From an uncultured Oscillospiraceae bacterium (GTDB lineage Bacteria > Bacillota > Clostridia > Oscillospirales > Oscillospiraceae): 64,000 bases of DNA. The position numbers were made by a program, and so were the translations under genes. How positions within the stretch are numbered: position 1 is the first letter of the stretch; every line of letters begins with the position of its first letter. Below are positions 1 to 64,000 of this stretch, piece by piece. The notes beneath the pieces are model-generated. The model worked only from the letters and a program-made list of their open reading frames with translations, did not search any database and was not told the DNA's origin. The stretch lies in the NCBI GenBank assembly GCA_947585425.1, contig CANPWZ010000002.1:1-64000 (forward strand), given 5' to 3'.

Positions 1-110
1 AAGGATTTGCGCTTGCGCTCCCCCTGTTCGTCCAGGTACCAGACCACGCCGTTCCAGCGGCCGTCGGTGCGCTTGAATATGTTGCCGTTGGTCAGCAGCT
101 TTTTCTGCAT
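1..110 (-). CDS. Site-specific tyrosine integrase, N-terminal start only (cut by window edge)
   Basis: Only the first 36 codons are present; the gene runs off the left edge. The peptide begins MQKKLLTNGNIFKRTDG and continues with RWNGVVWYLDEQGERKRKS. This is the usual short beta-sheet DNA-binding N-terminus of integrases carried by clostridial conjugative and phage-like elements, which bind arm-type sites. The start codon lies inside the end of the upstream small gene, so the two are probably translated together. The catalytic domain is outside the window and cannot be judged. The family call is from motif style only. Confidence 0.7.
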   Translation of the reverse strand, partial: MQKKLLTNGNIFKRTDGRWNGVVWYLDEQGERKRKS

Positions 111-415
111 GATGCTTCACCTGCTTTCTGTCTGGCTTGTTCCTCGTTTTCATCGTCGAAGGAGTAGGGCGGGATCTCGCTCAGCTCCTGTTCAATCCCT
201 CTGGCCAGACGGATGCCGGAGAGGAAGCTGTCCAGGGAGGTCTGGTCCCGCAGGTCGTCCTCCAGGTCCAGCAGGTGGAGCAGCAAGACCCTCTGGGCTT
301 TGCCCAGCTGTCCCCGCAGGCGGGCGAGGATTCTGTCTCGCTCATGCAGAATGATTTTTGCTTGGGGTGTCTCTCTGGTGAACCGTTCGTGGAGTGCTCT
401 CAGGTATTCTGGCAT
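92..415 (-). CDS. Small integrase-linked protein, DUF6809-like
   Basis: A 107-residue acidic helical protein beginning MPEYLRALHERF. That start is chosen because AGGAGG lies about 9 nt upstream; a longer in-frame start at 442 lacks such a site. The middle (LLHLLDLEDDLRDQTSLDSF) followed by LSGIRLARGIEQEL resembles small proteins of the DUF6809 type, often found beside integrases in Firmicutes mobile elements. Its 3' end overlaps the integrase start by 19 nt. Function is unknown; a regulatory or excision-accessory role is only inference from position. Confidence 0.6.
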   Translation of the reverse strand: MPEYLRALHERFTRETPQAKIILHERDRILARLRGQLGKAQRVLLLHLLDLEDDLRDQTSLDSFLSGIRLARGIEQELSEIPPYSFDDENEEQARQKAGEASCRKSC

Positions 416-568
416 GGCGGTCGCCTCCTTTTCCAGCGACACACAATACCAGCAAACAGAGATAATAGCCAGGGCTTTTGCGCACAGTTTTCAAACTGTT
501 ATCATTTGTTTGCGGATGACCGCCATTTTTTCATTGGCTGATGGCCGCAGTGTCACGCTTTAGGGTCC

Positions 569-622
569 CGTAGCCCTTGATTCTCTAAGGCTCAAAACTG
601 CGAAACAAGAGGGGCTTGTGTA
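569..622. repeat. Direct repeat A, about 54 bp, 128-bp period
   Basis: Begins CGTAGCCCTTGAT and ends CTTGTGTA. It matches the copy at 697-750 at about 49 of 54 positions. The similarity extends weakly upstream of both copies (cacgctttaggg against tacgcatttagggg). Possible uses are integrase arm sites or a duplicated leader; neither is shown. Confidence 0.7.
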
Positions 623-696
623 TTTACCTTACCGCCCTGAAAAACGGACTTACAAGCGTGACATTGGCTCCCTGCTTTCTACGCATTTAGGGGCTT

Positions 697-750
697 CGTA
701 GCCCTTGATCCTCTAAGGCTCAAAACCGCGAAACAAGGGGGGTCTGTGTA
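697..750. repeat. Direct repeat B, partner of 569-622
   Basis: Second copy of the 54-bp unit, starting CGTAGCCCTTGAT, 128 bp after the first. Most differences are transitions (for example ATTCTC to ATCCTC), as expected for an old tandem duplication. Confidence 0.7.
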
Positions 751-849
751 CCTGCTCTTGAAAGCGGTTTCTATATGCGTAGAAAACTCTTTTTCCAAAA
801 GGCAGGGCCGCTCCATTTGCGGATGGAGCGACCCCAATGCGTTGAACGA

Positions 850-1590
850 TCAGATCACATAGACCCGATACTCGGTGTGGGTGTAGACCCCGTCTATATA
901 GGTGTCCCACGCCTCCACCGAGTAGGACCCCGGCGGGCAGGAGTTGAAGAGTTTGGTCAGTTCACTGTCCCGCCACGGCCAGAAGGACCAGGCTCCGGCA
1001 CTGTCCGGGATGGTCAGGCTGATACGGACATAGGGCGTTCCCTTGGAGCCGTAACGCAGCCGCCCATTGGCGCTGGTTTCGGGGTTGGTTCCCGCCAGAT
1101 TCATCAGCGTGTACTGCATCCGACGGGTCTCATAGAGATTGCGGACGTAGAGGTAGTTGCCATTGGATTTGATGAAGTGCCGCGCCTCCGGCGCGGGCAG
1201 CTCCACAGTGGGGAAGCTGTTCCAATCACAGGTGGGCGTGGGCAGAGGTGGCAGCGGCCCCTCGGAGAACATGTTGGCGTCCCATCGGCTCACATCCTTG
1301 ACGGCATATGTGGTTCCATCATCGCACAGGATCACGTCGCCCACCTTGGGAACGTACTGGCTGCCGTCCGCCGGTAGGGTCACCGTGCCGCTGGGCTTCG
1401 GCTCCGTCGGTGCCACGCCGGTGTAGGACTTGTCCGTCTCGATCTGGACCGTGCCGTCCCAATAGACGTTGAAGTCCACCTTGGCGCCGATGTCCCGGAG
1501 CCGCACATAGTTCTCATCGTTGATCATGTAGGCGGTGAGTTCTGTCCGCTGGCCGTCGATGTAGACAGCGCAGTTGCTTCGGGTAGGGTT
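850..1590 (-). pseudogene. 5'-truncated surface protein with copper-amine-oxidase-N-like stalk domain
   Basis: The readable part starts near NCAVYIDGQRTELTAYMIND, followed by ENYVRLRDIGAKVDFNVYWD. This is the pattern of the copper amine oxidase N-terminal-like (stalk) domain seen in many clostridial secreted proteins. It is followed by a proline-rich linker and an aromatic C-terminal domain ending YTHTEYRVYVI. No signal peptide precedes it. Upstream in frame the sequence runs into a hairpin (1645-1676) and low-quality coding, so the 5' end seems lost. The original role was probably cell-wall or phage-lysin related; this is inference. Confidence 0.5.
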
Positions 1591-1644
1591 GCACCCTATG
1601 TGCGCCGAGACTGCCCTAAGCTCACCCCATTGAGACTGCCGACA

Positions 1645-1676
1645 GCAAGAGCCGCCCGTCGAAAGGCGGCTCTTGC
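1645..1676. terminator. GC-rich hairpin, weak terminator candidate
   Basis: A perfect 12-bp stem, GCAAGAGCCGCC paired with GGCGGCTCTTGC around an 8-nt loop. There is no immediate T-run on either strand, so terminator activity is uncertain. The stem core resembles that of the hairpin at 4879-4902. Confidence 0.4.
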
Positions 1677-1731
1677 TATAAGCATTTTTCAATAGTGATA
1701 TTTAGCAAATCTCTAATAGAATCAACTTTGA

Positions 1732-1760
1732 TTGACGATTATATTTTGTGGTGTTATAAT
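1732..1760 (+). promoter_or_regulatory. Sigma-A promoter for the GNAT pair
   Basis: TTGACG at 1732-1737 and TATAAT at 1755-1760 with a 17-bp spacer and an extended -10 TG. The start codon at 1777 would give a leader of about 10 nt. Confidence 0.8.
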
Positions 1761-1776
1761 CATAAGGGGTGATGAA

Positions 1777-2310
1777 ATGCTGTTTGTGCCGTATGTTATC
1801 CGAAATGAGGATGGAAATGTCATTTCGGTTGAGATCGAACCTGCATCTCCGGCGGATTTGTTGGTCACTCACGGGGATCCGGTTTGGCAGACGGATTGGG
1901 AATCTGGATATCTGTCGGACCCTGCTGTGGACAAATACGCGATGAAGACGCATGAAGGGGAACTCATTGCGCTGGCAGCATACCAGATTGCAGGAAGGAA
2001 AGCATATGTGTATATCCTTTATGCGGAGAGTGCGCCCCACAGCAACCCAACGATGACAGAAACGTCTAAGAGAAAATATTATGGGATTGGAGCGGCATTG
2101 ATTGCATTCGGGATCAAGTATTCCATTGATAATGGCTGCCGCGGAGATGTGGTATTTGAAGCAAAAACAGACGAGTTGGCAAGGCATTACGAGGAGGATT
2201 TTGGAGCGAGGCGGATCCCCAGCGTAACCAGCGGCGGTCCCAAGCGGTTTATGCTGGCGGATGAAGACGCATGGGCCCTGTTCTCCAAGTATTTATCAGA
2301 GGAGGAATAG
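1777..2310 (+). CDS. GNAT-family N-acetyltransferase
   Basis: A 177-residue protein starting MLFVPYVIRNEDG. This start is preferred over an upstream ATG because it follows an AAGGGG ribosome site and the promoter at 1732-1760. The middle (GIGAALIAFGIKYSIDNGC) resembles the GNAT acetyl-CoA pyrophosphate loop and following helix. The end DELARHYEEDFGARRI fits the terminal strand-helix of GNAT enzymes, which transfer acetyl from acetyl-CoA to an amine. The substrate cannot be read. A small gene follows after 2 nt with its ribosome site in this gene's last codons, so the two are co-expressed. AT-richer sequence than the core genes suggests transfer. Confidence 0.7.
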   Translation: MLFVPYVIRNEDGNVISVEIEPASPADLLVTHGDPVWQTDWESGYLSDPAVDKYAMKTHEGELIALAAYQIAGRKAYVYILYAESAPHSNPTMTETSKRKYYGIGAALIAFGIKYSIDNGCRGDVVFEAKTDELARHYEEDFGARRIPSVTSGGPKRFMLADEDAWALFSKYLSEEE

Positions 2311-2312
2311 AC

Positions 2313-2576
2313 ATGGAACGCATTACGAGCGGACAGGTTGCCATTGATGATTTGGCGGAGCAGGCCGGAGGTTATTTCGCATTGCCGACAGAAGAAAATA
2401 TAGCCTATACAGATTTGCTGTTTGACATCTGCGAGAAATTCAGGATCCATTACTACTCTGCTACTCCCAAAGAGCGGCAGTTTGTGGAAGAAGTCACGCG
2501 AGTGACCTATGAGCGGGAGCGGGCGGCCAAGCTGGGCCTGCCGCTGTCTGATATCCGCCCCGCGTTTGCATCGTAA
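2313..2576 (+). CDS. Small protein paired with the GNAT acetyltransferase
   Basis: An 87-residue protein starting MERITSGQVAIDDLAEQ, with GGAGG inside the end of the preceding gene. It is mostly helical and has a charged segment (KERQFVEEVTRVTYERERAA) before LGLPLSDIRP. No family is recognised. The tight pairing with a GNAT enzyme allows a toxin-antitoxin or enzyme-partner arrangement, but the usual GNAT-toxin partner is a ribbon-helix-helix protein encoded upstream, and this one is downstream and shows no such fold. Confidence 0.6.
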   Translation: MERITSGQVAIDDLAEQAGGYFALPTEENIAYTDLLFDICEKFRIHYYSATPKERQFVEEVTRVTYERERAAKLGLPLSDIRPAFAS

Positions 2577-2783
2577 AGGCAGCTTTGGCCTGTACAACAG
2601 AGATGTGCAGAAAAGAATGGCTTTAGGTGGTTGTCTGACCCTTATTTGTACCCTTACCGCGACGGGATCGGCCAACACCACTTGACACAAGACAAAATAC
2701 GGATTGTTTGTGAGTGCGCTATTTTCAACGGGCCAGGCATTTGGCGGCACGAACAGATATCAGGTAAAATGTGTATCTTGCAA

Positions 2784-2806
2784 TTCGAATCCTTCTGCCC
2801 CTGCCA
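2784..2806 (+). other. tRNA-3'-end-like remnant, candidate attachment core
   Basis: TTCGAATCC, then TTCTGCCCC, then TGCCA reads as the T-loop, 3' T-stem, acceptor strand and discriminator-CCA of a tRNA. The bases upstream (TTGCAA) do not pair with the 3' T-stem, so the 5' part of the tRNA is missing. This is what remains when an element recombines within a tRNA gene. Confidence 0.5.
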
Positions 2807-2808
2807 CT

Positions 2809-2843
2809 AAAAGCTCCGAAGTCACCTGACTTCGGAGCTTTTT
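2809..2843 (+). terminator. Rho-independent terminator
   Basis: AAAAGCTCCGAAGTC and GACTTCGGAGCTTTTT form a 15-bp stem with a short loop ending in a T-run. A near-identical hairpin lies at 19193-19228 behind the SIR2-TPR module, and a decayed form is at 5769. Confidence 0.8.
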
Positions 2844-2890
2844 CGGTACTTTTTTGAGGGTATCAGTTTCAGTAGACCGAGTCTGATGCC
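2809..2890. repeat. Dispersed repeat, copy 1, left part (split by IS256)
   Basis: Starts with a hairpin and T-run and ends at CTGATGCC. The end (GACCGAGTCTGATGCC) is the same as in the unbroken copy at 5769-5945, where it continues directly into the sequence found here only after the insertion element (from 4261). Copy 1 is therefore one repeat interrupted by the transposon. Confidence 0.8.
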
Positions 2891-4252
2891 GATAACGTAC
2901 AATAGATAACGTACAATAAGTTGCGCAAATTGAGAAAATAAAAGGACAGGGTTTGCAATCTCTGGTAGAATGAAGTCGCGACACACCATTCGAAAGGAGA
3001 AAGCAAACCATGCCCGAGAAAATTGTACAACTGAACGAGGAAGTAATCAAGGGGCAAATCAAAGAATTGGTGCGGGGCAGCGTGGAAGAGACGCTGAACG
3101 AGTTACTGGATGCCGAGGCGGAGAAACTGACCCAGGCGGCCCGCTATGAGCGCAGTGAGCAGCGCCAGGGCTATCGCAGCGGCCATTACAGCCGGAACCT
3201 CACCACCACCTCCGGGGACGTCACGCTGAAAGTACCTCGGCTGAAAGGCGTAACCTTCGAGACCGCCATCATCGAACGGTACCGCCGGCGGGAGAGCAGC
3301 GTGGAAGAAGCGCTGATCGAGATGTACCTGGCCGGGGTGTCCGTGCGCCGTGTGGAGGACATCACGGAGGCCCTGTGGGGCAGCAAGGTATCCCCTGCCA
3401 CCATCAGCGAGCTGAACAAGAAAGCATACGTCCATATCGAGGACTGGCGGAACCGTCCGTTGCAGGGCGGACGCTATCCCTACGTCTATGTGGATGGCAT
3501 CTACCTGCGCCGGAACTGGGGCGGAGAGTTTGAAAATGTGGCTATCCTGGTGGCAATCGCGGTGAATGAGGACGGATACCGTGAAGTTCTGGGCGCCGCG
3601 GAGGGAATGAAGGAAGACAAGGCCAGTTGGGTGAACTTCTTCCAGTGGCTGCGAGGCCGGGGCCTGGACGGCGTGAAGCTGGTGGTGGGCGACAAGTGCA
3701 TGGGGATGCTGGAGGCAGTGGGTGAAGTGTTCCCTGACGCCAAATATCAGCGCTGCACAGTCCACTTCTACCGCAACGTGTTCTCCGTAACCCCCGCTCT
3801 AAGATGAAGCTGGTGTCTAAAATGCTCAAGGCGATCCACGCCCAGGAAAGCAAGCAGGCGGCCAGAGAGAAGGCCAGGCTGGTGATGGCGGAACTGAAGG
3901 AGATGAAACTACAGGAGGCAGCCAAGAAGATTGAGGCCGGTATCGAGGAGACGCTGACCTACTTTGAATTCCCGGCAGAGCACTGGACGCGCATCCGTAC
4001 GAACAACGTGATCGAGCGTCTCAACCGGGAGATCCGCCGCCGCACACGGGTGGTGGGTGCTTTCCCGGATGGAAATTCCGCGCTGATGCTGGTCTGTGCC
4101 AGGCTGCGCCATGTGGCAGGCACTCAGTGGGGCAATAAGAAGTACATGAATATGAGGCATCTGGATGCGGCGCTGGAGGACGCATCCCTTGCCGGCTGAC
4201 CTCATCCCTCCGGGGATTGCAAATCTTTTTGCGCATAATTCTTGACACGACC
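2891..4252 (+). mobile_element. IS256-family insertion sequence
   Basis: A 1362-bp element flanked by the 8-bp direct repeat CTGATGCC (2883-2890 and 4253-4260), matching the 8-9 bp target duplications of IS256. The ends are imperfect inverted repeats sharing a CGT-CAA block and GCGCAAA plus TTTGCAATC further in. The left end holds a 14-bp tandem duplication of GATAACGTACAATA. The uninterrupted paralogous target at about 5830-5845 confirms both boundaries. It carries one frameshifted transposase gene. Confidence 0.85.
3010..4199 (+). pseudogene. IS256-family transposase, frameshifted at a C-run
   Basis: The first part (from 3010, MPEKIVQLNEEV) and the second part (from 3804, MKLVSKMLKAIHAQ) together form one transposase of normal size, about 396 residues. 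The DDE residues are visible: D in YVYVDGIYLRR, D in VVGDKCMGM and E in NNVIERLNREIRRR. The break is at 3791-3795, where five C residues stand; six would give VTPRSKMKLV in frame. This is a one-base deletion, a sequencing error, or less likely a slippage site. GAAAGGAG precedes the start. As read, the element would not make full transposase. Confidence 0.85.
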
Positions 4253-4418
4253 CTGATGCCTTCTTGACGCTCAAATCGTGCTGTCTGGCGTCAACGATCC
4301 CGCCCCGTTCCGTCGGGTACAGCACCAAAATAGCATCAAAGTTTTTGCCCCTCTGGTCGGCGAGTTTTGACCAGAGGGGCGTTTTCTTTGATCATGTGCC
4401 TCAATTTTTAGGCGGCCA
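4253..4418. repeat. Dispersed repeat, copy 1, right part
   Basis: Continues from the IS256 target duplication through TTGACGCTCAAATC, then CAACGATCCCGCCCCG, then CACCAAAATAGCATCAAAG and a GCCCCTCTGG/CCAGAGGGGC hairpin (4347-4380). The sequence after the hairpin (TTTGAT-ATGTG-ATTTTT-GGC-GCC) recurs at 31117-31147 behind the SIR2-STAND gene. On the minus strand the core could read FDAILVLYPTERGGIVDA, so a coding remnant cannot be excluded. Confidence 0.75.
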
Positions 4419-4458
4419 AATGGCTTGACTGTTTTAGGCAGGGGCGTTTTTGCACGGT

Positions 4459-4854
4459 TCACAGCTCAAATCCCGCTGTGATTCCGGCCAGACGGGCGGT
4501 GTCCCGTTTGACGTAATAGAGTTCTGTGATTTCGGAGGTAGAGTGGCCCAGCAGGTCTGCCACCTGCCGCGGGGAGAGAGCTTTGATCGTCCCGTCGGGC
4601 TGCTTAACCCCGTTCACCAGATTGGTTGCGAAGGTGGGCCGGAGGCTGCGGAGACCTTTCTGCTCGATCCCGGCGGCTTCAAGGATTCGGTAGTACCGCT
4701 TTCGGAAGTTCACTGGCTTGGTATAGTTCCCTTTTTCGTCGGGAATCAGGAGACTGTTTTCCCCGAAGTATCGTTCCGCTCCCAGGTCCAGGATGGTATT
4801 GACCGCCGTCTGGTTCAGAGGCACATCCCGCTTGCTGGAGGCGGTTTTCAACAT
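4459..4854 (-). pseudogene. Tyrosine recombinase, C-terminal fragment with mutated active site
   Basis: 131 residues of an integrase catalytic domain without its N-terminal half. The segment that normally reads HSLRHTFAT is RSLRPTFAT, so the arginine is kept but both flanking histidines are lost. Later motifs LLGHSTSEIT and the tyrosine in ELYYVKRDT remain. The first codon follows sequence unlike an integrase linker, and another gene's terminator (4879-4902) stands directly upstream, so the fragment is probably untranscribed. It is likely a remnant of the integrase that brought in this accessory DNA. Confidence 0.75.
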
Positions 4855-4878
4855 AGCGTGTTGAATTCAAGGATAAAA

Positions 4879-4902
4879 AGAGCCGCCCCAAAGGGCGGCT
4901 CT
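4879..4902 (-). terminator. Rho-independent terminator of the 4913-5179 gene
   Basis: A 10-bp stem AGAGCCGCCC/GGGCGGCTCT with a CAAA loop, followed on the minus strand by TTTTTATCC. It lies 10 bp past the stop of the small gene. Confidence 0.8.
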
Positions 4903-4912
4903 AAAATTCGCA

Positions 4913-5179
4913 TTAAGGGGTGGAAAGAAGAACCTGGTGATAGAGAGCATAAAGGGCGTTGAACTGTTCTTGAGTGAGGGATTGATTGATAATCCCGTCA
5001 TGGATAGTATCCATGATTTCCGTCAGGGCTTTCTGCTTGTTCCTCATGGCTTCCAAAAGAATATCTTTACGAATCTGATCCCGTCTGCCCTCCATAAAGG
5101 GAGAAGAAATTGCGTAAAGAAACCGAGCCAGAAGGGATGGGTCTGGGGGCATAAAATAGGTTAAACCAGTTTCGTTCAT
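4913..5179 (-). CDS. Small hypothetical protein
   Basis: 88 residues from MNETGLTYFMPPDPS. This start is chosen for the AAAGGAG site 10 nt upstream; an in-frame ATG at 5254 lacks one. The protein is largely helical (RRDQIRKDILLEAMRNKQKA) and ends YALYHQVLLSTP. It shows no signal peptide, membrane segment or known motif. It has its own terminator and sits between integrase remnants, so it is probably an accessory gene of an integrated element. No function is assigned. Confidence 0.55.
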   Translation of the reverse strand: MNETGLTYFMPPDPSLLARFLYAISSPFMEGRRDQIRKDILLEAMRNKQKALTEIMDTIHDGIINQSLTQEQFNALYALYHQVLLSTP

Positions 5180-6421
5180 ATTCTTGATTCTCCTTTCGGT
5201 TGTGCAGTATAGTAGGTGCGATAAAGTTGCATCATTCATAGAAGCTGGTTTCACCTCCTAAAAGCTAAGATAACCAGTCAAGAAAACTCTGCGAGGAGGC
5301 ACAAACAATGCGGTGGGTGATCAAGCCACACACATAATCTATGACTGCTCAAAAGACAGACCATATAGTAGTTGGCTGGACTACATACATGGTCTGGATT
5401 CTTTCTCAAGAAGGGGCAAATGCCCCACCATTGAAACAGATATTAAATTGACAGATTATCGTGATGTTTCGACCTGGACAATCAAAGCCTATCAAATTAA
5501 AATTCAAAAATCAAGCAGGGATATTTTACAAAAATTTTTCGCAAATTTATGAGCAAATGTGCAAATGGCCTGTCCGCAAAATGGTTGCCTGTTCCTGCTT
5601 CTGTGGGCAGCAAAGCGGGGGGTTGGACGGAGGACTACAAGACCTTTACGTTGTTCGTGCGACAATGGTCGTCACATAGTTATGAGGCCGGAGAAAATTG
5701 AAAAAGGCTTATTGAATTATTCGAACGAAACTCAGAGACAAAAAGTGTTTTTAAGCAGTTGCCTCATTAAAAGCTCCCAAGTTACCCGACTTCGGTACTT
5801 TTTGGGTGGGATGGTTTCCGGCAGACCGAGTCTGATGCCCGAATGACGCTCAAATCATCCCATCCGATGTCAACAATTCCACTCCGTTCCGTTTGGCACA
5901 GCATCAAAATAGCATCAAAGTATTTGCCCCTTCGGCCAGTTCAGTTTGAACGAAGTGGCTTTCTCATTGTTTACTGCGGGGTAATTGCTGACCTCCCTTT
6001 TTCTGTGGTCTTGGCTTCCCAAACGCAACTTGTCCCCGTTTGGAACCCGGCCAAAGGCTTGAAAACCGGGCGTTTCTCAGGAAAGTCATCCCCGAAATGA
6101 CCCCCGCGCCAAAAAAGTGACCCCCGCCGTGAAAACCAACCAAGCCCTTGAAGCGACCCGCGTTGCGGGGCGCTGTGAACCGCGCGAGGGGGCAATAGAC
6201 CCCCGCGCTTTAACACGCACTTCTTTCGCCCCCTGTGCATTGCCCTTGTTTGGTGAAAACGCCGGAGAAAATCAGAGCGCACATAGCCTCGAAAAACGGG
6301 CGAGTTTCGGGGCAAATCGCCGGGGATGGGCACGGATGCCAACCCACCGGCAGGCGGGCCTCAAATCGCCTCAACGGGGCAAACAGGGGGTAAAGCGGAT
6401 GGACGCTGGCCCTGCGCTTTC
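5180..6421. other. Gene-poor stretch between mobile-element remnants and the restriction operon
   Basis: No reading frame here has both coding character and a start site. At 5308 a GAGGAGG site precedes an ATG followed by only nine codons (MRWVIKPHT). 5330-5760 is AT-rich with many stops. 5769-5945 is repeat copy 2. 5960-6420 is GC-richer with short frames on both strands that resemble no family I know. Confidence 0.5.
5769..5945. repeat. Dispersed repeat, copy 2 (uninterrupted)
   Basis: Runs from AAAAGCTCCCAAG through GACCGAGTCTGATGCC, GACGCTCAAATC, CCGTTCCG and CATCAAAATAGCATCAAAG. It matches copy 1 with the IS256 removed. It lacks 11 bp of the first hairpin, and the second hairpin is changed. 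It forms the left boundary of the restriction-operon module; copy 3 (16926-17024) forms the right. Confidence 0.8.
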
Positions 6422-6459
6422 AAAAAATTCTCCCATGACTTGAACAAGCCATGGGAGAA
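6422..6459 (-). terminator. Terminator at the end of the hsd operon
   Basis: TTCTCCCATG (6428-6437) pairs with CATGGGAGAA (6450-6459). On the minus strand the hairpin is followed by a TTTTTT run. It lies about 30 bp past the hsdR stop. Confidence 0.8.
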
Positions 6460-6489
6460 TTTAGGAATCGCTCATAGGACAAGGTTTTC

Positions 6490-9400
6490 TTATGCCGCAG
6501 CGTTGGCGTTGATCCGATCGATCACCGCCCGGATGCCCAGCCAGAGGGTCATGTCGGCGAACACCTCCGCCACGCTGCCCCGGTCGGTGAAGGGCGGCTC
6601 CTGCAAGACGGACAGGTCCTTCAAAACGCCGTTGTGGACGATGTACTCAACGATCTGGTTGACGAAATAGATCTGCCGGCTGTCCAAGCTGGCGTCGTTG
6701 AGATACTGAGCGAAGGCATCCTTCGCGGCGTTCATGTCCATGCCCACGATCTCCCGGACGAACTCGCCCAGGGGCTTCCTGCCGTACTCTGCCTCGTAGT
6801 CCTGCCGGGTGCCCACCTCGGTCCAGAGGATGCGCTCCAGGTCGGCCACGTCATCCGGCGTCAGCGGGACGTTGCCTCGCAGCTTGGCGACGGCGGCCTC
6901 GTCCAGGTGCTGCCGGAGGTAGAACTCCGCTTTGGCCTTGTAGTTTTTCAGGTCGTCGTTTTCCAGGTCCGGCTCTTTCCACTCCATGGACAGGATCTCG
7001 TCGTCGAAATCGGTATCATATCGGATGTGCTCGATGGGGATGTACTTGATGAGGTTTCGCAGATTTTCCCGGATATATTCAAAGTCACCGATGCCGGCGC
7101 TCGCCATATAGCCGGTGTGTATGATCTTCTGGAGCAGCTCCGACTGGGCCATGATCTCCGGGATGTTGGGGACTCCGGCGATGGCCCTGGCTTTTTTGAT
7201 GAGGTCTTTTCGGGCCCGCGCGTACTGTTTCCCCGCCAGACAGGCCAGCTCGATGCCGCATAGCAGCGCGTCGAACCGCACGGCCTTGGGGTCGTCGGGG
7301 TCGGGTACGATCAGCGGGGCCAGCTCGTCTTTGATGCGGAGCGTGTCCTCATAGGTGAGGGCGGCGTAGTTCTCCGGGTCGGAGTACAGCTCCGCGTACC
7401 TGAGATGCTGCCGCACGGCGAAGCTCTCCCGGTCCAGCTCCCGGACCTTCCGCGCCATGTCGTCCACCAGGGACTGGCGGAAAGCGGACAGCTCCGGCGT
7501 CTGATAAGCCGGGTCCTGGAGTTTGTAGATGATCTGCGCTTTCAGGGTAAAGACGGCGCTCTGCACCGCCATCTGGTTGGCGGTGGGCTTGCCCTTGTTC
7601 ATGCGGAAGAACTCGAAGTTGCCGCAGAAGTCGAAGATGTAGAATTTGTCCTTGTCCGCCCCGTCCATCAGACCCGGACACAGGCGGGTGCCCCGGCCGA
7701 TCATCTGCCAGAACTTGGCCCGGCTGAACACCTTTTTAAAGAACACCAGGTTCAGCACCTCCGGCACGTCGATGCCGGTGTCCAGCATGTCCACCGAGAT
7801 GGCGATCTGGGGCAGCTTTTTCGGATCGGAGAACTCGTCGATGGCGCTCTGGGCGTAGTTCAGATAGTTGTCGATGACCTGGGCATAGCCGGGCAGATGG
7901 GGGTATTCCTGATTGAACACCTCCAGGATCTTCTCCGCGTGGGCGTGGTTCTTGGCGAAGATGATGGTCTTGCCGATCCTGCCGCCGTAGTCGATTTTCA
8001 ACCCGTTGTCCATGAGGACCCGGAGGACCTCCCGGATGGTGTCCCCGTTGAACAGCCACTCGTTCAAAGCGGAGGAGCTGATGCTGTCCGGCATCTCCTC
8101 GTCCCGGCTGAAGGTCTCCTCGTAGGCGGCCTTGTCCGCCTCGGACAGCTCGTCGTAGACGATGCCCTGCTCGATGAATTTCAGCCGCGTCTCCACCGAC
8201 AGAAAGTCCACCAGGTAGCCGTCCTTCACCGCCTGGGCCAGGTCGTAGCCGTAGGTGGGCACGCCGCTCTCCAGCTCGAAAATTTCGTAAGTATTTTTGT
8301 CGATCTCGTCCTTGGGGGTCGCGGTGAGGCCCACCAGGGGCGCGTCGAACCAGGTGAAGATGTCCTGGTACTTGTTGTAGATGGAGCGGTGGGCCTCGTC
8401 GCAGATCACCAGATCGAAGTGGCCGCAGGTGAACACCTTGCCATCCCGGTCCCGGGCGGTGTCGATGCGGTTCATCATGGTCTGGTAGGTGGAGAACACG
8501 CAGTGGGCGGCATCGTTGTCCCGCTCCTCGCACAGATTGGTGATGGACAGGTCGGGCAGCAGATTCACGAAAGCCCGCTTGGCCTGGGTGACCAGGGAGT
8601 TGCGGTCGGCCAGGAACAGGATGTTCCGCACCCAGCCGTGGTCCAGCAGCACCTTGCACAGGGCGGCGGCGGTGCGGGTCTTGCCCGAGCCGGTGGCCAT
8701 GACCAGCAGGGCCTTCCGGCGGTTCTTCTCCCCAAAGGCGGCGCACACCGCCTTGACCGCCCCCTCCTGGTACCAGCGCCCGGCGATGTCCCGGTCCACC
8801 ACGACGTTTTTCAGGCTGGTGCGCATGGACTGGAGGTTGAACCACTTTTCCAGGTCACGCTTGGACCAGATGGCGGCCACCTTTCGCTCGGGATAGCGCC
8901 CGTCGTTGACGCGGGTCTCGAAGCCGTTGGTGAGGAAGATCACCGGGCGGCAGCCGCTCTGCTTCTCCAGCAGATCGGCGTAGAGCTTGGCCTGCTGGCG
9001 GCCCCGGCTCACGTCGGCGCAGGCCCGCTTGGCCTCCACCACCGCCAGGGGCCGGTGGGCGTCGTCATAGAGGACGTAGTCCGCGTAGCCCACCCCGCCC
9101 GCGTTGGGCATCCCGGGCAGCTCCACCTCGTTCAGCCAGTCCCGACCCTCGGTCCAGCCGGCGTCCAGCAGCATGGCGTCGATGTAGATCTTCCGGGTGG
9201 CGTACTCGGACAGGTCCAGCGGCCTGGGGACGTAGTTCTGCCGCTGGACCGCCCGGCGGGCGGTCAGCTCCTCTCGGAGCGCCGCGTTTTCCGCCATGAG
9301 CTTGTCCAGGTCCACGTCGGGCGCCGGCGGGGGAGGCGGCGCGGCCTGGGCGCGCACCAGCGCGGGGTCGAACTCCCCCGGGGTGTATGTAAAGTCCTCG

Positions 9401-9792
9401 CCGCCGTAGCAACAGGCCACGAAATCCAGATAATAATACAGATTTTCCAGGCACAGCATGGCCTGTTCCTCGGTGATCTTTTTCCCCGTGTGGGCGGCGC
9501 TGTTGCCCAGCACCCGAATCAGCTTCATCCGCTCCCACAGGTCGGGGCCCACGATGTCCCGGAAGTTCCCGTTGTCCATCAGCGCCACCAGCCGGTCGTC
9601 GTAGGGCTTGACCAGCTCCCCGTCCACCGAGTACATCCACTTCACGGCGCGCTCCATCGCCCGGCGGCAGTTAAGGACGCAAGCCGCCGGGTCGATGTGC
9701 AGGATCTGCTCCGCGGCCGCCGCCGGGGCGGCGAAGAAGGCGAAGTCCTTATTATTTTGGAGGAAGGAGAAGTTGGACATAAAATCACTCAT
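6490..9792 (-). CDS. hsdR: Type I restriction endonuclease, R (motor and nuclease) subunit
   Basis: 1100 residues, a normal HsdR length. Order: a DUF4145-like helical N-terminus (about 20-120, AEQILHIDPAAC); a nuclease domain with VVEAKRA in a PD-(D/E)XK setting (about 220-290); Walker A ATGSGKT; DEAH in VICDEAHRS; GLTATP; and helicase motif VI-like IGRGTRL, then a helical C-terminus of the EcoEI type. It translocates and cleaves DNA lacking host methylation, with HsdM and HsdS. The start has only a weak ribosome site, 3 bp after the Abi-alpha gene, so translation is probably coupled. A second copy of its 5' end with a strong ribosome site lies at 10857-11003. Confidence 0.95.
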   Translation of the reverse strand: MSDFMSNFSFLQNNKDFAFFAAPAAAAEQILHIDPAACVLNCRRAMERAVKWMYSVDGELVKPYDDRLVALMDNGNFRDIVGPDLWERMKLIRVLGNSAAHTGKKITEEQAMLCLENLYYYLDFVACCYGGEDFTYTPGEFDPALVRAQAAPPPPPAPDVDLDKLMAENAALREELTARRAVQRQNYVPRPLDLSEYATRKIYIDAMLLDAGWTEGRDWLNEVELPGMPNAGGVGYADYVLYDDAHRPLAVVEAKRACADVSRGRQQAKLYADLLEKQSGCRPVIFLTNGFETRVNDGRYPERKVAAIWSKRDLEKWFNLQSMRTSLKNVVVDRDIAGRWYQEGAVKAVCAAFGEKNRRKALLVMATGSGKTRTAAALCKVLLDHGWVRNILFLADRNSLVTQAKRAFVNLLPDLSITNLCEERDNDAAHCVFSTYQTMMNRIDTARDRDGKVFTCGHFDLVICDEAHRSIYNKYQDIFTWFDAPLVGLTATPKDEIDKNTYEIFELESGVPTYGYDLAQAVKDGYLVDFLSVETRLKFIEQGIVYDELSEADKAAYEETFSRDEEMPDSISSSALNEWLFNGDTIREVLRVLMDNGLKIDYGGRIGKTIIFAKNHAHAEKILEVFNQEYPHLPGYAQVIDNYLNYAQSAIDEFSDPKKLPQIAISVDMLDTGIDVPEVLNLVFFKKVFSRAKFWQMIGRGTRLCPGLMDGADKDKFYIFDFCGNFEFFRMNKGKPTANQMAVQSAVFTLKAQIIYKLQDPAYQTPELSAFRQSLVDDMARKVRELDRESFAVRQHLRYAELYSDPENYAALTYEDTLRIKDELAPLIVPDPDDPKAVRFDALLCGIELACLAGKQYARARKDLIKKARAIAGVPNIPEIMAQSELLQKIIHTGYMASAGIGDFEYIRENLRNLIKYIPIEHIRYDTDFDDEILSMEWKEPDLENDDLKNYKAKAEFYLRQHLDEAAVAKLRGNVPLTPDDVADLERILWTEVGTRQDYEAEYGRKPLGEFVREIVGMDMNAAKDAFAQYLNDASLDSRQIYFVNQIVEYIVHNGVLKDLSVLQEPPFTDRGSVAEVFADMTLWLGIRAVIDRINANAAA

Positions 9793-9795
9793 TCT

Positions 9796-10569
9796 TTATT
9801 GACCTGGAAAGCATATTTTCAAAAACTTATTTCCAAAGTCACTCATTTGAATGAACAACTCATCTTGTTTGATCTCTAGATTACGCGAGGGGTTTGCAAT
9901 AACTGCCTCTTGATATTTTGCCTGGATAAACGGATGGTCTAATATTTTCTGATAGTCGTAACTGGTTACACTACCTTCGCCTATAGTGATAATATTCAGC
10001 CTTGATAAGTTATCCAATGATACCGAAACTGCCCATACATCAAATGAATCGTAAAAGTAAGGACTAAAATATCGCGGCAGAATGGCGGATAAGTATTTCG
10101 TTTCAAAAGTAAATCTCACTTTAGCGGCAGGTATAGTGTCATGAATTTTAGAGATTTTTTCTAAAACCTTTGCGTCATAGCTGTCCAATTGGTTCACTAC
10201 TGTAACAAAGGCAGGATGAACATCCTTTGCTGTAGCCGCATTCATAGAACTAGCCAACAATTTTGCATATGTTTTTCGAATAGAATCCTCGTCGGTTATG
10301 CTGGCGTTTTGTAATACAGGTACGGCTATTCTGGGTTTTGGCGGAATAATCTCCTCTGGTTGCATTTTTTCAAGCTCATATTCAACCATCTCTCGAAGTG
10401 CTGTGAGAGCATCATCCCTTAGTTGGGGATAATACTCTCTAAATAATTCAAATGCCAGGTGCGTGGCGTCAGAGACAGATAATCCCATATTATTTTGAAC
10501 TGCAATTTGAGTAGTTTGGGAACCAAGCGCAGCTTTCTGGTTGACCTCAACCTTATCCGTCAAATTCAT
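9796..10569 (-). CDS. Abi-alpha-like (DUF4393) abortive-infection protein with amyloid-like N-terminal motif
   Basis: 257 residues from MNLTDKVEVNQKAALGS. The body (GLSVSDATHLAFELFREYYP, then QLRDDALTALREMVEYELEK) and the downstream SITDEDSIRKTYAKLLASSM fit the Abi-alpha/DUF4393 family, predicted to act in phage-induced abortive infection. Residues about 9-24 carry NQKAALGSQTTQIAVQNN, very like the C-terminus of the small membrane protein encoded just upstream. Such motifs are typical of bacterial amyloid (RHIM-like) signalling partners. The gene overlaps the upstream gene by 17 nt and ends 3 bp before hsdR. An in-frame start at 10614 is possible but lies in the upstream gene. Confidence 0.75.
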   Translation of the reverse strand: MNLTDKVEVNQKAALGSQTTQIAVQNNMGLSVSDATHLAFELFREYYPQLRDDALTALREMVEYELEKMQPEEIIPPKPRIAVPVLQNASITDEDSIRKTYAKLLASSMNAATAKDVHPAFVTVVNQLDSYDAKVLEKISKIHDTIPAAKVRFTFETKYLSAILPRYFSPYFYDSFDVWAVSVSLDNLSRLNIITIGEGSVTSYDYQKILDHPFIQAKYQEAVIANPSRNLEIKQDELFIQMSDFGNKFLKICFPGQ

Positions 10570-10759
10570 CACCTTCGTTTCTGTTAATCTGAATACCAAT
10601 TTGTGTAGTTCCATTCCCTTTGGCTTTTTGATTTACCACAGCTGTTTTGCTATCAGTCGCTTTGCCTGGGGAGCCTTTTTTGCCTACAAATTTATTGATA
10701 ATTGCAACAATAATAGCACCGCCCGCAGTAATTAATGCAATAATAATCCCTTCTGTCAT
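10553..10759 (-). CDS. Short single-pass membrane protein with C-terminal amyloid-like motif
   Basis: 68 residues: one transmembrane helix (GIIIALITAGGAIIVAIINK, about 4-23), a basic linker (FVGKKGSPGK), then VNQKAKGNGTTQIGIQIN near the C-terminus. The last segment shares its NQKA-G-TTQI-Q-N pattern with the N-terminus of the next gene's product. GAGGTG lies upstream of the ATG. The layout, a membrane segment joined to a self-templating motif, is that of a bacterial amyloid-controlled cell-death pair, but activity is inference. No named family is recognised for the whole protein. Confidence 0.75.
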   Translation of the reverse strand: MTEGIIIALITAGGAIIVAIINKFVGKKGSPGKATDSKTAVVNQKAKGNGTTQIGIQINRNEGDEFDG

Positions 10760-10770
10760 AAGTTTTCACC

Positions 10771-10855
10771 TCACCCAAAATATTTCTGCATCAGCGCTTT
10801 TTTCATCGTTTCTAACTGCCGATCTATATGATTTCCCCACCCTTGCCAACTGAGT
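10771..10855 (-). pseudogene. Orphan hsdS 3' tail (remnant 1)
   Basis: Encodes WGNHIDRQLETMKKALMQKY then FG and a stop, closely matching the tail of the intact hsdS (LDKLETVKKALMQEYFA). It is joined directly to an hsdR 5' fragment and lies 11 nt before the small membrane gene. It has no start and no specificity domain, so it marks a past recombination end. Confidence 0.8.
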
Positions 10856-10856
10856 A

Positions 10857-11003
10857 CCCCCGCTTCACGGCGCGCTCCATCGTCCGGCGGCAGCTCAGCA
10901 CGCAGGCCGCCGGGTCGATGTGCAGGATCTGCTCCGCGGCCGCCGCCGGGGCGGCAAAGGGGGCAAAATCCGCGCTGGATTGGAGGAAGGAGAAGTTGGA
11001 CAT
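10857..11003 (-). pseudogene. Duplicate hsdR 5' end (about 49 codons) with its ribosome site
   Basis: From the ATG at 11003 the frame reads MSNFSFLQSSADFAPFAAPA, then AAAEQILHIDPAACVLSCRR. This matches the real HsdR start with few changes. After about 47 codons it breaks into the hsdS tail remnant. Upstream stands AAGAGGAGGGT, a stronger ribosome site than that of the intact hsdR, so this may be the original hsdR start region. Confidence 0.85.
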
Positions 11004-11017
11004 GGATGACCCTCCTC

Positions 11018-11809
11018 TTAAATCTCAAGTATTTTCTTTGACTGGAGCTTTGCGTCATCGACTTCTCGAATCTGTATCGTATTTGTCAGCAGATCCTTTG
11101 TCTCCATAATATGAAACCAATTTAAAGTACCAATATTTGCAATGAAATAACCAGAGCCTGGCGGGATAATTGGGGGGGCATCTTTTGCCCCCAATAATAT
11201 AATGCGCCATTCGTTTTGCCATCTATATGATACATCTTTTTTGAAAAAGGCCTCAATTCCTGGCCGCGTATCTTCATTTAGCATTTCAATGTCATATTGC
11301 TTGTGAATCTCAACATAGTCTACGGGTCCATATTGTACTGCCATATGATTTTTTTCTACAAAGACAGACATTTTCTCTATAAATTCGCTTGCAGAAAATA
11401 TTGCAAAATATTTTCCAAACTGCTGCATTTCTTGGATGAACTCTTGTCTAAAAGCAAATTCTGTATCTGTTTTCTTATAGAGAATATCTTGAGAGAGCGC
11501 CGTGGCACAAAACAGAGGGATCTTATCATCGTTTTGAAATCCGACGGTAAAATTTCGCACAAATTTAATGGGTATTCTTATTCCCTCTGAACCATCCTCT
11601 GGACGCAATTCCATATATTCATCTGCAAGTCTGTCAAGCGAAATCGGACACCTTCCATCAAACTGGTCACCCCTAAACTGGTCTTCCAGCTTGCGGAAAA
11701 AACCGCTTTCATTCATGTAGATCTGTCCTCGCCCAATATCCTCCAAATGTTCTTTAACATTGCTGAACTTTAAAAGCATGTTAGGTATTGTATATCCAAA
11801 AACATCCAT
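11018..11809 (-). CDS. Uncharacterised operon-embedded protein (cargo slot 2)
   Basis: 263 residues starting MDVFGYTIPNMLLKFSNVKE; a start ten codons in (MLLKFSN) is also possible. It has no signal peptide or membrane segment. Recognisable features are GRGQIYMNESGFFRKLEDQF, an aromatic YRWQNEWRIILLG segment and a mixed alpha/beta pattern. The style recalls DUF2971-like proteins that start with a short LKF segment and occur in defence loci and prophages, but I cannot place it firmly. Its start lies 3 nt after a remnant hsdS tail, the same spacing as between intact hsdS and the TIR gene. It ends just before the hsdR 5' duplicate. Confidence 0.6.
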   Translation of the reverse strand: MDVFGYTIPNMLLKFSNVKEHLEDIGRGQIYMNESGFFRKLEDQFRGDQFDGRCPISLDRLADEYMELRPEDGSEGIRIPIKFVRNFTVGFQNDDKIPLFCATALSQDILYKKTDTEFAFRQEFIQEMQQFGKYFAIFSASEFIEKMSVFVEKNHMAVQYGPVDYVEIHKQYDIEMLNEDTRPGIEAFFKKDVSYRWQNEWRIILLGAKDAPPIIPPGSGYFIANIGTLNWFHIMETKDLLTNTIQIREVDDAKLQSKKILEI

Positions 11810-11812
11810 GTG

Positions 11813-11874
11813 TTATAACTTGCCTCTCGCAAAGTATCTGAATCAGTACTTTTTCATTATTTCCAATCGCCGAC
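11813..11874 (-). pseudogene. Orphan hsdS 3' tail (remnant 2), frameshifted
   Basis: The minus strand reads RRLEIMKKY, a stop, then FRYFARGKL and a TAA. At the DNA level it aligns with the tails at 12538-12600 and 10771-10850 (shared CTGATTCAG/CTGATGCAG and GAAATAATGAAAAA blocks). It has lost the frame and lies directly after the TIR-like gene. Confidence 0.7.
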
Positions 11875-12534
11875 TTATAATTTTGCGATATCTATACTAT
11901 AGCCGTTTTTATTCATCTCTTTGACCAAATCAATGGTCGTTTCTTTTACATCTGAAGTAAAAGGAATATAGATTAGCCCTTGAATATCAGAGGGTTTTTC
12001 CATATTTTCGATGTTTTTCAACAGAACTGCAACCTTTGATCTTCCGAGTCGAGATAACAGCATTCCCATTTCTAATACAACATTTTGTCGTACACGATAT
12101 TTCTTAGCTCCTTCGTTATCTTTAGAATAACCAATATCATCGGGAGTAGCTAGTACGATTCCAAATTGTGCTTTTGGGATATACTCTTCTAACTTTTCGA
12201 TAATGGTGTTTCCAGATGATTCGAGTTGGTCCAAAATTAGTGGGTTTAAGTCCCAACGGCGCAACATTGCTTCTAATTACGTTCGGGCTACTTGGTCATG
12301 ACCGTATACAACAAATACATTCCGAGTTTTGGGGACTTCACATGGATTATTAATGATAGATTTAATTTCATCCGAGTTTTTCCCCTGATATACAATTTTT
12401 CCGCTGTCATATAAATTGATTATACAGCCATTTGAAACTCGTACAGTATCCGCATATCCATTTTTCATTCGTTCATCTGAAACAATAGTGTAACCTTTGG
12501 ATTTAAGTAAATTAATGACAGCTGTTTTATCCAT
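11875..12534 (-). pseudogene. TIR-like (PF10137-type) nucleotide-binding protein interrupted by one in-frame stop
   Basis: Together 219 codons. The N-terminal 70 residues (MDKTAVINLLKSKGYTIVSD) form a small unknown domain. Then NVFVVYGHDQVART, the TAA at 12277-12279, and LEAMLRRWDLNPLILDQLES, GNTIIEKLEEY and LEMGMLLSRLGRSKVAVLL follow without a frame change. This is the predicted TIR-like nucleotide-binding family, which hydrolyses NAD in several anti-phage systems. Family members usually have an amide or charged residue at the stop, so a single CAA to TAA change is likely. The gene starts 3 nt after hsdS. Either it is inactive, or an internal ATG at 12267 yields only the C-terminal part. Confidence 0.8.
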
Positions 12535-12537
12535 ATT

Positions 12538-13692
12538 TTAGTTCCCCCCTATTTTGGCTTTAGTTGCAAAATACTCCTGCATCAGCGCTTTTTTCACTGT
12601 TTCCAGTTTATCCAATCCCTGCTGGGCTGTCAACCGGCATTTCTCGACAGCATCTACATATATAGAAAAATCTTTTTGTATCCCAATCGGCGGGATCATT
12701 AGTCGCAGAGTGTTTATTGAATTAAAGTTCAATCCGGCCTTTACCGCATTTTGGTTTTTGCTTTCAAACTGCTTTTTCCCTGCTGGGCTCTCCATGTAGT
12801 AAGCAACATATAAGGGGTCTAAAATTGTTTTATCTAAACGTATACAAGTCAAATGCTGGTTAATATAAGCTCCATAATCAGCGATTTCTTTTGAAACAAC
12901 GCCTGTTCTGCCTAAATCTGCGGTAATACTAATTAATAAATCTCCTTCTTGTACCTTTGTCCGCTTAGCCTCGACATTATCAGGAGGCATGATATGCTGA
13001 AAATTATCTGCCGAAATTTTGCAATTTTTCACATTTTTAATGGTTATAAATAATTCCCCGGCCTCAGAAAAATATTTCGCCCATCCCCTTGAACCGGATG
13101 TCAAAAATTGTATATACTCCGACAACTGATGAATAGGCCATTCTTTGGGGTTACTCACCGGGTCCCCAAACATCTCCACAAACCGAGCCTTAACCAGCTC
13201 GTCCAGTTTAGCAAGCTGTTGTTCCCGAAGGGCAATGAGGCCGCTGACCTTGTCCAATATAACGGCAATGCGGTTTTGTTCCTCCACAGGCGGCAAATAG
13301 AACGGAAGCGCATCGAATACAGGCTTTGTAAGATGCTTCATGGTTGCCCCATGAGTTTCTGACGAGGCTTTCTCCAAAATGTCCTGTACTTGATGGACAA
13401 AGAAGCTTTTGTTGATTGGGATTTTATTAAAAAGCACCTTAAAAATGTGCTGATTCAATAAAGCCTTTTCACCCTTCCAGACATATACCCCCAAGCTGGC
13501 GGACCAAGAGATCAACACGTCACCTTCAAGAACTTCGTACTTTGGATCATATTCGCCGTCATAGCGATTTGCTTGGTACGAGTTGCCTGTAAGGTCTTGG
13601 ATGCGAATAATAGGCAAGCCCCTATTGCTCCAATCATCAGGTTTAAATGCATAGCCGTTTATGTATGTTGCAATGTCACCTAATCTGGCCAT
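12538..13692 (-). CDS. hsdS: Type I restriction-modification specificity subunit
   Basis: 384 residues with two target-recognition halves. TRD1 begins MARLGDIATYINGYAF and ends near LPFYLPPVEEQNRIA; a conserved helix follows (LREQQLAKLDELVKARFVEM). TRD2 spans about 200-340 (LSEYIQFLTSGSRGW to LRLMIPPIGIQKDF), and the second helix ends LETVKKALMQEYFATKAK. It directs HsdM and HsdR to a bipartite DNA sequence that cannot be predicted here. Its start overlaps the stop of the upstream membrane gene by one base (TAATG). Two orphan copies of its tail lie downstream, suggesting recombination at this end. Confidence 0.95.
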   Translation of the reverse strand: MARLGDIATYINGYAFKPDDWSNRGLPIIRIQDLTGNSYQANRYDGEYDPKYEVLEGDVLISWSASLGVYVWKGEKALLNQHIFKVLFNKIPINKSFFVHQVQDILEKASSETHGATMKHLTKPVFDALPFYLPPVEEQNRIAVILDKVSGLIALREQQLAKLDELVKARFVEMFGDPVSNPKEWPIHQLSEYIQFLTSGSRGWAKYFSEAGELFITIKNVKNCKISADNFQHIMPPDNVEAKRTKVQEGDLLISITADLGRTGVVSKEIADYGAYINQHLTCIRLDKTILDPLYVAYYMESPAGKKQFESKNQNAVKAGLNFNSINTLRLMIPPIGIQKDFSIYVDAVEKCRLTAQQGLDKLETVKKALMQEYFATKAKIGGN

Positions 13693-14177
13693 TATCCCAC
13701 CCCCATATAAAGCGCAACAAGTGCCACGACTAATGCGCCTAAAGATACCATACTAGAAAAAACAGCGACGACAAATTGCCGATCTTTTTCTTTATCCAGT
13801 TCTTTTGCAGCAAAAAAGGTAAAAAGGGAAATAGCAAAACATATCAATGCAAAGAAAAACGCGATAATTAACTTTAATAGGCTTTGAAAACTCCAAATTG
13901 GGCTCGCTAAATCTACAATAGATGAAATGGCTTGAATAAAAAAGGCGATACCTAATAGCCCCACCACAACTGAGACGGTCCCCAAAACAGGAATGATAAT
14001 AAATTTCATCCACTCACGCGTGATAGAATACTTTTCTGCCCGCTTCTCATTTTCGCTTGCCACTGCTTTTGCAATACAGTCGGCAAGTCTATCATAGTCG
14101 ATCTGCTCAATCGGAGGCATGACTAATGCGTGTTCTTTCTCTTCCAAAGATTCAACACGTTTTTTCTTCCGGCTCAT
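13692..14177 (-). CDS. Three-helix membrane protein translationally coupled within the hsd operon
   Basis: 161 residues starting MSRKKKRVESLEEKEHALVM. The start overlaps the hsdM stop as ATGA and is preferred to an upstream start that only shadows hsdM. A charged 60-residue cytoplasmic part is followed by three hydrophobic segments (FIIIPVLGTVSVVVGLLGIA; LLKLIIAFFFALICFAISLF; FVVAVFSSMVSLGALVVALV) separated by short charged loops. The stop overlaps the hsdS start. No family is recognised. A membrane protein in such tight coupling between methylase and specificity genes is unusual; a defence effector or membrane tether are possible but unproven roles. Confidence 0.8.
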   Translation of the reverse strand: MSRKKKRVESLEEKEHALVMPPIEQIDYDRLADCIAKAVASENEKRAEKYSITREWMKFIIIPVLGTVSVVVGLLGIAFFIQAISSIVDLASPIWSFQSLLKLIIAFFFALICFAISLFTFFAAKELDKEKDRQFVVAVFSSMVSLGALVVALVALYMGVG

Positions 14178-15670
14178 ACCATCCCCTCCAATTCCTCCAG
14201 CCCCCGGCTGATCTCCGCCTCGATCTCTTTCAGCTCCGCCAAAATCTCGCTGGTGGGCGGGTACTCCACCGGCGTGTACTCGGTTTTCTTGTACTTGTTG
14301 ATGGACAGGTCGTACCCGTTGGCCACGATCTCCTCCCGGGGCACCAGGAAGGACTGCTCCGTGCGGGCGCGGGCCTTTTCCGCCTCCCGGTCCCGGAACC
14401 GGGCCACGATGTCGGGGATGTCGTTCTCCGCCACGGGGGCGCGCTTGTCGTCCAGGGAGAAGCCGTCGGCTCGCATATCGTAGAACCACACCTGGTCGGT
14501 GCCGCCGTGGCCGGTCTTGGTGAACACCAGCACGCCGGTGGACACCCCGGCGTAGGGCTTGAACACGCCGGAGGGCATGGAGATGACGGCCTCCAGGCGA
14601 TTGCCGTCGATAAGCTCGTTTCGGATGGCCTTATGGGCGGCGGAGGAGCCGAACAGCACCCCGTCGGGGACGATGCAGGCGCAGCGGCCGCCCACCTTGA
14701 GCATCCGCAGGAACAGGGCCAGGAACAGCAGCTCGGTCTTTTTCGTCTTGCAGACCTTCAGCAGGTCGGCGGAGACGGTGTCGGCGTCCAGGCTGCCCTT
14801 GAAGGGGGGATTGGCCAGGATGATGGAGTACTTGTCCCGGTCGGTGTTCTGGTCGGACAGGCTGTCCCGGTACTCGATGAAGGGGTTGTCCACCCCGTGG
14901 GTCATCATGTTCATGGCGCCGATACGGAGCATGGTGCGGTCCATGTCGTAGCCGGTGAACATATGGTTCATGTAGTGATCCTTTTTCTGCCGGTCAAAGA
15001 GGATCTCGCCCTTGTACTTCTCCCGCAGGTACTGCCCGGCGGTGATGAGGAAGCCGGAGGTGCCGCAGGCGGGGTCGCAGATCACGTCGTCCGGCCCGGG
15101 GTCCAGCAGCTCCACCATCATGCGGATGATGTGCCGGGGGGTGCGGAACTGGCCGTTGACCCCGGCGGTGGAGATCTTGGACAGGAGGTACTCATAGATG
15201 TCGCCCCGCACGTCGGCGTCGTGGAGCTGGGCCATCTGGTCATAGATGCCGTCCAGGGCGGTGACGATCTTGTCCAGCATCAGGGGCGTGGGGATCTTGA
15301 AGATGGCGTCGTCCATATACTTGGCGTAGGCGCTGGACTTGTCCCCATGGAGGTCCTTGATAAAGGGGAACGCCCACTCCTGGACGGTGGAGTACATCTT
15401 GGCCGCCGGGAAGTCCCGGAACACCGACCACTTGAGCTGCTTGCCGGGGACGGTGCGCTCCCCGATTTTGACCTCCTCGGTGAAAATGCTCTGATGGGGC
15501 AGGCCCAGCATGGCGCTCTCCCGGGCGCGGGTGTTGTCTGCGTCGTCCAGGTCGCGGATGAACATGAGATAGGTCATCTGCTCCACCACGTCCAGCGGGT
15601 TGGTGATGCCGCCGGTCCAGAAGATTTCCCAGAGGCTGTTGACTTTGTTTTTCAGTTCTCCCGTGATCAT
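14174..15670 (-). CDS. hsdM: Type I restriction-modification DNA methyltransferase subunit
   Basis: 498 residues. An N-terminal helical bundle (MITGELKNKVNSLWEIFW) is followed by an N6-adenine methylase domain: DPACGTSGFL for SAM binding and LANPPFKG as the catalytic NPPF motif. With HsdS it methylates adenines of the recognition sequence and so protects host DNA. The start at 15670 is supported by a GGGAGAGAG site and by an ATGA overlap with the fic stop. A longer in-frame start lies inside fic and is rejected. Part of the fic-hsdM-membrane protein-hsdS transcript. Confidence 0.95.
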   Translation of the reverse strand: MITGELKNKVNSLWEIFWTGGITNPLDVVEQMTYLMFIRDLDDADNTRARESAMLGLPHQSIFTEEVKIGERTVPGKQLKWSVFRDFPAAKMYSTVQEWAFPFIKDLHGDKSSAYAKYMDDAIFKIPTPLMLDKIVTALDGIYDQMAQLHDADVRGDIYEYLLSKISTAGVNGQFRTPRHIIRMMVELLDPGPDDVICDPACGTSGFLITAGQYLREKYKGEILFDRQKKDHYMNHMFTGYDMDRTMLRIGAMNMMTHGVDNPFIEYRDSLSDQNTDRDKYSIILANPPFKGSLDADTVSADLLKVCKTKKTELLFLALFLRMLKVGGRCACIVPDGVLFGSSAAHKAIRNELIDGNRLEAVISMPSGVFKPYAGVSTGVLVFTKTGHGGTDQVWFYDMRADGFSLDDKRAPVAENDIPDIVARFRDREAEKARARTEQSFLVPREEIVANGYDLSINKYKKTEYTPVEYPPTSEILAELKEIEAEISRGLEELEGMV

Positions 15671-16728
15671 TGTTCTCTCTCCCTGTTCCAAGTGTAAGAT
15701 GTGTAGCGGCCGCCGCCGATCTTCAGGACCTCGCCCGATTTGACCAGCGCGTTGAGGGCCCGCTGTATGGTGATCTGGCTGATGTCCGGGCACTTTTGTA
15801 CGATCTCCGCCTTGGTGATCTTCCCCAGAGTGTCTTTGATGACCGCCCGCACCCGGTCCGACTTGCTGAGGTCCGCGGCGGTCAGCATCCGCGCCCGGGC
15901 GGAGAACTCCCGGCAGGCCGCCGCGATCACGCTCAGCAGATACCGGGCGAAGGGGACGTAGTCGTTCTCTTTTTCGTGCCAGCCCACAGAACTCTGCTGG
16001 AGCGCGTCATAATAGGTCCCTTTCGTCTGCTCGATGAGTTTTTCGATGCTGATATACCTGCCCACGAAATACCCCGCCCGGTAGAGCAGCAGCAGGGTGA
16101 GCAGGCGGCTCATGCGGCCGTTGCCGTCGTTGAAGGGGTGGATACAAAGAAAGTCCAGGATGAAGACGGGGATCAGCAGGAGCGGGTCATATTCCGTGTT
16201 TTTTGCGGCCTCGTCAAAGGCACCGCAGGCCCGCTCCACCGCCTCCGGCGTCTCCCAGGCGGGGACCGGCTGAAATCGGACAAACTTGTTTCCCTGCTCG
16301 TCAATCTCCTGGATGACGTTGGCGGAATTTTTATAGGCCCCGCCGATAGACTTCCCGCTGAACCGATACAGGTCCCGGTGGAGCTGGAGGATGACCGAGG
16401 GTTTCAGCGGGAGATAGGCATAGTTTTCATGGATGGTGGCCAGCACATCCCGGTAGCCCGCAATCTCCTGCTCATCCCGGGATCTGGGCATGGTCTTGTC
16501 CCGCACCAGTTTTTTCAGCCGTTCGTCGGAGGTAAAAATGCCCTCGATCCGGTTGGACGCTTCGGTACTCTGGATCTTGGCCAGCTCTATGAGTTGGGCC
16601 AAGGTGTCGCCTTTTGTCTCGATGAGCAAGGCCTGCTCCCCTTTGTGCTCGTGGACCTGGCCCAACAGGGCCACGATGTTCGGGGCGAGCAATTTTTGGT
16701 AAATTCCATCATAGCTGTAATCGCGCAT
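15667..16728 (-). CDS. Fic-family protein with autoinhibitory helix and C-terminal winged helix
   Basis: 353 residues from MRDYSYDGIYQKLLAPN, with GAGGTG upstream; an alternative ATG at 16740 has a poorer site. The Fic core carries HPFNDGNGRMSR (about 200), the catalytic loop that transfers AMP from ATP to protein hydroxyls. Near residue 70, STEASNRIEGIF contains the S-x-x-x-E-G inhibitory motif, which makes the protein self-restraining. The last 60 residues (ITKAEIVQKCPDISQITIQR) look like a winged helix, so it may also bind DNA, perhaps the inverted repeat in its own promoter. It leads the hsd operon and overlaps hsdM by 4 nt. Confidence 0.9.
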   Translation of the reverse strand: MRDYSYDGIYQKLLAPNIVALLGQVHEHKGEQALLIETKGDTLAQLIELAKIQSTEASNRIEGIFTSDERLKKLVRDKTMPRSRDEQEIAGYRDVLATIHENYAYLPLKPSVILQLHRDLYRFSGKSIGGAYKNSANVIQEIDEQGNKFVRFQPVPAWETPEAVERACGAFDEAAKNTEYDPLLLIPVFILDFLCIHPFNDGNGRMSRLLTLLLLYRAGYFVGRYISIEKLIEQTKGTYYDALQQSSVGWHEKENDYVPFARYLLSVIAAACREFSARARMLTAADLSKSDRVRAVIKDTLGKITKAEIVQKCPDISQITIQRALNALVKSGEVLKIGGGRYTSYTWNREREQ

Positions 16729-16763
16729 AGGGCACCTCATTTCCGCAGCCTTTTCGGTTCTAT

Positions 16764-16844
16764 ATCGCAGTTTATCACTAAGATGCTCAGACGTCAAGTT
16801 AATTACATCATTTTTTAAAATATGATATAATTAAAAACTGCGAT
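16764..16844. promoter_or_regulatory. Perfect 10-bp inverted repeat around the fic promoter
   Basis: ATCGCAGTTT at 16764-16773 and AAACTGCGAT at 16835-16844 are exact reverse complements. One arm sits on the -10 element and the other about 38 bp upstream of the -35. The layout suits a repressor binding two sites and looping or stacking. The Fic winged helix is the nearest candidate binder. Confidence 0.65.
16769..16797 (-). promoter_or_regulatory. Promoter of the fic-hsd operon
   Basis: On the minus strand TTGACG (16797-16792), a 17-bp spacer and TAAACT (16774-16769). The -10 overlaps the left arm of the inverted repeat at 16764-16773. Confidence 0.7.
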
Positions 16845-16925
16845 TTGCTCATATATCTGCCGCTTGAGTTGCTTAATGTCACCAGTCGGGAAAGCCTTAT
16901 GTCCAGTGAATTTGAACGGGAACAG

Positions 16926-17024
16926 CGCCAACGATCCCGCCCTGTTCCGTCGGGTACAGCACCAAAATAGCATCAAAGTTTCGCCCCCCAGGTTGACAGC
17001 TGTACCCGTTCGGGGAGCTTTTTC
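16926..17024. repeat. Dispersed repeat, copy 3
   Basis: From GCCAACGATCCCGCCC through CACCAAAATAGCATCAAAG to a GCCCC...GGGGAGC hairpin with a T-run. The first 58 bp match copy 1 almost base for base. It separates the hsd operon from the SIR2-TPR gene. Confidence 0.8.
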
Positions 17025-17071
17025 CCGGGTCCTGCTTCACACCGCAGCTCCGTGCGACACTACCCTTTCTC

Positions 17072-17100
17072 TTGACAAAAAATATATTACATAATAAAAT
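17072..17100 (+). promoter_or_regulatory. Promoter of the SIR2-TPR gene
   Basis: TTGACA at 17072-17077 and TAAAAT at 17095-17100, spacer 17 bp, in strongly AT-rich DNA; the start codon is 30 bp downstream. Confidence 0.8.
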
Positions 17101-17129
17101 TTAAGAAAAAAGCAGGGGAATGGTGCCAG

Positions 17130-18890
17130 ATGAGTTATGAGACGATGTCGCTGCAGGGGTTCATTCAAGAGATGAATGACGTCTCTTCGGGACCGCATCC
17201 CCGGAAATTCTGTTTTGTCCTTGGCGCTGGGGCGTCAAGGACATCCGGGATTAAATCCGGGCGGGAACTCGTCGACCAGTGGGATAAAGAACTTGAGTTG
17301 CGCAACCATGACGGGCATCAACAGTGGAAAGCCGACAACGGGATCGACGACAGCAACAAGTATGCCTTTTATAGCCAATACTATGACCGCCGGTTCGCAA
17401 AAGAGCCGGGTGACGGCTACAATTTTCTTGAAAAGATCATGGAGCATGCCAAACCAAGCGCCGGTTATGTCATGCTGGCGTATCTGTTGTCCCAAACGGC
17501 CAATAACATTGTGGTGACGACCAATTTCGATCACTTGATCGAGGACGCGGTCAACTATTACTCACAAGAGATCCCACTGGTGATCGGGCATGAGGCGTTA
17601 GCCCATTATTTGCTGAAACAGACGACCCGGCCGACCATTGTCAAAATCCACCGGGATCTCCTCCTCGATCCAAAGAGCCAGACGAAGGAACTGGAGACGC
17701 TTCATGAAAACTGGGAGAAGTCTTTGGCCGCCATTTTTTCGTCATATCATGCGATATTCATCGGGTATGCGGGAAATGATAAGAGTTTGATGAACTTTTT
17801 GATTGATAATAGTGAGAATTTTCAAAACAGAACATGGAGGTTCCCCTACTGGATGCTCTATAAGGACGATCCTTTGGAAGGGAAAATATTGGAGTTTCTA
17901 AATAAAGCGGACGGCTATGTGATTAGGCACGATGGATTTGACGAGACCCTGTATCAAATCGGCACAGAGTTCGGCTATACGGTGCCGCAAAAGGAGCAGT
18001 TTCTGGAAGACGCAAAAAAGCGGTATCAGGCGCTCTCTACATCCATTGATCGATTTACGGAAAAGTATTCACGGGAGGCAGAGCCCTCTGCGGCTGGTGA
18101 AGACACGTCTACGACTGATATGGGATCCGAAATCAGTCAGGCAATTCAAAAAGCCACCGCCCCGGTCGAGCTTCCTCGTATGTATTGGAATGCGGTCGCG
18201 TTGAACAACGCCGGCAAATATGAGGAATCCCTGAAGATCAAAGAAGAATTGGTCAGGAAAGCGCCCGATAACGCGCTCTATCAGCATAGCCTCGGGGTCA
18301 CCCTTCATGAGATGAGGCGCTATGAAGACGCTTTGGCAGCGGAGAAAAAAGCGGTGGGGCTGGAACCAGATAACGCCCGTTATCTGGACAGCCTGAGTAC
18401 TACCCTACATAAGATGGGACGCTATGAGGAAGCTCTGGTAACAGCGCAGAGAGCGGTGGAGCTGGAACCAGATAACGCCCGTTATCTGGACAGCCTGAGT
18501 GCCACCCTACATAAGATGGGACGCTATGAGGAAGCTCTGGCAGCGGAGCAAAAAGCGGTGGAGCTGGAGCCCGATAACGCGCGCTATCTGGACGGCCTCA
18601 GCACCACCCTCCATAAGATGGGACGCTATGAGGACGCTTTGGTAACGGCACAGAGAGCGGTGGAGCTGGAGCCCGATAACGCGCACTATCTGGACAGCCT
18701 CGGGGTCACCCTCTATGAGATGGGGCGCCATGAAGAGGCGTTGACAGCGATACAAACGGCAATCAATATAGATTCTGGTGCTGCGGGCTACTGGGATAAT
18801 CTTAGCGCGATACTGACCAAGATGGGGCGCTCCGATGAGGCTGCCGCCGCCAAAGAAAAGGCTGCGGAGTTACAGCGCAGGGATAATTAA
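17130..18890 (+). CDS. SIR2-domain defence protein with C-terminal TPR array
   Basis: 586 residues. The N-terminal SIR2 domain (about 20-300) has GAGAS at 32-36 for NAD binding, TTNFDHLIED and KIHRDLL with the catalytic-type histidine (HRD where HGD is common), and a closing GYAGNDKSLMNFL. SIR2 domains in anti-phage proteins hydrolyse NAD when triggered. After a charged linker there are seven TPR repeats of 34 residues, of which three to four are nearly identical (LDSLSTTLHKMGRYEEAL pattern). The TPR part probably senses a phage protein. It is a single-gene module with its own promoter, between repeat copy 3 and a terminator at 19193. Confidence 0.9.
   Translation: MSYETMSLQGFIQEMNDVSSGPHPRKFCFVLGAGASRTSGIKSGRELVDQWDKELELRNHDGHQQWKADNGIDDSNKYAFYSQYYDRRFAKEPGDGYNFLEKIMEHAKPSAGYVMLAYLLSQTANNIVVTTNFDHLIEDAVNYYSQEIPLVIGHEALAHYLLKQTTRPTIVKIHRDLLLDPKSQTKELETLHENWEKSLAAIFSSYHAIFIGYAGNDKSLMNFLIDNSENFQNRTWRFPYWMLYKDDPLEGKILEFLNKADGYVIRHDGFDETLYQIGTEFGYTVPQKEQFLEDAKKRYQALSTSIDRFTEKYSREAEPSAAGEDTSTTDMGSEISQAIQKATAPVELPRMYWNAVALNNAGKYEESLKIKEELVRKAPDNALYQHSLGVTLHEMRRYEDALAAEKKAVGLEPDNARYLDSLSTTLHKMGRYEEALVTAQRAVELEPDNARYLDSLSATLHKMGRYEEALAAEQKAVELEPDNARYLDGLSTTLHKMGRYEDALVTAQRAVELEPDNAHYLDSLGVTLYEMGRHEEALTAIQTAINIDSGAAGYWDNLSAILTKMGRSDEAAAAKEKAAELQRRDN
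18375..18680 (+). repeat. Three tandem 102-bp units inside the TPR region
   Basis: Units begin at 18375, 18477 and 18579 with GCCCG/GCGCG-TATCTGGAC and repeat TACCCTACATAAGATGGGAC almost unchanged. A fourth, more diverged unit follows at 18681. Near-identity at the DNA level shows recent duplication and allows copy-number change in frame. Confidence 0.85.
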
Positions 18891-18911
18891 TTACATTTTA
18901 AAACATGTCTG

Positions 18912-19154
18912 TATTTCCCGCTGGCCGTCCCCCGGCTGATGAGCAAGGGCTTCCGGGTCGTGGACTGGAGGGACTGGTACGGCGACTGCACGGTCCAGAT
19001 CTTCCCAGATCCCTATTACACGGCGGGGCACCCGGACGTGGTGGATCTGGAGAAGGCAAAGGACTGGGGCAGGGAGGTCGGCACAAAGACGCCCTACTAC
19101 TCCCGCCACCCCCGGCATCCCCGGAGGAAACAGCTTTCGTTTGAGGACGATTGA
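18912..19154 (+). other. Reading-frame remnant of unknown origin
   Basis: An open frame reads LYFPLAVPRLMSKGFRVVDW, then RDWYGDCTVQIFPDPYYTAG, HPDVVDLEKAKDWGREVG and a stop at 19152. Composition and codon use look coding, but there is no good start or ribosome site and the SIR2-TPR gene ends just upstream. It is probably the 3' end of a gene cut by module insertion. I do not recognise the family. Confidence 0.45.
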
Positions 19155-19192
19155 AATAACTGACAGGGGATCGGTTTTCGGTTCCTGTTATC

Positions 19193-19228
19193 AAAAGCTC
19201 CGAAGTCATTTGACTTCGGAGCTTTTTT
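19193..19228 (+). terminator. Rho-independent terminator closing the SIR2-TPR module
   Basis: AAAAGCTCCGAAGTC and GACTTCGGAGCTTTTTT pair around a short ATTT loop. It is nearly the same as the hairpin at 2809-2843, so it may also be a module-boundary relic. Confidence 0.85.
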
Positions 19229-19323
19229 GACCCTTTTCGCCATGATCCGCCGGGTGTCCGCGCCCTACCTTCATCGCCTCCAGACAGTTCGTGCCGCAGG
19301 ATGAACAGAAAATGACGGAACGA

Positions 19324-19352
19324 TTGCAAAGAAATTTTCGGTTTCATACAAT
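19324..19352 (+). promoter_or_regulatory. Promoter of the GH3 gene
   Basis: TTGCAA at 19324-19329 and TACAAT at 19347-19352 with a 17-bp spacer. It supports a translation start at 19387 rather than at in-frame ATGs upstream. Confidence 0.65.
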
Positions 19353-19386
19353 GGCCCCATCAAAGAAGAGGAGGAGCGACACCCCT

Positions 19387-22300
19387 ATGGAACCGAAAAA
19401 GAAACGGAAGACCCCTGTGCTCTCCAAGGTCCTGTACGCCATCGCCGCCGTCTTTCTGGTGATCGCCATCGTGGCCACCGGCGCGTGCAGCTATTTCTCC
19501 GGCGTGCTGGACACCTACATCGGTGTTGGCGAGCCCATCGTGAACACCAAGCCTGGCTCTGAGAACTGGGACACCGATTACTATCCTCTGGACTACAAGA
19601 ACGCCGAGGAGATCGACGCCGCCGCCAAGGAGACCACCAAGAACATCGCCGCCGAGGGCATCACCCTGATGAAGAACATCAACGGCGCCCTGCCCCTGGC
19701 CACCCCCAAGAGCGTCTCTTTGTTCGGACGCCGCAGCGTGGACACCGTCTGGGGCGGCACCGGCTCCGGCGCGGGCGACGCCAACCAGTGCACTCCCATC
19801 GCCGACGCCCTTACCGCCGAGGGCTACAAGGTGAACGAGACCCTGCTGAAGATGTACGCCGACAATCTGGACAAGGTGGAAGTCGGGTTCAACGCCATGG
19901 ATAAGCTGTCCGCCCAGACCTATTACATCGGCGAGTTCCCCATGAGCTATTACAACTCCAGCGTCACCTCCTCCTATGCCTCCTACAAGGACGCCGCCAT
20001 CGTGGTGTTCGGCCGGCAGGGCGGCGAGGGCGCCGACCTGGGCACCGACCTGAAGGGCAGCCTCACCTCCGGCCTGACCGCCATGGACTCCTCCGTGGCC
20101 GAGACCAAGAACTACGAGGACGGCCAGCACCAGCTGGAGCTTAACTATGAGGAGAAGCAGCTCCTGGCCCATGTGGAGGAGAACTTCGACACCGTCATCG
20201 TGGTCATCAACAGCGCCAACGTGATGGAGCTGGGCGACCTGGAGGCCGACGAGAACGTGGACGCCATCGTCTGGATGGCCCTCCCCGGCTCCCGCGGCAC
20301 CGTGGCCCTGGCCGAGATCCTCTCCGGCAAGACCAACCCCTCCGGCCACACGGTGGACACCTGGCCCGCCGACCTGACCGCCGACCCCACCTTCCCCAAC
20401 GCCGTGGTCAACGCCTACTCCAACGTGAGCAAGGACAACGCCATGGGCGACTCCTACATGGTGGAGTACGAAGAGGGCATCTATGTTGGGTATCGGTACT
20501 ATGAGACCGCCGCCGCCGAGGGCTTCATCGACTATGACGCCGCCGTGGTCTATCCCTTCGGCTACGGCCTGAGCTACACCACCTTCACCCAGACCATCAA
20601 GGAGGCCGCCGAGGCCGACGGCATGATCAACGTCACCGTCACCGTGACCAACACCGGCTCCGTGGCCGGCAAGGACGTGGTGCAGGTCTACTACCACGCC
20701 CCCTATAACGGCAGTGTGGAGAAGGCCGAGGTGGTCCTGGCCGCCTACGACAAGACCGACCTGCTGGAGCCCGGCGAGAGCAAGGACTACACCGTCTCCT
20801 TCCGGGTGGAGGACATGGCCTCCTACGACTACCTGGGCAAGGGCTGCTATGTGCTGGACGCCGGCACCTACACCATCTCCGTGCGGAAGAACTCCCACGA
20901 GCTCTACGGCGAGAACTGCACCTGGGACTACACCGTGGCCGCCGAGACCGTTTACGACGCCTCCAACCCCCGTCAGGCCGAGATCGACGCCCAGATCGGC
21001 GAGCTGGTCAACCGGAGCGACGAGTACAAGAGCAGTCACACCGTGGTGGCCGCCACCAACCGCTTCACCGAGCAGAACGAGCATTTCGTAGCCTATAACG
21101 ACCCCAGCGCCAACAAGGGCTTCGCCGCCAACTTCACCCGGGCCGACTTCGCCGCATCCTTCCCCACCGCCCCAACGGCGGACGACCTGAAGGCCAGCGA
21201 CGCGGTGATCGCCAACCTGGGCAATTATTCCCCCGACTACTATGACAGCAATGACCAGGCCCCCACCACCGGCGCCAAGAACAACATCAACGTCGTGGCG
21301 CTCCGTGGCCTGACCTATGACGATCCCAAGTGGGACCTGCTGCTGGATGAGCTGAGCGTGAAGAACATGACCTCCATCATCTACGCGGGCAACCAGGGCA
21401 CCGGCGCCCTTCCCGCCATCGGCCTGCCCGGCTCCAGCGCCACCGACGGCCCCGCCGGCCTGAAGCAGTACGGCGGCCTGGGCCTGGGCGCCAGCGGCAA
21501 CTTCAACTGCTGCGGCACCCTGGTGGCCGCCACCTGGAACGTGGATCTGGCCGAGGCCTATGGCCGGATGGTGGGCAACGAGGCATCCAGCGCCGGCATC
21601 GACGGCTGGTACGCCCCCGGCACCGACACCCACCGCACTCCCTTCTGCGGCCGCAACTTCGAGTACTACTCCGAGGACCCCGTCATCAGCGGCAACACCT
21701 GCGCCGGCACCATCCAGGGCGCCACCTCCATGGGCCTGACCTGCTACTTCAAGCACTTCGCCCTCAACGACGTGGAGACCCACCGCTGCGACAACGGCCC
21801 CTGCGTGTGGTGCAACGAGCAGGCCATGCGCGAGATCTACCTGAAGGCCTTTGAGATCGCCTTTGAGAAGCCCGTCATCGAGCTGAAGTACCTGAACGAG
21901 AACGGCGAGGTCCAGACCAAGACCATGCGCGGCTCCATCGGCGTGATGAGCTCCTTCAACCGCATCGGCAGCGTGTGGAGCGGCGCCTGCGACGAGCTGG
22001 TCACCGGCGTGCTCCGCGACGAGTGGGGCTTCCTGGGCACCGTGGTCACCGACTACAACGGCTACGCCTACATGAACGTGGAGGCCGGCGTGTCCAGCGG
22101 CAACGACCTGATGCTGGCCAACGAGGCCACCCTGCTCTCCAAGTTCGCCGACACCAACAACCCCAGCACCCTGAAGGTCATGCGCCAGGCCATGAAGAAC
22201 ATCCTCTATACCCATGTCAACAGCGGCACGGTGAACCACCTGTCCGACGCCACCACCATCTCCTACGGCATCGCCCCCTGGCGCATCGCCCTGTACGCCG

Positions 22301-22392
22301 CCGACGCCGCCCTGGTGGTCCTGGCCGGGGCCCTCATCGCCCTGGGCGTGGTGAAGGCCAAGAAGGCCGCGAAGAAGAACGCGGCCAACTGA
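19387..22392 (+). CDS. Membrane-anchored GH3 beta-glucosidase with permuted domain order
   Basis: 1001 residues from MEPKKKRKTPVLSKV, with GAGGAGG upstream. An N-terminal helix (VLYAIAAVFLVIAIVATG) and a C-terminal helix (LYAADAALVVLAGALIALGV) may anchor both ends. The GH3 C-terminal domain comes first (SRGTVALAEILSG, NPSGHTVDTWP), then YPFGYGLSYTTF and a fibronectin-like domain. The catalytic barrel comes last, with DGPAGL, GRNFEYYSEDP, KHFALND and nucleophile D in VTDYNGY (near residue 885). The reversed order is known in some rumen and gut GH3 enzymes. It releases terminal beta-linked sugars outside the cell; the exact sugar is unknown. Confidence 0.85.
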   Translation: MEPKKKRKTPVLSKVLYAIAAVFLVIAIVATGACSYFSGVLDTYIGVGEPIVNTKPGSENWDTDYYPLDYKNAEEIDAAAKETTKNIAAEGITLMKNINGALPLATPKSVSLFGRRSVDTVWGGTGSGAGDANQCTPIADALTAEGYKVNETLLKMYADNLDKVEVGFNAMDKLSAQTYYIGEFPMSYYNSSVTSSYASYKDAAIVVFGRQGGEGADLGTDLKGSLTSGLTAMDSSVAETKNYEDGQHQLELNYEEKQLLAHVEENFDTVIVVINSANVMELGDLEADENVDAIVWMALPGSRGTVALAEILSGKTNPSGHTVDTWPADLTADPTFPNAVVNAYSNVSKDNAMGDSYMVEYEEGIYVGYRYYETAAAEGFIDYDAAVVYPFGYGLSYTTFTQTIKEAAEADGMINVTVTVTNTGSVAGKDVVQVYYHAPYNGSVEKAEVVLAAYDKTDLLEPGESKDYTVSFRVEDMASYDYLGKGCYVLDAGTYTISVRKNSHELYGENCTWDYTVAAETVYDASNPRQAEIDAQIGELVNRSDEYKSSHTVVAATNRFTEQNEHFVAYNDPSANKGFAANFTRADFAASFPTAPTADDLKASDAVIANLGNYSPDYYDSNDQAPTTGAKNNINVVALRGLTYDDPKWDLLLDELSVKNMTSIIYAGNQGTGALPAIGLPGSSATDGPAGLKQYGGLGLGASGNFNCCGTLVAATWNVDLAEAYGRMVGNEASSAGIDGWYAPGTDTHRTPFCGRNFEYYSEDPVISGNTCAGTIQGATSMGLTCYFKHFALNDVETHRCDNGPCVWCNEQAMREIYLKAFEIAFEKPVIELKYLNENGEVQTKTMRGSIGVMSSFNRIGSVWSGACDELVTGVLRDEWGFLGTVVTDYNGYAYMNVEAGVSSGNDLMLANEATLLSKFADTNNPSTLKVMRQAMKNILYTHVNSGTVNHLSDATTISYGIAPWRIALYAADAALVVLAGALIALGVVKAKKAAKKNAAN

Positions 22393-22447
22393 TCGAAGCA
22401 GCAATGCAAACTGCAATCACATATCAAAAAAACTGGAGGAACACAAA

Positions 22448-22912
22448 ATGAAGAAACTGTCCAAAGTCCTGGCCTGCCTGCTGGCCGTCCTGACCCTCGT
22501 CTCCCTGTGCGCCTGCGGCAACGGCGGCGCCAAGGCCGCTCCCGCCGAGGTCTACACCTGCCAGTCCGACTTCGTGGAGGCCGGCTATGAGGGCGACTGC
22601 ATCAACACCAACGCCCGCGTCCTGGTGCTGAACGCCGACGGCTCCTACACCCTGATCAAGAACTTCTTTGTCAACCAGATCAGCGGCGTGGTCGTGGCCT
22701 TCACCACCGACTACTTCACCGGCACCTACACCGCCACCGAGCCCGACGCCGACGGCGTCAAGACCGTCACCCTGAGCGCCCCCACCGCCTGCGTGGAGAA
22801 CATGAACGGCAGCGCCTCCACCTCCGCCGACTATCCCGATCTGCTGGACGGCTTTGCCGGCGGCGACGTGACCGTGGACGTCAACACCCTGGTGCTGACC
22901 ATCAACGAGTGA
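22448..22912 (+). CDS. Small lipoprotein co-transcribed with the GH3 enzyme
   Basis: 154 residues with a lipoprotein signal (MKKLSKVLACLLAVL, lipobox LCAC). The mature part is a beta-rich domain (VLNADGSYTLIKNFFVNQ, FTGTYTATEPDADGVK) resembling short ligand-binding or inhibitor lipoproteins, with no named family recognised. It follows the GH3 gene by 55 bp with a GGAGG site and ends at the terminator 22945-22985, so the two form an operon. A role in holding substrate for the GH3 enzyme is inference. Confidence 0.75.
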   Translation: MKKLSKVLACLLAVLTLVSLCACGNGGAKAAPAEVYTCQSDFVEAGYEGDCINTNARVLVLNADGSYTLIKNFFVNQISGVVVAFTTDYFTGTYTATEPDADGVKTVTLSAPTACVENMNGSASTSADYPDLLDGFAGGDVTVDVNTLVLTINE

Positions 22913-22944
22913 TCGTCATCTGATCTGAGTTAAGGTTCAACTTC

Positions 22945-22985
22945 GGCCGCGGCTGTCTCTTGCGCTGCTTGAGGCAGCCGCGGCC
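22945..22985 (+). terminator. Terminator after the GH3 operon
   Basis: GGCCGCGGCTG pairs with CAGCCGCGGCC, followed by a pyrimidine run CCTCTTTC. There is no perfect T-run. Confidence 0.65.
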
Positions 22986-23049
22986 CCTCTTTCCCGAACG
23001 CTTGCCCGGGTCCGCGCGCTGTGTTACTATATCGAGGGGAGGGCTCGTC

Positions 23050-24339
23050 ATGATCTCCAATCTGCAAATAATGATCGGCATCGGCGGAGTGAGTTTGGCC
23101 GTTATCACGACTTTGATGTGTTTCCGCCTGCCCCGCAGAGCGCACTTCGCTGTCAAGGCGGCGGCGCTGGCTCTGCTGCTGGCCTGTTATGTGGCCTTTG
23201 TTCCGCTGGAGCGCATGGGGGTCTTTATCCATCTGCCTATGGTGGGTATCATTTTCCTGTATGTCGGCCTGTGCTATCAGGTGACGGCGGCCGAGGCCCT
23301 GTTCATCGGAATCGGCGGCTATACCATCGAGCACATCGGCAGTCTGGTCGACTCTATCCTCACCCTCCTGGACCCGGAGCGGTTCGCCCACTTTGGGGAG
23401 GATATCACCACCGGCGTGTGGGGATATGTTCTCATCGTGGTGAGCTACGCGCTCACCTACACGGTGGCCTGGTTCGTGCTCATCCGGCGGATGCGGGGGC
23501 TGTCCCTGCTGAAGAACGCCACCGGGCCCATCGTGGCCCTCAGCGCGGTGATGCTGGTGGTCAACCAGATCTGGGGCCTGACCTTTGAGCTGTACGGGGC
23601 GGACTTTGCCGGTTCCCTGCTGTGTTTCCTGGAGTACGTGTGGAACCTGATCTGCTGCGTGTTCTGCCTGTGCATCCAGTTCGGCATCTTCCGCATCAGC
23701 CAGACCGAGCAGGAACTGGAGGTGGCCCGGAAGCTCATCGCCCAGAAGGAGCAACAGTATCACATGAGCAAGGAGACCATGGACGCCATCCGCCGCAAGA
23801 GCCACAACCTGAAGTACGAGCTGTCCGCCCTCAGCGCGGGGCAGGGCCAGCAGGAGCATATCGACGAGGCCATGGCCCTGGTGGACAGCTTCGACGCCAA
23901 CATCCAGACCGGCAGCGACACCCTGGACGTGATCTTCACCGAGAAGAACCTGTACTGCCGACAGTTTCAGATCTCCTTCGTGTGCATGATCGACGGCGGC
24001 AGGCTGGACTTCATGGAGGCCACCGACCAGTATGTGCTGTTCGGCGACATGATCGACAACGCCGTCAACGCGGTGCGGCAGCTGGAGGACCCGGCGCGGC
24101 GGTCCATCTATCTCAACGTCCACGCGGAGAAGGGGTTTCTGCTCATCCGCATGGAGAACCCCTTTGACGGGGAGCTGCGCTTCAAAAACGGCCTGCCCCT
24201 CACCACCAGCGGCGACGAGGAAAACCACGGCTTTGGCATGACCAGCATCCGTCTCATCGTGGAAAAATACGGTGGAAGTGTCAATACCAGGGCGGAAAAC
24301 CACGTTTTTTACCTGAATATCCTGTTCCCGCTGGAGTGA
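23050..24339 (+). CDS. GHKL sensor histidine kinase (AgrC/VirS-like)
   Basis: 429 residues from MISNLQIMIGIGGVSLAV, with GGGAGGG upstream. About six transmembrane helices fill the first 215 residues (for example AAALALLLACYVAFVPL, GYVLIVVSYALTYTVAWFVL). A dimerisation helix follows with the likely phospho-accepting histidine in RRKSHNLKYEL. The HATPase of GHKL type has GDMIDNAVNAV and GFGMTSIRLIVEKYGG. It senses an extracellular signal and phosphorylates the LytTR regulator encoded 131 bp downstream. No peptide precursor gene was found nearby. Confidence 0.9.
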   Translation: MISNLQIMIGIGGVSLAVITTLMCFRLPRRAHFAVKAAALALLLACYVAFVPLERMGVFIHLPMVGIIFLYVGLCYQVTAAEALFIGIGGYTIEHIGSLVDSILTLLDPERFAHFGEDITTGVWGYVLIVVSYALTYTVAWFVLIRRMRGLSLLKNATGPIVALSAVMLVVNQIWGLTFELYGADFAGSLLCFLEYVWNLICCVFCLCIQFGIFRISQTEQELEVARKLIAQKEQQYHMSKETMDAIRRKSHNLKYELSALSAGQGQQEHIDEAMALVDSFDANIQTGSDTLDVIFTEKNLYCRQFQISFVCMIDGGRLDFMEATDQYVLFGDMIDNAVNAVRQLEDPARRSIYLNVHAEKGFLLIRMENPFDGELRFKNGLPLTTSGDEENHGFGMTSIRLIVEKYGGSVNTRAENHVFYLNILFPLE

Positions 24340-24365
24340 AACCGGCGAAAACGCCGGAAAATCCC

Positions 24366-24394
24366 TTGCGCAAAGCCGAATCATTTGGTATAAT
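24366..24394 (+). promoter_or_regulatory. Promoter of the LytTR regulator gene
   Basis: TTGCGC at 24366-24371 and TATAAT at 24389-24394, spacer 17 bp. The second LytTR gene in the window has the same pair of elements. Confidence 0.7.
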
Positions 24395-24397
24395 AAT

Positions 24398-24437
24398 GCC
24401 TGCCTAACGGCCGGAGGGCCGCGCGGCAGGCGTTTTT
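24398..24437 (+). terminator. Hairpin plus T-run between kinase and regulator genes
   Basis: GCCTGCC (24398-24404) pairs with GGCAGGC (24425-24431), with an inner CGGCC/GGCCG stem and then GTTTTT. Transcripts from the promoter just upstream would start around 24401, inside the first arm. The hairpin should therefore stop kinase readthrough more than the regulator's own RNA. Confidence 0.65.
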
Positions 24438-24470
24438 GCCCCATTCTGGCGGGAGAGGAGGCGGTGCCCG

Positions 24471-25181
24471 GTGTGGAGAGTGGCCGTGGTGGACGATCAG
24501 GCGTCCGTCAGGACCCAGATGGAGTCCTATTTTGAGCGGTATCAACAGGAGCGGGGAGAGCGGTTCCAGATCTCCGCCTTCCAGGACGCCGCCCAGTTCC
24601 TGGATCGGTATCAGCCGGAGTACGACCTGGTGCTGATGGACATCGACATGCCCGGCATGGACGGCCTCACCGCCGCCCACCGGCTGCGGAAGCTGGATCC
24701 CGGCGTGGTGCTGATCTTCGTCACCAACCTGGCCCAGTACGCCATCAACGGCTACGAGGTCAGCGCGGTGGACTTTGTGGTCAAGCCGGTGAGCTATGCC
24801 AAATTCGCTTTCAAGCTGGAGCGGGCCCTGAAACTGGCCCTGCCCAAGGACCGGCCCATGGTCCTCATCAAGACGGAGGAGGGCACCGTGGCCATCCAGC
24901 GGGGGGACATCACCTATGTGGAGGTCCAGGGCCACAACCTGTTCTACCACACCGGGGAGGAGACCTACCGGGTGCGGGGCAGTTTGAAGCAGGCGGAGGA
25001 GGAGTTCGGCGAGATGCCCTTTTTTACCTGCAACAAGTGCTACATCGTGAATCTGGCCTTTGTGGACGCGGTCCGGGAGAACGTGGCCGTGGTGGCCGGG
25101 GACGAGATCGTGGTGAGCCGGCCCAAGAAAAAGGCGTTCATGGAGGCGCTGGCGGCCTACTATAACCGCGCCGCGTCCTGA
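24471..25181 (+). CDS. LytTR-family response regulator
   Basis: 236 residues with a GTG start after AGAGGAGG. The receiver domain (1-120) has VVDDQ, the phospho-acceptor aspartate in LVLMDIDMPGMDG, and KPVSYAKF. The LytTR DNA-binding domain (about 135-236) includes ITYVEVQGHNLFYHTGEE and FFTCNKCYIVNLAFVD. It works with the kinase encoded upstream. Neighbouring secreted esterases and GH3 are plausible targets, but no LytTR direct-repeat site was verified. Confidence 0.9.
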   Translation: MWRVAVVDDQASVRTQMESYFERYQQERGERFQISAFQDAAQFLDRYQPEYDLVLMDIDMPGMDGLTAAHRLRKLDPGVVLIFVTNLAQYAINGYEVSAVDFVVKPVSYAKFAFKLERALKLALPKDRPMVLIKTEEGTVAIQRGDITYVEVQGHNLFYHTGEETYRVRGSLKQAEEEFGEMPFFTCNKCYIVNLAFVDAVRENVAVVAGDEIVVSRPKKKAFMEALAAYYNRAAS

Positions 25182-25200
25182 TCGAACATAGAACAAAGCA

Positions 25201-25238
25201 GCGCCCGCCCGGAACAAAATGTTCCGGGCGGGCGTTTT
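25201..25238. terminator. Bidirectional terminator between convergent genes
   Basis: GCGCCCGCCCGGAACA and TGTTCCGGGCGGGCG form a long stem with a TTTT run on the plus side. It separates the LytTR gene from the convergent esterase gene. Confidence 0.8.
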
Positions 25239-25272
25239 GCCGCTTTGGAGGAGAGGAGCGCGGCGGGAAGTC

Positions 25273-26376
25273 TTACTTGAAGAACACCAGCAGGGAGTTG
25301 TACAGGTCCACGATCCAGCTGTTGTACATGTGGGCGCCGTCCCGCAGGACCACCCAGGCGAAGTTCTCACCGTCGGTGAATGTGCTGCCCATCTCGGCCA
25401 GGACCTGCTCCTTGAAGGCCTGGTGGTTCTCCAGGGCGAAGTCGCCCCGGCCGTTGCCGTTGTACCAGTAGTTGATGGGATAGTCCTTGAAGTCGCCCTC
25501 CAGGGCGGCCTTGAACTGGTCGAACTCCGCCCAGATGCCGGAGAAGCAGCCGAACCAGGAGATCATATCGCTGTTCTCCATCAGGCCGGCGCGGGCCACC
25601 GTCATGGAGCCGCGGGACAGGCCGGCCATGGCCCGGTGGTCGCGGGTGGCGATGAGGTTGGCCTCGGACACGTCCTTGCCGGCGTAGGTGGAATAGGCGG
25701 CCTCCACGGCGGGGATGATGTTGTTGCGCAGCTCCTTGCCGAAGTAGACGGGCCAGACGTTCTGCTCGTTGTCCACCTCGCCGCCGTCCTCGGCGGTGTC
25801 GGGGGCAAGGAAGCTGTCCTTCCGCTCCTCGCCCAGGGCCTTCATCTGGTCGTTGGTGATCTCATAGCCCTCCACACGGGAGTAGTAGCAGGGAGTGACC
25901 ACGATGACCGGGTCGCACAGGCCGTCCTTGATCATGTTGTCCAGCACGTTGCGGGTGTACTCGCCCCACTGGATCAGCCAGAACTCCTGCATGGGGCCGT
26001 CGGCGTCGCCCTCGGTGCCGTGGAGCAGATAGAGGACATTGTACTGCTTGGTCTCGTCGTAGCCGTAGGGCAGATAGATGTTCAGGGTCTTGGTCAGCGT
26101 CTCGTCCACACCGAAGATGTCGTTCACGGCGTAAGCCGGGGTCTCATACTCCAGGGAGACCACGGTGCCCTGTTGGTCACAGGGGGTGGATTTCAGCTGG
26201 TCGACGGCGTTGTTGGCCTTGCCGAAGTCCACGTCATACTCGGCGGCGGGGGCCTTGGAGGGCTCGCCGCCGGAAGGGGCTTTGGAGGGCTGGCCGCCGG
26301 CGGGGCCGCCGCAGGCGGAGAGGACCATGACCAGGGCCAGGGCGGCGCAGAGGGCGGACAGGAGTTTCTTTTTCAT
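25273..26376 (-). CDS. Secreted esterase lipoprotein (feruloyl/acetyl esterase-like)
   Basis: 367 residues: lipoprotein signal (MKKKLLSALCAALALVMV, lipobox LSAC), a proline/serine linker, then an alpha/beta hydrolase of the esterase D/feruloyl-esterase type. NIYLPYGYDETKQYNVLYLL contains the oxyanion region, AGLSRGSM has the nucleophile serine (GxSxG), and DGAHMYNSW holds the catalytic histidine. It probably removes ester groups from plant or host glycans outside the cell. It follows its paralogue by 36 bp on the same transcript. The insert after the first helix is longer than in the paralogue. Confidence 0.85.
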   Translation of the reverse strand: MKKKLLSALCAALALVMVLSACGGPAGGQPSKAPSGGEPSKAPAAEYDVDFGKANNAVDQLKSTPCDQQGTVVSLEYETPAYAVNDIFGVDETLTKTLNIYLPYGYDETKQYNVLYLLHGTEGDADGPMQEFWLIQWGEYTRNVLDNMIKDGLCDPVIVVTPCYYSRVEGYEITNDQMKALGEERKDSFLAPDTAEDGGEVDNEQNVWPVYFGKELRNNIIPAVEAAYSTYAGKDVSEANLIATRDHRAMAGLSRGSMTVARAGLMENSDMISWFGCFSGIWAEFDQFKAALEGDFKDYPINYWYNGNGRGDFALENHQAFKEQVLAEMGSTFTDGENFAWVVLRDGAHMYNSWIVDLYNSLLVFFK

Positions 26377-26412
26377 GAGTGATTCCCCTTTCGATAGTTT
26401 AATGAACCCGCG

Positions 26413-27408
26413 TTATTTGAAGAACACCAGCAGGGAGTTATACAGATCCACGATCCAGCTGCCGTAGCTGTGGGTGCCGTCCCGCATATTGATCCAGGCG
26501 AAGTTCTCGCCGTCGGTGAGACGGTCGCTCATGGCCTCCAGAGCGCCGTGGGCGAACTCGTCGTGCTCATCCAGGGCGATGTCGCCCTTGCCGTTGCCGT
26601 TGAACCAGAAACCGATGGGGTAGTCCTTGAACTGGTCGTTGTTCACGGCGGCCAGGAATTCGTCCAGATCGGTCTTGGCGCCGGAGTAGGAGCCAAAATA
26701 GGAGAACAGGTCGAGGCACTGCATGATGGCGGAGTGGATGGTGGTGATGGAGCCCATGGAGAGCCCGGCGAAGGCCCGGTGGTCCCGGGTGGCGATGAGG
26801 TTGGCCTCGGACACGTCTTTCTTGGCGTAGGTGGGATAGACGGCCTCCACCGCAGGGATGACGTTGTTGCGCAGCTCCTTGGCGAACACGGAGGTCAGAT
26901 CCTCGTTCATCTCTCCCTCGCCCTGGAAGCCCTCTTCGGTATAGGTGGGGCAGACGATGATGACGGGGTCGCACACGCCGTCCTGGATCATGTTGTCCAG
27001 CACGTTGCAGGTGATCTGGCCGAAGCGCTGATCCACCAGCCAGTAGTCCTCGGTCTCGCCGCCGCCGTGCATGAGGTAGACGATGTTGTAGTCCTTGGAC
27101 TCATCGTAGCCGTAGGGGAGGTAGATGTTCACCTTCTTGGTGAGGGTGACCGACTCGTCGTAGGCGTAGGCGGGGGTCTCGTACTCCAGGGAGACCACGG
27201 TGCCCTGCTGATCGCAGGGCTGCTTCAGGTCGTCGATGGCCTTGGTGTTGGTCTTGAAGCCCTGGGTGTACTGAGGGGCGGCCGGGGTGGGCTGGCTGGA
27301 CGGGGCCTGAGAGGGCTGGCCGCCGGCGGGGCCGCCGCAGGCGGAGAGGGCCATGACCAGGGCGAGCGCCCCGCTCAGAAGGGGCAGGAGCCGTTTGTGA
27401 AGTTTCAT
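26413..27408 (-). CDS. Secreted esterase lipoprotein, paralogue of the 25273-26376 product
   Basis: 331 residues from MKLHKRLLPLLSGALALV (lipobox LSAC), start supported by AAGGAGG. An esterase-type alpha/beta hydrolase: NIYLPYGYDESKDYNIVYLM, nucleophile in AGLSMGSI, histidine in DGTHSYGSW. Both proteins end with SWIVDLYNSLLVFFK, so they arose by tandem duplication. This is the first gene of the operon, behind the promoter at 27446-27474. It likely acts on ester-substituted polysaccharides. Confidence 0.85.
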   Translation of the reverse strand: MKLHKRLLPLLSGALALVMALSACGGPAGGQPSQAPSSQPTPAAPQYTQGFKTNTKAIDDLKQPCDQQGTVVSLEYETPAYAYDESVTLTKKVNIYLPYGYDESKDYNIVYLMHGGGETEDYWLVDQRFGQITCNVLDNMIQDGVCDPVIIVCPTYTEEGFQGEGEMNEDLTSVFAKELRNNVIPAVEAVYPTYAKKDVSEANLIATRDHRAFAGLSMGSITTIHSAIMQCLDLFSYFGSYSGAKTDLDEFLAAVNNDQFKDYPIGFWFNGNGKGDIALDEHDEFAHGALEAMSDRLTDGENFAWINMRDGTHSYGSWIVDLYNSLLVFFK

Positions 27409-27445
27409 GATGAGATTCCTCCTTTTTCGTTGTGGTGCTGACGCC

Positions 27446-27474
27446 ATCATACCGATTTCAGGCGGCCGCCTCAA
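27446..27474 (-). promoter_or_regulatory. Promoter of the esterase operon
   Basis: On the minus strand TTGAGG (27474-27469), spacer 17 bp, TATGAT (27451-27446). Confidence 0.6.
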
Positions 27475-27729
27475 GGTGAACGTCACAAACTGTTTTTCAT
27501 GCGTCACGTTCTGTTTTTTGCAGCAAAGAGGGGGAAAGCGAGGGAAAATCCTTTCCGCAAATCGCGCCGGGAAACCGACAGTTCGTGCCGTAGGGCTGGA
27601 CTTGCGGGTGGGGGCGGGTTATGCTGTAAATCACAGAAGGGGAGCTTTTCCTTTCTGCCCGCCGGAGCAGACCTCGGCGGTATGATCGCCAAAACCGCGC
27701 TATGCGTGCGTTTTTTCTCCTACTTTTCC

Positions 27730-27771
27730 AAACGGCGGAGGCCGGGTCGTACGACCCGGCCTCCGCCGTTT
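27730..27771. repeat. 42-bp perfect palindrome
   Basis: Each arm starts AAACGGCGGAGG and runs to a centre at TCGT|ACGA with no mismatch or spacer. Extension fails on both sides. There is no T-run on either strand, so it is not a classical terminator. It stands where ordinary genes give way to the accessory island. Confidence 0.85.
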
Positions 27772-27828
27772 CTGGCAATCCTTCATAAGCAATGGACGTC
27801 TTTTCTTTGTATCGGCAGTTCAAATTCT

Positions 27829-28023
27829 GTCCCGCCCTTTGGCAGCGAGGCGGCCAGAGAGTACGGCGACATCCGGGAGGACCTATCCAGGAAGGGTACG
27901 ATCATTGGCGGAAACGATCTGCTGATCGCCGCCCACGCCAGGGCCGAGGGACTGATCCTTGTGACCAACAATGCGCGGGAGTTTGAGCGCGTGGCGGGGC
28001 TGCGGGTAGAGAACTGGGTATAA
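27829..28023 (+). pseudogene. VapC-type PIN-domain toxin, 3' fragment
   Basis: The last about 64 codons of a VapC ribonuclease remain: VPPFGSEAAREYGDIREDL, then IIGGNDLLIAAHARAEG, LILVTNNAREFERV and GLRVENW. The aspartates in GGND and the TNN/REF motif are typical of the C-terminal half of PIN toxins. The first half, with its catalytic acidic residue, and the antitoxin gene are missing; upstream in-frame sequence is not PIN-like. It is a relic of a toxin-antitoxin pair displaced by the adjacent repeat-bounded module. Confidence 0.8.
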
Positions 28024-28059
28024 ATCGGTGGGCAATGAGACCGCAAAAGCATCAAAAAA

Positions 28060-28114
28060 GCATCAAAGTTTCGCTCCCCAGGCCGGCGGTTGTGCCAGCT
28101 TGGGGAGCTTCTTC
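28060..28114. repeat. Dispersed repeat, copy 4 (left of the SIR2-STAND gene)
   Basis: GCATCAAAGTTTCGCTCCCC, then a loop, then GCCAGCTTGGGGAGC and TTCTTC. About 48 of 55 positions match copy 5 at 31062-31116. An extra upstream GCATCAAA at 28049 makes a direct octamer pair spaced 11 bp apart. Confidence 0.85.
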
Positions 28115-28154
28115 GCTGTTGCGCTTGGCGATCTCCTTCACGTTTATACCATAG

Positions 28155-28209
28155 ATACAGGATATTTGATAGACATTTTCTGCCGAAGGTGCTATAAGAT
28201 ATCCTGTAT
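28155..28209 (+). promoter_or_regulatory. Promoter between 11-bp inverted repeat arms, ahead of the SIR2-STAND gene
   Basis: ATACAGGATAT (28155-28165) and ATATCCTGTAT (28199-28209) are exact reverse complements. Between them lie TAGACA (28170-28175) and TATAAG (28193-28198), spacer 17 bp. A dimeric repressor bound here would cover the promoter. Confidence 0.65.
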
Positions 28210-28279
28210 ATTTGTAGCCACATTACAAAGAGATCAACACAGAACAGATAGATCAACGCAGAGAAAGGCGGCGGATGAT

Positions 28280-28438
28280 ATGGCAAGGAAAAAGGTTAGC
28301 GAAACGGCAACAGAAAACCTTTTTCGTGATTTTTATGGAGCAAATACATTCATAGAGAAATCAGCTATACCGTCCGGCTATGGTTTTACATCAAAAAAAG
28401 GTAAGTCTTGTGGGGGAAAGGATAGATGCGGACTATGA
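28280..28438 (+). CDS. Short frame resembling the N-terminus of a restriction/modification-type protein
   Basis: 52 residues starting MARKKVSETATENLFRDFYG and continuing ANTFIEKSAIPSGYGF, after AAAGGCGG. This pattern resembles N-termini of some large restriction-type proteins, where it is followed by a nuclease domain. Here the frame stops after KSCGGKDRCGL and overlaps the SIR2-STAND start. It is either a truncated remnant that now serves as a leader or a small partner protein; a remnant is more likely. Confidence 0.45.
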   Translation: MARKKVSETATENLFRDFYGANTFIEKSAIPSGYGFTSKKGKSCGGKDRCGL

Positions 28439-30999
28439 AGATTTATGACTTTTCCAAGGAAGCAGACCGAAGCACGTTGGAGAAGATGTTTCAAGGCCAT
28501 TTCAAGCGGCGGGATATCGTCCCATTCTTTGGCTCCGGGTTCACGCGGGGCCTTCGGGCGTCGGGGGGACTGGTGCCGTCGATGGAAGAACTGAAGGGGG
28601 AACTGACCGACATCATTGCCGGGATATTGGGCGTGCCGGATGATGGCAGGGCCGAGCTCGAGCGGATGAACCTGTCCAAGCTTGGGGAGCTCTTCTGGCC
28701 CACGCTGGAGCAGGATAAGACGCCGCAGTCGTACCGGGACCGATTCGACACCTACGTTGACAGCCACTTTTGCGGCGTACACGATCTGCCGGTGCAGCAC
28801 CGCAGGTTGATCAACTGCCGCTGGCGGTACCTCTATACTCTCAACTATGACGATGCGATCGAAGGCGCATCCGATAAGCTTGAGGTGCTCGTCCCGTATT
28901 CCGGGCAAAACCGAAAATGGCTGGAGAAGAAGCGCTGCCTGTATAAGATCCACGGGGATGCGGCGAAGTTCCTGCGCACCGGCGAAAGCAAATACTTCAT
29001 CATGAGCAGGCGCCAGTATTTGACGGCGATAAAGGATGAGATGAACCAGGCGATGCGCCATGATCTTGAGACGGATTTTTCCTCCAACAGTCTCATTTTT
29101 TTCGGGTGCAGCCTTCTGGACGAGTTGGACATCCTGCTTGCCGCGGACATGAAGCTGACGCAGGAAAAACAGCGCAACACCGATACACACAGCTACTACG
29201 TCCGCTATGTGATCGACGGGGCCGAGTCTCTCTCAGAGATCCGGCAGCTGGAGTTCCAAAACTTCGCAATCACCGATATTATCGAGGTGCGGGCGGAGGA
29301 TATGCAGCGCTTCTATTCGTTCCTGGTGAAGATATCCGATGAGGTCGGGAAGCTGCAGGAGACGGATAGCCTCACCGAGTTCACCGGGTTCCAGTTCCTT
29401 CAGCAGGAGTCCACCGACCGTGATAACATCGAGTACCTTTTCTTCTCCTCGCGCATCCGGCCGCAGGCGGTAACAAAGCAGATCGTCCTGCCCAGCTTCT
29501 TCATCCGCCGGGATGTCACGCAGCAAATCGTAAACGCGGTCAATGCCGCCGATGGGCACTTCCATATCCTCCGAGGCGGCCGACTCAGCGGCAAGACCTA
29601 TGCCTTGGTGGACCTGCTCAAGGAGTTCCGCACAAGGAACACCTATTATTTCCCAAGCGACAGGCAGATTTCCGACCAGTGCTTTGAGCGGCTGCTCTCT
29701 ATGAAAAACGCGATTCTCATATTTGATGAGCACAGCATCACCAACGACCAGCTGGCGGAGGTCACCGCCAAGTATCGGACGAGGATCCAGAACAACGAAA
29801 TCCAAGTCGTGACGGCGGTGGATCGGTCCACTGGCACATTCACCAGGCACTATTTCGATCGCTTCCCGGAGCTGGAGGGGTTCGTCAAGATCTACTCGCT
29901 CTCCTCCTCGCTGAACGCGGACGAGGCGGCACGGTTCAATGAGGAGTTCGGCCAGCTGGGCCTGCGGGACTACGAGTGCGACTGGAGCCTGCTGGACTTC
30001 ATGCTGGAGGTCGATGATGCCTCCACCCAGAAGCATGGGTTTGGGCTGCCGGATATCAACATCGTCCAGAATCGGGAAACGTTGAAAGCGCTGATCCTCT
30101 TCGCAAACCAGGAATCGATTCCCGTGTCTCAGGGCAGCATGATGAATATCAATGAGACGCTCTATGACCTTTGCAAAACGGCGGGTGTTGCCATTCAGAA
30201 GGATTACCTGTCAGAGGCGGAGCTGGCCCCGAACACCCACGATAGCTTTCGCTTTGTGGTAAACTCCAAATACTGGGTGTATAAGTGCCTCTCTACCTAT
30301 GCGCAGGACAATACCCATTACGCTGCCATCGGAGACGCATTTTATGCAATCGTAAAAACGATACAGCGCCAATACGACGGGCGGTTCACCCAGAGCTACT
30401 ATCAGACCATCAAACCCTATTACTTTTTTGATACGATCCAGTTCACCTTTTTCCCCGACCCGAGGCAGTCTGGCTCACTGTTTCTGCCCGATGTGATCTA
30501 CAAAAAGCTGCTGCCCCTGTTAAAGGATGACTTCCAGTTCCTCCACCAGAAGGCAAAGTGCCTGCTTTGGAACTCGAAGCGCAAGAAAGATATAAAGGGG
30601 CGGGCGGCAATGCTCAACGAGGCGCTCCAGCAGATTACTCGGGCAAGGAGTCTGGCTGAGAAACGGGCGCCTGTCAATAAGGAGTACACGCTCTACCATA
30701 TGGATGTGACAAAGGCCCTGATCCTGGCAAACAACTGGCGATACTGCCGGTCAGAGTTCAACGAGGCTGAGCAGTCGGAGCAGTTGTCTTTGCTGCTGAA
30801 AGCCTTTTACAACATGGAAGAACAGATGCTGGACTGGGGCAACGACCCGGACCTAGACGATCAGGAGATGCGGGACCTCAACTGGTTCGTATTCCACATG
30901 GTCGACCCTTCGGTCCTTCAGTGTATATTGCCGGGAGACCGCAGTATCGCGGGACATATCATGACGTCATGGCGTCAAAAAAACTCTGAAAACAGGTGA
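28426..30999 (+). CDS. SIR2-STAND NTPase defence protein (Avs-like)
   Basis: 857 residues; a start at 28435 is also possible and would overlap the upstream stop as ATGA. The N-terminal SIR2 domain has FFGSGFTRG (36-42), LYTLNYDDAIE and YKIHGDA with the catalytic histidine, ending FFGCSLLDELDIL. The central NTPase has Walker A GGRLSGKT (about 384-391) and Walker B AILIFDEH, as in STAND proteins. The last 400 residues are helical without clear TPRs and probably sense the trigger. SIR2-STAND proteins such as Avs5 deplete NAD after recognising a phage protein. It lies between repeat copies 4 and 5. Confidence 0.9.
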   Translation: MRTMKIYDFSKEADRSTLEKMFQGHFKRRDIVPFFGSGFTRGLRASGGLVPSMEELKGELTDIIAGILGVPDDGRAELERMNLSKLGELFWPTLEQDKTPQSYRDRFDTYVDSHFCGVHDLPVQHRRLINCRWRYLYTLNYDDAIEGASDKLEVLVPYSGQNRKWLEKKRCLYKIHGDAAKFLRTGESKYFIMSRRQYLTAIKDEMNQAMRHDLETDFSSNSLIFFGCSLLDELDILLAADMKLTQEKQRNTDTHSYYVRYVIDGAESLSEIRQLEFQNFAITDIIEVRAEDMQRFYSFLVKISDEVGKLQETDSLTEFTGFQFLQQESTDRDNIEYLFFSSRIRPQAVTKQIVLPSFFIRRDVTQQIVNAVNAADGHFHILRGGRLSGKTYALVDLLKEFRTRNTYYFPSDRQISDQCFERLLSMKNAILIFDEHSITNDQLAEVTAKYRTRIQNNEIQVVTAVDRSTGTFTRHYFDRFPELEGFVKIYSLSSSLNADEAARFNEEFGQLGLRDYECDWSLLDFMLEVDDASTQKHGFGLPDINIVQNRETLKALILFANQESIPVSQGSMMNINETLYDLCKTAGVAIQKDYLSEAELAPNTHDSFRFVVNSKYWVYKCLSTYAQDNTHYAAIGDAFYAIVKTIQRQYDGRFTQSYYQTIKPYYFFDTIQFTFFPDPRQSGSLFLPDVIYKKLLPLLKDDFQFLHQKAKCLLWNSKRKKDIKGRAAMLNEALQQITRARSLAEKRAPVNKEYTLYHMDVTKALILANNWRYCRSEFNEAEQSEQLSLLLKAFYNMEEQMLDWGNDPDLDDQEMRDLNWFVFHMVDPSVLQCILPGDRSIAGHIMTSWRQKNSENR

Positions 31000-31061
31000 A
31001 CAGTCACTTCTTCTTTGTAACCACTGGTGTAATCCATTGCTGTAAACGTACAGCAAAAACA

Positions 31062-31150
31062 GCATCAAAGTTTCGCTCCCCAGGTTGGCAGCTACGCCAG
31101 CTTGGGGAGCTTCTTCTTTGATGATGTGTCCCGATTTTTGGGCCGCCGGC
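31062..31150. repeat. Dispersed repeat, copy 5 (right of the SIR2-STAND gene)
   Basis: Starts GCATCAAAGTTTCGCTCCCC and forms a CTCCCCA...TGGGGAG hairpin that can end the gene's transcript. The bases after the hairpin (31117-31147) match copy 1 at 4386-4416, so the repeat is longer than the hairpin and is not just a shared terminator. Confidence 0.8.
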
Positions 31151-31156
31151 GGCAAA

Positions 31157-32008
31157 CTACACCTTGCAGTCGTGGGCCGCGTCAAACTTTTTCTCCATGG
31201 CGTCAAGCAGGTACCGCGTGGTCACATCCGCCTTTTTCGCCACATCGCTCCACAAGACGGTCATCTCCGGCGGGAGCTGCTTTCCCATGGGGTCGGAGGC
31301 GATGACCGTGACCCGTTTGCCCGAGAGGAGGGGCCGGACGATCAGCGCCAGAGGAGCGCCGATGATCACGACGTCCCTGCCCCGCAGGGCCTCCGCGGAA
31401 CACTCGGAGGGAGAGAGGATCCCGGCGGCGGAGAAACCCTCCGTCACGAAGCCGCCGTAATTGCGGTTGCCATACGGCTCCGTGATCAGCAGCGGGTCGG
31501 AGCCGGACGCGCGGGCGATGAGGCTGGGAAGGTCGGAATAGATCTGAGAAAACAGAGGGTCGTTCACCAGCATATCCACGGTGAGGATGGGCACAAAGCA
31601 GTTGTCCGCCAGGCTGGAAAATTCCTCCTGGGAGAGCCCGATCACAATGACGCTGTCCACCCTGTGGAGGGTGATGTCCGTGACGTCCGCCGGAAGCAGG
31701 AGGCACTCATAGCCGTGGGGATTCAGCCGCTGGGCGAGCAGGTCGATAAAGTGGAGGATCTCCATATTGCGGCTGGGCGTGTTCTCCCGCAGACGGTATA
31801 CGATGCCCACCAGATTCTTCTTCCCCGTGGCAAGGCTCTTGGCCACCGGGTTGGGGGTATAGCCCAGCAGATTGGCGATCTGCAGGACCTTTTTCCGGGT
31901 GGCGTCGCTGATCTTCTGGTCCGGGCGGTTGTTGATGATATAGGAGACGGTGGCCACGGACACATGCGCCTCTCTGGCCACATCTTTCAACGTCACGTTT
32001 TGCGGCAT
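31157..32008 (-). CDS. LacI-family repressor of the maltodextrin-type locus
   Basis: 283 residues. An N-terminal helix-turn-helix (VTLKDVAREAHVSVATVSYI) and hinge (NPVAKSLATGKKNLVGIV) are followed by a periplasmic-binding-like sensor domain. This is shorter than the usual 330 residues, so part of the sensor domain is abbreviated. It is transcribed divergently from the sugar operon and most likely binds the palindrome at 32111-32139, releasing it when a maltodextrin or related sugar binds. Confidence 0.9.
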   Translation of the reverse strand: MPQNVTLKDVAREAHVSVATVSYIINNRPDQKISDATRKKVLQIANLLGYTPNPVAKSLATGKKNLVGIVYRLRENTPSRNMEILHFIDLLAQRLNPHGYECLLLPADVTDITLHRVDSVIVIGLSQEEFSSLADNCFVPILTVDMLVNDPLFSQIYSDLPSLIARASGSDPLLITEPYGNRNYGGFVTEGFSAAGILSPSECSAEALRGRDVVIIGAPLALIVRPLLSGKRVTVIASDPMGKQLPPEMTVLWSDVAKKADVTTRYLLDAMEKKFDAAHDCKV

Positions 32009-32046
32009 GGGGACCCTCTCATTTCTGTGGATTTTTACTATATTTT

Positions 32047-32074
32047 ATTCTACCTGAAAAAATATCTTTGTCAA
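32047..32074 (-). promoter_or_regulatory. Promoter of the lacI-type gene
   Basis: On the minus strand TTGACA (32074-32069), spacer 16 bp, TAGAAT (32052-32047). Confidence 0.65.
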
Positions 32075-32079
32075 TAGGG

Positions 32080-32108
32080 TTGACAGGAGCGCCGCATAAT
32101 GTTATTAT
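32080..32108 (+). promoter_or_regulatory. Promoter of the maltodextrin-type operon
   Basis: TTGACA at 32080-32085 and TATTAT at 32103-32108, spacer 17 bp. Its -35 lies only 5 bp from that of the divergent repressor gene. Confidence 0.8.
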
Positions 32109-32110
32109 CA

Positions 32111-32139
32111 GCTTAACCGCTTAAGTTAAGCGATTAAGC
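32111..32139. promoter_or_regulatory. LacI-type operator, 29-bp near-perfect palindrome
   Basis: Two overlapping half-palindromes, GCTTAACCGCTTAA and TTAAGCGATTAAGC, placed at the expected transcription start just after the -10. A bound repressor would block the operon. Confidence 0.8.
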
Positions 32140-32162
32140 ACAAATTATAAGGAGGAATCGAC

Positions 32163-33251
32163 ATGAAAAACCCGAAGCGATGGAGCGCGCTGGTCTGTGC
32201 GGCGGCGCTGCTGCTGGCCCTGGCCGCCTGCGGAGGCCCCGCGGCGTCTCAGACGGAGGAGCCCTCGGCCGCGCCCGCGGCCGCCTATACGGTGACCTTT
32301 ATGCGCGGCGACGAGGTCCTGGGCACCGCGGCCGCCGAAGAGGGCACCGTCCTGGACAGGAGCGCCTATGAAGCCTATGAGGCGGCGGAGGACGCGGAGT
32401 TCCTGGGCTGGTATGAGACCCCCTCCCTGCTGGAGAGCAGCAAAAAGGACCTGGGGACCCTGGCGATCACCGGCGATATGACCCTCTACGGCAGCTTCAG
32501 GTCCACCAATGTGGCCGAGGACACCCGGGCCTGGTACGTGGTGGGAGCCTCTCCCGCCGGCGGGCCGCTGGCCGCGAGCCAATGGGCCGGCGCTTCCGTG
32601 GAGGAGTCCGTGCGGGAGGACTACCGCCTGGCCGCCACCGGGAACGCCGTCAACGAGTTCTCCATCACCATCGACCTGTTCAGCGGCGACCAGTTCCAGG
32701 TCATCCATGACTGGGCCTGGGACGGGCAGAAGGGCTACGGCACGTTCACCCAGATCGACGACACGCAGATGGAAAACGGCGGCGGACTGGGCGGCACCAG
32801 CGACACCGCCAATGTGAACGTCATCATGGACGGCAATTACACCATCACCCTCACCACCGACCCGGACGACCCCAAGCAGGATCAGCTCTCCATCGTGCGC
32901 AACGGCGATCCTCAGGGGGCGGCCAACGCCTATGCGGCCAACGAGAACACCGGCATCTTCGTCAAGGGGAGCTGGGTGGAGGACTGGTCCGATTTGCGGG
33001 AGCTCGACCGGGTGGAGGGGGACGGCAACGTCTTCACCATCACCATGGAGCTGGAGGCTGATACCCAGCTCTGCTTCAGCGTGTTCGACAGCGGCGCGGA
33101 CACCGGCCTGGTCCTGAAGGAGGAGAACGTGAAGGACGCCGGTTCCCTGGCGCTGCTGGCCGAAAACGGGAACAACATCCAGGTCGCCGGAGCGGGGACC
33201 TACACCTTCACCGTGGACGCCGACGCCATGACGGTGGCGGTCTCCAAGTGA
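32163..33251 (+). CDS. Carbohydrate-binding-type lipoprotein
   Basis: 362 residues with a lipoprotein signal (MKNPKRWSALVCAAALLL, lipobox LAAC) after AAGGAGG. Residues about 42-115 resemble a beta-repeat with TLYGSF. Two later segments (about 125-245 and 260-362) are beta-sandwich-like, each closing in patterns such as GNYTITLTTDPDDPKQDQL and GAGTYTFTVDADAMTVAV, similar to starch-binding SusE/SusF-like modules. As the first gene of a LacI-controlled alpha-glucan operon it probably binds maltodextrin or starch at the cell surface. This is motif-level inference. Confidence 0.7.
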   Translation: MKNPKRWSALVCAAALLLALAACGGPAASQTEEPSAAPAAAYTVTFMRGDEVLGTAAAEEGTVLDRSAYEAYEAAEDAEFLGWYETPSLLESSKKDLGTLAITGDMTLYGSFRSTNVAEDTRAWYVVGASPAGGPLAASQWAGASVEESVREDYRLAATGNAVNEFSITIDLFSGDQFQVIHDWAWDGQKGYGTFTQIDDTQMENGGGLGGTSDTANVNVIMDGNYTITLTTDPDDPKQDQLSIVRNGDPQGAANAYAANENTGIFVKGSWVEDWSDLRELDRVEGDGNVFTITMELEADTQLCFSVFDSGADTGLVLKEENVKDAGSLALLAENGNNIQVAGAGTYTFTVDADAMTVAVSK

Positions 33252-33254
33252 CCT

Positions 33255-34889
33255 ATGAATCGGTACGCGGTCTTTCATGCGGCTGATTCCACCTATTGCT
33301 TCCCGGCCTCTCCCCACGAACTCACCCTGCGCCTCAGGGCGGCCAGAGACGATCTGGCCGCCGCTGAGGTCCTCTACGAGAGCAAATATGTGTTTGGGAC
33401 CAGCCGGCGGCGGGCCCCGCTGCGCAAGATCGGCTCCAGCGAGCTGTTCGACTACTATTCCGTCACATTACGGCTGCGGGACACCCGGGTGGCCTATGTC
33501 TTCTATCTCGACGACGGGGAAGGCCGCTACTACTTCTCCGAGGACGGGGTCACGGACAGCTACGACTTCTCCCTGGGCTACTACAATTTCTTCCAGTACC
33601 CCTATATCAACCGATGTGACGTGCCCCAGCGGGTGGAGTGGATGGAACACGCGGTCTTCTATCAGATCTTTGTGGACCGCTTCCGCAGGGGCGCCCGGGA
33701 CAAGGACACCAGCTACATCAATCTGAGCTGGGGCGGCATCCCGCACCCGGGCAGCTTTGCCGGCGGGGACCTGGACGGCGTGACGGAGCGGCTCGACCAC
33801 ATCCAGGCACTGGGCTGCAGCGCCATCTATCTGACGCCGGTGTTTAAGTCCCCTACCAATCACAAGTACGATGTGGTAGACTACTACCGGGTGGACCCCC
33901 ATTTCGGCGGGGACGAGGCTCTGCGCCGGCTGGTGCGGGCGGCCCATGGCCGGGGGATGCGGGTGGTGCTGGACGGGGTGTTCAACCACTGCAGCATGTA
34001 TCTGCGGCAGTTCCAGGACGTGGTGAAAAAGGGCAGGGACTCCGCCTATTACTCCTGGTTCCTGATCGACGGGGACTTCCCCGACCCGGCCAGGGGCAAT
34101 TATGAGATGTTCGCCGCCTGCGAGTACATGCCGAAATGGAACACCTCCTGCCGGGAGGCCCAGGACTTTCTGATCGGCGTGGGCCGCCACTACATCCGGG
34201 AGTACGGCATCGACGGCTGGCGGCTGGACGTGTGCGACGAGGTGAGCCGCGTCTTCTGGCGGCGCTTCCGCCAGGCCGTCAAGGAGGAGGACCCGGAGGC
34301 CGTCCTCATCGGGGAGAACTGGCACGACGCCTCCGCCAGCCTCCGAGGCGACCAGTATGACAGCATCATGAACTACGCGTTCACCAAGGCCTGCCTGGAC
34401 TTCTTCGCGGCGGGCCGCCTGGACGCCCGGCATATGGCCTGGCGGCTCAACGAGATCCTGATGCGCAACACCGACACGGCCGACCGCATGATGCTGAATC
34501 TGCTGGACAGCCACGACACCAACCGCTTCTTTACCGAGGTGGGCGGGGACCGGGAGGCGTTCCACGCCGCCCTCTGCCTGCTGTACCTGTTCCCCGGCGC
34601 GCCCTGTATCTTCTACGGCACGGAGTTCTACACCCCCGGCGGGTACGATCCCGACTGCCGGCGGTGCATGGACTGGGCGCGGAAGGACACCGCCGCCCCT
34701 CTGCTGGCAAAGCTGGCCGCCCTCCCCCGGGAGGGGGAGATCGCCATCGACGCGGAGCAGGGGGTACTGATCGTGGAGCGGGGGGACTGCGCCCTGTATA
34801 TCAACCGCACACAGACGGCGGCCCGCGTGCGGGGCCGGGAGATCCGGGAGAACAGCCACCTGTTGCTGAAGGGAGGAGAACCGATTTGA
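33255..34889 (+). CDS. GH13 alpha-amylase family enzyme (neopullulanase/cyclomaltodextrinase-like)
   Basis: 544 residues without a signal peptide, so cytoplasmic. An N-terminal beta domain (about 1-120) precedes a TIM barrel. GH13 motifs are VLDGVFNHC, GWRLDVCDEV with the nucleophile aspartate, LIGENW with the acid/base glutamate, and LLDSHDTNRF. It hydrolyses alpha-1,4/1,6 bonds of imported maltodextrins or cyclodextrins. It begins 3 nt after the lipoprotein gene and its stop overlaps the next start as TTGA. Confidence 0.9.
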   Translation: MNRYAVFHAADSTYCFPASPHELTLRLRAARDDLAAAEVLYESKYVFGTSRRRAPLRKIGSSELFDYYSVTLRLRDTRVAYVFYLDDGEGRYYFSEDGVTDSYDFSLGYYNFFQYPYINRCDVPQRVEWMEHAVFYQIFVDRFRRGARDKDTSYINLSWGGIPHPGSFAGGDLDGVTERLDHIQALGCSAIYLTPVFKSPTNHKYDVVDYYRVDPHFGGDEALRRLVRAAHGRGMRVVLDGVFNHCSMYLRQFQDVVKKGRDSAYYSWFLIDGDFPDPARGNYEMFAACEYMPKWNTSCREAQDFLIGVGRHYIREYGIDGWRLDVCDEVSRVFWRRFRQAVKEEDPEAVLIGENWHDASASLRGDQYDSIMNYAFTKACLDFFAAGRLDARHMAWRLNEILMRNTDTADRMMLNLLDSHDTNRFFTEVGGDREAFHAALCLLYLFPGAPCIFYGTEFYTPGGYDPDCRRCMDWARKDTAAPLLAKLAALPREGEIAIDAEQGVLIVERGDCALYINRTQTAARVRGREIRENSHLLLKGGEPI

Positions 34890-36346
34890 AACAGATCATC
34901 CGCATGACAGCGCTGGCCCTCGCGCTGCTGCTCCTGTGCGCCGGCTGCGGGAGGGGGAGCTCCGCGCCCACGGGGGCCGGGACGGCGCCCGTGGGCCCAT
35001 CGGAGCCCATCGTGCTCCACATCCTTGAGAACGACACCGCCAAGGCTGAGGGGTATCTTGACGCGCTGATCGCGGCCTTCAACGAGGCCTACGCCGGCAA
35101 GGGTATCCAGGCGGTGGACGCCAACATGGACGAGTACACTGACCTGGCCCTGAACGGCCCCTACGGATACGGCCCGGACGTGCTGTATCAGGCCAACGAC
35201 CAGCTGATGAAATACGCCGAGGACCGGCATATCCTGCCCCTGGCCATCGAGGAGCTCGACTGTTACGAGAGCACCCCTGAGGCCGCGTGGGACGCCTTCC
35301 GGCTGTCCGTGGACGGCAGCGTCTACTTCTGCGGCGTACCGGTGAACATCCAGGAACCCATGCTGTTCTACCGGGAGGACATGATGCCGGAGAACTGGCA
35401 GGCGGAGTGGGACGACGACCAGAACGGCACGGCGGACTTTTTCGAAAACTGGTGCGACCTGTACGCCTACTCGGCCTCCATCCGGGAGAGCGACCCGGCG
35501 CGGTACGGCTTCATGGCCTCGCTGAACAATCTGTATCTGGCCTCCCCCTTCATGCTGTCCTACGGCTCCTATATCTTCGGGGAGAAGGACGGCGCGGTGG
35601 ACCCCTCCGACGTGGGCTTCTCCGCCGGGAACGCGGTGAACGGCCTGAGCGCCCTGCGGCAGTTCGCGGCGCTGATGAACGAGGGGTGCATCGACGACAC
35701 TATCACCCTCAACCGCTATGAAAAGCTGGCGGACGGCTCATATTTCTGCACCGTGTCCACGCCGGACACCTACTCGCTGTTCGTCGGCAACCTGGCTAAT
35801 CATTATATGGGCGAAGGCATGGGGGAGGACGAGGCCCGGGCCAGGGCGGAGGCCAACCTGAAGATGATAGAGCTGCCCGCCAAAATGCCCGCCGACGGCG
35901 ATCTCAGCCAGGACAGCGCGGGGGCCCAATGGGTGGACACCGTGGTGATGGGCGGCGTGAACGGATACGGCATCAGCAGCTATACGAAGCACCGGGAGGC
36001 CTGTATGGAGTTCGTCGATTTCGCCACCGGCTATGAGATGATCCAGACCCGCGTGGAGATGCTGGGGATCGCCCCCACCCGCCAGGATGTGGCCCAGGTG
36101 TCCGGCGACACGGCGGACATGATCTTTGACAGCCTGGCCAGCGGGCGCATCTGCCTGATGCCCTCGGTCAAGGCGGTGGATCAGATTTGGACCCCCACGC
36201 AGACCGTCATGGGCGACGTGGCAAAGGACCCCTTCCGCGCCGCCCAGGGGGAGCCGCAGAAATACGGCACCACTGAGGCGCTGCAGGCGGCGCTGGAGAC
36301 CATCGACAAAAACGTATACGACGCGATCCACACGCTGGCCGGATAA
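34886..36346 (+). CDS. ABC transporter maltodextrin-type solute-binding lipoprotein
   Basis: 486 residues starting at a TTG codon that overlaps the amylase stop; GGAGGAG lies 8 nt upstream, and no ATG or GTG fits. Lipoprotein signal with lipobox LCAGC. The mature protein has MalE-like features: YGYGPDVLYQANDQLMKYAE, VYFCGVPVNIQEPMLFYRED and the C-terminal helix SVKAVDQIWTPTQTVMGDV. It delivers oligosaccharide to the two permeases encoded next. No ATPase gene is in the operon, so a shared MsmK-type ATPase is likely. Confidence 0.85.
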   Translation: MKQIIRMTALALALLLLCAGCGRGSSAPTGAGTAPVGPSEPIVLHILENDTAKAEGYLDALIAAFNEAYAGKGIQAVDANMDEYTDLALNGPYGYGPDVLYQANDQLMKYAEDRHILPLAIEELDCYESTPEAAWDAFRLSVDGSVYFCGVPVNIQEPMLFYREDMMPENWQAEWDDDQNGTADFFENWCDLYAYSASIRESDPARYGFMASLNNLYLASPFMLSYGSYIFGEKDGAVDPSDVGFSAGNAVNGLSALRQFAALMNEGCIDDTITLNRYEKLADGSYFCTVSTPDTYSLFVGNLANHYMGEGMGEDEARARAEANLKMIELPAKMPADGDLSQDSAGAQWVDTVVMGGVNGYGISSYTKHREACMEFVDFATGYEMIQTRVEMLGIAPTRQDVAQVSGDTADMIFDSLASGRICLMPSVKAVDQIWTPTQTVMGDVAKDPFRAAQGEPQKYGTTEALQAALETIDKNVYDAIHTLAG

Positions 36347-36358
36347 GGGGGCGCTACA

Positions 36359-37669
36359 ATGGATCTTCTCTTCCTTCGGGCGGCGCGGACCCGGTCGGCC
36401 CCGGTGCGGGCGTCGCTCTGCGTGATGGGCCTGGGGCAGATGATGTGCCGGCAGTGGGTCAAAGGGCTGTTGTACCTGGCGGCGCTGGGGGCCTTCCTGG
36501 CGTATCTCGTCATCATGGGCGGAGCGGACATTGCCGGCTTCTTCACCCTGGGGACCCATGAGGCGGACCCCTGGTTGGGCACGGCGGGGGACGACTCCAT
36601 CCTCATGCTCCTGCGGGGCCTGCTGGCTTTCGGCATCATCATCGCCGTGATCCTTCTGTACCGGTCCAATCTGCGGGACATCCTGGAGCTTGACAGGAAC
36701 ATCAAGGCGGGGCTGACGCCGCCGCCCTTTGTGAAGTCGCTCCGCAGCTTTTTCGACCGCAAGTTCTATGTGGCGGCGCTGGCCCTGCCCATCGCCGGGG
36801 TGATCGTGTTCAACGTGGTCCCCATCGTGTTCATGATCCTCATCGCGTTCACCAACTACGGCGGCAACAACGTGCCGCCCGCTCTGGTGGACTGGGTGGG
36901 GCTGGAGAACTTCGGCCGGATCCTGGCCCTCACGGAGATCAAGGACACCTTCTTCCGCATCCTGATCTGGAACGTGATCTGGGCGCTGTCCTCCACCTTC
37001 CTCAACTACTTCGGCGGACTGGGGCTTGCCCTGCTGCTGAACAAGAAATGCGTCAAGGGCCGCAGGTTCTGGAGGATGTTCCCGATCCTGGCCTATGCGG
37101 TGCCGGGTTTCATCACCCTGCTGGCCTTCAAATTCCTCTTTTCCTACGGCGGGCCCATCAACTATTACCTCACCCAGGCGGGGCGGAACGCCGTGGGCTT
37201 CCTGGACATCGACGCCGGCATCAAGGCCCGGCTGATCGGCCTGGGGGTGAACGCCTGGACCTCCATCCCCACATCCATGCTGCTGGCCACCGGGATCCTG
37301 TCCAACATGAGGGAGGACCTGTACGAGGCCGCCAGCATCGACGGGGCCAGCAAGTGGCAGCAGTTCCTGAAGATCACCCTCCCCTTCGTGGTGTTCTCCA
37401 CCACCCCCGTCCTGATCACCAATTTCATCGGGAACTTCAACAACTTCGGGGTCTTCTATTTCCTGCGCGGCGGCCTGTACATGGACGGCTATTTCCTGGC
37501 CAGCGACACGGACCTGCTCATCAACTGGCTCTATAACCTGTCCATCGACAACAACTATTACAGCATCGGCGCCGCCGTGAGCCTGATCATCTTCATCATC
37601 ACCTCTGTCATCTCCCTCTCCGTCTATGTGCGGAGCAATGCTTACAGGAAGGAGGATACCTTCCGATGA
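36359..37669 (+). CDS. ABC transporter permease, MalF type
   Basis: 436 residues. An N-terminal membrane-inserted part (LYLAALGAFLAYLVIMGG, LRGLLAFGIIIAVILLY) precedes the usual six-helix permease domain. The ATPase-contact EAA loop is EAASIDGASKWQQFLKITLP. A TIR-like NIP insert is absent, as in Gram-positive MalF proteins. It pairs with the next gene's product, whose start overlaps by 4 nt, to import maltodextrin-type sugars. Confidence 0.9.
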   Translation: MDLLFLRAARTRSAPVRASLCVMGLGQMMCRQWVKGLLYLAALGAFLAYLVIMGGADIAGFFTLGTHEADPWLGTAGDDSILMLLRGLLAFGIIIAVILLYRSNLRDILELDRNIKAGLTPPPFVKSLRSFFDRKFYVAALALPIAGVIVFNVVPIVFMILIAFTNYGGNNVPPALVDWVGLENFGRILALTEIKDTFFRILIWNVIWALSSTFLNYFGGLGLALLLNKKCVKGRRFWRMFPILAYAVPGFITLLAFKFLFSYGGPINYYLTQAGRNAVGFLDIDAGIKARLIGLGVNAWTSIPTSMLLATGILSNMREDLYEAASIDGASKWQQFLKITLPFVVFSTTPVLITNFIGNFNNFGVFYFLRGGLYMDGYFLASDTDLLINWLYNLSIDNNYYSIGAAVSLIIFIITSVISLSVYVRSNAYRKEDTFR

Positions 37670-38493
37670 AATGGAAGCGCTTTGCCGATTTCATCCTCAC
37701 CCACGCGGTGCTCATCGTGGTGTGCCTCATCTTCTTTTTCCCGATCCTCTGGCTGGTGCTGGCCAGCTTCTCCCGCACCGGCTCCATTTACGACCTGTCC
37801 GGCTTCTTTCCCAAGGCGTTCAGCCTGTCCGGCTACCAGACCCTGTTCACTGACACCCAGATGTACGACTACCCGAACTGGCTGAAAAACACCCTGTTCG
37901 TGGCGGTGCTCTCCAGCCTGCTGGGCACCATCCTGGTGATCCTCACCGCCTACACCATCAGCCGCTTCCAGTTCCGCACCCGGAAGGTGCTGATGAAGTC
38001 CACCCTGGTGCTGAGCATGTTCCCATCCTTCATGGGGATGACGGCGGTCTACCTCCTGATGGTGAACTTCGGGCTCATCAATCAGCTGTGGAGCCTGGTG
38101 CTGATCTACGCCTCCGGCGCGCCCATGGGATACCTGGTGCAAAAGGGATACTTCGACTCCATCAGCAGCTCCGTCTTTGAGGCGGCCCGGCTGGACGGGG
38201 CCAGCAACTTCACCATCTTCCGGAAGATCGCCCTCCCCCTGTCCAAGCCCATCATCGTCTACACGGCGCTGACCCAGTTCGCCTGGCCGTGGAGCGATTT
38301 CATCCTGCCCAACCTGCTGCTGAAAAACAAGGACCTTTGGACGGTGGCGGTGGGGCTGATGCACCTGGACGAGACGCAGTTTACCCGGTTCGCCGCGGGG
38401 TCCATCTTTATCGCGGTGCCCATCGTGATCCTGTACTTCTGCCTGTCCGGGTTCCTGGTCACCGGCGTGACCGCCGGCGCCGCCAAGGAATGA
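37666..38493 (+). CDS. ABC transporter permease, MalG type
   Basis: 275 residues with six predicted helices (first HAVLIVVCLIFFFPILWLV). The EAA loop is EAARLDGASNFTIFRKIALP and the closing segment is FIAVPIVILYFCLSGFLV. It completes the membrane channel with the MalF-type protein. This is the last gene of the operon, followed by the terminator at 38541-38573. Confidence 0.9.
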   Translation: MKWKRFADFILTHAVLIVVCLIFFFPILWLVLASFSRTGSIYDLSGFFPKAFSLSGYQTLFTDTQMYDYPNWLKNTLFVAVLSSLLGTILVILTAYTISRFQFRTRKVLMKSTLVLSMFPSFMGMTAVYLLMVNFGLINQLWSLVLIYASGAPMGYLVQKGYFDSISSSVFEAARLDGASNFTIFRKIALPLSKPIIVYTALTQFAWPWSDFILPNLLLKNKDLWTVAVGLMHLDETQFTRFAAGSIFIAVPIVILYFCLSGFLVTGVTAGAAKE

Positions 38494-38540
38494 ACGGGCG
38501 GGGAAAAGAGCGGCGCCCGCCCCGCGCGTATCAAAGACGA

Positions 38541-38573
38541 GGACCGCCTGCCAGGTCGGCAGGCGGTCCTTTT
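38541..38573 (+). terminator. Terminator of the maltodextrin-type operon
   Basis: GGACCGCCTGCC and GGCAGGCGGTCC form a 12-bp stem followed by TTTT. It probably also serves the convergent flavoenzyme gene. Confidence 0.8.
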
Positions 38574-38602
38574 GCGCGTATGGGATGTAGGTCCGACGGC
38601 GG

Positions 38603-40612
38603 TCAGTCCTCCGCCGCGGCGATGGAGACGGCGGACAGGTAGCCGGTGCGAGTGGCCTGGTCCACCTTGGCGGGCTTGATGGCGTCGCCGATGATCTGGA
38701 CGCGGATGCCGGCGGCCTTGGCGGCCTCCTCCAGCTCCCGGGTGGGCACGGCCTTCATGCCCAGGGCGTACAGCACCGTGTCGCCGCGAAGGGTCTTTTC
38801 CTGGCCGTCTGGCAGCTGGACCTTCACATAGTCCTTGCCGATCTCCAGGCAGCGGGTGTTCTCGTATAGCTCCATGTCCTCCTTGGCGATCTCCCGGGCC
38901 AGGGCCTCCCGGTACATGCCATAGGCCTCGTTGGCCACCCGGGGGAGCATCTCCACCACGGTGACATGGTGGCCGGTCTTGGCCAGGAACAGGCCCTGCT
39001 CCGCGCCGATGAGGCCGCCGCCGATCATGATGACGTTCTTGCCGGGGACCACGTTGCCCTTATAGGCCTCCAGGGACTGGACGGCGTTCTCGATGCCGGG
39101 GATGGGCGGGTGGCTGGGCAGGGAGCCGGTGGCGATGATGAGCTCGTCGGGGGCCAGCTCCTTCAGCAGCTCCGGGGTGACGGCGGTGTTCAGCCGCACG
39201 TCGATGTCCCGGCGCTCTACCTCGCCGATCATCATGTCCTTGAAGTTGCGGAGATCGGGCTTGTCGGTGTCCACATCGGTGAAGAACAGCAGGCCGCCCA
39301 GCTTGTCCCCCTGTTCGCACAGGATGACCTTGTGGCCCCGGTCGGCGGCGGTCATGGCGGCCTGCATGCCGGCCACGCCGCCGCCCGCCACCAGCACCTT
39401 CTTGCTGGCGGCGGCCGGCTTCATCTCCCAGGGATCGAAGGGCAGGTTGGCCAGGGGGTTGATGGTGCAGGCGCCCACCGTCTTGGCCAGCTCGTTGCTG
39501 GTGAAGGGCAGATCGGTATAGCCCTCCTCCGGGGAGCCGGGGAAGCACTTGAAGCACCGCAGGCACCGGCGGATGCGGTCCTCATGGCCGTTCAGGGCCT
39601 TGTTGGCCAGCTCCGGGTCGGCCAGGCTCTGGCGGCCCAGGCTGATGTAGTCCGCCTGCCCGGTGGCGATGATCTCCTCCATCAGCTCGGGGGAGTTGAT
39701 GCCGCCGATGACCCCCACCGGCAGAGAGGTGTACCGCTTCACGACGGCGGAGATGGAGCGGTTCACCCCATGGGGTACGAACATGGAGGAGAACTGGTGG
39801 GTCTCCACCGCGTCGTAATAGATGCCCACGGAGATCTGGATCAGGTCCACGATGCCCTCCAGCATGTGGGCGAACATGCCGGTCTCCTCGGGGGTGACGC
39901 CGTGGCGCTCGTCGGTGTACAGATCGTCGCCGCTGAGGCGCAGCTCGATGATGAAGTCCTTGCCCATGGCGTCCCGGATGCCCTTCAAGATCTGGATGGG
40001 GAACCGGGCCCGGTTCTCCAGGCTGCCGCCGTACTCGTCGGTGCGCTTGTTATAGGTGGAGGACAGGTACTGGGTGAAGATGAAGCCGTGGCCGCCGTGG
40101 ATGACGATGCCGTCGAACCCGGCGTTTTTGGCGAATTTGGAGCAGGTGACGAAGTCATTGGTGATGCGGTCCATATCGTCGCGGGTCATGGCCCGGACGT
40201 GGACGCCGCTGGGGCGGACCTCGTCGTTGGGGCCGATGGCCTCCTGGGTCTCGTCAAAGGGCATCTTCTCGGCGCCGCAGTGGCACAGCTCCAGCAGGGC
40301 GATGGCCCCGTGCTTGTGGATGCGCCGGGCGTACTCGCCCACCCGCTGGACGGGGTAGCTGTTCTCCTCGGCGAAGTCCACCGGGGGCAGGGGGATGCGC
40401 ACCGCGTCCTTGAAGTTGACGTCCAGCTCGCCTACGCTGACGATGGCGTCGCCGCCCCGGGCGGGGGCCTCTAACTTGCGGAAGGATTTTTCGCTGGCCT
40501 CCGGGTCGCAGGCGATGAGGGCGAAGGCCATGGGCGCGGCGGTGATGCGGTTCTTCATGGTGTACTTGTCGTTGATCTTCAGGGGCTCGAACAGATGGGG
40601 GAATTTGGTCAT
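38603..40612 (-). CDS. NADH:flavin oxidoreductase with 4Fe-4S cluster (2,4-dienoyl-CoA reductase/BaiCD-like family)
   Basis: 669 residues from MTKFPHLFEPLKINDKYTMK; a longer in-frame start lacks a ribosome site. An old-yellow-enzyme barrel (1-340, with GFDGIVIHGGHGFIFTQYLS) is followed by the cluster motif CLRCFKC with a further cysteine in GACTINP. Then comes an FAD/NAD domain (VLVAGGGVAGMQAAMTAADR; VIMIGGGLIGAEQGLFLA). Such enzymes pass electrons from NAD(P)H through FAD, Fe-S and FMN to reduce conjugated double bonds of enoyl-CoAs, bile acids or plant compounds. The substrate cannot be told from sequence. Single-gene unit. Confidence 0.88.
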   Translation of the reverse strand: MTKFPHLFEPLKINDKYTMKNRITAAPMAFALIACDPEASEKSFRKLEAPARGGDAIVSVGELDVNFKDAVRIPLPPVDFAEENSYPVQRVGEYARRIHKHGAIALLELCHCGAEKMPFDETQEAIGPNDEVRPSGVHVRAMTRDDMDRITNDFVTCSKFAKNAGFDGIVIHGGHGFIFTQYLSSTYNKRTDEYGGSLENRARFPIQILKGIRDAMGKDFIIELRLSGDDLYTDERHGVTPEETGMFAHMLEGIVDLIQISVGIYYDAVETHQFSSMFVPHGVNRSISAVVKRYTSLPVGVIGGINSPELMEEIIATGQADYISLGRQSLADPELANKALNGHEDRIRRCLRCFKCFPGSPEEGYTDLPFTSNELAKTVGACTINPLANLPFDPWEMKPAAASKKVLVAGGGVAGMQAAMTAADRGHKVILCEQGDKLGGLLFFTDVDTDKPDLRNFKDMMIGEVERRDIDVRLNTAVTPELLKELAPDELIIATGSLPSHPPIPGIENAVQSLEAYKGNVVPGKNVIMIGGGLIGAEQGLFLAKTGHHVTVVEMLPRVANEAYGMYREALAREIAKEDMELYENTRCLEIGKDYVKVQLPDGQEKTLRGDTVLYALGMKAVPTRELEEAAKAAGIRVQIIGDAIKPAKVDQATRTGYLSAVSIAAAED

Positions 40613-40906
40613 GGTCGGTCCTTCCTTTCGTGTGTTTTGAGTCCGCGGTCTCTTTTCACGGGGGCTGCCGCGGGCAGGATCGCCCGCATATCGGCCTGAC
40701 TGTCTATAGTGTAGCATTTGTTTTGGAAAAAGGGAACTGTTTTTTCACGATTTCCCCATATTGCGGGGGCGGAATTTCAGTCGCAATTGGGACCGTTCAG
40801 GTCAAAGCGATTGACAACCGCCCCGGATTATTAGATACTACAAAGAAAAGCGATCATGCCCCGTGCGGAAGACGGCGCGTAAAACATTATAAAGGGAGAC
40901 ATTGAG
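40613..40906. other. Divergent intergenic region
   Basis: Separates the flavoenzyme gene (minus) from the methyltransferase-STAS gene (plus). A TTGACA at 40811-40816 has a TAGATA 15 bp later, which is a weak promoter for the plus gene. A small GCGGGC/GCCCGC hairpin lies near 40670-40690. No small gene is supported. Confidence 0.4.
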
Positions 40907-42202
40907 ATGGATGAACTGAGAGAGCGGACCAACCCCGTGTTTAACACGGCCAGGGCGACGCTGCTGCAGCTGGCCCAGGCGGGTCACACCGGCGCCGCCA
41001 TGATGGCGGATAAGCTGGGTCTGGACCTGGCGGGCATGACCGCCACCGACGAGGGGAAAAAGGCCATGAGCCGGTCCAACGTGGCCGTTTTGGAGCTGCG
41101 CTATCGCTCCATGAACGCCTTTATCGAGGCCACCGGCGCGAAAACCGTGGTGGACCTGCCCTGCGGCTACACGCCCCGGGCGCTGGAGGACTTTATCGCC
41201 GATAAGCGCTACATCGCCTGCGACCTGCCGGCGGTAACGGACGAGATGGGCCCGCTGGTGGAGAAGATATTGGCCGAGCGGGGCCAGAAGCGGAACGTTG
41301 CCTACCACGGCGTAGACGCCACAAATTACGCCTCCCTCCGCTCGGCGCTGGAGGGGGTGGAGGGGCCGCTGTGCATCACCACCGAGGGACTTTTGATGTA
41401 CCTCACCAAGCCGGAGCTGGCCGCCCTGATGGACAACATCCGCCGCATTCTGGATGAGTTCGGCGGCGTGTGGATCACCCAGGACCCGGAGGTCGTGCGG
41501 GTGTACATAGCCATGACTTTGGTGGTCATGAGCAGCGACCCGGCCGCCGCCAAAGGGGCGGTGCAGGCCCTGGGCGGCACCGCCGACATGAATACGGTCT
41601 TCCAATCCAAGGAGGGGGACAAGGCCAAGTCCACTCTGCTTGCTACCAAAAATGCCTTTGGCGGCAGCGCGGCGAACGTCATGACCGTAAAGGGCACGCC
41701 CGAACAGCTGGCCGCGGCGAAGGATTTTCTCCGCGCCCACGGCCTGAAGGCGGAGCTTACGCCTGTGGCGCGGCAGATGCCAAAGCTTTCGAGCCTGGAT
41801 CCCGAACGGACGGAGCTGGCGCGTCAGGCTATGGAGCGGGTGAACCTCTGGACCATCACCCCGGATGGGGACGCGGTTCCCGTGGAAGGCGCGGACGGCG
41901 CTTTTGGCGTGGACACCGCTGTGGACGGCGGAGAACTCACCGTCACCCTGCGGGGCCGGGTGGATTCCCTCACCGCGCCGGATTTTCTGGCGGCCTTTGA
42001 GAAGGCGGCGGAGGGAAAGACCCTCACAGCCGCGCGGGTGGATATGTCGAGACTGGAATACATCTCCTCGGCGGGTCTGCGGGTACTGCTCATCATGACC
42101 AAGCGCGTTGGCGCGGGCCGCGTGACCGTCACCGAGGCCAACGAGCTTATCCGCTCCATCTTCGAGCAGACGGGATATGACGATATTCTGACGCTTCAGT
42201 GA
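40907..42202 (+). CDS. Fusion of LCM-type methyltransferase and STAS (anti-sigma antagonist) domain
   Basis: 431 residues. The first 300 form a class I methyltransferase like the leucine carboxyl methyltransferase/PPM family: SAM site VVDLPCGYTPRAL, conserved ITTEGLLMYLTKPEL. The last 100 are a STAS domain with VDMSRLEYISSAGLRVLLIM, whose serine is the usual phosphorylation site in SpoIIAA/RsbV proteins. This joins a small-molecule or protein methylase to a partner-switch signalling domain. Neither the methyl acceptor nor a cognate anti-sigma kinase is visible nearby. GGGAG lies before the ATG. Confidence 0.85.
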   Translation: MDELRERTNPVFNTARATLLQLAQAGHTGAAMMADKLGLDLAGMTATDEGKKAMSRSNVAVLELRYRSMNAFIEATGAKTVVDLPCGYTPRALEDFIADKRYIACDLPAVTDEMGPLVEKILAERGQKRNVAYHGVDATNYASLRSALEGVEGPLCITTEGLLMYLTKPELAALMDNIRRILDEFGGVWITQDPEVVRVYIAMTLVVMSSDPAAAKGAVQALGGTADMNTVFQSKEGDKAKSTLLATKNAFGGSAANVMTVKGTPEQLAAAKDFLRAHGLKAELTPVARQMPKLSSLDPERTELARQAMERVNLWTITPDGDAVPVEGADGAFGVDTAVDGGELTVTLRGRVDSLTAPDFLAAFEKAAEGKTLTAARVDMSRLEYISSAGLRVLLIMTKRVGAGRVTVTEANELIRSIFEQTGYDDILTLQ

Positions 42203-42227
42203 GCGCCGTTGGGAAAGGAGCATGGAT

Positions 42228-44645
42228 ATGAAAAAACGCTTTTTGGCGGTCCTGCTGTGCGTGTGCATGACCGCCGCCTGCCTGCCCGCCGTCTCCGCGG
42301 CGGAGACGGTCCGGGAAACCGATTTTTTTGAGGACCAGTACCACGCCGATGTGGACTACGGCGACATGGAGTACGAGGAGATGTACTTTGAGACCTTCGA
42401 GGCCGGCGCAGATGCCATCCGCGCCCTGCTGGGCGACGGGGCCAACGCCGCCCGGGTGGAGGAGCTGTTCACCGCGTTCACCGACGATTTCCAGAAGCTG
42501 TCCACCATGTATTACCTGATGTCCATCCGCTGCGCCCACGACGTGACCGACGAATACGCCGCCGGCGAGCTGGTCCGCCTGGACACGGTCTATACGGAGG
42601 CGTTCGACGCCCTGGCCTTTCTGGCCCGGGACGTGCTGGAGTCCCCCTGCGGCGCCTTTCTCCGGGCCCAGCTCAGCGAGAGCGAAATGGAGTATTATCG
42701 GAACTACGGCGGCGCTACCGAGGAGCAGAAGGAGCTGTCCGCCCGGGAGATCGCTCTGGAAAACCAGTACAATGTCATCAGCGACGGCTTCACCATCGAA
42801 TACGCCGGGGAACAGCTGGATCCCGGAGCCGCCATGGAGCTCCTTGACCTCGGCGAGATCACCCGCGATCAATATGTGGAATTTGTGAATCGGTACGACC
42901 TCGGTCTGGCTGACGCGGTGGGCGGCGTCTATCTGGAGCTGTTGGACGTCCGCAACCGGCTGGCCCGGACCTATGGCTATGACGATTATGTGGAGTATGC
43001 CTATGAGGCGCGCTATGGCCGCGACTACACGCCGGAGGAGATCCTGGACTACGAGCGGGCCGTGAAGAAAAACGTTCCCGCCCTGGAGTATCAGATGAAT
43101 ATGCTCTCCTACTATCTGCTCCCGGAGGAGATCGACTCCGCCGACTACACCGGCGATGGGGTCCTGGGTATGATCGAACCCTATATCGGCCGGATGTCCA
43201 GCGAGCTTGCCGAAACCTTCTCCTATATGCGGGATCACGGCCTCTACGATACGGAGGCCGGCGCGCACAAGAACGGCACCGGGTTCACCGCCATGCTGCC
43301 CAGCTACGGCGCGCCCTTCTTCTTCAATACCCCCATCGGGTCCCTGTACGACTTCACCACCACCGTCCACGAGTTCGGGCACTACAACCATTTCTACTGG
43401 CACCCCGCCGGCTGGAGCGACGGGGCCTCCAACTACGACTCCGGCGAGGTCCACTCCCAGGGCATGGAGCTGATGTTCTCCCACTGGTATCCGGAGATCT
43501 TCGGCGAGGAGGACGGCCAGTCCGTGCTGGACTACCTGGTATACAATCTGCTCCGCGCCATCAGGGAGGGCGCCATGTTCGACGAGTGGCAGCAGTACGC
43601 CTATACCACCGAGGGCGTGACGGTGGAGGAGCTGAACGCCAAGAGCCTCCAGCTGTGTATCGACTACGGCGTCATCCCGGAGGACAACGAGTACGCGGAT
43701 TCTTACAGCGCGATGTGGGCCACCATCCCCCACAACTTCACGTACCCCGTGTACTATATCAGCTACTCCACCTCCGCCGCCGGGGCCTTCGCCTTCTGGC
43801 TGGACGCTCAGCAGAGCGGGGACTACTACGCCGCGCTGGACAAGTATCTGAAGTTCGTGGCCCTGCCCGTCTCCACCGACTTCCAGGAGAGCTTTGAGCA
43901 GCTTGGCATGGAGAGCCCCGTGTCCCCGGAGTACATCGAGGAGCTGTGCGGCGCCATCTACGACGCCATGGACGTGGAGGCCCGCTATGCGGCCCTGTAC
44001 GCCAGTCTGGTTTTCAGCGATGTGGAGTATGACGCCTGGTACGCGGAGTATGTGGGCGGCGCCGCCATGTCCGGGCTGATGCGGGGGATCTCCGGGGACG
44101 AGTTTCTCCCCGAAGGCACCACCACCCGGGCCGAGGCCGTCACCACCCTGTGGCGGCTGGACGGCGGCGACGGCGGGGACTGCTCCTCCGCCTTCACCGA
44201 CATCCCGGCGGACGCCTGGTACACGGACGCCGTGGACTGGGCCGTCTCCACCGGCGCGGCCCAGGGCTACGGTAACGGGACCTTCGGTCCGAACGACCCC
44301 ATCACCCGTGAGCAGATGGCCGTGATGGTGTACAACACATACCGCCTGGAGGCCGGGAAAGAGGGACCCGCCGCCCTCGCCTTCATCGACGCCGGCCAGG
44401 TCTCCCCCTGGGCGGTGGAGGCCATGGAGTGGTGCGTGGCCAACGGCATCTTCCAGGGCGGCGACGGCGGCGCGCTGTCCTCCGGGGACACCCTCACCCG
44501 CGCGCAGCTGGCCGCGGTGCTGGATCGCCTCTGTGACGTCATCCTGGGCGGCGGCGCCGCCGCTTACAGTGTCGAACCGAAGCCCGCGGCCATCTCTTCG
44601 GAGCCTCTGGCCCTGCCTGTGGAGCCGCCCCTCGCCCTGAAATGA
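42228..44645 (+). CDS. Secreted M3-family-like metallopeptidase with SLH anchor
   Basis: 805 residues. The start at 42228 is set by AAAGGAG and by the signal peptide MKKRFLAVLLCVCMTAACLP; an ATG two codons earlier is also possible. Residues about 60-590 resemble oligoendopeptidase F (M3): zinc motif TTVHEFGHYNHFYW (HExxH) and the downstream glutamate region GEVHSQGMELM. About 610-780 hold three SLH repeats (AFTDIPADAWYTDAVDWAV pattern) that bind cell-wall polymer. M3 enzymes are mostly cytoplasmic, so this is a surface version that probably trims peptides outside the cell. Confidence 0.85.
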   Translation: MKKRFLAVLLCVCMTAACLPAVSAAETVRETDFFEDQYHADVDYGDMEYEEMYFETFEAGADAIRALLGDGANAARVEELFTAFTDDFQKLSTMYYLMSIRCAHDVTDEYAAGELVRLDTVYTEAFDALAFLARDVLESPCGAFLRAQLSESEMEYYRNYGGATEEQKELSAREIALENQYNVISDGFTIEYAGEQLDPGAAMELLDLGEITRDQYVEFVNRYDLGLADAVGGVYLELLDVRNRLARTYGYDDYVEYAYEARYGRDYTPEEILDYERAVKKNVPALEYQMNMLSYYLLPEEIDSADYTGDGVLGMIEPYIGRMSSELAETFSYMRDHGLYDTEAGAHKNGTGFTAMLPSYGAPFFFNTPIGSLYDFTTTVHEFGHYNHFYWHPAGWSDGASNYDSGEVHSQGMELMFSHWYPEIFGEEDGQSVLDYLVYNLLRAIREGAMFDEWQQYAYTTEGVTVEELNAKSLQLCIDYGVIPEDNEYADSYSAMWATIPHNFTYPVYYISYSTSAAGAFAFWLDAQQSGDYYAALDKYLKFVALPVSTDFQESFEQLGMESPVSPEYIEELCGAIYDAMDVEARYAALYASLVFSDVEYDAWYAEYVGGAAMSGLMRGISGDEFLPEGTTTRAEAVTTLWRLDGGDGGDCSSAFTDIPADAWYTDAVDWAVSTGAAQGYGNGTFGPNDPITREQMAVMVYNTYRLEAGKEGPAALAFIDAGQVSPWAVEAMEWCVANGIFQGGDGGALSSGDTLTRAQLAAVLDRLCDVILGGGAAAYSVEPKPAAISSEPLALPVEPPLALK

Positions 44646-44693
44646 CCGCACCCGCGGCACAAACACAGCCCGCCGAAGGCCGGGCGCACATAG

Positions 44694-44726
44694 AAAGAGC
44701 CCATCTCGCGGGAGATGGGCTCTTTT
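44694..44726 (+). terminator. Terminator after the peptidase gene
   Basis: AAAGAGCCCATCTC and GGAGATGGGCTCTTTT form a 14-bp stem with a three-base loop. Confidence 0.85.
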
Positions 44727-44795
44727 GTCCGTGTGGAGGCGGTCCGCGCGCCCTCCGAAGCGCGTATTCAACACGAAATGGCCCCCAGACAACAT

Positions 44796-44824
44796 TTGTC
44801 TATTCTGGGTTTTAGTGATATATT
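44796..44824 (+). promoter_or_regulatory. Promoter of the SLH beta-helix gene
   Basis: TTGTCT at 44796-44801 and TATATT at 44819-44824, spacer 17 bp, in AT-rich DNA. Confidence 0.65.
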
Positions 44825-44890
44825 TTAATTTGGCAGATTTCTTCTGGAAACTTGCCAGACCGCGCAATAACCGACTGAGGAGGGAACCAA

Positions 44891-47761
44891 ATGAAGAAAC
44901 GGATCTTGGTCATGCTGATGGCTGTCGTCCTGCTCCTGGCGGCGGCCCCCGCCGTCCTCGCGGCGGACGCCGCGGCGGTGCCGGTGGGCAGCGAGGAGGC
45001 CCTGGCCGCCGCCGTGAAGAGCGGCGCGCCGGCGGTGAAGCTCACCGCCGACATCGGCCTCCATGAGCCGCTCCTGCTGAGCAAGAGCATCGACATGGAC
45101 CTGGGCGGCCACACCATCACCGCCTACTATAATGAGTTTTCCAAGGCCTATGACCTGGGCGACGACACCGCCGCAGACGACGTGTACATCGGCATCGCCG
45201 AGGGCTCGGAGGGTATGGTGGCGGCCTCCATCCACGACGGCGCCGTGGTGGGCAATTTTGACGCCCGGCCCGAGGTCAAGGAGGGTCTCTACGCGTACGA
45301 TACCATGTGCGTGCTGAGCCTGTATAGCGGCACGGCGCACCTCAAAAACCTCAAGGTGGACTCGCCCATCGGCACTATGTACATGGCCAGGGGCTCTGTG
45401 GAGGGCTGTGAGCTCGCCGTCACGGTGGAGATCACCGGAAAGGTCACCTCGGTCACGGACACGGTGATGACCTTCGAAAAGAACGACTACAGCATCACGG
45501 TCAGCGGCTCTGTTGACAAGATCGCCGACGTGAAGATGGGGAAAGGTACGATCTTTGTATATGGAACCGTCGGGGAGCTCACCGGCACCGATACCATGGG
45601 GATCTATGCCTATAACGGCGCCAAGATCGACCTCATCGACGACTGCGATCTGTGCCATATCTACGCGGCCGGATACAGCAGGGCGCCTGAGGATAGTAAG
45701 CCTACCCTTGAAGCGGTGGGCATGACCGGGGACGCGCACATCGGGACCATCCAGGACTCCCGGTTCGTCCCTGAGGCGGAGGAGGAGTTTGGTCCCATTC
45801 CCGCGATCTACCTCGTGTATGGCGCCTCCGTCGACCAGATGAAAGGCGTGACCATCAACGCCACCGGCGACGCGCTCGGCAGCGCCATCAAACTGGACGC
45901 GGCCTCCATCGGCGGCCTCCAGAACACCACCATCAACGGCTGTGTGGACATGGAGGGCGGCGGTGAGATCGGCGACATGGACCACGTGACCGTCACCGGG
46001 CTCGTCACCATGAGCGGCGATGACATGGACGATGAGACCGGCGAGATCCTGAAATCTGTCCGCAACTCCTTCGGCGACATCACCGACTGTACCTTTAATG
46101 GCTATGTCCTCTTCACCAACGCCGATGTGGGCAAGATCACCGGCAGCAAGTTCAACGATAGCCTGTCCGCCGTCTCCTCCACCATGGGCGACATCGTCAA
46201 GTGCCAGTTCACCGCCGGCGCGACGCCGTTCGCCTTCGGCATCAGCGCCACCGGCGACAGCACCCTGGGCACCATTCAGGACTGCACGGTGACCCTCACC
46301 GGCGCGGATTACGGCTACGGTATCGAACTCTACGGCGGCAGTTGCGACGGCATCGTGGATACCAAAGTCACGGTCTCCGGCGCCGACGCCACCGGCATCT
46401 TCCTGACCGACGACGGCCTCATCGACAACATCGAGGGCTGCACCGTCACCGTCTCCGGCGACTTCCACGAGAGCGGCGTGTACGGCATCCGGGTGACCGG
46501 CAGCGACGTATTCACCTTCGACGGCTGCACCGTCACCGTGGACGCCAGGGACGAGAGCGGTGAGGACACCCTCTCCGCGGGCGTCTGCATCTCTGACTCC
46601 ATCCTTGGCTCCATGTCCAATACCACCGTCAGCGGCTCCACGCTGATCGAGGACAGCGTCTCGGGCGACATCCGCGGCAGCCACTTTGATACGCTGGAGA
46701 TCGACAACACCGTGGTGGATGGCTCCATCGCCCAAAACACTGTGGACGAGGACCTCATCGTCGATCCCGGCAGCGAGGTGGCCTCCATTCGGAGCAACGA
46801 GATCGCGTTCATGCTCTATGTGTGCGGCAGCGACGAGGCGCCCACCAGCGTGGAAAAGATCGTCGGCAACAAAGCCGCCCTTCTGTGGATCGAAGCGGAT
46901 TACGAACCCGATGGCGCCGTTGTCAGCGAGATCAGCGGCAACACCTTCATCTACTCCGAGGATGACTGGTTCGCGTTCTCCAACAGCGGAACCGTCGGCC
47001 TGATGGAGGACAACGTCCTCAAGGGCGCTTTCCCATGGGACGATGACGGTGAGGTCGAGGTCTTCGACGGCCTGAATATGGGCGTCATCAAGGTCCTGCG
47101 GGCCGACGGCGAGCTGGTCGGGGACGAGAGCGGCCTCTACTCCACCTTCCAGGACGAGGGGTTCACCATCCTCAACTATCTCGGTACCATTGAAAAAGTA
47201 GAGAAGCCCACCTCCCCCAAGACCTTCCCCGATGTGCCCGCCGACGCCTGGTATGCCGACGCGGTCTCCTTCGTCTCTGAGAGCGGCCTCATGGAGGGCA
47301 GCGGCGGGCTCTTCCTGCCCGACGCCGCCGCCAACCGCGCCGAGGTCGCCACGGTGATGTATCGGTTCTACAGATCCGAGCTGCCCACCGGCGGCTCCGG
47401 CTTCACCGACGTGCCCGCCGGCGCGTGGTACGCCCCCTATGTGACCTGGGCCGCCCAGTGCCAGATCATGCAGGGCAGCGGAGACGGCGCCTTCCGTCCC
47501 ATGGGGACCATCACCCGGGCGGAGCTGGCCATGGTGATGTGGAACGCCGCCGACCAGCCCGTGGCGGACGAGTCCATCCTGGACCAGTATCCCGACGGGG
47601 CCTCTGTCCCCGGCTGGGCGAAGACGGCCATGTCCTGGGCCGTGAACGCGGGCGTGATCCAGGGCGATGACAGCGGCGCCCTGGCCCCCGCCGGCAGCGT
47701 CCAGCGCTGCCAGATCGCCGTCATGCTCCAGCGCTTTGTGGAGGCCGGCTACGTCGATTGA
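44891..47761 (+). CDS. SLH-anchored surface protein with parallel beta-helix body
   Basis: 956 residues. Signal peptide MKKRILVMLMAVVLLLAAAP cleaved near VLAA. Residues about 40-770 are made of short repeating strands (MGDIVKCQFTAG; LGTIQDCTVTLTG; IDNIEGCTVTVSG), the pattern of right-handed beta-helix proteins related to polysaccharide lyases or adhesins. No lyase active site is evident. About 775-950 hold three SLH repeats (FPDVPADAWYADAVSFVSES; FTDVPAGAWYAPYVTWAAQ). It probably lies on the cell surface as an adhesin or passive layer protein. Own promoter and terminator. Confidence 0.8.
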   Translation: MKKRILVMLMAVVLLLAAAPAVLAADAAAVPVGSEEALAAAVKSGAPAVKLTADIGLHEPLLLSKSIDMDLGGHTITAYYNEFSKAYDLGDDTAADDVYIGIAEGSEGMVAASIHDGAVVGNFDARPEVKEGLYAYDTMCVLSLYSGTAHLKNLKVDSPIGTMYMARGSVEGCELAVTVEITGKVTSVTDTVMTFEKNDYSITVSGSVDKIADVKMGKGTIFVYGTVGELTGTDTMGIYAYNGAKIDLIDDCDLCHIYAAGYSRAPEDSKPTLEAVGMTGDAHIGTIQDSRFVPEAEEEFGPIPAIYLVYGASVDQMKGVTINATGDALGSAIKLDAASIGGLQNTTINGCVDMEGGGEIGDMDHVTVTGLVTMSGDDMDDETGEILKSVRNSFGDITDCTFNGYVLFTNADVGKITGSKFNDSLSAVSSTMGDIVKCQFTAGATPFAFGISATGDSTLGTIQDCTVTLTGADYGYGIELYGGSCDGIVDTKVTVSGADATGIFLTDDGLIDNIEGCTVTVSGDFHESGVYGIRVTGSDVFTFDGCTVTVDARDESGEDTLSAGVCISDSILGSMSNTTVSGSTLIEDSVSGDIRGSHFDTLEIDNTVVDGSIAQNTVDEDLIVDPGSEVASIRSNEIAFMLYVCGSDEAPTSVEKIVGNKAALLWIEADYEPDGAVVSEISGNTFIYSEDDWFAFSNSGTVGLMEDNVLKGAFPWDDDGEVEVFDGLNMGVIKVLRADGELVGDESGLYSTFQDEGFTILNYLGTIEKVEKPTSPKTFPDVPADAWYADAVSFVSESGLMEGSGGLFLPDAAANRAEVATVMYRFYRSELPTGGSGFTDVPAGAWYAPYVTWAAQCQIMQGSGDGAFRPMGTITRAELAMVMWNAADQPVADESILDQYPDGASVPGWAKTAMSWAVNAGVIQGDDSGALAPAGSVQRCQIAVMLQRFVEAGYVD

Positions 47762-47793
47762 GCGGCGGCCCGGCAACGGAACAGACTGATCGC

Positions 47794-47832
47794 AAAGCCA
47801 TCCCCCGGCTCACAGCCGGGGGATGGCTTTTT
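47794..47832 (+). terminator. Terminator after the SLH beta-helix gene
   Basis: AAAGCCATCCCCCGGC and GCCGGGGGATGGCTTTTT pair around a TCACA loop. Confidence 0.9.
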
Positions 47833-47906
47833 CAGGCCCGCCGCAGGGAAAGACTGGAACTTTAACGATGGAAATTGTTGATTTGCACAAAAAATGAAAA
47901 TAATTG

Positions 47907-47935
47907 TTGCAATTTTATGAGAAATATATTAAACT
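47907..47935 (+). promoter_or_regulatory. Candidate promoter of the aldolase-PFK-TIM-LarA operon
   Basis: TTGCAA at 47907-47912 and TAAACT at 47930-47935, spacer 17 bp, in a very AT-rich stretch. Overlapping alternatives (TTGTTG with TATATT) exist, so the exact start is unsure. Confidence 0.4.
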
Positions 47936-47988
47936 CTTTGTATAGGATTGGAAACAACTCTGAAACAAAAAGGAAAAGGTGAGAGACG

Positions 47989-49146
47989 ATGCCGCTGGTC
48001 CCGATGAAAGCGATCTTAGACGCCACCGAGAAATACAACTACGCCCAGGGCGCGTTCAACGTCAACGCCGTGTGCCAGGCCAAGGCGGTCATCGAGGTCC
48101 ACGAGATGTTCCGCTCCGCCGCCATCCTCCAGGGGGCGGATCTGGCCAACGCCTTTATGGGCGGCCGCACCGACTTTGCCAACGGCACCCTGGAGGACAA
48201 GAAGAAGGGCGCCCAGAACATCGCCAACGCGGTGAAAAAGTACGCCGAGCACAGCCCCATCCCGGTGGCCCTGCACCTGGACCACGGCAAGACCTTCGAC
48301 GCCTGCGCCGCCGCCATCGCCGGGGGATACACCTCCGTGATGATCGACGGGTCGTCCCTCCCCTTTGAGGAGAATGTGGCGCTCACCCGCGAGGTGGTGA
48401 AATACGCCCATGAGCGGGGGGTCACCGTGGAGGGCGAGCTGGGGGTGCTGGCAGGGGTGGAGGACCACGTGTTCGCCGCCAATTCCACCTATACCAACCC
48501 CATGGACGCGGTCAAGTTCTTCCGGCAGACCGGGGTGGACGCCCTGGCTATCAGCTACGGCACCAAGCACGGGGCCAACAAGGGCAGGGACACCGTCATC
48601 CGCAAGGAGATCGCCATCGCGACCAAGGAGTGCATGATGCACGAGGGCATCGAGGGCACCCTGGTGAGCCACGGCTCCTCCACCGTGCCCCAGTACATCG
48701 TCTCAGAGATCAACGCCCTGGGCGGCGACATCCACGACGCCTACGGCATCAAGAAGGAGCAGCTGAAAGAGGTCTCCAAGCTGGGCATCCGCAAGATCAA
48801 CGTGGACACCGACATCCGCCTGGCCGTCACCCGGAACCTGCGGGAGCTGTTCCACAACGAGCCCGCCCTGCGGGAGAGCCCCTCCATCGGCCCCATCTAT
48901 CAGCTGCTGGCGGCGAATCCCTCCGCCTTCGATCCCCGGGTGTTCTTCCCGCCCATCATGGACACCGTCATGTACGGCGATGTGCCCGACGGGGATGTGG
49001 CACGCATCGTGGACTGCATCGAGCGGGGCGTGAAGGAGGTCGTGGGCACCCTGATCGTGGAGTTCGACTCGGTGGGCAAGGCCCCGCTGATCGAGCCGGT
49101 GTCCCTGGACGAGATGGCGGAGCGCTACCGCCAAAAGGGGATTTGA
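47989..49146 (+). CDS. Class II ketose-bisphosphate aldolase
   Basis: 385 residues, longer than the usual 280-310 because of a C-terminal extension. Zinc-binding ALHLDHGKTFD and the TIM-barrel segments MIDGSSLPFEENVALTREVV and DALAISYGTKHGANKG identify the Fba/GatY family, which splits ketose-1,6-bisphosphates (or a related phosphosugar) into DHAP and an aldehyde. It opens a compact operon with a phosphofructokinase, a TIM-like protein and a LarA-like protein, so it may serve a dedicated sugar-acid or sulfosugar route rather than central glycolysis. Start after AAAGGTGAG. Confidence 0.88.
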   Translation: MPLVPMKAILDATEKYNYAQGAFNVNAVCQAKAVIEVHEMFRSAAILQGADLANAFMGGRTDFANGTLEDKKKGAQNIANAVKKYAEHSPIPVALHLDHGKTFDACAAAIAGGYTSVMIDGSSLPFEENVALTREVVKYAHERGVTVEGELGVLAGVEDHVFAANSTYTNPMDAVKFFRQTGVDALAISYGTKHGANKGRDTVIRKEIAIATKECMMHEGIEGTLVSHGSSTVPQYIVSEINALGGDIHDAYGIKKEQLKEVSKLGIRKINVDTDIRLAVTRNLRELFHNEPALRESPSIGPIYQLLAANPSAFDPRVFFPPIMDTVMYGDVPDGDVARIVDCIERGVKEVVGTLIVEFDSVGKAPLIEPVSLDEMAERYRQKGI

Positions 49147-49147
49147 C

Positions 49148-50311
49148 ATGGGCAAAAACATCCTCATCGCCCACGGCGGCGGCCCCACGGCGGTCATCAA
49201 CTGCTCCCTCCAGGGGGCGGTGGAGGCCGCCCGCAAGTCCGGCCAGGCGGGTAAGATCTACGCCGCCCGGTTCGGCGCGGAGGGCATTTTGAAAGGGGAT
49301 CTCATCGACCTGACCGACGTGCCCGCCTCCACCATCGCAAAGCTGCGGGACACCCCCGCCTCCGCCATCGGCTCCTGCCGGCGGAAGCTGAGGGAGGCGG
49401 ACTACCCCACCGTGCTGGACACCTTAAAGAGATTCGGCATCGACTGCTTTTTCTACAACGGCGGCAACGACTCCATGGACACCTGTTATAAGGTGAACGA
49501 GCTGGCCCGCCGGGGGGGGCTGGACCTGCGGGTCATCGGCATCCCCAAGACCATGGACAACGATCTGGAGGTCACCGACCACTGCCCCGGCTTCGGCTCC
49601 GCCGCCCGGTACGCGGGTCTCAGCGCCGCCGAGCTGGCCCTGGACGCCTCCGCGCTCCCCATCCATGTGGTGGTGCTGGAGCTCATGGGCCGCAACGCCG
49701 GGTGGGTCACCGCCGCCGCCGCCCTGGCCGCCCGCCTCACCGACTGCGAGACGCTGACCTATCTGCCCGAGATCCCGGTGGACGAGGACAAAATGCTGGC
49801 GGACATCGAGGCGGCCTACGCCAGGGGGAAGGGCCTGCTGGTCACCGTGTCCGAGGGCATCCGGGGGCTGGACGGCAAGCCCATCGCCGACACCGGCATC
49901 GTGGACGGCTTCGGCCACACGGTGCCCGGCGGGACGGCCCAGCACATCTCCGACGCCGTCATCCGAAGGCTGGGCATCAAGTCCCGGGCGGAGAAGCCCG
50001 GACTGCTGGGCCGGGCCAGCATCCCCTACGTGTCCCCGGTGGACCGGCGGGAGGCCTACGCCGTGGGCGAATATGCCGTGAACGCGGCCCTGGCCGGGGA
50101 GAGCGGCTCCATGGTGGCCATCCGGGCGGAGCGGAGGCCGGAATACCGCTCCGAATTGTTCCTCACCCCGCTGGCCGGCGTGGCCAACGCGGAGAAGAAG
50201 TTTCCCCTGGAGTGGATCGTGGACGGCGATCGGATCGCCGACGCGTTTTTCGACTACGCCCTGCCCCTCATGGGCGGGGATCTGCCCCAGTACGCCCTGC
50301 TAAGAAAGTGA
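49148..50311 (+). CDS. PPi-dependent-type 6-phosphofructokinase
   Basis: 387 residues of the PfkA superfamily. N-terminal HGGGPTAVINCSLQG forms the phosphate-binding loop. NGGNDSMDT near residue 105 has the aspartate that marks pyrophosphate users in place of the ATP-type GGDGS, and PKTMDND near 134 has the matching lysine and catalytic aspartate. ELMGRNAGW follows. It phosphorylates fructose-6-phosphate or a similar phosphosugar, giving the bisphosphate for the aldolase. One nt separates it from the aldolase stop. Confidence 0.88.
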   Translation: MGKNILIAHGGGPTAVINCSLQGAVEAARKSGQAGKIYAARFGAEGILKGDLIDLTDVPASTIAKLRDTPASAIGSCRRKLREADYPTVLDTLKRFGIDCFFYNGGNDSMDTCYKVNELARRGGLDLRVIGIPKTMDNDLEVTDHCPGFGSAARYAGLSAAELALDASALPIHVVVLELMGRNAGWVTAAAALAARLTDCETLTYLPEIPVDEDKMLADIEAAYARGKGLLVTVSEGIRGLDGKPIADTGIVDGFGHTVPGGTAQHISDAVIRRLGIKSRAEKPGLLGRASIPYVSPVDRREAYAVGEYAVNAALAGESGSMVAIRAERRPEYRSELFLTPLAGVANAEKKFPLEWIVDGDRIADAFFDYALPLMGGDLPQYALLRK

Positions 50312-50318
50312 GGCCGGC

Positions 50319-51155
50319 ATGAAGCATATCTACCTGAATCTGAAGCGGTTTGACACCCCCGTGGAGTACGGCGGGGTGAACCGCCTGGCCCCGGTGAGGG
50401 ACTGGGGGGCCGCCGTGGTGAACGGCACCCAGGAGGCCCTGCGGAAGTACGACCCGGCGAAGGTGGAGTTCGTCCAGTATCTGCCGGAGGCCCATCTGCT
50501 GGGGGCCGTGGCCGCTCTGAGTGAAAACAGTCCCGTCCAGATCGGCAGCCAGGGGGTGTACCGCATGGACACCGCCGTGGGGGGCAACTTCGGGGCCTTC
50601 ACCACCAACCGCACCGCCAACATCGTCAGGGCCATGGGCTGCACCTCCACCCTCATCGGCCACTGCGAGGAGCGCAACGACAAAAAGGGCGTCCTGGCCG
50701 AGGCGGGGGTCACAGACACGGGCGCCGTCGACCGCCTGCTGAACCAGGAGATCCTCCGGGCCCAGGAGGCCGGCCTCACCGTCCTCTACTGCATCGGCGA
50801 GACGGCTGAGGAGCAGGAGCGCTGGCAGGAGGTCCTGGGCGGGCAGCTTGACGTGGGCCTTCAGGGAGCGGATAAGAGCAGGATCGTCATCGGCTACGAG
50901 CCGGTGTGGTCCATCGGCCCGGGCAAGACCCCGGCGGGGAAGGAGTACATCACCAAGATCGCCCGGTTCGTGAAGGAGCGCACCGGCGGCATGGACGTGG
51001 TGTACGGCGGCGGCCTCAAGGCGGACAACGCCGCCATGCTGGCCTCCATCGACGAGATCGACGGCGGGCTCATCGCCCTCACCCGGTTCACCGGGGAGAT
51101 CGGCTTCTACCCCGAGGAGTATCTGGAGATCATCCGCCTGTATCTGGGCGAATAA
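50319..51155 (+). CDS. Divergent triosephosphate isomerase
   Basis: 278 residues of the TIM family with altered signatures. The catalytic lysine is in YLNLKRFD (usually GNWKMN). The histidine region reads IGHCEERN instead of IGHSERR. The glutamate is in IGYEPVWSIGPGKTP. All three catalytic residues are present, so it is probably active, but the substrate pocket may differ. It interconverts DHAP and an aldose phosphate. It follows the PFK gene by 7 nt. Divergence suits a side-pathway paralogue; the housekeeping TIM gene is probably elsewhere. Confidence 0.85.
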   Translation: MKHIYLNLKRFDTPVEYGGVNRLAPVRDWGAAVVNGTQEALRKYDPAKVEFVQYLPEAHLLGAVAALSENSPVQIGSQGVYRMDTAVGGNFGAFTTNRTANIVRAMGCTSTLIGHCEERNDKKGVLAEAGVTDTGAVDRLLNQEILRAQEAGLTVLYCIGETAEEQERWQEVLGGQLDVGLQGADKSRIVIGYEPVWSIGPGKTPAGKEYITKIARFVKERTGGMDVVYGGGLKADNAAMLASIDEIDGGLIALTRFTGEIGFYPEEYLEIIRLYLGE

Positions 51156-51166
51156 GGAGGGCGGCC

Positions 51167-52663
51167 ATGAAGCATCTGGAATTCGAGTACGGCCACGGCA
51201 TGATGGGGGCCGACCTGCCCGACAGCACCGACGTGTTCATCCCCGGGGAGACGGTGCCCGATCCCCCCTGCCTGCCCCAGGACTGGGACAGCCTGTACAG
51301 CGCCACCCTGGAGTCCATCCGCCATCCCATCGGGATGCCCGCCCTCCGGGAGCTGGCCGCGCCCGGCATGAAGGTGGCGTTCGTTATCCCGGACATCGTC
51401 AAGGGGGGCTGCCAGCCCACCAGCCACCGAAAGGTGGCCATCCGGGCCTGCCTGGACGAGCTGTACGCCGCCGGGGTGAAGAAAGAGGACGTCCTGCTGC
51501 TGTTCTCCAACGGCCTCCATCCCAGGGCCACGGTGCCCGAGATGAAGGCCATCCTGGGGGAGGAGCTGTTCGGCGAGTTCTATCCCTCCGGCCAGATCAC
51601 CAGCCACGACAGCGAGGACTACGACCACCTGGTGGATTTGGGCTTTACCGCCGGCGGCGACCACGTCATCATGAACCGCTACGTGTTCGAGGCCGACCTG
51701 CCCATCCTCATCGGCCACACCCAGGGCAACCCCTACGGGGGCTACTCCGGCGGGTATAAACACTGCGCCACCGGCATCACCCACTGGCGCTCCATCTCCG
51801 CCCACCATGTCCCCAAGGTGATGCACCGCTCCGACTTCGTCCCCGTGTCCACCTCCAGCCTCATGCGGGCGAAGTTCGATGAGCAGGGGATGCTCATGGA
51901 GGAGAAGATGGGCCATAAGTTCTTCTGCTGCGACGCGGTGCTGGACACCAAGTCCCGCCAGATCGAGATCAACTCCGGCTGGGCCAGGGAGATGCAGCCC
52001 GTCGCCTGGAGGACCGCCGACAGGCGGACGTATGTCCACTGGGCGGAGAAGAAGTACGATGTGGTGGTGTTCGGCATGCCCACCAGCTTCCACTACGGGG
52101 ACGGCATGGGCACCAACCCCATCCAGATGATGCAGGCCCTGTCCGCCCAGGTCATCCGGCACAAGCGGGTGCTGGCCGACAAGTGCGTGTTCATCGTCTC
52201 CTCCATCTGCGACGGGTACTTCCACGACCAGCGCTGGCCCTACCTCCGGGAGCTGTACGAGATGTTCCAGCACGACTACATGAACATCCTTCCCGACATG
52301 GACCGCTACGGCGAGTACTTCGCCACCCGGAAGGAGTATACCGACAAATACCGCTTCGCAAACGCCTTCCACCCCTTCCACGGCTTCTCCATGATGAGCT
52401 GCGGCCACCTGGCCGAGGAGCACACCAGCGCCATCTACATCGTGGGGGCCCGGGAGCCGGGCATCGCCCGGAGCATGGGGCTCAAGACCCGCGCTACCTT
52501 CGAGGAGGCCCTGGAGGACGCGAAAAAGAAGTATGTGGGGCCGGAGCCCAACATCCTGGCCCTGCCCAGGACCTTTACCACCGCGGCGGTCCATCTGTGC
52601 ATGAAGGACCCCGCCCAGAACAGCCACACCCGGGACGGCCACGGCCACCCCTGCTGCGGCTGA
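51167..52663 (+). CDS. LarA-like (nickel-pincer racemase superfamily) protein
   Basis: 498 residues from MKHLEFEYGHGMMGADLPDS, with AAGGAGG upstream; earlier in-frame codons only shadow the TIM gene. The N-terminal half (MKVAFVIPDIVKGGCQPTSH, then VLLLFSNGLHPRATVPEM) and YGGYSGGYKHCATG fit the lactate racemase LarA/DUF2088 superfamily, which uses a nickel-pincer nucleotide to epimerise 2-hydroxy acids. The C-terminus carries an extra HTRDGHGHPCCG tail, possibly metal-binding. No larB/C/E cofactor genes are in the window. The operon suggests a 2-hydroxy acid made from, or feeding, the aldolase branch. Confidence 0.75.
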   Translation: MKHLEFEYGHGMMGADLPDSTDVFIPGETVPDPPCLPQDWDSLYSATLESIRHPIGMPALRELAAPGMKVAFVIPDIVKGGCQPTSHRKVAIRACLDELYAAGVKKEDVLLLFSNGLHPRATVPEMKAILGEELFGEFYPSGQITSHDSEDYDHLVDLGFTAGGDHVIMNRYVFEADLPILIGHTQGNPYGGYSGGYKHCATGITHWRSISAHHVPKVMHRSDFVPVSTSSLMRAKFDEQGMLMEEKMGHKFFCCDAVLDTKSRQIEINSGWAREMQPVAWRTADRRTYVHWAEKKYDVVVFGMPTSFHYGDGMGTNPIQMMQALSAQVIRHKRVLADKCVFIVSSICDGYFHDQRWPYLRELYEMFQHDYMNILPDMDRYGEYFATRKEYTDKYRFANAFHPFHGFSMMSCGHLAEEHTSAIYIVGAREPGIARSMGLKTRATFEEALEDAKKKYVGPEPNILALPRTFTTAAVHLCMKDPAQNSHTRDGHGHPCCG

Positions 52664-52740
52664 GCGCTGTTCGGTGACAACAAGGCGGCGGCGTCCTTGT
52701 CCCAACAAACGCCGCAAGAAACGGAAAAGGAAGGTGTCAT

Positions 52741-53589
52741 ATGGAAACGAAAAATGAGATCACCCAGGAAAAGCCGACGGAGCAGGCCAAGCCTACCCCT
52801 CCGGCGCCGAAGAAAAAGAAGTTCGTCATCAGCAACAGGGTCTGGCTTCTGATCTCGTTCCTGGTGGCTATGCTGGTGTGGTTCCTGCTGTCCCAGGGAG
52901 AGAAAACCGGCCGCAGCTTCCCCTTTATCGACGAGACCTTTATCAAATCCTTCCCCCTGATGGCCTTTGAGCGCAAGGTCCTGTGGAAAGACCTGGCGAG
53001 CAGTATGATCTGCGCGGTCTGCGGGTTCTGCCTGGGCTTCGTCACCGCGGTGCCCGTGGCCTTCCTCATGGCCTGGTATCTGCCGGTGCGCAAGATCATC
53101 GAGCCCTGGATCAACTTCATCCGAAACATCCCCGCCCTGGCCTATGCCCCGCTGATCGTCATCATGGTGGGCGTGGGCAAGACCCCCGCCATCATCCTGA
53201 TCTGGATCTGCACCTTCATGACCATGTGCATCACCATCTACGGCGGCATCCGCAACATCGACAACACCCTGGTCAAGGCGGCGCGGGTGCTGGGCGCCAA
53301 CGACATGGACATCTTCTTCCGCATCACCCTGCCCGCCACCGTGCCCTTTATCATCACCGCCGTGCGGCTGGGCCTGGGCGCGGGGCTCACCACCCTGCTG
53401 GCCGCCGAGTCCACCGGCGCGCAGGCCGGCCTGGGCATGCGGATCATGGCCCTGAAGGGCAACTTTGAATCCGCCCCCATGCTGATGTACATCATCATCA
53501 TCGGCATCATCGGCACGCTGCTGAATATCCTGGTAGATTTTATTGAAAGGAGACTGACATCGTGGCAGGAGAAGAGAGAAGGGCAGTAA
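52741..53589 (+). CDS. ABC transporter permease, NitT/TauT (SsuC-like) type
   Basis: 282 residues with a lysine/proline-rich cytoplasmic start and six predicted helices. The typical EAA-like loop is KAARVLGANDMDIFFRITLP, and RNIPALAYAPLIVIMVGVGK is characteristic of nitrate/sulfonate/taurine-type permeases. It forms the channel with the ATPase and binding protein encoded next. Substrates of this class include organosulfonates, nitrate and thiamin precursors; none can be chosen by motif. It overlaps the ATPase gene by 28 nt. Confidence 0.9.
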   Translation: METKNEITQEKPTEQAKPTPPAPKKKKFVISNRVWLLISFLVAMLVWFLLSQGEKTGRSFPFIDETFIKSFPLMAFERKVLWKDLASSMICAVCGFCLGFVTAVPVAFLMAWYLPVRKIIEPWINFIRNIPALAYAPLIVIMVGVGKTPAIILIWICTFMTMCITIYGGIRNIDNTLVKAARVLGANDMDIFFRITLPATVPFIITAVRLGLGAGLTTLLAAESTGAQAGLGMRIMALKGNFESAPMLMYIIIIGIIGTLLNILVDFIERRLTSWQEKREGQ

Positions 53590-54356
53590 AGCTCCGCATC
53601 GAGAACGTTAAGAAGGAATACGTCGGAGAGCGCGGCACCACCATCGCGCTGAACGGCGTGAACCTTGACATCATGGAGAACGAGTTTGTCTGCGTGGTGG
53701 GCCCCTCCGGCTGCGGAAAGTCCACCCTGCTGAACATCATCGCCGGCCTGCACGAGGCCACCAGCGGCACCTGCTACCTGGACGGCAAGCCCATCCAGGG
53801 CACCGGCGTGGAGCGGGGCGTGGTGTTCCAGCAGTACGCCCTGTTCCCCTGGCAGACCGTTATCCAGAACGTCATGTTCGGCCCCATGATGAAGCGCCTT
53901 CCCAAGGCCGAGTGCCAGGAGATCGCCCGCAAGTACATCAAGATGGTGGGCCTGGAGGAGTTTGAAAACTCCTTCCCCAAGGAGCTGTCCGGCGGCATGA
54001 AGCAGCGGGTGGCCATCGCCCGGGCCTACGCCAACAACCCCGAGGTGCTGCTGATGGACGAACCCTTCGGCGCCCTGGACGCCCAGACCCGGGCCCAGCT
54101 CCAGACCGAGCTTTTGAAGACCTGGGAGGAGGAGAAGAAGACCTGCTTTTTCATCACCCACGACGTGGACGAGGCCATCCTGCTGGCCCAGCGGGTGGTC
54201 ATCATGTCCGCCCGGCCCGGCCGCATCAAGCGGATCGTGGATATCGACATCCCCTATCCCCGGGACCAGGCCACCAAGAACGACCCCGAGTTCATGCGCC
54301 TGAAGGCCGAGATCTGGAACGAGGTCTATCAGGAGTACCTGGAAGTCCGCAAGTGA
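53562..54356 (+). CDS. ABC transporter ATPase, NitT/TauT (SsuB-like) type
   Basis: 264 residues from a GTG codon with GAAAGGAG upstream. Walker A GPSGCGKST, Q-loop FQQYALFPW, signature LSGGMKQRVAIARA, Walker B VLLMDEPFGALD and switch histidine in ITHDVDEA are all present. It energises the transporter whose permease gene overlaps its start. Confidence 0.93.
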   Translation: MAGEERRAVKLRIENVKKEYVGERGTTIALNGVNLDIMENEFVCVVGPSGCGKSTLLNIIAGLHEATSGTCYLDGKPIQGTGVERGVVFQQYALFPWQTVIQNVMFGPMMKRLPKAECQEIARKYIKMVGLEEFENSFPKELSGGMKQRVAIARAYANNPEVLLMDEPFGALDAQTRAQLQTELLKTWEEEKKTCFFITHDVDEAILLAQRVVIMSARPGRIKRIVDIDIPYPRDQATKNDPEFMRLKAEIWNEVYQEYLEVRK

Positions 54357-54428
54357 GCATCCACCCCATATGTGCCTGACCGCGTTCGCGGTAAAAATAA
54401 CAGGTAAAATTGATTAGGAGGAAATGAA

Positions 54429-55421
54429 ATGAAGAAACTCATCGCGCTGCTGCTGGCCCTGGTCATGGTATTTGCCCTGTGCGCCTGCGGCCCCAAGGCC
54501 AATAGCGAGGCCATCACCCTGCGGATCGGCTACATGCCCAACTACGCCTCTCTGTGGGCGGTCATGACCGGCATCAAGAAGGGCTTCTTTGAGGAAGAGG
54601 GCATCACCATCGAGCTCACCGAGTTCGCCGACGGCGCCGCCGAGATTGCCGCCATGGAGGGCGGCTCCATCGACCTGGCCTACATCGGCAAGGGCGCTCA
54701 CCGCCTGTGTATCCTGGGCAACGCCATCATCTTCGCCCCCAGCTCCGTCCACACCGAGGATAAGCTGGTGTGCGCCAAGGACTCCGGCATCCAGACCGTT
54801 GACGACCTGAAGGGCAAGAAGATCGGCTACACCGCCGGCTCCTCCTCCGAGACCACCATGGACGGCGCCCTGGCCGCCGCCGGCCTGACCCGGGACGACG
54901 TGCAGACCTTCAACCTGGACGCCTCCAACATCGTGCCCGCCATGGTCTCCGGCGACATCGACGTGGCCGTCACCTGGAACCCCTACTCCTCCATGTGCCT
55001 GGAGCAGACCGAGGGCTCCTATGAGATCACCTTCTCCGACGGCTCCACCAACATGTCCAGCTGGATCTGCCTGCCCAAGTACGCCGAAGAGAACCACGAC
55101 ACCCTGGTCCGCTTCAGCCGCGCTCTGTACAAGGCCATGGACTACGGCTCCAACCCCGACCACGCCGACGAGGTGGCCGGCTGGTGCGCCGAGCAGACCG
55201 CGACCGATAAGAACATCCAGCTGGTCCAGTGGGGCGACGCGCACTGGTTCAACATCGCCGACATGAAGGCCGCCATGGGCGACGGCACCATGAAGGGCTA
55301 CTATGAGGGCGTCCAGAGCGACATGGTCAAGGGCGGCAACATCACCGAGGAAGAGGCCCACGACACTGCCGAGTGGGTGTTGTACGACGTGATGCAGGAG
55401 GCCCTGGATCAGGTGGGTTGA
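54429..55421 (+). CDS. ABC transporter solute-binding lipoprotein, NitT/TauT type
   Basis: 330 residues with lipobox LCAC (MKKLIALLLALVMVFALCAC). LRIGYMPNYASLWAVMTGIK, KKGFFEEEGITIELTEF and GGSIDLAYIGKGAH are the pattern of NMT1/SsuA/TauA-like binding proteins. It captures a small organic anion or cofactor precursor for the permease and ATPase above. It is 72 bp after the ATPase gene, with a GGAGGAAATGA start region and a terminator at 55461. Confidence 0.9.
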   Translation: MKKLIALLLALVMVFALCACGPKANSEAITLRIGYMPNYASLWAVMTGIKKGFFEEEGITIELTEFADGAAEIAAMEGGSIDLAYIGKGAHRLCILGNAIIFAPSSVHTEDKLVCAKDSGIQTVDDLKGKKIGYTAGSSSETTMDGALAAAGLTRDDVQTFNLDASNIVPAMVSGDIDVAVTWNPYSSMCLEQTEGSYEITFSDGSTNMSSWICLPKYAEENHDTLVRFSRALYKAMDYGSNPDHADEVAGWCAEQTATDKNIQLVQWGDAHWFNIADMKAAMGDGTMKGYYEGVQSDMVKGGNITEEEAHDTAEWVLYDVMQEALDQVG

Positions 55422-55460
55422 GCCCCGTCTGTTCCAAAACTGAAACCATAGCATAGAGAA

Positions 55461-55502
55461 AGGGCTCTGTGGATACGGGAACTGTTCCACAGGGCCCTTT
55501 TT
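55461..55502 (+). terminator. Terminator after the NitT/TauT-type operon
   Basis: AGGGCTCTGTGGA pairs with TCCACAGGGCCCT with one mismatch, followed by TTTTT. Confidence 0.8.
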
Positions 55503-55521
55503 CGCCCGAAGGAGGGCGGAT

Positions 55522-57390
55522 ATGGAGATTTTGACGATCTATCCCCCAGGCGGCCCGGAGGCGCTGGCCTTCGCCGCCGCCGAGCTGAAGGATTATCTGG
55601 GCCGGATGCTGGCGGGGGAGGAAGGCCGCTGGACGGTGGAGCTGGTCCTGGAGCCCTCCCCCCCGGAGGAGAACGATCGGTTCTCCCTGTCGGTCACGCC
55701 GGAGGGAGGGAGGCTCGCCGCCAACCGGGGGCGGGCGGCCCTGCTGGGCGCCTATCACCTGCTTCGGCGGCTGGGGTGCCGCTTCCTGGCCCCCGGCCGG
55801 GGCAATGAGATCGTCCCCGCCGTCTCCCGCGCCGGACTAAAGCTGGAGGAGACCGTGACGGCCTCCTTCCGGCACCGGGGGGTGTGCATCGAGGGGGCCG
55901 ATTCCCGGGAGAATGTGCTGGACTTCATCGACTGGCTGCCCAAGGCGGGCTTCAACAGCTTCTTCTTCCAGTTCAAGATCCCCTATACCTTTTACGCCCG
56001 CTGGTACCATCACGAGGGGAACCCTCTGCTGCCGCCGGAGCCCTTTTCGGTGGCGGACGCCGCCGCCCTGTGCGAGGAGGCGGAGAGGGAGCTGCGCCGC
56101 CGGGGGCTGCTGCTCCACAAGGTGGGGCACGGCTGGACGGGGGAGGCGCTGGGCTGCGAGACGGTGGCCTGGAAGCCCGGCGGAAAGCCCCTGCCCCGGG
56201 CGCTGGCCCAAAGGGCCGCCCTGGTGAACGGCAGGCGGGAGCTGTTTATGGGCATCCCCGCCGACACCAATCTCTGCTATCACAACGGGGAGGCGGTGGA
56301 GGCCTTTACCGGCCTGGTGGCAGATTACGCCGCCGCCCACCCGGACGTGGACTACCTGCATATCTGGCTGGCGGACGAATACAATAACGTCTGCGAGTGT
56401 GAGGAGTGCCGAAAGACCACCCTGTCCGACCAGTATGTAGAGCTGCTGGACGGGATCGACCGCCGCCTGACGGAGCGCGGCCTGGATACGAAGCTGGTGT
56501 TCCTGCTCTATCAGGAGCTGCTGTGGCCGCCCGTCCGGGCGCGGCTGAAAAACCCGGATCGGTTCGTGCTGATGTTCGCCCCCATCAGCCGCACCTTCGA
56601 GCGCTCTTACGACCTGGGGGCGGCGGAGGCGGCCATCCCGCCCTATGAGCGCAACCGCATCACCCTGCCCGTCGATCTGGCGGAGAACCTGGCCTTCCTG
56701 CGGGGCTGGCAGGGGCAGTTCCGGGGGGACAGCTTTGTCTACGACTACCCCCTGGGGCGGGCCCACTACGGCGACTTCGGCTATGTGGGGCTGTCCCGGG
56801 TCATCGCCGGGGATATAAAGCGCCTGCGGCAGATGGGCCTCAACGGGTATATGAGCTGTCAGGAGCTGCGGGCGGCCATGCCCAACGCCCTGCCCAACTA
56901 CGTGATGGGGCGGATGCTCATGGACGAGACCGCCGATGTGGAGGAGATCATGACCGAGTATTTCTCCGCCGCTTACGGCCCCGGCTGGGAGGGGGCGAGG
57001 GACTGCCTGTCGCGGCTGTCTGAGCTGAGCGGCCCCGACTATCTCAACGGGAAGGGGCCCCGGCGGGATCCGGCCATGGCCCAGCGGTTTGAGCGGTTGG
57101 AGGCGCTGTGCGTCCGCTTCCACGGGGAGCTGGAGAGAAGGGCCCCCGCGGAGGACGCCGTCCGGGAGGGCTTTTGGGCGCGCCTGGAGCGCCACCTGGA
57201 GGCGTCGGCCCTGCTTGCCCGCGCTATGGCCGCCCTGGCGCGCGGGGAGGAGGACCGCGCCAGAGGGCTGTGGGAGGACCTGCGGGACCTGGTCTGCCAA
57301 AGGGAGGCGGCCCTCCAGCCCTGGCTGGATGTGTACCGGCTGCTGGAGGTCACGGAGAAATACACCGGCCTGGGGCCGCTGAAACAGTGA
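55522..57390 (+). CDS. DUF4838-containing glycan-associated protein (GH-like)
   Basis: 622 residues without a signal peptide. Residues 1-120 look like the small alpha/beta domain that precedes GH20/GH67 barrels (ALLGAYHLLRRLGCRFLAPG). The centre (GFNSFFFQFKIPYTFYARWY to IWLADEYNNVCECEECRKTT) fits DUF4838, a barrel-like family found with glycan-degrading genes. The cysteine cluster CECEEC could bind a metal. The C-terminus is helical. It precedes convergent nagBA, so a role in amino-sugar or uronate glycan breakdown is plausible but unproven. The start has AAGGAGGGC upstream. Confidence 0.75.
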   Translation: MEILTIYPPGGPEALAFAAAELKDYLGRMLAGEEGRWTVELVLEPSPPEENDRFSLSVTPEGGRLAANRGRAALLGAYHLLRRLGCRFLAPGRGNEIVPAVSRAGLKLEETVTASFRHRGVCIEGADSRENVLDFIDWLPKAGFNSFFFQFKIPYTFYARWYHHEGNPLLPPEPFSVADAAALCEEAERELRRRGLLLHKVGHGWTGEALGCETVAWKPGGKPLPRALAQRAALVNGRRELFMGIPADTNLCYHNGEAVEAFTGLVADYAAAHPDVDYLHIWLADEYNNVCECEECRKTTLSDQYVELLDGIDRRLTERGLDTKLVFLLYQELLWPPVRARLKNPDRFVLMFAPISRTFERSYDLGAAEAAIPPYERNRITLPVDLAENLAFLRGWQGQFRGDSFVYDYPLGRAHYGDFGYVGLSRVIAGDIKRLRQMGLNGYMSCQELRAAMPNALPNYVMGRMLMDETADVEEIMTEYFSAAYGPGWEGARDCLSRLSELSGPDYLNGKGPRRDPAMAQRFERLEALCVRFHGELERRAPAEDAVREGFWARLERHLEASALLARAMAALARGEEDRARGLWEDLRDLVCQREAALQPWLDVYRLLEVTEKYTGLGPLKQ

Positions 57391-57403
57391 TACCCAGGTA
57401 ATA

Positions 57404-57435
57404 AAGAGGGACGAGGCTTCGGCCTCGTCCCTCTT
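57404..57435. terminator. Bidirectional terminator between the DUF4838 gene and nagA
   Basis: AAGAGGGACGAGGC and GCCTCGTCCCTCTT pair with a TTCG-type loop. It can serve both convergent genes. Confidence 0.85.
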
Positions 57436-57448
57436 AATGTTGCCGTGT

Positions 57449-58591
57449 TCAGTTAGGCCAGACCCGCCGTCCGGCCACATAGGTGGCCTCCACGTCCAGT
57501 CCGGCGTTCAGGACGGCAAAGTCGGCGTCCATGCCGGGGGCGATGGCCCCTTTGCCCTCCAGCCCGACCAGCTTTGCCGGGTTGGCGGTGAGCAGGGGCA
57601 GGACCCTTTCCACCCCTTCTCCAGTGAACTTCACCAGGTTTTTCAGGGCCTGCCCGGTGGTCAGGGTGGAGCCGGCCCGCACCCCGGTGTCGGCCAGCAC
57701 CGCGTCCCCGTCCCGGACCACCACGTCGTTGACCCCCAGCTTGTAGCGCCCGTCGGGCAGGCCGGCGGCCTGGATGGAGTCGGTGACCGCCGCCACCTTG
57801 TCCCAGCCCTTGCAGGCCAGGAGCATCCGCACCGCGCCGGGGTGGAGGTGCCGCCCGTCGCAGATGGCCTCGCACCACACGGGGCGCTCCAGCACGGCCC
57901 CCATGATGGCCGGGCGGTGCTGGTGGAACAGGGCCATGGCGTTGAAGGTGTGGGTGCAGGAGCGGGCTCCGGCGTCAATGGCGCAGACGGCGGTCTCATA
58001 GTCCGCCCCGGAGTGGCCGATGGCCACCGCCACCTCGCCGGCGACCTCCCCGATCATATCCAGCGCGCCCTCCACCTCCGGGGCGACGGTGATGTAGCGG
58101 ATGGCGCCGCCGGCGGCCCGCTGGTAGCGGCGGAACAGGGCGGCGTCCCCGGCGCGCAGCAGGCGCTCCGGCATGGCCCCTTTGTAGTCCGGGGAGAGGA
58201 AGGGACCCTCCAGATGGATGCCCAGCAGTTTGGCCCCCGCCGCGGGGTTCTCCATGGCAGCCCGGGCCTGGGAGATGGACCACAGGGTGTGCTCCTCCGT
58301 GTCGGTGAGGATGCTGCACAGCCAGCCGGTGGTGCCCTGGGCGGCGAAGAACCGGGAAATGGCCGCGAACCCCTCCCGATCGGCGGCGTTCACATCCACC
58401 CCGCCGCCCCCGTGGGTGTGGATGTCCAGAAAGCCCGGGACGAGCATCCTGCCCCCCAGGTCGATGGCGGGGCAGCCCTCCGGGGCGGGGCCGCCCAGGG
58501 CGGCCGTCCTCCCGTCCCGGACCAGGACGGAGACGGTTTGCAGCCTGCCGTCCACATAGACAGGGCCGCCGTGGAAATACAGCTGATCCAT
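57449..58591 (-). CDS. nagA: N-acetylglucosamine-6-phosphate deacetylase
   Basis: 380 residues, normal NagA length. Metal-site motifs GFLDIHTHGGGGVDV, IHLEGPFLSPDYKGA, IGHSGADY, THTFNAM and catalytic aspartate in VTDSIQAAG are all present. It removes acetate from GlcNAc-6-phosphate to give glucosamine-6-phosphate, which NagB converts to fructose-6-phosphate and ammonia. It is the second gene of nagBA, 10 nt after nagB. Confidence 0.95.
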   Translation of the reverse strand: MDQLYFHGGPVYVDGRLQTVSVLVRDGRTAALGGPAPEGCPAIDLGGRMLVPGFLDIHTHGGGGVDVNAADREGFAAISRFFAAQGTTGWLCSILTDTEEHTLWSISQARAAMENPAAGAKLLGIHLEGPFLSPDYKGAMPERLLRAGDAALFRRYQRAAGGAIRYITVAPEVEGALDMIGEVAGEVAVAIGHSGADYETAVCAIDAGARSCTHTFNAMALFHQHRPAIMGAVLERPVWCEAICDGRHLHPGAVRMLLACKGWDKVAAVTDSIQAAGLPDGRYKLGVNDVVVRDGDAVLADTGVRAGSTLTTGQALKNLVKFTGEGVERVLPLLTANPAKLVGLEGKGAIAPGMDADFAVLNAGLDVEATYVAGRRVWPN

Positions 58592-58601
58592 GGTCCGGCG
58601 C

Positions 58602-59417
58602 TCAGAACGGCTGCCCGGAGGCGACGGCGTTGGCGTAGATGACCGCGTCCGGGTGGTCCTGCAGCAGGGAGGCGGGGAAGTGGGCGGTCACAGGACCGTA
58701 GGCCGCCTGGCGGATCACCGCCCGGTGCCACTCCCGGAACACCCCCAGGCGCACCTTTCGGGCCGAGAGGATCTGTTTGATGCCGATGGTGACGGCCAGC
58801 CTGGGCATGGCGTCGATGGCCCCGCCCCGGTCGCCGATGGCGTTGGCGGTGCGGGTCTCCGGCGTCAGCTCCACCACGCGGGTGCTTAAAGAGGCGAACT
58901 GCTCCGCGCTCAGGTCCTCCCGGGCCTCGTTAAAGGCCAGATGGCCGTTGATGCCGATGCCGCCGAATGTGGCGTCCACGCCGCCCAGCTCTTCGATGAG
59001 CCGGTCCACCCCGCCGGGGTCCCGGGGGTCGGGGAACAGACGCTGCTCCTGGGGCATGAGCAGTTCCGGGGCGATCTTCCCGTAGACGTTCCTGGCCATA
59101 AAGCCCCGGAAGGACAGCGGGCTGCCGTCGTCGATATAACCGCTGTCGTCGTTCAAATACTCGTCCATGTTGAAGAACCAGCAGTTTTTCAGGCTGACCC
59201 GCTCCCGGTTGACCAGCCGCACGAAAATGGGGTACTGCCCCACCGGCCCCACGGGGCAGATGAACACGGTGGGCTTTCCGGCGGCGTTGTTGGCCTGGAT
59301 GGCGTTCAGCATCTCCAGGGCAAGCTCGTAAAACACCTCGCCGGAGTCGTTCAGCTTGACGATGGGGATCCTGGCGTCCCGGCCCAGGTCTCGGGCGGAG
59401 AGGTTATAGTAATCCAT
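58602..59417 (-). CDS. nagB: Glucosamine-6-phosphate deaminase
   Basis: 271 residues from MDYYNLSARDLGRDARIPIV, preceded by AAGGAAGGAG. NagB motifs: NMDEYL, the catalytic segment GGIGINGHLAFNEAREDLS, and TIGIKQILSARKV near the C-terminus. It turns glucosamine-6-phosphate into fructose-6-phosphate plus ammonia. It forms an operon with nagA behind the promoter at 59488-59516. Confidence 0.93.
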   Translation of the reverse strand: MDYYNLSARDLGRDARIPIVKLNDSGEVFYELALEMLNAIQANNAAGKPTVFICPVGPVGQYPIFVRLVNRERVSLKNCWFFNMDEYLNDDSGYIDDGSPLSFRGFMARNVYGKIAPELLMPQEQRLFPDPRDPGGVDRLIEELGGVDATFGGIGINGHLAFNEAREDLSAEQFASLSTRVVELTPETRTANAIGDRGGAIDAMPRLAVTIGIKQILSARKVRLGVFREWHRAVIRQAAYGPVTAHFPASLLQDHPDAVIYANAVASGQPF

Positions 59418-59487
59418 ATCTGCGTCTGCTCCTTCCTTATTTGACAGGTGAACGGTTCCTTGAAACCAGGCGGCTGGATTCCCTGAT

Positions 59488-59516
59488 ATTATATCAAAAT
59501 CGGTGCAAAAACGCAA
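59488..59516 (-). promoter_or_regulatory. Promoter of nagBA
   Basis: On the minus strand TTGCGT (59516-59511), spacer 17 bp, TATAAT (59493-59488). The -35 resembles those of both LytTR promoters. Confidence 0.7.
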
Positions 59517-59610
59517 GGAGCTTTGGCTTTTTCCACTCTGTCGATCTGGGAGCGCAATTGGTCCTGGACAGAGAGGCGGCGGGGAAGAAAAGACATTTTC
59601 GGCGCCGGTC

Positions 59611-59638
59611 TTGCGCTTTTTTGGATTTGCGGTATAAT
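59611..59638 (+). promoter_or_regulatory. Promoter of the second LytTR/GHKL operon
   Basis: TTGCGC at 59611-59616 and TATAAT at 59633-59638, spacer 16 bp, with GCGGTATAATAT around the -10. It closely resembles the promoter at 24366-24394. Confidence 0.7.
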
Positions 59639-59681
59639 ATACATACCTTTGCGCATTTTTGCCCAATGGGGGGGAGCAAAC

Positions 59682-60398
59682 GTGAGGAACATCGCCATCG
59701 TGGAGGACGAGGACGCCGCCGCCCAGCGGCTGACGGAATATGTGCAGCGGTACGCCGCCGAGACCGGCCAGGAGTTCAACATCGTTCGGTTCTCCAACGG
59801 CGCCCAGTTCCTGCGGGACTATCGGACGGTGTACGCGGTGGTGTTCATGGACATCCAGATGCCGGAGAAAAACGGCATGGACACCGCGATCGAACTGCGG
59901 AAGCACGACAGGAACGTCTCCCTCATGTTCATCACCAACCTGGCCCAGTACGCCCTGCGGGGGTATGAGGTGGACGCGGTGAGCTATCTGCTCAAGCCGG
60001 TGAGCTACTTCGACTTCTCCCTGAAGTTCAAAAAGGCGCTGGACATCTACGTCATGAACGAGGAGCGGGCTTTCACGGTGAACACCCCCGGCGGGCTGTG
60101 CCGCATCTCCACCGACAAGCTGATGTATGTGGAGATCATCCGCCACCGGCTGTACTATCACCTGATCGACGACACCATCGAGATGACCGGCATCCTCTCC
60201 AACGTGGAGCGGGAGCTCAGTGCCCACGGGTTCCTGCGCTGCAACAAGTGCTATCTGGTGAACCCCAAGTTCATCACCCGGGTGAAGGGGTACGACGTGT
60301 GGATCGGCAGCGAGGTCCTTCAGATCAGCCGCCCCCGCCGGGCGGAGTTCATGGCGGAGCTGGCCAACTGGTACGCCGGCTCCAGAGGGGAGGGGTGA
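59682..60398 (+). CDS. LytTR-family response regulator (second system)
   Basis: 238 residues from a GTG codon with GGGGGGAG upstream. Receiver: IVEDEDAAAQRL, phospho-acceptor aspartate in VVFMDIQMPEKNG, KPVSYFDF. LytTR domain: LMYVEIIRHRLYYHLIDD and FLRCNKCYLVNPKFITRV. It is a paralogue of the 24471 product (both keep FITNLAQYAL/FVTNLAQYAI and the CNKCY motif). Here the regulator precedes its kinase, by 2 nt, the reverse of the first system. Confidence 0.9.
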   Translation: MRNIAIVEDEDAAAQRLTEYVQRYAAETGQEFNIVRFSNGAQFLRDYRTVYAVVFMDIQMPEKNGMDTAIELRKHDRNVSLMFITNLAQYALRGYEVDAVSYLLKPVSYFDFSLKFKKALDIYVMNEERAFTVNTPGGLCRISTDKLMYVEIIRHRLYYHLIDDTIEMTGILSNVERELSAHGFLRCNKCYLVNPKFITRVKGYDVWIGSEVLQISRPRRAEFMAELANWYAGSRGEG

Positions 60399-60400
60399 GC

Positions 60401-61795
60401 ATGGAGTTCTGGTTCGTCTACCGGGCGATCATCCTGGAGTTCCTGTTTGAGCTGTACGTATTCTATGTGCTCACCGCCGGGAAGCTGGACCGGGCCTCCC
60501 GGTTCCCCCTGCGGTTCCTGGCGGGGGCGGCGGCCATGCTGGCCATTGCCCTCCCGGCGGCCTGGGCCTACCAGGCCATCGGGAACGATGTGTGGGGACG
60601 CAGCTTCCTCTACCTGTTCCTGTTTGCCGCCTCGGTGCTCCAGATGGGCTTCTGCTTTGAGGAGCGGCGCTCTACCGTGCTGTTCTGCTGCTCCATGGCC
60701 TACGCCGCCCAGAACATGACCTACAAACTCTTCCTGCTGCTGTGGTGCGGCCTGCGGCAGATGCGGGTGTGCGACGGATGGGGGGATCGGTACGAGCTGT
60801 ATTACCATCTGCTGTACTATGCCTTTTTCTTCGCGGCGGCCGCGGCGGTGTACTTCCTCCTGGTCCGGCGGCTCCTGCCCTACCTGTCCAACCGGCGGGT
60901 GGATCAGGGCCTGCTGGCCCTGTCCCTGCTGATCCTGGGCCTGACGGTGATCCTCTGCTCCTTTGAGGACATCTACTTCGGCGCCCTCACCGCGGGCGGG
61001 GAGAACCGCTTTGAGGTGTGGGAGTACTTCGTGCTGCGGCAGACGGGAAACTGCTTCTCGGTGATCTGCTGCGCCGTGGTGCTGCTGCTCAGCTTCAAGA
61101 CGGTGGAGGGTAAGGAGCTCCAGCAGCAGCTGGCCTACCTCCGCCACGCCATCCACCAGAGCCAGCGGCAGTACGAGATCTCCAAGGACACCATCGACCT
61201 CATCAACGTGAAGTGCCACGACATCCGCTACCGGCTGGGGACCATGGCCTCGGCCGGCGAGGGGGTGACGGCGGAGGCGGTGGACGACCTGCAAAAGTCC
61301 ATCTCCATCTACGACTCCGCCGTGGAGACGGGCAACCGCCTGCTGGACGTGCTGCTCACCGAGAAGAGCCTCTACTGCGAGCAGAACGGCATCACCTTCT
61401 CCTGCATGGCCGACGGGGCGCGGCTGTCCTTCCTCCGGGACGGCGACCTGTACTGCCTGTTCGGCAACATCATCGACAACGCCCTGGAGGCCGCCCGCCG
61501 GGTGCCCGACCGGGAGCGCCGGGTGGTGAACCTGGTGGTGAAGGCCCGGGGGGACATCCTCCTCATCCAGGAGGACAACTACTTCGAGGGGGAGCTGGCG
61601 TTCAAGGACGGCCTGCCCATGACTACCAAGGAGGACCGGGGCTACCACGGCTTCGGGATGCAGTCCATCCGCATGATCGTCCGCCAGTACGGCGGGGAGA
61701 TGACCGCCTCGGCGGAGGACGGGGTGTTCCATCTGAACATCCTGTTCGCCCCGGAGACAGACGGCCCAGCTTCTGGAAGCGGGGCAGCAGAATAA
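60401..61795 (+). CDS. GHKL sensor histidine kinase (second system)
   Basis: 464 residues with GAGGGGAGGGG before the ATG. About six transmembrane helices in the first 240 residues (for example FLAGAAAMLAIALPAAWAYQ; GLLALSLLILGLTVILCSF). The phospho-accepting histidine region is NVKCHDIRYRL, the N-box FGNIIDNALEAARRV, and the G-box GFGMQSIRMIVRQYGG. It probably senses an extracellular cue and controls the regulator encoded just before it. The downstream secreted glucanase is a possible target. Confidence 0.9.
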   Translation: MEFWFVYRAIILEFLFELYVFYVLTAGKLDRASRFPLRFLAGAAAMLAIALPAAWAYQAIGNDVWGRSFLYLFLFAASVLQMGFCFEERRSTVLFCCSMAYAAQNMTYKLFLLLWCGLRQMRVCDGWGDRYELYYHLLYYAFFFAAAAAVYFLLVRRLLPYLSNRRVDQGLLALSLLILGLTVILCSFEDIYFGALTAGGENRFEVWEYFVLRQTGNCFSVICCAVVLLLSFKTVEGKELQQQLAYLRHAIHQSQRQYEISKDTIDLINVKCHDIRYRLGTMASAGEGVTAEAVDDLQKSISIYDSAVETGNRLLDVLLTEKSLYCEQNGITFSCMADGARLSFLRDGDLYCLFGNIIDNALEAARRVPDRERRVVNLVVKARGDILLIQEDNYFEGELAFKDGLPMTTKEDRGYHGFGMQSIRMIVRQYGGEMTASAEDGVFHLNILFAPETDGPASGSGAAE

Positions 61796-61813
61796 GTAAT
61801 TAAAAAGCAGTTT

Positions 61814-61849
61814 GAGGAACGCCCATTGTCAATGGGCGTTCCTCTTTTT
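61814..61849 (+). terminator. Terminator after the second LytTR/GHKL operon
   Basis: GAGGAACGCCCATTG and AATGGGCGTTCCTC form the stem, followed by TTTTT. It overlaps the promoter of the next gene. Confidence 0.85.
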
Positions 61850-61854
61850 ATAAT
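61826..61854 (+). promoter_or_regulatory. Promoter of the GH16 gene, superimposed on the terminator
   Basis: TTGTCA (61826-61831) lies at the loop of the terminator hairpin and TATAAT (61849-61854) overlaps its T-run; spacer 17 bp. Confidence 0.6.
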
Positions 61855-61918
61855 GCGGCCAGAAGCTCACCCCCTCCGGCGTGAGGCGGTGAGGAATATC
61901 GGAAAGGAGCGTTCCCAC

Positions 61919-63496
61919 ATGAAAAAGAAAGTCCTTGCGATGCTTCTGGCAGCGGCCATGATCCTGGTGCTGTGCGCCTGCGGGCCCAAGACCGGGCAGG
62001 GCCCCGGCCCTGCCAGCAATCCTCCCGCCAGCGGGCAGCCCTCCGACGCCGCCTTCGGCGGCGAGATGCTGGTGGACTTCGCAAACGGCGCCGACCCCAC
62101 CGGCAACGTGTTCGCCTCTGACGGCTGGTCCAACGGCAGCGTGTTCAACACCTTCTGGAAGGCCGACTACCTGACCTACTCCGACGGCCAGATGCACTTA
62201 GGCATCGGCGACGCCAACGGCGAGGTGGAGCAGGGCTACTACTCCGGCGAGGCCCGCACCAACCTGTACTACGGCTTCGGCGACTACGTGGTGAGCATGA
62301 AGCCCGCCAAGGTGGAGGGCACCGCCAGCACCTTCTTCACCTGCACCGGCCCCTATGACATCAACGCTCAGGGCGAGGAGAACCCCTGGGACGAGATCGA
62401 CATCGAGTTTTTGGGCAAGGACACCACCGGCGTCCAGTTCAACTATTTTGTCAACGGCCAGGGCGGCCATGAGTACTGGTACGACCTGGGCTTCGACGCC
62501 AGCGAGGAGTTCCATGAGTACGGCTTCCGCTGGACCGAGGACTCCATTACCTGGTATGTGGACGGCGAGGGCGTCTACACCGTCAACGCCTCCGCCGACA
62601 ACCCGCTGCCCTCCACCCCCGGCCGCATCCTGATGAACTACTGGTGCGGCACCGCCGACGCCGAGGGCTGGATGGGCAAGTATGAGCTGAACGATGCCAC
62701 CGCCGACTACAAGTATGTCAAGACCTCCGCCGCCGGCGCCCCTCTGGTGCCTGAGCAGGGCGGCGGCGAGCCCATCCCCGCCGAGGGCCTGGACGTGAAC
62801 TTCGCCGACGGCGCCCCCGCCAACGGCAGCGTGTTCGCCTCTGACGGCTGGTCCAACGGCTCCGTGTTCAACACCTTCTGGAAGGGCGACCAGGTCACCT
62901 ATTCCGACGGGCAGCTCCACCTGCACATCGCCGACGCCAAGGGCGAGGTGGAGCAGGGCTACTACGCCGGCGAGTCCCGCACCGCCCTGCACTACGGCTT
63001 CGGCCAGTATCGGGTGAGCATGAAGCCCGCCAAGGTGGAGGGCACCGCCAGCACCTTCTTCACCTGCACCGGCAACTATGACATCGGCCTGGACGGCAAC
63101 CCCAACCCCTGGGACGAGATCGACATCGAGTTCCTTGGCAAGGACACCACCGGCGTCCAGTTCAACTACTATGTGAACGGCCAGGGCGGCCACGAGTACT
63201 GGTATGAGCTGGGCTTCGACGCCAGCGAGGAGTTCCATGAGTACGGCTTCGACTGGGCCGAGGACTCCATCACCTGGTATGTGGACGGCCAGGCGGTGTA
63301 CTCCGTCACCACCGCCGACAACGGCCCCCTGCCCGCCACCAACGGCCGCATCCTGATGAACTACTGGTGCGGCACCCCCGACGCTGAGGGCTGGATGGGC
63401 AAGTACACCCCCTCTGACGCCACCGCCGACTATCAGTGGATCAAGACCACCGCCACCGGCGTGGATCTGAACGGCGGCGCCCAGGGCGCGGGCTGA
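61919..63496 (+). CDS. Lipoprotein with two tandem GH16 beta-glucanase domains
   Basis: 525 residues, start set by GGAAAGGAG and the signal MKKKVLAMLLAAAMILVL (lipobox LCAC). Two GH16 domains of about 220 residues repeat with a 241-codon period. Each has the catalytic DEIDIEFLG and the strands FASDGWSNGSVFNTFWK and ITWYVDG. GH16 enzymes cut beta-1,3/1,4-glucans (lichenase, laminarinase) or related galactans. The two domains are nearly identical, so duplication is recent. It is attached to the outer face of the membrane. Confidence 0.9.
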   Translation: MKKKVLAMLLAAAMILVLCACGPKTGQGPGPASNPPASGQPSDAAFGGEMLVDFANGADPTGNVFASDGWSNGSVFNTFWKADYLTYSDGQMHLGIGDANGEVEQGYYSGEARTNLYYGFGDYVVSMKPAKVEGTASTFFTCTGPYDINAQGEENPWDEIDIEFLGKDTTGVQFNYFVNGQGGHEYWYDLGFDASEEFHEYGFRWTEDSITWYVDGEGVYTVNASADNPLPSTPGRILMNYWCGTADAEGWMGKYELNDATADYKYVKTSAAGAPLVPEQGGGEPIPAEGLDVNFADGAPANGSVFASDGWSNGSVFNTFWKGDQVTYSDGQLHLHIADAKGEVEQGYYAGESRTALHYGFGQYRVSMKPAKVEGTASTFFTCTGNYDIGLDGNPNPWDEIDIEFLGKDTTGVQFNYYVNGQGGHEYWYELGFDASEEFHEYGFDWAEDSITWYVDGQAVYSVTTADNGPLPATNGRILMNYWCGTPDAEGWMGKYTPSDATADYQWIKTTATGVDLNGGAQGAG

Positions 63497-63562
63497 TCCG
63501 AGCGATCCGCCCCGCCGCCCGGCAAAGGCGCCGGAACATGGAATGAATGAGCGTGGAATGAC

Positions 63563-64000
63563 ATGGGATACCTCGGCGTGATCGCCACTGTTTTTATCGC
63601 CATCTGGCTTTGCTTTTTCCTGCTGCTGTTCCACTATGGGATATTCGCCCTCATCGGCGTCTTTCGCCGAAGGACCTACCCCAGAACGGATCGGCGGCTG
63701 AAGTACGGCGTCATCATCGCCGCCCGCAACGAGGCGGCGGTGATCGGCGCCCTGCTGGACAGCATCCGGGCGAACGACTACCCTCAGGCGCTGCTGCGGG
63801 TCTTTGTGGCGGCCCACAACTGCACCGACGACACCGCCGCCATCGCCAGGGCGAAAGGGGCGGTGGTGTACGAGTACGACAACCCGGCGGAGCGCACCGC
63901 GGGCTACGCCTACCGCTATCTGTTCGGCCGCATCCGGCGGGACTGGGCCGGCGAGGGGTTTGACGGCTTTTTCGTCATCAACGCCGACAACGTCCTCTCA
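63563..64000 (+). CDS. Family 2 glycosyltransferase, N-terminal part (cut by window edge)
   Basis: 146 codons from MGYLGVIATVFIAIWLCFFL run off the right edge with no stop. One transmembrane helix is followed by a GT-A fold: YGVIIAARNEAAVIGALLDS is the nucleotide-binding start, and VFVAAHNCTDDTAAIAR is the second strand-helix. GFDGFFVINADNVLS places the DxD-like region at the edge. It resembles membrane glycosyltransferases of the cellulose/hyaluronan synthase type that build surface polysaccharide. No strong ribosome site is seen (TGGAATGAC). Confidence 0.8.
   Translation, partial: MGYLGVIATVFIAIWLCFFLLLFHYGIFALIGVFRRRTYPRTDRRLKYGVIIAARNEAAVIGALLDSIRANDYPQALLRVFVAAHNCTDDTAAIARAKGAVVYEYDNPAERTAGYAYRYLFGRIRRDWAGEGFDGFFVINADNVLS

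Follow-up and report, generated by a model that had tools for sequence, protein, structure and literature searches.

Cargo genes separated by truncated hsdR starts and hsdS ends at the hsdS-hsdR junction of clostridial type I restriction operons

Little is known of the routes by which existing operons acquire defence genes. Cargo between hsd genes has already been described for prrC, rlo, DarTG2 and TgvAB. In the partial texts of the reports available for this comparison, prrC and rlo genes are placed within type I loci (PMC3874165, PMC2610378), DarTG2 of the EPEC RRDM island lies between hsdS and hsdR at a site termed a potential recombination hotspot (PMC12255303), and a Campylobacter gene flanked by hsdR and hsdS is likened to TgvAB (PMC11411939). 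The same partial texts describe the rloC gene of G. kaustophilus as adjoining a truncated hsdR, a hsdR relic (PMC2610378), and present the PDC families as candidates from guilt-by-embedding (PMC12988326, PMC10855318). The literature on defence genes in hsd operons, as represented by such partial texts, yielded no report of cargo stacking marked by scars, by which we mean orphan hsdR starts (heads) and orphan hsdS ends (tails).

The window, that is, the whole 64,000-nucleotide stretch of DNA that was analysed, contains a predicted type I restriction-modification operon, called from open hsdM, hsdS and hsdR genes that all read in one direction (Table 1). The homologous start codon of hsdR is at 9780. 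Copies of the Fic/DOC gene that are 56 to 73% identical precede hsdM in many relatives, and relatives of the 162-aa protein (26 to 29%) occupy the same place in three of the loci surveyed below (L038, L097 and L102). When the hsdM-hsdS gap was considered as a second slot, 23 of 66 such gaps measured at least 150 bp, and in none of them did any orphan hsdM tail or hsdS head reach a score of 40.

Table 1. Positions of hsd genes, cargo genes and orphan hsd fragments in the window
Feature	Position	Strand	Basis
hsdR, intact restriction subunit with real head	6490..9792	-	PADLOC REase_I E 6e-155; N-terminal DUF4145
Cargo 3b, Abi_alpha / PDC-S47 protein	9796..10614	-	PF14337 E 4e-37; PDC-S47 E 1e-79
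Cargo 3a, 68-aa small membrane-like partner	10553..10759	-	40% relative precedes PDC-S47 protein in same gap of L068
Orphan hsdS tail C, fused behind orphan hsdR head	10771..10834	-	match to hsdS ends; tail profile
Orphan hsdR head, ~51 codons, own ribosome site	10849..11003	-	86% nt identity to own operon's hsdR start
Cargo 2, 263-aa gene without family	11018..11809	-	begins 3 nt past tail B; no match to a Pfam or PADLOC family
Orphan hsdS tail B, degenerate, frameshifted	11813..11874	-	DNA-level shuffle tests
Cargo 1, TIR gene (PDC-S35)	11875..12534	-	starts 3 nt after hsdS; PF10137 E 9e-29 on C-terminal piece
hsdS, intact specificity gene carrying real 3' tail (A)	12538..13692	-	two Methylase_S stretches
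162-aa membrane-like protein, hsdM-hsdS gap	13692..14180	-	no family above Pfam cut-off
hsdM, type I methyltransferase	14174..15676	-	N6_Mtase + HsdM_N; PADLOC MTase_I E 5e-180
Fic/DOC family gene	15667..16797	-	directly upstream of hsdM; PF02661 + PADLOC SoFic

Foreign-looking genes on the same strand lie between hsdS and hsdR in the window and, as the sequence-only reading had stated, each hsdS tail is followed by a different cargo: the TIR gene, the 263-aa gene, and the 68-aa membrane-like protein with Abi_alpha. Its 3-nt distance between tail and start codon was right for the first two slots; in the third slot the distance is 11 nt. Cargos 1 and 3b are candidate defence genes by family match. 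The TIR copy is interrupted by one in-frame stop codon (TAA) between 12277 and 12267, and both pieces match PDC-S35 in PADLOC. No known or candidate defence family was found for the 263-aa gene, for which AlphaFold with three sequences gave a mean pLDDT of 34. A link between this gene and the DUF2971 cargo family was dropped at a profile-comparison probability of 0.1.

An extra hsdR 5' end with a strong ribosome site, first placed at 10857-11003, was borne out by a 155-nt alignment to the start of the operon's own hsdR, which was the best match of 57 heads compared; the part from 10884 to 11003 (120 nt) is 87% identical, and AGGAGG stands 7 nt upstream of the orphan ATG. Between this head and tail C lie 14 unassigned nucleotides. 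About 10771-10818 of tail C aligns with other hsdS genes, ending ...KKALMQKYFG-stop, while the stretch up to about 10834 aligns with tail B only. Tail C is 93% identical over 42 nt to the hsdS end of L083 and scores 23.7 bits with the tail profile, and its shuffle test gave 0 of 100; the window's own hsdS ranks 13 of 52 among its matches and is not the top one. Tail B falls below the threshold of the protein profile, which does not find it. At the DNA level, however, the three tails align better than shuffled sequence, with pair scores of 29 for A-B (best shuffle 28), 54 for A-C and 40 for B-C, each reached by 0 of 2000 dinucleotide shuffles; tail B compared with all hsdS tails scored 40, above every one of 400 shuffles (best 37). 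For tail B as a putative hsdS end, the B-C score is the stronger evidence and A-B alone is narrow. The claim of three hsdS tails in the same orientation therefore stood, since all beat their shuffles, but tail C is shorter than the 10771-10855 first given, and B is nearer to C than to A.

We then surveyed 83 homologous clostridial loci (75 with a recognised hsdS and 8 without), taking one genome per species, most of them draft assemblies. In L103, hsdS was set by hand to a fragment. HsdR matches that were left out, mostly fragments or at contig edges, numbered 6 of 35 places plus 5 and 8 from two further searches. The hsdS-hsdR gap was at least 150 bp in 63 of the 75 loci with hsdS, with sizes of 0.47 to 5.6 kb, and 49 of 52 gaps were occupied in the near subtype (HsdR identity of at least 56%). 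All 46 gaps of the first set were lower in GC than hsdR (mean 0.36 versus 0.54). Among 123 gap ORFs of at least 100 aa, falling into 79 clusters, 119 were co-directional with the operon and 13 were extra hsdS or recombinase-cluster ORFs. The proposal of a slot for single defence genes needs refining: many cargos are of defence type, but gaps contain up to six called ORFs and 12 of 30 gap proteins scanned singly matched no Pfam family.

Cargo differed at the same position between closely similar flanks, which supports the hsdS-hsdR junction as a cargo slot fed by recombination. Seven operon pairs with 88 to 93% identical hsdR starts and cargo called on both sides had no cargo cluster in common; they are not all independent, because three of them pair L039, L057 and L092 among themselves. 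These pairs come from the 15 closest hsdR pairs, seven of which were excluded from the comparison: five with a member without hsdS, L036/L045, which is unchanged with both gaps empty, and L045/L085, in which one gap is empty. L037/L042 was compared and was uninformative, no ORF being called in L042. Cargo in the slot probably turns over faster than the hsd genes.

The window's own cargos recur singly at this position. A relative of the TIR gene sits in the same gap of L100 (class sample), a 50% identical copy of the 263-aa gene in that of L092, a complete genome, where it once more has hsdS on one side and an orphan hsdR head on the other, and members of the Abi-alpha family in that of L081 and, more distantly, L053 and L068. 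At this position relatives have either one of the three cargos or different ones, as had been predicted, and no other locus examined carries all three together, so that a fixed block is not seen among these loci. Matches to the 263-aa gene occurred in 2 of 300 family genomes, the window and G275, where the contig with the 32% relative had no match to hsd genes; a scan of genome contigs confirmed 1 of 21 stretches, that of L092. The TIR family of PADLOC matched 3 of 388 order genomes, the window and two others with no hsd gene in about 1.5 kb on each side. For Abi-alpha on plasmids, there was one 31% match among 72,556 records.

Orphan hsdR heads and hsdS tails recur between the differing cargo genes of the slot. 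They were present in 9 of 61 other occupied gaps, in agreement with the proposal of concatenated slots; the window, as the query, and L092, found by its cargo, were left out of this count, and L080 is in the 61 and not in the nine, its extra tail being part of an additional hsdS gene that has a recombinase next to it. Eleven orphan heads and eight orphan tails of at least 12 bits were detected, all on the operon strand; at this threshold the opposite strand, 20 shuffled sets and 373,876 bp of sequence taken upstream as a control gave none. Homology of the orphan heads starts at most 20 nt upstream of the start codon in 8 of 10, a border as in the real head. The richest array is that of L050, where hsdR is in two frames, and therefore this operon may be broken.

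Outside the Clostridia we turned to Acinetobacter plasmids (8 of 11 records fetched), leaving out L124, which has no annotated hsdS directly upstream, and L129, which has no defined hsdS end. L123 and L125 have an empty gap; in L122, L126, L127 and L128 it is occupied. L127 and L128 are identical over the hsdR part compared. None of the four occupied gaps contained a scar (best head or tail score 28), and the scar habit may therefore be confined to the clostridial subtype.

Together, these observations probably describe an AT-rich cargo slot of foreign-looking genes, many of defence type, in which homologous recombination swaps cargo and one-sided illegitimate joins stack it, leaving scars. 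The route, as reconstructed from sequences, would run as follows. Cargo lies between the stop codon of hsdS and the ribosome site of hsdR, in the direction of the operon, and would be exchanged by ordinary homologous recombination within two conserved stretches, the 3' end of hsdS and the 5' end of hsdR. With homology at both ends, cargo would be swapped without a scar; with homology at one end and an illegitimate join at the other, new cargo would be added beside the old, and the scar would be a lone tail, a lone head or a head-tail fusion. On this view the window would record at least two additions, joining three slots (the TIR gene; the 263-aa gene; the small protein with Abi-alpha). Once formed, scars would act as short direct repeats that allow cargo loss with hsdS and hsdR intact. 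More tentatively, the junction might act as an integrase-free cassette array, in which one-sided recombination adds modules and scars serve later gain, loss and swap, so that the cell could stack, test and shed defences while its restriction enzyme stays intact.

Against the preferred explanation stand several observations. Five of the 11 orphan heads have no detectable tail behind them and a further one, L043, is marginal (2 of 100 shuffles); by themselves, heads do not distinguish the one-sided route from others. Scar junctions have no consistent microhomology, and tail C of the window is not closest to its own hsdS. The scar-free Acinetobacter gaps, the unchanged pair L036/L045, the possibly broken operon of L050 and the interrupted TIR gene of the window count on the same side. 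Local tandem duplication of an hsdS tail-cargo-hsdR head unit, by unequal crossing-over or replication slippage, with later replacement of one copy's cargo, would also place a head before a tail, and such a head|tail order, with the two directly adjacent, was seen for five of the 11 heads (each with 0 of 100 shuffles). Both routes would fit the orphan heads whose best match was their own operon's hsdR (6 of 9; in L057 and L092 another operon's hsdR was slightly better, and L043 was too short to place) and the 336-column direct repeat of hsdS tail-spacer-hsdR head (318 identical) that flanks cargo in L107. Tandem duplication would fit, too, the resemblance of tails B and C to sister copies, and L041, which repeats the last codons of two cargo genes before both heads. 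However, no whole duplicated cargo gene was seen among the gaps examined, and ORFs of the same cluster shared one gap in no more than three loci: L046, as short ORFs within a local repeat, L080, as the extra hsdS, and L083, where a single gene is split into two. Heads without a detected tail (L092, L041, L057, L101), like the tail alone in L061, would need further deletions. We consider tandem duplication unlikely.

Much less probable is that a phase-variable, invertible hsdS locus left the tails behind as decayed silent copies of hsdS. Six loci do carry an extra hsdS beside one recombinase-cluster ORF in the same gap (L056, L070, L075, L079, L080 and L111), and the four such ORFs scanned (L056, L075, L079 and L080) are tyrosine recombinases, but this would leave the orphan hsdR heads unexplained, the orphan tails are only about 14 to 37 codons long, and the window gap has neither a recombinase among its ORFs nor an extra, largely full-length hsdS. 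A dedicated integron-like cassette system with a site-specific recombinase has still less to recommend it. The layout is array-like, with a repeated junction between cargo genes, yet the point at which head homology stops ranges from about 40 to 260 nt into hsdR, and tail starts vary; because the breakpoints vary, a site-specific system is unlikely, and recombinases were seen only with extra hsdS copies, among cargo ORFs of which part were scanned singly. Least credible of all is an assembly chimaera of several hsd loci: the window comes from a 58-contig assembly and most relatives are drafts, but a similar layout stands in the complete genome L092, scars recur in other gaps, and they have diverged 5 to 29% from the real ends, unlike repeat collapse.

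On the preferred reading of swapping and one-sided stacking, scars are fossil junctions that keep the orientation, order and breakpoints of insertion events, and therefore the possible acquisition of embedded defences without transposons or integrases can be reconstructed from them. The slot also offers a search rule for new defence genes, namely, to read whatever is enclosed by hsdS and hsdR, or by an orphan hsdS tail and an hsdR head; under that rule, candidate defence genes include the 263-aa gene and further cargos that match no family.

Several known systems resemble the locus in part. PDC-S35 and PDC-S47, which window cargos 1 and 3b match in PADLOC, are gene families, whereas the subject here is the feeding and stacking of the slot. 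Phase-variable hsdS loci likewise have extra hsdS sequence next to the operon, but the window gap has no recombinase and contains only hsdS tails, plus hsdR heads. Integron gene-cassette arrays consist of unrelated cargo genes separated by repeated elements; the array layout is alike, but no recombinase was found in the window gap and the scars lack a fixed breakpoint. As far as the partial text on G. kaustophilus rloC goes, the likeness is a defence gene flanked by truncated hsdR; there it is a C-terminal hsdR part beside a transposon-borne gene, away from a complete operon, whereas heads of the window type are 5' hsdR ends inside the operon. Closest are prrC in EcoprrI, Campylobacter rlo, DarTG2 and TgvAB in VPI-2, which are independent defence genes inside an hsd operon, as the window's candidate defence cargos would be; in contrast to these, the window gap stacks several cargos, separated by truncated hsdR starts and hsdS ends.

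The genome carrying the window (2.0 Mb, 58 contigs) encodes on the minus strand a type I restriction operon of Fic, hsdM, a 162-aa membrane-like protein, hsdS and hsdR, in which all but the membrane-like protein were assigned by Pfam and PADLOC. A 2.7-kb gap separates hsdS from hsdR. The sequence-only reading placed an extra hsdR 5' end (an orphan head) and three hsdS 3' ends (tails A, the real end, B and C) here, and alignment upheld both claims. The orphan head was 86% identical to the operon's own hsdR start over 155 nt, and that start was its best match, above all 56 other heads compared. Pairwise tail alignments scored 29 (A-B), 54 (A-C) and 40 (B-C), and 0/2000 dinucleotide shuffles reached the score of each pair, narrowly so for A-B, whose best shuffle scored 28. 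Tail B lies below the protein-profile threshold, and its support is at the DNA level. Tails B and C have common upstream sequence that is absent from A and thus look like sister copies. Cargo functions were assigned from protein families, and because one in-frame stop splits the TIR gene, the slot may hold a dead gene.

Features of the window operon, in transcription order, and of gaps between hsdS and hsdR in homologous loci (L-numbers)
Locus	Feature	Position	Remark
Window	Fic/DOC gene	15667-16797	immediately 5' of hsdM, also in many relatives, as if an operon member
Window	membrane-like gene	13692-14180	in hsdM-hsdS gap; not recognized by Pfam or PADLOC
Window	hsdS end (tail A)	12538
Window	gap, 1st: TIR gene, PF10137 / PDC-S35	11875-12534	one in-frame stop inside
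Window	gap, 2nd: hsdS tail B	11813-11874	degenerate
Window	gap, 3rd: 263-aa gene		unknown
Window	gap, 4th: copy of hsdR start
Window	gap, 5th: second extra hsdS tail (C)	10771-10834
Window	gap, 6th: 68-aa membrane-like protein
Window	gap, 7th: Abi_alpha protein, PDC-S47
Window	hsdR start	9792
L092	528-aa cargo protein	5917-7503	between orphan head and real hsdR; no Pfam or PADLOC match
L041	nearly the same last codons ending two different cargo genes	oriented gap, about 972-1014 and 2584-2626	just ahead of an orphan head and of the real hsdR, as though the 3' end of an earlier cargo had been reused
L046	imperfect local direct repeats, ~100-330 nt	oriented gap, about 930-2113	around DUF559-type cargo; likewise in L047
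L050	hsdR	oriented, about 6804-10062	two overlapping frames
L083	relative of L050 DUF4062 gene	oriented gap, 1171-1841	apparently in two ORFs, after orphan head

The same reading took the gap as a recombination-fed cargo slot, of which the window stacks three, and relatives did carry the three cargos singly at this position. A TIR/PDC-S35 protein occupied the gap of L100, a 50% identical copy of the 263-aa gene began 9 nt after hsdS in L092 (a complete genome), and Abi_alpha/PDC-S47 was present in full in L081 and, as more remote PDC-S47 relatives, in L053 and L068, in each case preceded by a small protein. No locus examined held all three together. L092 and the window have a common layout of hsdS tail, 263-aa gene and orphan hsdR head.

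HsdR homologues were found in 33 of 300 genomes of the family (E 1e-60) and in 43 of 394 of the order and 37 of 391 of the class (both E 1e-150); these samples overlap in part, hold one genome per species and are mostly draft assemblies. We analyzed 83 loci, including L092 and the window, and recognized hsdS in 75. The gap measured at least 150 bp in 63 of these (actual range, 466 to 5579 bp) and was empty in 12 (-25 to 101 nt by our script's measure), with occupancy of 49/52 in the near subtype and 14/23 in more distant operons. GC content was lower in the gap than in hsdR in 46/46 gaps of the first set. Of 123 gap ORFs of at least 100 aa, which include 13 extra hsdS or recombinase-cluster ORFs, 119 were co-directional with the operon; the gap ORFs formed 79 clusters, 22 of them common to more than one locus. 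Seven informative operon pairs with 88-93% identical hsdR starts had no cargo cluster in common. The first set (82 gap proteins) matched 40 Pfam families, and the first 25 of these included AbiH, DUF2971, DUF2806, DUF559, DUF4238, DUF4062, TIR_2, SIR2_2, PIN_8, FRG, AAA and Polbeta; several PADLOC families were also present, and individual scans of 30 gap proteins left 12 without a Pfam match at the thresholds used. In six loci (L056, L070, L075, L079, L080 and L111), the gap contained an extra hsdS and an ORF of one recombinase cluster, the four scanned being tyrosine recombinases, so that phase-variable hsdS and cargo slot coincide.

We then searched all 63 gaps in six frames with hsdR-head and hsdS-tail profiles built from the real ends. 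At a cut-off of 12 bits, heads numbered 11, spread over 10 loci, and tails 8, spread over 6; every one lay on the operon strand. No match at or above this cut-off arose on the opposite strand of the 63 gaps, in 20 shuffled sets (one head match between 10 and 12 bits) or in a 373,876-bp control from upstream of hsdM in 56 loci. Without the window, which served as query, and L092, which was found via its cargo, 9 of 61 gaps bore such scars: L041, L043 (degenerate), L047, L050, L057, L061, L083, L101 and L107. The tail in L080 was left out as part of the extra hsdS beside the recombinase, and L073 had a weaker tail that only DNA alignment revealed. The richest array was that of L050, ordered hsdS, DUF4062 gene, head-tail, 160-aa gene without family, tail, DUF4238 gene, weak-HEPN gene, head-tail, further weak-HEPN gene and hsdR; given its two-frame hsdR, this operon may be broken. 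In L107, the cargo was flanked by two tail-spacer-head repeat copies identical at 318 of 336 aligned positions.

Orphan heads retained the ribosome-site and start region. Their homology began at most 20 nt before the ATG in 8 of 10 aligned, at -48 in L041 and at -60, the edge of the compared stretch, in L107, so the heads look like former slot borders. A tail directly followed the head in 5 of 11 cases; L043 was marginal, and the other five had no detectable tail. For 6 of 9 orphan heads the own operon's hsdR was the best match, ranking second in L092, third in L057 and eighteenth (a very short match) in L043. Tandem duplication would account for this likeness and for the head-tail scars, but leaves single heads or tails unexplained. 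From these fossil scars we infer instead that one end of a donor fragment would pair with homologous hsdS or hsdR sequence and its other end would be joined without homology, one event type from which head-only, tail-only and head-tail scars could all be obtained; homology-facilitated illegitimate recombination is known in transformable bacteria. The hsdR portion of the heads was about 40 to 260 nt long, with a different end point in every locus, which speaks against a site-specific recombinase, and no constant microhomology was found at scar junctions.

The hsdM-hsdS gap constitutes a second slot, with inserts of at least 150 bp in 23 of 66 loci; neither an orphan hsdM tail nor an orphan hsdS head there reached a score of 40. 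L038, L097 and L102 had distant relatives of the window's membrane-like gene at this position. On Acinetobacter plasmids with 93-95% identical hsdR (first 1.5 kb), the hsdS-hsdR gap was empty in L123 and L125 and held a NERD-helicase gene in L126, with no scars in this comparison. The cargo position thus extends beyond Clostridia; scars were seen in Clostridia only, few loci outside having been examined.

In the literature searched, with subscription papers mostly outside, we met no description of hsdR-head/hsdS-tail scars or stacked slots, which is weak evidence that scar-marked stacking is new. That genes reside within type I operons is already established: prrC (PMC3874165) and rlo genes (PMC2610378) lie inside such operons, as does TgvAB, which was compared with a gene that Campylobacter carries between hsdR and hsdS (PMC11411939), and DarTG2 lies between hsdS and hsdR, a site remarked upon as a potential recombination hotspot (PMC12255303).
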